DNA of 14,129 nt from Chlorobiota bacterium (GTDB taxonomy: Bacteria > Bacteroidota > Ignavibacteria > Ignavibacteriales > Ignavibacteriaceae). The DNA is taken from contig RHKR01000034.1 of the NCBI GenBank assembly GCA_008363265.1, positions 1 to 14,129 on the forward strand, read 5' to 3'. Below are positions 1-14,129 of this stretch, in pieces (positions within the stretch are counted from its first letter, which is position 1; every line of letters begins with the position of its first letter). The notes below the pieces were generated by a model, which made no database searches, had not been told where the DNA came from, and saw only the letters and a list, made by a program, of their open reading frames with translations. The translations under genes and the position numbers were made by a program.

Positions 1-596
1 TTATCATCGATAATGTCACCTCCCATCAGGATGAGGTCGGGGTTGAGGCCCGTAAGGATCCCGTGGATCTGTTCAGCTTTCGCGTAACCCGTGATAGGTG
101 AAAAATGGGTATCGGAGAGGAAGGCCACATTCAGACTGTCGAGCTTGCTCCCCTTCTTGGGAAGTGTGATCTCGAGTGTTTTAACCTTGATATTCTCGGC
201 ATTATAGAACCCGTAACCCACGACCGCCAGCAGATAGAGCATCACCACACCAAAGGCAGCGAGCTTGAAAGTGGCTACACTTCCAAAAATATTATAGGGG
301 ATGAACGGAAAAAACCGGTCGATCAAGCGAACTATATCGATCAGAAAAACCGCCATGAAGGCGTAGAGAAGTATCGCGAACCAGAGCGCGCCCCAGAAGT
401 GGATCAGATCGTAGAGCCAGTTGTCCCAGTCGAACACCCTGACTATGATATATCCGGAAGCCCCGAGCACAAACAGCGCCGAGAAAATAAATTTTGCGTA
501 AAAAGGCGCCACCTCGATCGCCTGAAGTGCTCTCAGGTAGACATAAAGGTTGGCGGAGCCGTAAACAAGGAAGAAGATTATGAAAAAGATGGCCAT
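1..596 (-). CDS. Membrane metallophosphoesterase, 5' part (truncated by window edge)
   Basis: I translated the minus strand from the ATG at 596; about 198 residues are visible before the left edge cuts the gene. The protein opens with strongly hydrophobic segments (about residues 1-22, 33-53, 65-90 and 108-130), so the N-terminal part is a multi-pass membrane anchor. The calcineurin-like phosphoesterase domain follows, with metal-binding motif I 'LSDTHF' (D-x-H) and motif II 'GGDIIDD' just before the edge. This order matches the YkuE/YaeI-like membrane phosphoesterases, some of which act on lipid-linked phosphates such as UDP-diacylglucosamine; the substrate here cannot be read from the visible part. 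The catalytic GNH(D/E) and later His motifs would lie outside the window. No strong Shine-Dalgarno precedes the ATG. The gene is divergent from gmhA. The domain call is secure and the exact start is likely. Confidence 0.88.
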   Translation of the reverse strand, partial: MAIFFIIFFLVYGSANLYVYLRALQAIEVAPFYAKFIFSALFVLGASGYIIVRVFDWDNWLYDLIHFWGALWFAILLYAFMAVFLIDIVRLIDRFFPFIPYNIFGSVATFKLAAFGVVMLYLLAVVGYGFYNAENIKVKTLEITLPKKGSKLDSLNVAFLSDTHFSPITGYAKAEQIHGILTGLNPDLILMGGDIIDD

Positions 597-603
597 TTTT
601 TGT

Positions 604-632
604 AGTGGTTAGTGGTTAGAGGTGAGTGGTTA
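604..632. repeat. Seven-base tandem repeat, four units
   Basis: Four consecutive 7-mers start at 604, 611, 618 and 625: AGTGGTT, AGTGGTT, AGAGGTG, AGTGGTT. They lie immediately upstream of the phosphoesterase start codon, within its probable 5' leader. A second four-unit 7-mer array of different sequence lies at 7204-7231. Such arrays resemble the short heptanucleotide repeats known from some bacterial intergenic regions. No function can be assigned. Confidence 0.75.
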
Positions 633-761
633 ATTCATTCCACGGACCCCGTGCCGCATCTTTGGATCGCCGGCACATAATAAATACAATGTTGTAACAC
701 CGATCGGGTGGGGAATGTTCAATTCAGGCGGAAATGGTGCGCTTAAACCGTATAAAACAGT

Positions 762-769
762 TAAGTTTG
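762..769 (+). promoter_or_regulatory. Candidate -7 promoter element for the gmhA operon
   Basis: TAAGTTTG is an exact match to the Bacteroidota -7 consensus TAnnTTTG and lies about 30 bases ahead of the gmhA ATG, which would give a short leader. No clear TTTG -33 element is present at the expected distance, so this rests on one half-site. Confidence 0.4.
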
Positions 770-799
770 TAGATTGAAACAATTTAAAATTTGGAAGAA

Positions 800-1396
800 A
801 TGATCAAGAAAGATTTCCTTGTAGCCTCGCTTAATGAGAGCGCCCAGACAAAACTCGATATGATCGACGCGTGCGGCGAAGACATCCTCGCTGCTATAAA
901 CATGATGGTCTCATCGTTCAGAGCGGGGAAGAAGCTCCTCCTCTGCGGAAACGGCGGAAGTGCCGCCGATGCCCAGCACCTCGCTACCGAGTTCGTTATA
1001 AGGCTGAATCATGAACTCAGCCGGCCCGCGATCCCCGCGATCGCTCTTACAACCGACACTTCAAACCTCACCGCCGGCGGAAACGACATCGGTTTCGACA
1101 ATGTCTTCGCCCGAAATGTCGAGGCACTCGGCGCGGAAGGCGATATCCTCTACGCGATCTCCACCTCCGGCAATTCACCGAATGTGGTTAAAGCCGTTGA
1201 AATGGCCCGTAAGAAGGGGATGAAAGTTATCGGCATGCTCGGCGGTCACGGCGGAAAACTGAAACCGCTGGTTGATGTGGCGATCGTTATCCCTTCGGGA
1301 AACGTTCAGCGCATACAGGAAGGTCACATTACCGCGGGACACATAATCTTTGAACTTACCGAACTTGAACTCTACTCTGACAAGATAAAAGGATAG
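800..1396 (+). CDS. gmhA: Phosphoheptose isomerase (sedoheptulose-7-phosphate isomerase, SIS domain)
   Basis: Predicted to convert sedoheptulose 7-phosphate to D-glycero-D-manno-heptose 7-phosphate, the first step of heptose precursor synthesis for lipopolysaccharide or other glycans, in the cytoplasm. The 198-residue protein is one SIS domain of normal GmhA length. Visible motifs are GNGGSAADAQH (about residues 50-60), STSGNSPN in the sugar-phosphate pocket (about 121-128), and QEGHITAGH near the C terminus. The four residues expected for zinc and catalysis in GmhA appear as H60, E64, Q173 and H181, at nearly the same numbers as in the E. coli enzyme (recalled). I chose the ATG at 800, preceded closely by GGAAG. 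The frame is also open from a TTG at 791, which would add three residues and lacks a ribosome site. The stop is two bases before the GTG of the next gene, indicating translational coupling. Confidence 0.93.
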   Translation: MIKKDFLVASLNESAQTKLDMIDACGEDILAAINMMVSSFRAGKKLLLCGNGGSAADAQHLATEFVIRLNHELSRPAIPAIALTTDTSNLTAGGNDIGFDNVFARNVEALGAEGDILYAISTSGNSPNVVKAVEMARKKGMKVIGMLGGHGGKLKPLVDVAIVIPSGNVQRIQEGHITAGHIIFELTELELYSDKIKG

Positions 1397-1398
1397 AT

Positions 1399-3108
1399 GT
1401 GAAAACAGAATTACTGATAGTTGGCGGTGGTGCATCGGGCATCTGCGCCGGAATACAGGCAGCAAGGATGGGGATAAAAACCCTCGTGGTTGAAGAGTCA
1501 CCGATGGCGGGCGGAATGTTCCTCGCCGCGGGTGTTACCGCGTTCGACGGCAACAAATATGCAGTGGGCGGCGGCCTCTTCGGTGAGTTCCGCAAGAAAC
1601 TCGAAGACCACTACGGCGGTCCCGAAAAAACCTTCACCGGCTGGATAAGCCTCACCTGCTTCGAACCCCATGTCGGCAAACAAGCCCTCGACGAGCTGAT
1701 CGCCTCGGCGGGTGACAACCTCACCATCTGGTACAACACGAAACTCGTCTCCGTTATCAAAGACGCCAACAACATCAAAGGCGCGGTTGTAGAACGGCAG
1801 AACCCCGGAACCGCAGAACCCCGGAACTCCGGAGATACTGAAGTTCGGAGTCTCGGAAGTTCAGAGGTTCTTATTAACGCCGAAATCACCATCGAAGCCA
1901 CCGAATACGGTGATTTACTCTACAAAGCGGGCCTGCCGTTCAGGTTCGGCCGCGAGTCAACCTTCGAGTCAGGCGAACCTTCTGCCCCTCACGATCCCGA
2001 TGAGATAGTTCAGGACCTCACTTTCTGCGCCATTCTGAAAAAGGACCCCGACAACATTAAAATTGTACCCCCTTCAGAGAACTACGATCCCGAAAGGTTC
2101 GTTAACTCGACCGCGGTGCACGCCAATTCAAAAGATGAAAAGTATCTGAACCACAAGCTGCACGATTGGGATAGCTTCATCTCCTATGCCGCGCTTCCGG
2201 GTAACAAGTACCTCCTCAACTGGCCGTTCAGGTCGAACGACTATCCGACCACCCGCGAGATCTACGACGATTTTGTAAAAAGAGAATGGCACCTCGAGAA
2301 AGCCAAGGAACTCACCCGCGACTACATCCACTACATGCAGACGAAGCTCGGTCACCCCGAGTGGGGCCTCGATGAAACAGCGTACGACACCCCCGACCAC
2401 TTCCCGCCAATTCCTTATGTTCGCGAGAGCAGACGCGGAATAGGCAATTTTTACATGCGTGAGTGGGATGTTGTACCCGATGAGTACACCCTAAGGCCGC
2501 CGCTCCTCAGCGACTCGATCGCCGTGGGCGACTACTTCCTCGATCACCATCACAGCCACATGTTTCATGAGCCCGAAGAGCGCCTCCACGAGGAACTGCC
2601 GGCCAACGCGCCGTTCCAGATCCCTATGGACTGTCTCATTCCCGCCGGGGTTAACGGCCTTCTTCTCGCTGAAAAATCGATCTCCGTTTCACACATCGTG
2701 AACGGTTGCACGAGGCTTCAGCCCGTGGTTATGCTGATCGGTCAGGCCGCGGGAGCGCTCGCCGCCGTGGCAATAAAGAAAGGAAGAAGACCGGCTGATA
2801 TCCCCGTTGAGGATGTTCAGGATGTCCTCCTCAATGCCGGCTGCCAGCTTTTTCCCTATAAAGACCTCTGGAACACCAATCCACGGTTCACGAAGATCCA
2901 GGAGCTCGCTCTCGCGGGATTCTTCGTGGTTAAAGAAGATTTCACCTTCGAAGGCGATGAGCCGGTAACCAGACCGGAGATCGAGGCCTACCTCGAGGCC
3001 TTCGAAATGGATGAAGATGAATACAACGAAATAGTCGATGCACATGAAGGGAAAACCCGCTATGAGTTCTTCGACACATTATACGACCTATACAAATCCG
3101 GATACTGA
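1399..3108 (+). CDS. FAD-dependent oxidoreductase (FAD_oxidored family)
   Basis: A 569-residue flavoprotein of unknown substrate. The N terminus has the dinucleotide-binding signature GGGASG (residues 9-14) followed by an acidic strand end (VVEE, 30-33), and the FAD-binding motif near the C-terminal half is visible as IPAGVNGLLLAEKSISVSH and GQAAGALAA (about 414-456). It has no signal peptide, so it is cytoplasmic. Relatives in Bacteroidota are often labelled 'xanthan lyase', which I do not trust as a function. The tail (about 495-569) has a Q-x-LAL-x-G...F-x-G-DEPVTRPE pattern reminiscent of a degenerate SLH-like module. Translation starts at a GTG with AAGGAT upstream, two bases after gmhA. 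The stop codon overlaps the next ATG by one base. Residues 132-158 are encoded by a degenerate 8-base tandem repeat (1793-1872) and look like an in-frame insertion into a loop. Confidence 0.88.
   Translation: MKTELLIVGGGASGICAGIQAARMGIKTLVVEESPMAGGMFLAAGVTAFDGNKYAVGGGLFGEFRKKLEDHYGGPEKTFTGWISLTCFEPHVGKQALDELIASAGDNLTIWYNTKLVSVIKDANNIKGAVVERQNPGTAEPRNSGDTEVRSLGSSEVLINAEITIEATEYGDLLYKAGLPFRFGRESTFESGEPSAPHDPDEIVQDLTFCAILKKDPDNIKIVPPSENYDPERFVNSTAVHANSKDEKYLNHKLHDWDSFISYAALPGNKYLLNWPFRSNDYPTTREIYDDFVKREWHLEKAKELTRDYIHYMQTKLGHPEWGLDETAYDTPDHFPPIPYVRESRRGIGNFYMREWDVVPDEYTLRPPLLSDSIAVGDYFLDHHHSHMFHEPEERLHEELPANAPFQIPMDCLIPAGVNGLLLAEKSISVSHIVNGCTRLQPVVMLIGQAAGALAAVAIKKGRRPADIPVEDVQDVLLNAGCQLFPYKDLWNTNPRFTKIQELALAGFFVVKEDFTFEGDEPVTRPEIEAYLEAFEMDEDEYNEIVDAHEGKTRYEFFDTLYDLYKSGY
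1793..1872 (+). repeat. Degenerate 8-base tandem repeat inside the oxidoreductase gene
   Basis: Read in steps of eight, the sequence is AACGGCAG, AACCCCGG, AACCGCAG, AACCCCGG, AACTCCGG, AGATACTG, AAGTTCGG, AGTCTCGG, AAGTTCAG, AGGTTCTT: ten related octamers. The 15-mer GCAGAACCCCGGAAC occurs exactly at 1797-1811 and 1813-1827. The left units (AACTCCGG) and right units (reverse complement of CCGAACTT) are partly self-complementary, so the RNA could fold. The encoded stretch is low-complexity (N, P, G, S, E, R) and differs in character from the rest of the enzyme. Confidence 0.8.
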
Positions 3109-5075
3109 TGCTAAAGCAGTTTATTGTACTGTTGCTTCTTTCCGTCTCGCTGTTCGCTCAGGCCGTCCCCGACGACTACTTCGAGCGCAACGGCGAAGTC
3201 TATTTCAGATTCCGCGTTTTCAGCAAAAACGAGCTTTCTGAACTAACAAAGATCATTTCGATCGACAAGTATGACGGTAAATTCGTTACCGCGTATGCAA
3301 ACAAAAATGAATTCAGAAAATTTGAGAAATATGGTTACATGGTTGAAGTGCTGCCCCCTCCGGGTGACGTACCCGTTGAGATGGGCAACCCGCGCGACAC
3401 CGGAGCGTGGGATGTATATCCGAGCTACGAAACATATGTTCAGATGTTGAACGATCTTGTGCTCGACTACCCCAATCTCTGCCGCCTGGTTGACGCCGGC
3501 ACAACACCACAGGGCCGCAAGATACTCTTCCTGGTGATCTCCGACAATGTGAATACCCGCGAGCCCGAGCCCCGCTTCATGCACTCATCTTCGATGCACG
3601 GGGATGAGACCGCCGCGTATGTAAACATGATCAGATTTGCCGATTATCTTCTGGCCAACTACAACATCGATCCCCTCGTAACCCGCATCGTTAACGAACT
3701 TGAGGTGTGGATCAACCCCCTCGCCAACCCCGACGGCACTTACCGCTCGGGTAATGCCACGGTAACAGGCGCGAGAAGAGGAAACGCCAACAATATCGAC
3801 CTGAACCGCAACTTCCCCGATCCCGTGATGGGGGACCACCCTGACGGTTACGCATGGCAGGCCGAGACCCAGATCATGATGAACCTTGGGACACAGCACT
3901 ACTTCAACATGTCGGCCAACTATCACGGCGGTGCCGAAGTGGTCAACTACCCTTGGGACAGCCGTTACGCCCGTCACGCTGATGACAACTGGTGGATCAA
4001 CATCTCCCGCAGATACGCCGATACAGTACACTTCTACTGCAACAACAACGGCTACCTGAACGATCTGAACAACGGCATCACCAACGGGTGGGACTGGTAC
4101 ACCGTTTACGGTGGCAGGCAGGACTGGTTCACATACTTCCGTTACGGACGCGAACTTACAGTAGAACTTTCCTCCACCAAACTTGTGCCGGCATCCTACA
4201 TGCCCACGATCTGGAACTACAACCGCGCCGCGTGGCTGAACCTGACAGCCGAACTTCTGACGGGCTTCCAGGGTGTCATTAAAGACCCCTACGGCAATCC
4301 GGTCAAGGCGCAGGTCACGATCCCCAGCCATGATAATGAGCATACTGAAGTCTATTCCGATTCCGCTACCGGTGTTTACGCCCGCATGCTCTACCCTGGG
4401 AATTACATTATCTCATTCTCAAACCCGGACTATTTTACCGAGACCTTTTACAATGTGAACCTTCCCGCGGGACAGAAAGTCACCATCGATCTCATAATGT
4501 ATCCTCTCGGCTGGGTGCCCGTTGAGCTTACCTCCTTCACCTCGGAGGTGGTGCCGGGGGGTGTAAAGCTCTTCTGGAGCACAGGTACCGAGACCAACAA
4601 CCTCGGCTTCGATGTTGAGATCTCAACCGACGGAAGCAACTTCACTTCGGTTGCCACTGTTGAAGGCGCCGGTACCACCACTTCACCCACAAGGTATGAA
4701 AACTTTGTACCCCTTAACACGGCCGGTACTTACTTTTTCCGCCTGAAGCAGAATGACCTCGACGGCACTTCAACTTACAGCAAAGTGATACAGGCAGAGT
4801 ACGGCGTGGTGAAGAATTTCACTCTCGAGCAGAACTACCCGAATCCTTTCAATTCATCGACCGTGCTGAACTTTTCGCTCCCCGCCACTTCCTCTGTAAA
4901 CCTTTCGGTTTACTCCATAATGGGTGAGGAGATCGAGAGAAGGGAACTTGGTCAGATGGAAGCGGGAGATCACAACTACAGATTCGAAGCCTCCGGTCTA
5001 ACCAGCGGAAACTATATATTCAGACTGAACGCGGGCTCATTCACCGCGTCACGAAAATTCACATACCTGAAATAA
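3108..5075 (+). CDS. Secreted M14 zinc carboxypeptidase with C-terminal sorting domain
   Basis: A 655-residue exported metallopeptidase predicted to trim C-terminal residues from peptides. The signal peptide covers about residues 1-19 (hydrophobic core ending LFAQA). The M14 domain spans about 105-380 and carries zinc ligands H164 and E167 in MHGDE, the substrate-binding N-R pair in DLNRNF (about 233-234), zinc ligand H273 in NYHGG, and the catalytic Glu in LTVELS (E353), so all key residues are present. A carboxypeptidase regulatory-like beta-sandwich follows (about 387-467), then a fibronectin-like module beginning PVELTSF (about 471-566). The C-terminal sorting domain begins with LEQNYPNPFN (about 573) and ends SRKFTYLK, typical of type IX or related secretion in Bacteroidota/Ignavibacteriota. 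The ATG overlaps the previous stop (TGATG). It probably works with the downstream dipeptidyl-peptidase in peptide scavenging. Confidence 0.93.
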   Translation: MLKQFIVLLLLSVSLFAQAVPDDYFERNGEVYFRFRVFSKNELSELTKIISIDKYDGKFVTAYANKNEFRKFEKYGYMVEVLPPPGDVPVEMGNPRDTGAWDVYPSYETYVQMLNDLVLDYPNLCRLVDAGTTPQGRKILFLVISDNVNTREPEPRFMHSSSMHGDETAAYVNMIRFADYLLANYNIDPLVTRIVNELEVWINPLANPDGTYRSGNATVTGARRGNANNIDLNRNFPDPVMGDHPDGYAWQAETQIMMNLGTQHYFNMSANYHGGAEVVNYPWDSRYARHADDNWWINISRRYADTVHFYCNNNGYLNDLNNGITNGWDWYTVYGGRQDWFTYFRYGRELTVELSSTKLVPASYMPTIWNYNRAAWLNLTAELLTGFQGVIKDPYGNPVKAQVTIPSHDNEHTEVYSDSATGVYARMLYPGNYIISFSNPDYFTETFYNVNLPAGQKVTIDLIMYPLGWVPVELTSFTSEVVPGGVKLFWSTGTETNNLGFDVEISTDGSNFTSVATVEGAGTTTSPTRYENFVPLNTAGTYFFRLKQNDLDGTSTYSKVIQAEYGVVKNFTLEQNYPNPFNSSTVLNFSLPATSSVNLSVYSIMGEEIERRELGQMEAGDHNYRFEASGLTSGNYIFRLNAGSFTASRKFTYLK

Positions 5076-5096
5076 TTCTCCAGGAGAACCGATACG

Positions 5097-7196
5097 ATGT
5101 TTAAGCAGCTGCTTTTCTTACTGTTTGTCACCACCTCCCTTTTCGCGCAGTACGCGGGGATCGACCTCGATACCGTAAAAGCCGGCAAATGGGACATGGG
5201 AAAGATGTGGACCTTTGAAAAACCACCCGTTGATTACTTCGCGGAGACATATAATTTCCGTCCCTCTGAAGAGTGGTTCACAAAAGTGAGAAAAGCAGCT
5301 CTCCGCTTCGGTGGCGGGTGCTCGGCATCGTTCATCTCCGAAGACGGACTGATAATGACCAACCATCACTGCGCCCGCAACATCGTTTACAAGGGCCAGA
5401 AAGATGGTGAAGACTTCCTCCGCGACGGTTTTTATGCCGGAAGTGACGCAAACGAGCGACGGATCCCCGATCTTTTCGTCGAACAGCTCGTGTACATCGA
5501 AGACATTACCGACAAACTGAACGACGCCCTCCTCACCGCTAAAACCGGTGAGGAGAAGATCGAAATTAAGAAGGCAAAGTCGGAAGAACTGATCCGCGAA
5601 GCTGAAGAGAAGAACCCCGGGCTCGAGTTCCAGGTGGTCCCCCTCTACAACGGCGGAAGAAACTCACTCTACGGTTATAAAAAATACAATGATGTGCGGC
5701 TTGTCTTTGCCCCCGACCTCAGAACTGCCAAACTCGGTGGTGACTACGACAACTTCACTTTCCCCCGTTACGGGCTCGACTGCATGTTCTTCCGCGCTTA
5801 CGAAGACGGCAAACCTGTAAAAACCGATGACTGGTTCGCGTGGAGCGAAAAAGGTGTCGAGGAAGGTGAGGCTACATTCGTTATCGGTAACCCCGGCAGC
5901 ACTTCGAGGATCAACACGATCGCGCAGATGGAGTTCGAACGCGACTACCTCAATCTCCCCGTGGTTGAGTGGCTGAGTGAACTCTACAAGATCATCGAAG
6001 ATCAGGTTCTCAACGGCAACACGGAGAATTACAAACTTATAGCCGAACTCTACTCGATCGGCAACGGACTCAAGGTTTACGACGGCATCTACAAAGGCCT
6101 CCAAGACCAGTACCTCCTCGCCCGCAAGAAGGATTTCGAAAAGAAATTCAAAGCTGCCGTTATGGCCGATCCCGCGCTTAAAACAAAGTATGGTCACATT
6201 TGGGATGAGGTAGCCGAGGGGCGTGAGAAACTGAAACCGATCGCCCGCGAGCTTTTCGGGTATAACTTCAACCGCCGTTATTCACCCGAACTGATGCGCG
6301 TTGCTTCAACTCTCGTCACCATCGCCGAGACAAAGAAGCAGTCACCCGATAAATACTCCGAAGCAAAACTTGACTCGATCGCGGCGACCTTCTTCCCCGC
6401 CTCTTTGGACAAAGAGACTCAGAAAAGATATCTTCAGGTTCAGGTGAACCTTATCATCCGCAATCTTGGCAGCAACAAAGAACTCATGGATATGATGTTC
6501 GGCAGCAAAACGGGCAAGGAAGCACTTGAGCACCTCCTCACCAACACGAAGCTGACCGACAAGGCATACCGCGAGGGACTCCTCCGCGGAAGTGCCGATG
6601 ATGTACTTAAGTCGGACGACCCCCTGATCAAATTCATCCTCACGGCAAAGAAGAAATTGATGGAGTACGGCAAGATCAACAAGGAAGTGCTTGCCCGCGA
6701 CCAGGTGAACAACGCCATGCTCGGCGAAGCCCTCTTCAAAGTTTATGGTGAGTCGATCCCACCCGACGCAACCTTCACCCTCCGCATAAACGACGGTGTG
6801 GTGAAAGGTTACAACTACAACGGCACCACCGCCCCTGTAAAAACAACCTTTTATGGTGTGCTCGACCGATACCACTCATTCAACAAGCGGTTCCCCTTCA
6901 ACCTTCCGAAGATCTGGGAGAACCTGCCGAAAGAGTTCGATCTTTCAACACCGCTTAACTTCATCACAACCAACGATATCATCGGCGGCAATTCCGGCAG
7001 TCCCATGATCAACAAGGAAGGCAAGATCGTCGGTCTCGTCTTCGACGGCAACATCGAGTCGCTCACCGCCGACTTCATCTACACCGACGAAGCCAACCGC
7101 GCCATCGCCGTCCACTCCCAAGGCATGATCGAAGCCATCTCCGATCTCTACGGTGCCAAAGCGCTGGCTCAGGAGATTTTGAAGGGGAAGAGGTGA
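5097..7196 (+). CDS. S46 family dipeptidyl-peptidase, DPP7-like
   Basis: A 699-residue serine exopeptidase predicted to release dipeptides from the N terminus of peptides. The signal peptide is about residues 1-18 (ends LFAQ). The chymotrypsin-like fold parts are visible: TNHHCA with catalytic His (H91), the GGDYDNFTFP motif supplying the catalytic Asp (about 214-223), and GGNSGSP with the nucleophile S633. Cysteines C75 and C92 match the family disulfide around the active site. The residue 18 after the serine, which sets P1 preference in this family, is Gly (G651 in FDGN). That is the DPP7 pattern (hydrophobic P1) rather than the Arg of DPP11 (acidic P1); this rule is family knowledge. AGGAG at 5082-5086 precedes the ATG by ten bases. 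It is the last gene of the gmhA run. Its final 87 bases recur at 9038-9124. Confidence 0.93.
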   Translation: MFKQLLFLLFVTTSLFAQYAGIDLDTVKAGKWDMGKMWTFEKPPVDYFAETYNFRPSEEWFTKVRKAALRFGGGCSASFISEDGLIMTNHHCARNIVYKGQKDGEDFLRDGFYAGSDANERRIPDLFVEQLVYIEDITDKLNDALLTAKTGEEKIEIKKAKSEELIREAEEKNPGLEFQVVPLYNGGRNSLYGYKKYNDVRLVFAPDLRTAKLGGDYDNFTFPRYGLDCMFFRAYEDGKPVKTDDWFAWSEKGVEEGEATFVIGNPGSTSRINTIAQMEFERDYLNLPVVEWLSELYKIIEDQVLNGNTENYKLIAELYSIGNGLKVYDGIYKGLQDQYLLARKKDFEKKFKAAVMADPALKTKYGHIWDEVAEGREKLKPIARELFGYNFNRRYSPELMRVASTLVTIAETKKQSPDKYSEAKLDSIAATFFPASLDKETQKRYLQVQVNLIIRNLGSNKELMDMMFGSKTGKEALEHLLTNTKLTDKAYREGLLRGSADDVLKSDDPLIKFILTAKKKLMEYGKINKEVLARDQVNNAMLGEALFKVYGESIPPDATFTLRINDGVVKGYNYNGTTAPVKTTFYGVLDRYHSFNKRFPFNLPKIWENLPKEFDLSTPLNFITTNDIIGGNSGSPMINKEGKIVGLVFDGNIESLTADFIYTDEANRAIAVHSQGMIEAISDLYGAKALAQEILKGKR

Positions 7197-7265
7197 CCCT
7201 TTTAAATGTGAAATGTGAAATGTGAAATGTTATTTGGCGGGGGTGTTTTTAAGGTGGGGGTGAAC
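7110..7265 (+). repeat. Direct repeat, left copy (S46 gene 3' end plus flank)
   Basis: Starting at GTCCACTCCC within the peptidase gene and running past its stop to GGGGGTGAAC, this segment matches 9038-9185 on the same strand. The coding part (87 bases) differs at seven positions by my count (about 92% identical). The non-coding part is more diverged and the left copy is about eight bases longer, mainly because of its 7-mer array. Confidence 0.9.
7204..7231. repeat. Seven-base tandem repeat, four units
   Basis: AAATGTG three times followed by AAATGTT, in perfect period seven, beginning seven bases after the S46 stop codon. The equivalent place in the right-hand duplicate (from about 9131) has only a degenerate trace, so the array expanded in this copy or decayed in the other. 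Confidence 0.9.
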
Positions 7266-7290
7266 CACTAAAGGGGGAATAGAAAGAGTT

Positions 7291-7329
7291 TAACCCCGGC
7301 TGGAGAGAGATTTCCGGCCGGGGGTTTTT
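7291..7329 (+). terminator. Intrinsic terminator of the gmhA-peptidase operon
   Basis: AACCCCGGCTGGA pairs with TCCGGCCGGGGGTT across a short AGAGAT-type loop, giving a GC-rich stem of about 12 pairs with a G.T wobble and one slipped G. It is followed by TTTTT on the plus strand. It lies about 95 bases after the S46 stop and should end the upstream operon before the AAA/nuclease gene. Confidence 0.85.
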
Positions 7330-7356
7330 AGTATGAATTTCCCGGATCAGTAGAAA

Positions 7357-7388
7357 TTTGGTTCGTGCAACTATTTAAGGTAAAATTC
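7357..7388 (+). promoter_or_regulatory. Weak candidate promoter for the AAA/nuclease gene
   Basis: TTTG at 7357-7360, then 20 bases, then TAAAATTC, a six-of-eight match to TAnnTTTG, about 33 bases before the ATG at 7421. An alternative -7 box is GATATTTG at 7390-7397. A promoter is expected here because the gene follows a terminator, but the exact site is a guess. Confidence 0.3.
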
Positions 7389-7420
7389 TGATATTTGCAT
7401 ATCACTTTTGAAACTTTGAA

Positions 7421-8965
7421 ATGAAACGGCTCCCGTTAGGAATACAGACTTTTTCGCAGATCATTGAAGAGCAGATGGTATACATCGACAAGACGATGTA
7501 CATCAAGCCTCTGGTAGATGGTTACAAATATGTCTTTTTATCCCGCCCGCGCAGGTTCGGAAAATCACTGTTTGTTTCCACGCTGCAAGAGTACTTCCGT
7601 GGAAACCGTGAACTCTTCAAGGGGCTCGCGATCGAAACACTTCAGACCGGGGAATGGGTCGAGTATCCCGTAATTAAGCTTGATTTTTCCAGACTATCAT
7701 CCGTGAATGGCACCGAACTTAGCGCGACACTTCGAAATATTTTGACTGAATGCGGGAATGAATTCGGTGTCGAAGTACGAGGCGATGCCGATATCGAGTT
7801 CTTCTCATCGCTGGTACTGAATATCCACCGTAAATTCAAGCAGCCGGTCGTTATAATCATCGACGAATACGATAAGCCGATTGTTGACCGGCTGGGAGAT
7901 CACGCTATAGCCTCAGGGAACCGGCAGGTCCTTAGGAATTTCTTCTCGGTAGTAAAGTCTTTGGATGAGTTCATCAAGTTTATGTTCGTGACCGGTGTCA
8001 GCAAATTCACCAAGGTTTCGCTTTTCTCGGGCTTAAATCAGATAACTGACATCACCTTTAACAAAAAATTTGCCGGGATCTGTGGCTACGATCAGAAGGA
8101 GCTTGAGAAGCACTTCGAACAACACATCGAAAATGTGGCAGTGGATACCAAACTTAAAAAAGGTGCCCTTCTCAAAGAATTAAGGAAATGGTACAATGGT
8201 TACAGTTGGGATGGTAACCTGAGACTCTACAACCCTTTTTCGATCCTGAGTTTCTTCGACAGCGGAAGCTTCCAGAATTTCTGGTACAATACGGGAACCC
8301 CATACTTCCTGGTTGAACTGATCAAAAGAGAAAAATTTGATATCACTGCAACCGGGAACATGATAGCTGTTGAGGAATCGCTGAGTTCGGACGACCTAGA
8401 CCGACCCCAGTTAAAAAGTCTCCTGTTCCAAACCGGTTATTTGACCATTAAAAAGCGAAACCGTCAGGAGTACACAGATTATTTTGAACTGGGGTTCCCT
8501 AACCACGAAGTGGAGTCTTCGTTCAGCAGATATCTTTTTGCTGAAATGACAAACACCGAGGCTGACCTGACTGGGATCTATGCAGCTGAGATCAAGGTAG
8601 CACTTCAACGGGGCGATTTCGAGACTTTCGAAAAACATCTCAAATATCTGTTCGCAAAGATTCCCTCCAATCTTTTCATCTCTGAAGAACGCTATTTCCA
8701 TTCACTTTTTATAATGCTTGCTTCACTGATCGGGATCGACCTCGAGGCTGAGGTAAATACGAATATCGGCCGTATTGATGGGGTGATAGAATTCCCGGAT
8801 AAGATCTATTTGGTCGAGTTCAAGTATAACAAATCTTCCGTGTTGGCGGTAGACCAGATAGTCGCCAGGCGATATAGTGAGAAGTACACTACCACCGGGA
8901 AAAAATTGATCATGATCGGTATCAATTTTTCGAGGGAAAATATAGAGATTTTGATCCGGGAGTAG
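7421..8965 (+). CDS. AAA-ATPase with C-terminal PD-(D/E)XK nuclease-like domain
   Basis: A 514-residue protein of the 'AAA-ATPase-like / PDDEXK_9' family (recalled as PF09820 plus PF08011), whose molecular role is not established. The N-terminal P-loop is the family's unusual SRPRRFGKS (41-49). Walker B is VVIIIDEYD (143-151), followed by the conserved TGVSKF (191-196) and a WYNGY element (257-261) in the middle. The C-terminal nuclease-like core shows GRIDGVIEF (D453) and VEFK (E466-x-K468), so the catalytic residues seem intact. The length is normal for the family. These genes occur in many paralogous copies in Bacteroidota and some other phyla, often solitary, which suggests mobility or a conflict role; that is inference. 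Here it stands alone with its own flanks, between two direct copies of the S46 3' end. No Shine-Dalgarno is seen; the AT-rich leader is usual for the group. Confidence 0.9.
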   Translation: MKRLPLGIQTFSQIIEEQMVYIDKTMYIKPLVDGYKYVFLSRPRRFGKSLFVSTLQEYFRGNRELFKGLAIETLQTGEWVEYPVIKLDFSRLSSVNGTELSATLRNILTECGNEFGVEVRGDADIEFFSSLVLNIHRKFKQPVVIIIDEYDKPIVDRLGDHAIASGNRQVLRNFFSVVKSLDEFIKFMFVTGVSKFTKVSLFSGLNQITDITFNKKFAGICGYDQKELEKHFEQHIENVAVDTKLKKGALLKELRKWYNGYSWDGNLRLYNPFSILSFFDSGSFQNFWYNTGTPYFLVELIKREKFDITATGNMIAVEESLSSDDLDRPQLKSLLFQTGYLTIKKRNRQEYTDYFELGFPNHEVESSFSRYLFAEMTNTEADLTGIYAAEIKVALQRGDFETFEKHLKYLFAKIPSNLFISEERYFHSLFIMLASLIGIDLEAEVNTNIGRIDGVIEFPDKIYLVEFKYNKSSVLAVDQIVARRYSEKYTTTGKKLIMIGINFSRENIEILIRE

Positions 8966-9037
8966 GATCCGGTCATTGCAAGCCTGGCCTGCCGCCAATG
9001 TGGGCTCATCTATTCGCATTTGATGCCTCATGGTACG

Positions 9038-9124
9038 GTCCACTCCCGGGGCATGATCGAAGCCATCTCCGATTTCTACGGCGCCAAAGCGCTCACTCAG
9101 GAGATTTTGAGGGGGAAGAGGTGA
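9038..9124 (+). pseudogene. S46 dipeptidyl-peptidase 3' remnant
   Basis: These 29 codons, including the TGA stop, encode VHSRGMIEAISDFY... ending LRGKR, the same as the C terminus of the intact peptidase except for Q to R, L to F, A to T and K to R. Four of six changed codons alter the residue, which fits relaxed selection. The frame can be read back to an ATG at 9022, but without any catalytic domain, so I regard it as a fragment with no enzymatic role. Confidence 0.8.
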
Positions 9125-9185
9125 CTCTTTTGAAGTGTGATCTTTGAAATTTTTGGGCGGGGGTTGGTTTAGAGCGGGGGTGAAC
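9038..9185 (+). repeat. Direct repeat, right copy (S46 3' end plus flank)
   Basis: This matches 7110-7265 from GTCCACTCCC through the stop to GGGGGTGAAC. The homology begins sharply: bases before 9038 are unrelated to the S46 gene, so this is a 3' fragment rather than a whole paralogue. The two G5 runs at 9159 and 9176 keep the 17-base spacing of the left copy. Confidence 0.9.
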
Positions 9186-9187
9186 AA

Positions 9188-9208
9188 CTGAGCATATTGA
9201 GGGCTCAG
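9188..9208. promoter_or_regulatory. Inverted repeat upstream of McrB-like gene
   Basis: CTGAGC and GCTCAG form a perfect six-base inverted repeat separated by ATATTGAGG, 44 bases ahead of the chosen ATG. It could be an operator for the restriction operon or a weak RNA hairpin. It begins just after the right repeat copy ends and has no T tract, so it is not a standard terminator. Confidence 0.35.
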
Positions 9209-9251
9209 AGGGGAAGCGAAGAAATTTATAATTAAAAGAGTGGAGTTAAAA

Positions 9252-10691
9252 ATGCCGGGACAGCTGGAAAAAATAAGACATGAAGACATTATCAAGGCTA
9301 TTGAACTAATTGACACAGACGGAGTTCCTCCTGACGCACAATCGATATACTATGACCTACTGCATAATAACAGGCGATATCCACCAAAATTAGTGATTTC
9401 TATCGCTCACAAATTCGCTACGGGAGAACTATTACCGAGAGATACTTTCCCTGGGGGGAAAGGGACTAAGGAGTTCAAACTCTTGGAGAAATATGGGTTT
9501 GTGATAGTAAATAAGGACCCGAACTTTGATTATAAAAAACAAATTTTAAATATTCAGCAGCAAAAAAAGAATATTGGGTTTTCAACAATTGCGTTGAAGA
9601 ATGATTTAAAAAATGCCGGGCTTTACTATAGCAACACCCTAATTGACCGATTCATTGGGTCATTACTCACCAAACCATTTGTTCTGCTAACTGGGTTATC
9701 CGGTTCGGGTAAAACCAGACTTGCGCAATCATTCGCTGAATGGATATGTACGGACTCTTCTCAGTACAGGATTGTTCCAGTAGGAGCTGACTGGACAAAC
9801 CGTGAACCTTTATTGGGGTATCCAAATGCTCTCGATCCAGGATCATATATTCACCCTGACTATGGGACACTTAGACTGCTTCTGGATGCTTCCAAACCGG
9901 AAAACAGGGGCAAACCATATTTCTTAATTCTCGATGAGATGAATCTGAGTCATGTCGAAAGATATTTCGCCGATTTTCTGAGTGCCATGGAATCAAATAC
10001 ACCGATAAATCTGTTATCCAAATCAGGTGAAAAACAATCTGTCCCAGAGACAGTTAAACTCCCCTCAAACCTTTTCATAATCGGAACCGTTAATATCGAC
10101 GAGACCACCTACATGTTCAGTCCAAAAGTACTTGACAGAGCCAATGTGATTGAGTTTCGAATCACAGAAAAAGCCATCAATATTTTCCTTAATCAGACTG
10201 ATGTAAAGAAACCCGGATCGATTGAGAGAAAAGGTGCAAGAATGGCATATAAATTCGTTGAACTCGCAACCGATCAAAGCATTACACTAAAATCAAAAGA
10301 ATACTTCTCAGAAATTCTGTCCAAGTTTTTCATCGAACTAAAAAAAGTGGGCGCTGAATTTGGTTACCGTTCAGCGTTCGAGGCTCTCAGATTCGCGGCA
10401 GTAATGAAAAAGACCGCCCCAGACTGGACTGACGATACCATTATGGATGCGATAATTCTCCAAAAATTACTGCCAAAACTTCACGGTTCGCGCAGAAAAT
10501 TGGAACCTGTACTGAAAACACTTGCAAAACTATGCATGGTGGATCCGGATTCATTCGAAACACTAATTAAATCCGAGTATCAAACTGACAGAGATGAAGG
10601 TGATTATCACTTTCCGGAATCATACGAAAAGATCAGGAGGATGTATAATAACCTGATCGATAATGGTTTTACCAGTTTCGCAGAAGCATAA
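9252..10691 (+). CDS. McrB-like AAA NTPase (type IV restriction motor subunit)
   Basis: A 479-residue NTPase of the McrB/AAA_5 group, predicted to power a partner nuclease against modified DNA. The N-terminal part (about 5-90: HEDIIKAIELID...RYPPKLVISIAHKFATGE...LLEKYGFVIV) resembles the head domain found on ScoMcrA and other type IV restriction proteins, probably the substrate-reading module (recalled, moderate certainty). The AAA core has Walker A GLSGSGKTR (about 148-156), the McrB-typical VGADWTNREPLLGY (about 177-190), Walker B FLILDEMN (about 224-231), sensor GTVNIDETT (about 278-286) and an arginine in VLDRAN (about R296). The start is the ATG at 9252, chosen because GGAG at 9242-9245 sits six bases upstream. 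The frame is open from a GTG at 9240, which would consume that ribosome site. AT-richer than 800-7196, consistent with acquisition. The stop is eight bases before the partner gene. Confidence 0.88.
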   Translation: MPGQLEKIRHEDIIKAIELIDTDGVPPDAQSIYYDLLHNNRRYPPKLVISIAHKFATGELLPRDTFPGGKGTKEFKLLEKYGFVIVNKDPNFDYKKQILNIQQQKKNIGFSTIALKNDLKNAGLYYSNTLIDRFIGSLLTKPFVLLTGLSGSGKTRLAQSFAEWICTDSSQYRIVPVGADWTNREPLLGYPNALDPGSYIHPDYGTLRLLLDASKPENRGKPYFLILDEMNLSHVERYFADFLSAMESNTPINLLSKSGEKQSVPETVKLPSNLFIIGTVNIDETTYMFSPKVLDRANVIEFRITEKAINIFLNQTDVKKPGSIERKGARMAYKFVELATDQSITLKSKEYFSEILSKFFIELKKVGAEFGYRSAFEALRFAAVMKKTAPDWTDDTIMDAIILQKLLPKLHGSRRKLEPVLKTLAKLCMVDPDSFETLIKSEYQTDRDEGDYHFPESYEKIRRMYNNLIDNGFTSFAEA

Positions 10692-10699
10692 GCCTGTAG

Positions 10700-11494
10700 A
10701 TGCCGGATCATATAGTATTTCCCATTTCACTTGCCGATAAAAGTGAGATAGAGCTAAAAGTATTTCCTGAAAGCAAGATTCAGCAGACCTTGTTTCGGAT
10801 ACCTCGCGAGGAGGCAATCGAAGAGAACGAGGCAGAACTTCAGATAGTGGAAGGATTCACATACGAATACCTGCTTACTGAGGGATATTGCTTTGCCGAC
10901 AGCAATAAATTGCTCATTCCTTCAAAGATAAATTCCAACCTTGGCAGAATAGTACCAAATACTTTTGTAGGCCGGACAAAATTGACTGTACTAAAGGTTG
11001 GTGAAGAAAAGCCTGTTGGAGAGTTCTACCTCGAAATCAGGTCTATTAAAACCAGTTACCGGAATGATTACAGAACAATGCTGAAGGATATTTCAGACTA
11101 TTGCATTGATCTTATATTCCAATCTGAATCCCCAGTTATTCAGAGCTTCACAGTTGATCATGAAGTAGATTCTCGCTCCCTTTATCAGAAATTTTCTTTC
11201 CTAAAATCAATTCTTGACTCAGACGAATTTCATGAAGCTGTTGCAAGGATCACTAGTTCTCCTGTTACAGGTTGGATGTTCAATGAAGCAACTCGGGACA
11301 TCAGAAACGCGAAGCGGTTAGGAACAAAATCGCTTCGTCAACTTGTTGGGGCCAGTCGAAGAGTCCACCTTCCACAAAGTCACCCACTCCGGGGACACCT
11401 GGATAGACACACCAGAAAACAGGTTTATAAAGTACGCTTTGCAGTCGTTCCTACTTTTGGTGGATACAATCAAGCAAAAAACAAAAGATTATGA
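10700..11494 (+). CDS. DUF2357 nuclease partner of McrB-like protein, N-terminal part (frame-disrupted)
   Basis: This frame carries the N-terminal part of a DUF2357 protein, the McrC-like partner that usually follows such McrB genes. It begins with a beta-rich domain (about 1-110) and passes through the helical region with NAKRLGTKSLRQLVGASRRVHLPQSHPLR, typical of DUF2357. After about residue 231 (base 11392) the frame loses sense and ends at 11494 in basic, unfamiliar sequence. The continuation lies in the +1 frame as 11343-12923. Removing one G from GGGG at 11391-11394 joins SHPLR directly to DTWIDTPENRF and gives one 740-residue protein. The start at 10700 is eight bases after the McrB stop and without a clear Shine-Dalgarno, so translation is probably coupled. 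It is either a real disabling mutation, a sequencing error in a G run, or slippage-controlled expression. Confidence 0.82.
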   Translation: MPDHIVFPISLADKSEIELKVFPESKIQQTLFRIPREEAIEENEAELQIVEGFTYEYLLTEGYCFADSNKLLIPSKINSNLGRIVPNTFVGRTKLTVLKVGEEKPVGEFYLEIRSIKTSYRNDYRTMLKDISDYCIDLIFQSESPVIQSFTVDHEVDSRSLYQKFSFLKSILDSDEFHEAVARITSSPVTGWMFNEATRDIRNAKRLGTKSLRQLVGASRRVHLPQSHPLRGHLDRHTRKQVYKVRFAVVPTFGGYNQAKNKRL

Positions 11495-12923
11495 TCTGAA
11501 AACTGAGGCTTCCCAATTATTAAACAAGATTGAGAATCATCTCTCGCATTCTTTGTTCAAAGGTGTTTCGAATATTCAAACAATTCCATACAACAACCCC
11601 GTTTTACAGCGGAGAGATGGGTATCGGGAAGTTTTCAGAACATGGCTAATGATGTCGCTTGCTGCAAAGTTAACCTGGTCTGCTGCAGAAGAAGATGTGT
11701 ATGGTGCCGGCAAACGAGATGTTGCGAATCTCTACGAATATTGGGTTTTCTTCAAACTTCTCTCAATTGTTACTGACCTTTTCCAACTAAAAGCTCCCGA
11801 CATCTCAAGCCTCATCGAATTAACGGAAAATGAAATCTCTATCCGGTTGAAGCAGGGGAAGTATATCCCACTGCAAGGAGTATTTAATTCTCCGATAAGA
11901 AAGCTTAATGTGCAATTCAGCTATAATAAGTCTTTCAGTAAGAATTCAAAGTACCCTGAGGGCGGAAGTTGGTCAGAAACCTTCAGGCCTGATTACACAC
12001 TCAGTGTCTGGCCATTCGGAATAAAGGAGGAAGAAGCTGAGCAGCAGGAGTTGATAGTCCATATTCACTTCGATGCAAAATACAGAATTGAGAACCTAAG
12101 CAGCATTTTCTCCACGGATGAGGCGACCGAGGAAGAAGTGATCGGGAATAAAACCTCCCCAAAACGAATTGATATAATCAAAATGCATGCTTACCGCGAT
12201 GCCATCAGAAGGACTGCGGGGGCATATATTATTTACCCGGGTGACAGACCAATTCAAAAGAAAGGATTTCATGAACTGATCCCTGGTTTGGGGGCATTCA
12301 CTCTTAACCCAACTCCTAATGATAATGGAGTTGACACTGTAAAAAGATTTATAGTAGATGTACTTCATCATTTCCAAAATCGGGCAACACAAAGGGAAAG
12401 GTATTCGTACCAAACATTTGCAATTCACCGGGAACCACCTGTAGATTATATTCATGCACCTATGCCCGAGGCTATTGGTGCTAACCGTGGTTTATTGCCG
12501 GATGACACAATAGTGTTGGTGGGATATTACAAAGATGAAGAGCATTTGAAGTGGATCATGGATAAGCATTTATACAATGTAAGAGTTGGCTCGGAACGAG
12601 GAGCTATAGGACTCGATTTGAATTTGATCTCAGCTTCTTACCTTATATTGCACACCAAAGGAAGCATAAGGAGTAACAGGATGCTTAAAATCCGTCCTAA
12701 CCAACTACAGATTATGACCGGAGCGGAGTTAAAAATTTTGAACTACCCAAGACCGTGGAGCAAGAACTACATCCTCTTCTCCCTCGAAAAAACCATAGAA
12801 AAGGAATTTGAAAATTTGAGCTGGGATCTAACAAAGTTGGAAGGGTTCAACAATCGTGAACTTAGGGAGGCCCCACTCTATGTTACCCTCACCCACCTAA
12901 TGAAAGTTGTAGTGAAGGAATAG
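11343..12923 (+). CDS. DUF2357/PD-(D/E)XK nuclease partner, C-terminal part (frame-disrupted)
   Basis: Continuation of the DUF2357 gene in the +1 frame. Sense resumes at DTWIDTPENRFIKYAL (from base 11394), a hallmark of these proteins, so the TTG at 11343 is not a true start. A helical segment follows, then the nuclease core with FRPDYTL (D at residue 217 of this frame, about 431 of the joined protein) and HIHFDAKYR (D244-x-K246, joined about 458-460). The helix KMHAYRDAIRR after it is characteristic of the McrC-type fold. Catalytic residues look intact. A further domain of about 140 residues (from about 385, DDTIVLVGYYKDEEHLKWI) follows the nuclease and is not part of the minimal McrC; I do not recognise it with confidence. 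The joined protein would be the DNA-cleaving subunit driven by the upstream McrB-like NTPase. The stop at 12923 is followed at once by the palindrome TGAATTAATTCA. Confidence 0.85.
   Translation: MLGPVEESTFHKVTHSGDTWIDTPENRFIKYALQSFLLLVDTIKQKTKDYDLKTEASQLLNKIENHLSHSLFKGVSNIQTIPYNNPVLQRRDGYREVFRTWLMMSLAAKLTWSAAEEDVYGAGKRDVANLYEYWVFFKLLSIVTDLFQLKAPDISSLIELTENEISIRLKQGKYIPLQGVFNSPIRKLNVQFSYNKSFSKNSKYPEGGSWSETFRPDYTLSVWPFGIKEEEAEQQELIVHIHFDAKYRIENLSSIFSTDEATEEEVIGNKTSPKRIDIIKMHAYRDAIRRTAGAYIIYPGDRPIQKKGFHELIPGLGAFTLNPTPNDNGVDTVKRFIVDVLHHFQNRATQRERYSYQTFAIHREPPVDYIHAPMPEAIGANRGLLPDDTIVLVGYYKDEEHLKWIMDKHLYNVRVGSERGAIGLDLNLISASYLILHTKGSIRSNRMLKIRPNQLQIMTGAELKILNYPRPWSKNYILFSLEKTIEKEFENLSWDLTKLEGFNNRELREAPLYVTLTHLMKVVVKE
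11391..11394 (+). other. Inferred frameshift site in the DUF2357 gene (GGGG run)
   Basis: With the four Gs as given, the 10700 frame reads cgg-gga-cac and loses homology-like sense. With three Gs it reads cgg-gac-acc-tgg-ata-gac and enters the DTPENRF motif. No other single-base change nearby keeps both LPQSHPLR and DTPENRF in one frame so neatly. Confidence 0.7.
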
Positions 12924-12935
12924 TGAATTAATTCA
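12924..12935. repeat. 12-base perfect palindrome after the McrBC-like module
   Basis: TGAATTAATTCA begins one base after the last stop codon. It is AT-rich and too short to be a terminator on its own; it might be a protein-binding site or chance. Confidence 0.4.
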
Positions 12936-13259
12936 ATCAGTCTATTAGGTTAACCAAATTTATCTCACCTTTCAATACAAACATCAAAACAGAAAAATCC
13001 ACTGATTCGCCCCTATCCCCCAAAGAGCATCAGACCTCAACGCTTCATCGGTCTCCCCTGTTGCCTCACTCATGGATGCTTGTTGAATTTGAACTCGGGG
13101 AGTAACCAAGTCACGAAGTCACAGGGTAGCGGAGAATCGGACCGGCAGATGCATCATTCCTCATCTCCAGCGGTCCTGTCCAGAAACAGATATTATCTTT
13201 CCTGTTTGCTTCGTTTACATCTATATTTGATTCACAAATGAACGATTATCGCTTTTATT

Positions 13260-13291
13260 TTTGATTGGGAATAAAAAATATTGTAATATTG
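13260..13291 (+). promoter_or_regulatory. Candidate Bacteroidota-type promoter
   Basis: TTTG at 13260-13263, a 20-base spacer, then TAATATTG at 13284-13291, a seven-of-eight match to TAnnTTTG with near-ideal spacing. No start codon with a usable frame follows closely; the next solid gene starts at 13624. It could therefore make a leader of about 325 bases or a small RNA. Confidence 0.45.
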
Positions 13292-13437
13292 CCTCAGGTT
13301 ATGTGAGGTTTAGTTAACCCTTTTTCAAGAACCAAAACGGAGGTAATCCCTTTTTTAGAGACATATCGTTTAACGGTTAAATATCCTGCAATTCTGTGCG
13401 CCCCTGCTCCATTCTGAAGTGGCGGGTGTCATGTGGG

Positions 13438-13456
13438 CATCGGAATCTTTTCGATG
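13438..13456. other. Hairpin with eight-pair stem
   Basis: CATCGGAA pairs with TTTCGATG's complement arrangement (TTTTCGATG side, one G.T pair) around the loop TCT. There is no T tract, so it is not a typical terminator. If the promoter at 13260 is real, it would lie in the transcript leader. Confidence 0.45.
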
Positions 13457-13571
13457 TCATTATAATCTCTGTTTAGCTGCTCCATCCTTGCACTAACCTG
13501 CTCTAAAACCCCCAACTACAGTATTCCCTGCATCCATGGCATTCTCGAACACAGCCTGCTCTGTTCTGCTT

Positions 13572-13601
13572 TTTGTGTTAGTTATCAGGTTCTTTATTTT
13601 G
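13572..13601 (+). promoter_or_regulatory. Candidate promoter of the repeat/propeller protein gene
   Basis: TTTG at 13572-13575, an 18-base spacer, then TTATTTTG at 13594-13601, matching TAnnTTTG at all but the second position. Transcription would start around 13608, giving a short leader before the ATG at 13624. Confidence 0.45.
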
Positions 13602-13623
13602 TATATCGATTGGAATCACCATA

Positions 13624-14129
13624 ATGATACTGTCTATTCAATCAGCAATTCAAAATTTCCGGGGAATCGGAGCCATCACTACTGTGTTGATCTCACTCTT
13701 CGTGCATCAGAGTTCATCTGCCCAGACTGCAAATCCTGATATGGCGATAACCGACTCTTACGTGTTATCTGCAATTATACAGGGAGACTACACCTACATC
13801 GGAGGATCGTTCACATTTGCCGGGAAAAACAGCGGTTACTGCGCCAAGGTAACCACGACAAATTCATCGATAAATAAACTCTACTCCAAAGTTAACGGTG
13901 CAATATACGCCTGTATTCCGGACGGGGCCAACGGATGGTATATCGGAGGAAATTTCTCGGCTGTTGGCGATGCTTCAATCTCGTATCTCGCCAGAATAAA
14001 GCAGGACGGTACTCTGGACGCCACCTGGAATCCGCAGCCGGCCAATATTGTTTATTCTCTGGCACTTAGCGGAACTGATCTCTTCGCCGGCGGATCATTT
14101 ACCTCTGTCGGTGGATCCTCCCGCAACAG
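13624..14129 (+). CDS. Secreted repeat (beta-propeller-like) protein, 5' part (truncated by window edge)
   Basis: Open from the ATG at 13624 to the right edge, about 168 residues visible. The N terminus is a signal peptide: a short n-region, hydrophobic core IGAITTVLISLFV (about 15-27) and likely cleavage after SSA around residue 33. Repeated units follow, built around an aromatic-GGSF core: YIGGSFTFAGKNSG, YIGGNFSAVGDASI and FAGGSFTSVGGSS, spaced about 45-60 residues apart and linked by stretches such as LARIKQDGTLDATWNPQP. This is the pattern of delta-60/DUF5122-type propeller repeats in large exported proteins (recalled), which in this group often end in a secretion-sorting domain that would be outside the window. 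Ligand and role cannot be told. The weak GGA at 13612-13614 is the only ribosome-site candidate, and an in-frame TAG at 13579 limits upstream extension. Confidence 0.82.
   Translation, partial: MILSIQSAIQNFRGIGAITTVLISLFVHQSSSAQTANPDMAITDSYVLSAIIQGDYTYIGGSFTFAGKNSGYCAKVTTTNSSINKLYSKVNGAIYACIPDGANGWYIGGNFSAVGDASISYLARIKQDGTLDATWNPQPANIVYSLALSGTDLFAGGSFTSVGGSSRN

Follow-up and report, generated by a model that had tools for sequence, protein, structure and literature searches.

Why does a single AAA/nuclease gene lie between two copies of the end of a peptidase gene, one belonging to an intact gene and the other a fragment? The question was raised by a stretch of 14,129 nucleotides (hereafter the window; contig C74 of genome G000) from a member of the Ignavibacteriaceae, for which a preliminary description had proposed a scar of integration or recombination at the 3′ end of a chromosomal gene. 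The explanation we favor, with belief and doubt about evenly balanced, is that the window records a horizontal gain of a one-gene unit of DUF1703 type behind the S46 peptidase gene, brought in through one homologous and one illegitimate end. Together with the other loci described below, it suggests that this AAA/nuclease gene family spreads as one-gene units.

The duplicated S46 tail and the gene between its copies

Two same-strand copies of the S46 3′ end flank the AAA gene (Table 1), with 132 of 160 alignment columns identical when gaps are counted, so the recurrence in the preliminary description is confirmed. An ungapped repeat search returned two segments (7110-7206 vs. 9038-9134, 91%; 7230-7269 vs. 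9150-9189, 78%) that self-BLAST merges into one match (7110-7269 vs. 9038-9189, 82%, E 1.7e-39), and the local alignment score was 176 compared with at most 30 in 60 shuffles, a test that covered 23 loci from G000, G002 and G003. The coding part, consisting of the last 28 S46 codons and the stop, is identical at 80 of 87 bases, which agrees with the seven differences counted earlier. Homology starts abruptly at GTCCACTCCC in both copies, as had been noted, and ends about 73 bases beyond the S46 stop, slightly further than first thought.

Table 1. Coordinates of the repeat copies, the unit between them and the neighboring genes in the window
Feature	Position	Strand	Basis
S46 peptidase gene, intact; last 87 bases form the left coding copy	5097..7196	+	PF10459, E 1.4e-175
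Left repeat copy: S46 tail, stop, about 73 bases of flank	7110..7269	+	repeat search, self-BLAST, alignment
TGTGAAA-type heptamer run within the left copy, a genome-wide simple repeat	7199..7240	.	own-genome matches
Unit between the copies, 1768 bases	7270..9037	+	self-BLAST, alignment
AAA-ATPase_like + PDDEXK_9 (DUF1703) gene, 514 aa	7421..8965	+	PF09820 E 1.4e-64, PF08011 E 4.5e-15
Right repeat copy: S46 tail fragment with stop, and flank	9038..9189	+	matches the tail alone, residues 671-699
McrB-like AAA_5 gene, neighboring cargo	9240..10691	+	PF07728; PADLOC PDC-M26A E 1.8e-53
DUF2357 / PDDEXK_7 gene, neighboring cargo	10700..12923	+	PF09823 over two frames, PF04411

Six codons differ between the tail copies, two of them silently and four with amino-acid changes in the right copy (Q to R, L to F, A to T and K to R). 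Both silent codons agree with G002 in the right copy but not in the left, and one of them also agrees with G003; the R at codon 25 of the right copy is shared by three of the four closest S46 relatives (P0121, P0123 and P0124). Since the right copy agrees with relatives at some codons, a simple descent of one copy from the other does not fit. The last codons read GKR in both copies and GRK in the nearest S46 relatives P0121-P0124, with P0121 at 96% identity.

The right copy holds the 3′ end only, with the start and body of the S46 gene absent, and ends 50 bases ahead of the McrB-like gene, directly before the McrBC-like genes as previously described. Behind the left copy, but not the right, is a hairpin with a T run after it (about 7289-7329, by eye); apart from the AAA gene, all ATG-started frames in the unit have 20 or fewer amino acids. 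When the window's own genome (627 contigs, 82% complete) was searched with 7110-7330, 40 of 42 matches fell on about 40 bases around 7191-7242, the TGTGAAA-type heptamer run, and outside the window only this heptamer part of the repeat was matched. The possibility that the roughly 65-base non-coding part is a genome-wide repeat therefore applies to the heptamer part and not to the rest of the segment, and the search for other copies of the roughly 150-base segment gave none in this genome. A fragmented metagenome bin could also have produced the repeat as an assembly artefact, and the contig count and completeness given above lend this some weight; however, between the copies there are 28 differing columns out of 160, gaps included, which is too many for a collapsed or false join, and similar scars occur in other assemblies, which makes an artefact highly improbable.

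By its domains and motifs, the gene between the copies is a member of the DUF1703 family and a predicted ATP-driven nuclease. Its N-terminal PF09820 match scores 218 bits vs. a curated cut-off of 26.1, and its C-terminal PF08011 match 55.9 bits vs. 25.5. Residues R42-S49, D148-D151, D453, E466, K468 and Q479 (Walker A/B, D...ExK) are invariant in 15 sequences, in agreement with the Walker A RPRRFGKS and Walker B DEYD given for DUF1703 proteins (PMC1913061). Nearly all scored database candidates (7996 of 8000) match the DUF1703 protein at E ≤ 1e-30, and both Pfam domains are present in all 14 units examined by Pfam. A PDB sequence search found no relative of the AAA/nuclease protein, its fold model (pLDDT 84) matched only generic AAA+ proteins with TM ≤0.32 on the query, and no PADLOC model matches it.

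Within the bacterial family, PF09820 matches at E ≤ 1e-20 occur in 6 of 80 genomes with 4 to 13 each (G003, 13; G005, 13; G014, 12; G002, 8; G027, 6; G000, 4) and none in the congener G001, while a class-wide search placed 5 of 245 genomes above the cut-off; in Cardinium cCpun, 25 DUF1703 paralogs are described as multicopy and horizontally acquired (PMC6387759). Copies within one genome are mostly 42-60% identical, with the closest at 77-89%, and a recent burst of within-genome transposition was not seen. In a comparison covering 120 listed database proteins and the fetched loci, the closest kin of AAA copies were mostly outside their own genome or at the orthologous place, the window protein being 91% identical to P0001 vs. 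47% to the nearest full copy in its own genome. That the nearest kin of the inserted genes are mostly outside their own genome counts for horizontal gain.

A variable site behind the S46 gene

Three congeners of the window genome (G001, G002 and G003; relatives are taken here as Ignavibacteriaceae) carry an orthologous S46 gene, 80-87% identical. Behind it, about 370 bases lead to a conserved gene in G001; in G003 come a 195-aa gene, a SLFN_AlbA_2 gene and a ParA-like gene; and G002 has about 14 kb with a 193-aa homologue, DndC, DndD/PbeC-like, DndE, PbeA and further PbeC-like matches. The G000 counterpart of the conserved gene is on contig C481, preceded by a DUF5122-like reading frame that probably continues the frame at the right end of the window. 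The region 3′ of S46 is therefore a variable site in all four genomes, at least two of which have defence genes there. The McrBC-like genes of the window, among which the DUF2357 / PDDEXK_7 gene is interrupted by a frame change near 11375-11406, are better regarded as separate cargo carried by this site.

None of the three congener stretches searched has a second S46 tail at the site, and none has the window's AAA gene or McrBC-like genes there, in line with the expectation of the preliminary description that relatives would show a single tail without either. It had also raised the alternative of a tandem S46 paralogue of which only a remnant survives. Further S46 genes do exist elsewhere in the genome of the window, but all three congeners lack a second S46 gene at the site, the fragment is without any upstream part of the gene, and the same scar accompanies four other host genes, so that a paralogue remnant has very little to recommend it.

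Gene-tail scars and empty sites at other AAA loci

Direct repeats surround the AAA gene at four more loci: L106 in G000 (138/145 columns identical), L091 in G003 (81/111), and L213 (109/125) and L214 (89/95) in G005. In every one of the five loci the repeat, 95-160 bases long, is the 3′ end of a neighboring host gene, and the host genes are mutually unrelated, encoding the S46 peptidase (window), a TPR protein (L106), a sodium:alanine symporter (L091), an ATE_C arginyl-transferase-like protein (L213) and EcsC (L214). The repeat ends at the stop codon in L214, at the stop (TGA vs. TAA) in L106, 5 bases past it in L213 and 73 bases past it in the window, with L091 too decayed to place. Between the copies lie units of 1768, 1800, 1939, 2041 and 1953 bases, all with both AAA and PDDEXK domains; their other ATG-started frames have at most 58 aa, and an integrase frame is present in none. 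The AAA gene has the same orientation as the host gene in two loci and the opposite in three, and in L214 the frames of the EcsC host gene and of the AAA gene are each interrupted. This shared anatomy upholds the original proposal of an insertion or recombination scar that leaves the gene end intact on one side and fragmentary on the other.

Across the Ignavibacteriaceae, gene-tail copies bracket 5 of 34 lone AAA/nuclease genes vs. 2 of 156 other genes (Fisher p 0.0023), which counts for one-gene gain; the sample is small and phylogenetically non-independent, and the score threshold of 45 was set after the first three scar cases had been seen. The recount excluded genes with <300 bases of flank, as well as any AAA gene that had a second one within 800 bases (11 such genes among the Chlorobium-like genomes, 0 in the other sets). 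Chlorobium-like genomes gave 5/34 AAA genes vs. 1/29 controls (p 0.14) and viral contigs 2/16 vs. 1/24 (p 0.35), with no clean gene tail in either. On one viral contig (L251) the AAA gene lies within an 82-base duplication of a hairpin region/terminator (75/82 identical), and on another (L266) between 40-base direct repeats with an integrase-like gene (by eye) about 2 kb away.

Most other high-scoring repeats had different origins. Nine genes exceeded the threshold in a batch of 38 AAA genes, and only L213 and L214 proved to be gene tails; four of the others belong to one tandem AAA array (L230), L240 lies beside another AAA gene, the L239 repeat has just 28 bases, and that of L242 is part of a sugar dehydratase fragment. 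None of the six above threshold in a batch of 21 was a clean gene tail: the repeats of L293 (twice), L297 and L298 were read as promoter regions of AAA arrays (for L297 this reading is our own, no second AAA gene being called within 800 bases), the L303 repeat reflects two related genes, and L295 is an intergenic repeat. Control genes above threshold in the four batches numbered 1/201, 3/52 (38-gene batch), 1/36 and 2/16 (21-gene batch). Three repeats of 38-60 bases at 22 loci from other Bacteroidota included no gene tail, and L067 (score 41, below threshold) shared a short interspersed repeat. At the symporter site, G000 has the orthologous AAA neighbor without the far-side tail copy present in G003, and other genes occupy about 14.5 kb in G002, again without the copy. 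Our literature search found no report of this AAA gene-tail scar, which is not proof of absence.

Twelve AAA loci, either unmatched among the loci fetched from the sister genome or of special interest (L091), were queried there by their flanks. Both flanks lay within about 1 kb of each other at seven (L085, L092, L093, L094, L095, L097 and L099) and were not adjacent at L087, L089, L091, L101 and L102; direct comparison added an eighth empty site, that of the second AAA gene of L086. The eight inserts have one AAA gene each, with both DUF1703 domains, and measure 1643, 1847, 1803, 2037, 1994, 1719, 1631 and 1642 bases, in place of which the sister has 58, 18, 40, 0 (4-base overlap), 244, 37, 0 and 1 bases, respectively. 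Such clean presence or absence of single genes counts for one-gene gain, and the further genome in which L085, L092, L094 and L097 are also empty favors gain of the AAA gene. At four sites the insert lies close behind a stop (L099, 0 bases; L085, 7; L093, 35; L086, 42). No long duplication was found at any of the eight, which rejects a fixed long target duplication, and across 13 sites the outcome ranges from 244 bases lost to 160 duplicated. The longest exact terminal inverted match was 3-6 bases in six units (offsets ≤3 bases, outer 40), and no common motif was seen by eye at the unit ends.

Explanations and comparison with known systems

Under the favored explanation, a donor piece carrying the S46 3′ region would have paired with the recipient S46 gene as the homologous end, while the other end would have joined illegitimately inside the recipient's S46 tail; the intact gene would retain a tail, and the old tail of the recipient (9038-9189) would remain as a dead fragment behind the new gene. 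A join inside the tail would leave a copy and a join beyond it would lose bases, and the observed span from 244 bases lost to 160 gained fits joins falling on either side of the tail end. Repeat ends at or near the stop in L106, L213 and L214 likewise fit a donor with its AAA gene just behind the stop. We infer this route, homology-facilitated illegitimate recombination (HFIR), as well as the donor of the unit and the assignment of the move at the window locus to the AAA side instead of the McrBC side. Several observations count against HFIR: no donor turned up in which an AAA gene follows S46, no mosaic break at the S46 3′ end was seen among the proteins compared, and the GKR shared by both copies vs. 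GRK in P0121-P0124 fits an in-lineage duplication as well. The repeat lengths are more uniform than chance joins need, tight one-gene units are not expected of random donor pieces, the symporter-AAA site of G000 is without the tail copy that G003 has, and the Chlorobium-like and viral sets gave no clean gene-tail case. HFIR has been described for naturally competent bacteria and invoked for displaced gene tails (PMC5361080, PMC2884548).

One-gene units are better explained if the gene mobilizes itself, its protein making a wide staggered cut into which its own gene is inserted, with fill-in yielding the 95-160-base duplication; this would persist where it covers a gene end and the host gene stays whole. 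DUF1703 genes might then be autonomous one-gene mobile elements that cut behind genes, the tail duplication sparing the host. The constant pair of domains, the AAA gene standing alone in its units, the patchy multicopy presence (13 in G003, 8 in G002, none in G001), the clean single-gene insertions and the duplication in L251 all point this way. Against it stand the eight empty-site insertions without long duplication, terminal inverted matches never above 6 bases, the lack of a common end motif by eye, within-genome divergence without a recent burst, and a duplication ending at the stop codon in three of five loci, which is unexpected for random stagger. We consider self-mobilization, and with it the autonomy of DUF1703 genes, unlikely while still deserving attention; the earlier suggestion that the AAA/nuclease gene itself is mobilized keeps its point that this gene is the common factor at five loci. 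Somewhat less probable still is the reverse course of events, in which S46 and AAA were neighbors first and a donor piece beginning within the S46 tail of a second strain and extending through the McrBC-like genes was joined illegitimately behind the AAA gene, with the right-hand core gene supplying its homology anchor. The variable S46 flank in four of four congeners, the hairpin and T run behind the left copy alone, and the right copy leading with its own 73-base flank into the McrBC genes would suit that course, but the repeat brackets the AAA gene in four other loci with differing far-side neighbors, and no tail copy accompanies three islands that lack an AAA gene (G002 and G003 behind S46, G002 behind the symporter). 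Integrase-borne elements typically have direct repeats at gene 3′ ends, and a recombinase acting in trans on the repeats as att sites could be imagined, given the integrase-like gene near L266. The five units hold no integrase frame, however, and their five unrelated targets have repeats differing in length and sequence, which leaves site-specific integration improbable and argues equally against a carrier with its own integrase, as first envisaged.

Evidence that DUF1703 genes are gained one at a time behind other genes, leaving a legible scar, allows mobility to be tested as the source of the family's expansion; its proteins are widespread and very numerous in places. Recent gains can be recognized simply by the gene-tail scar, and the region behind S46 emerges as a new variable site carrying defence genes.

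Integrative elements at gene 3′ ends restore the end on one side and leave a fragment on the other, and the duplicated gene end around the insert is alike here; the difference lies in the absence of an integrase, the lack of a fixed target and the single cargo gene, and an integrase-borne element is not supported. Unlike classical transposons, the units examined have no terminal inverted repeats, and target duplication varies from none to 160 bases. The S46 flank resembles defence islands, with McrB-like and DUF2357/PDDEXK_7 genes here and DndCDE with PbeA/PbeC-like genes in G002, although the McrBC-like and Dnd/Pbe islands are larger cargo and have no tail copy in relatives. The window gene shares with the DUF1703 family the PF09820 and PF08011 domains, Walker motifs and multicopy occurrence; the portions of that literature at hand deal with expansion, recombination and transfer, and not with single-gene insertion with duplicated host-gene tails (PMC1913061, PMC6387759). 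HFIR has been put forward to account for Vibrio T6SS arrays and Rhs loci (PMC5361080) as well as small variable segments (PMC2884548), and the anatomy here fits its products, which have one homologous and one illegitimate end, with the displaced old 3′ part kept downstream, whereas the unit gained here is repeatedly of one gene family, behind unrelated host genes.

Variable sites behind host genes

The region downstream of the S46 peptidase gene is a variable site (loci L047, L048, L049, L080 and L105), and its contents differ among relatives, which carry a Dnd/Pbe-type set, SLFN_AlbA_2 together with ParA, or nothing. The 3′ flank of the sodium:alanine symporter gene is likewise variable, holding four large frames in the congener G002 and an AAA gene in both the congener G003 and the window's own genome. 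Across the latter, we also noted about 40 further occurrences, on both strands, of the TGTGAAA-type heptamer run that lies within the left copy of the repeat formed by the S46 gene tail and its flank.

Coordinates of the features described in the text
Sequence	Feature	Positions
Window	TGTGAAA-type heptamer run	7199-7240
Window	DUF2357/PDDEXK_7 gene	10700-12923
Window	Break between its two frames	near 11375-11406
Window	DUF5122-type frame	13624-14129
L105 (contig C481)	DUF5122-type frame	2-2215
L180 (G002)	Four large frames	2446-16443
L251	Hairpin-region copies	3803-3884, 5605-5686
L266	Direct repeats	246-285, 2332-2371
L266	Gene resembling a tyrosine recombinase	4329-5474

Right-hand genes of the window

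The DUF2357/PDDEXK_7 gene is split into two frames, which reflects either decay or a sequencing error. Farther right, a DUF5122-type frame continues beyond the edge of the window, and contig C481 of the same genome begins with a similar one; the two are probably a single gene split by the assembly.

AAA genes between other repeats and in arrays

In the viral contig L266, near-identical direct repeats of 40 bases bracket an AAA gene, and the same contig carries a gene that we judged by eye to resemble a tyrosine recombinase. Copies of an 82-base hairpin region, identical at 75 of the 82 bases, bracket the AAA gene of L251, a contig from a viral collection, and in two species (loci L189 and L190) a unit containing an AAA gene and small frames is flanked by a 59-base repeat. 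Chlorobium-like genomes (loci L230, L240, L293 and L298) carry AAA/nuclease genes in head-to-tail arrays, with upstream regions that are alike among the arrayed genes.
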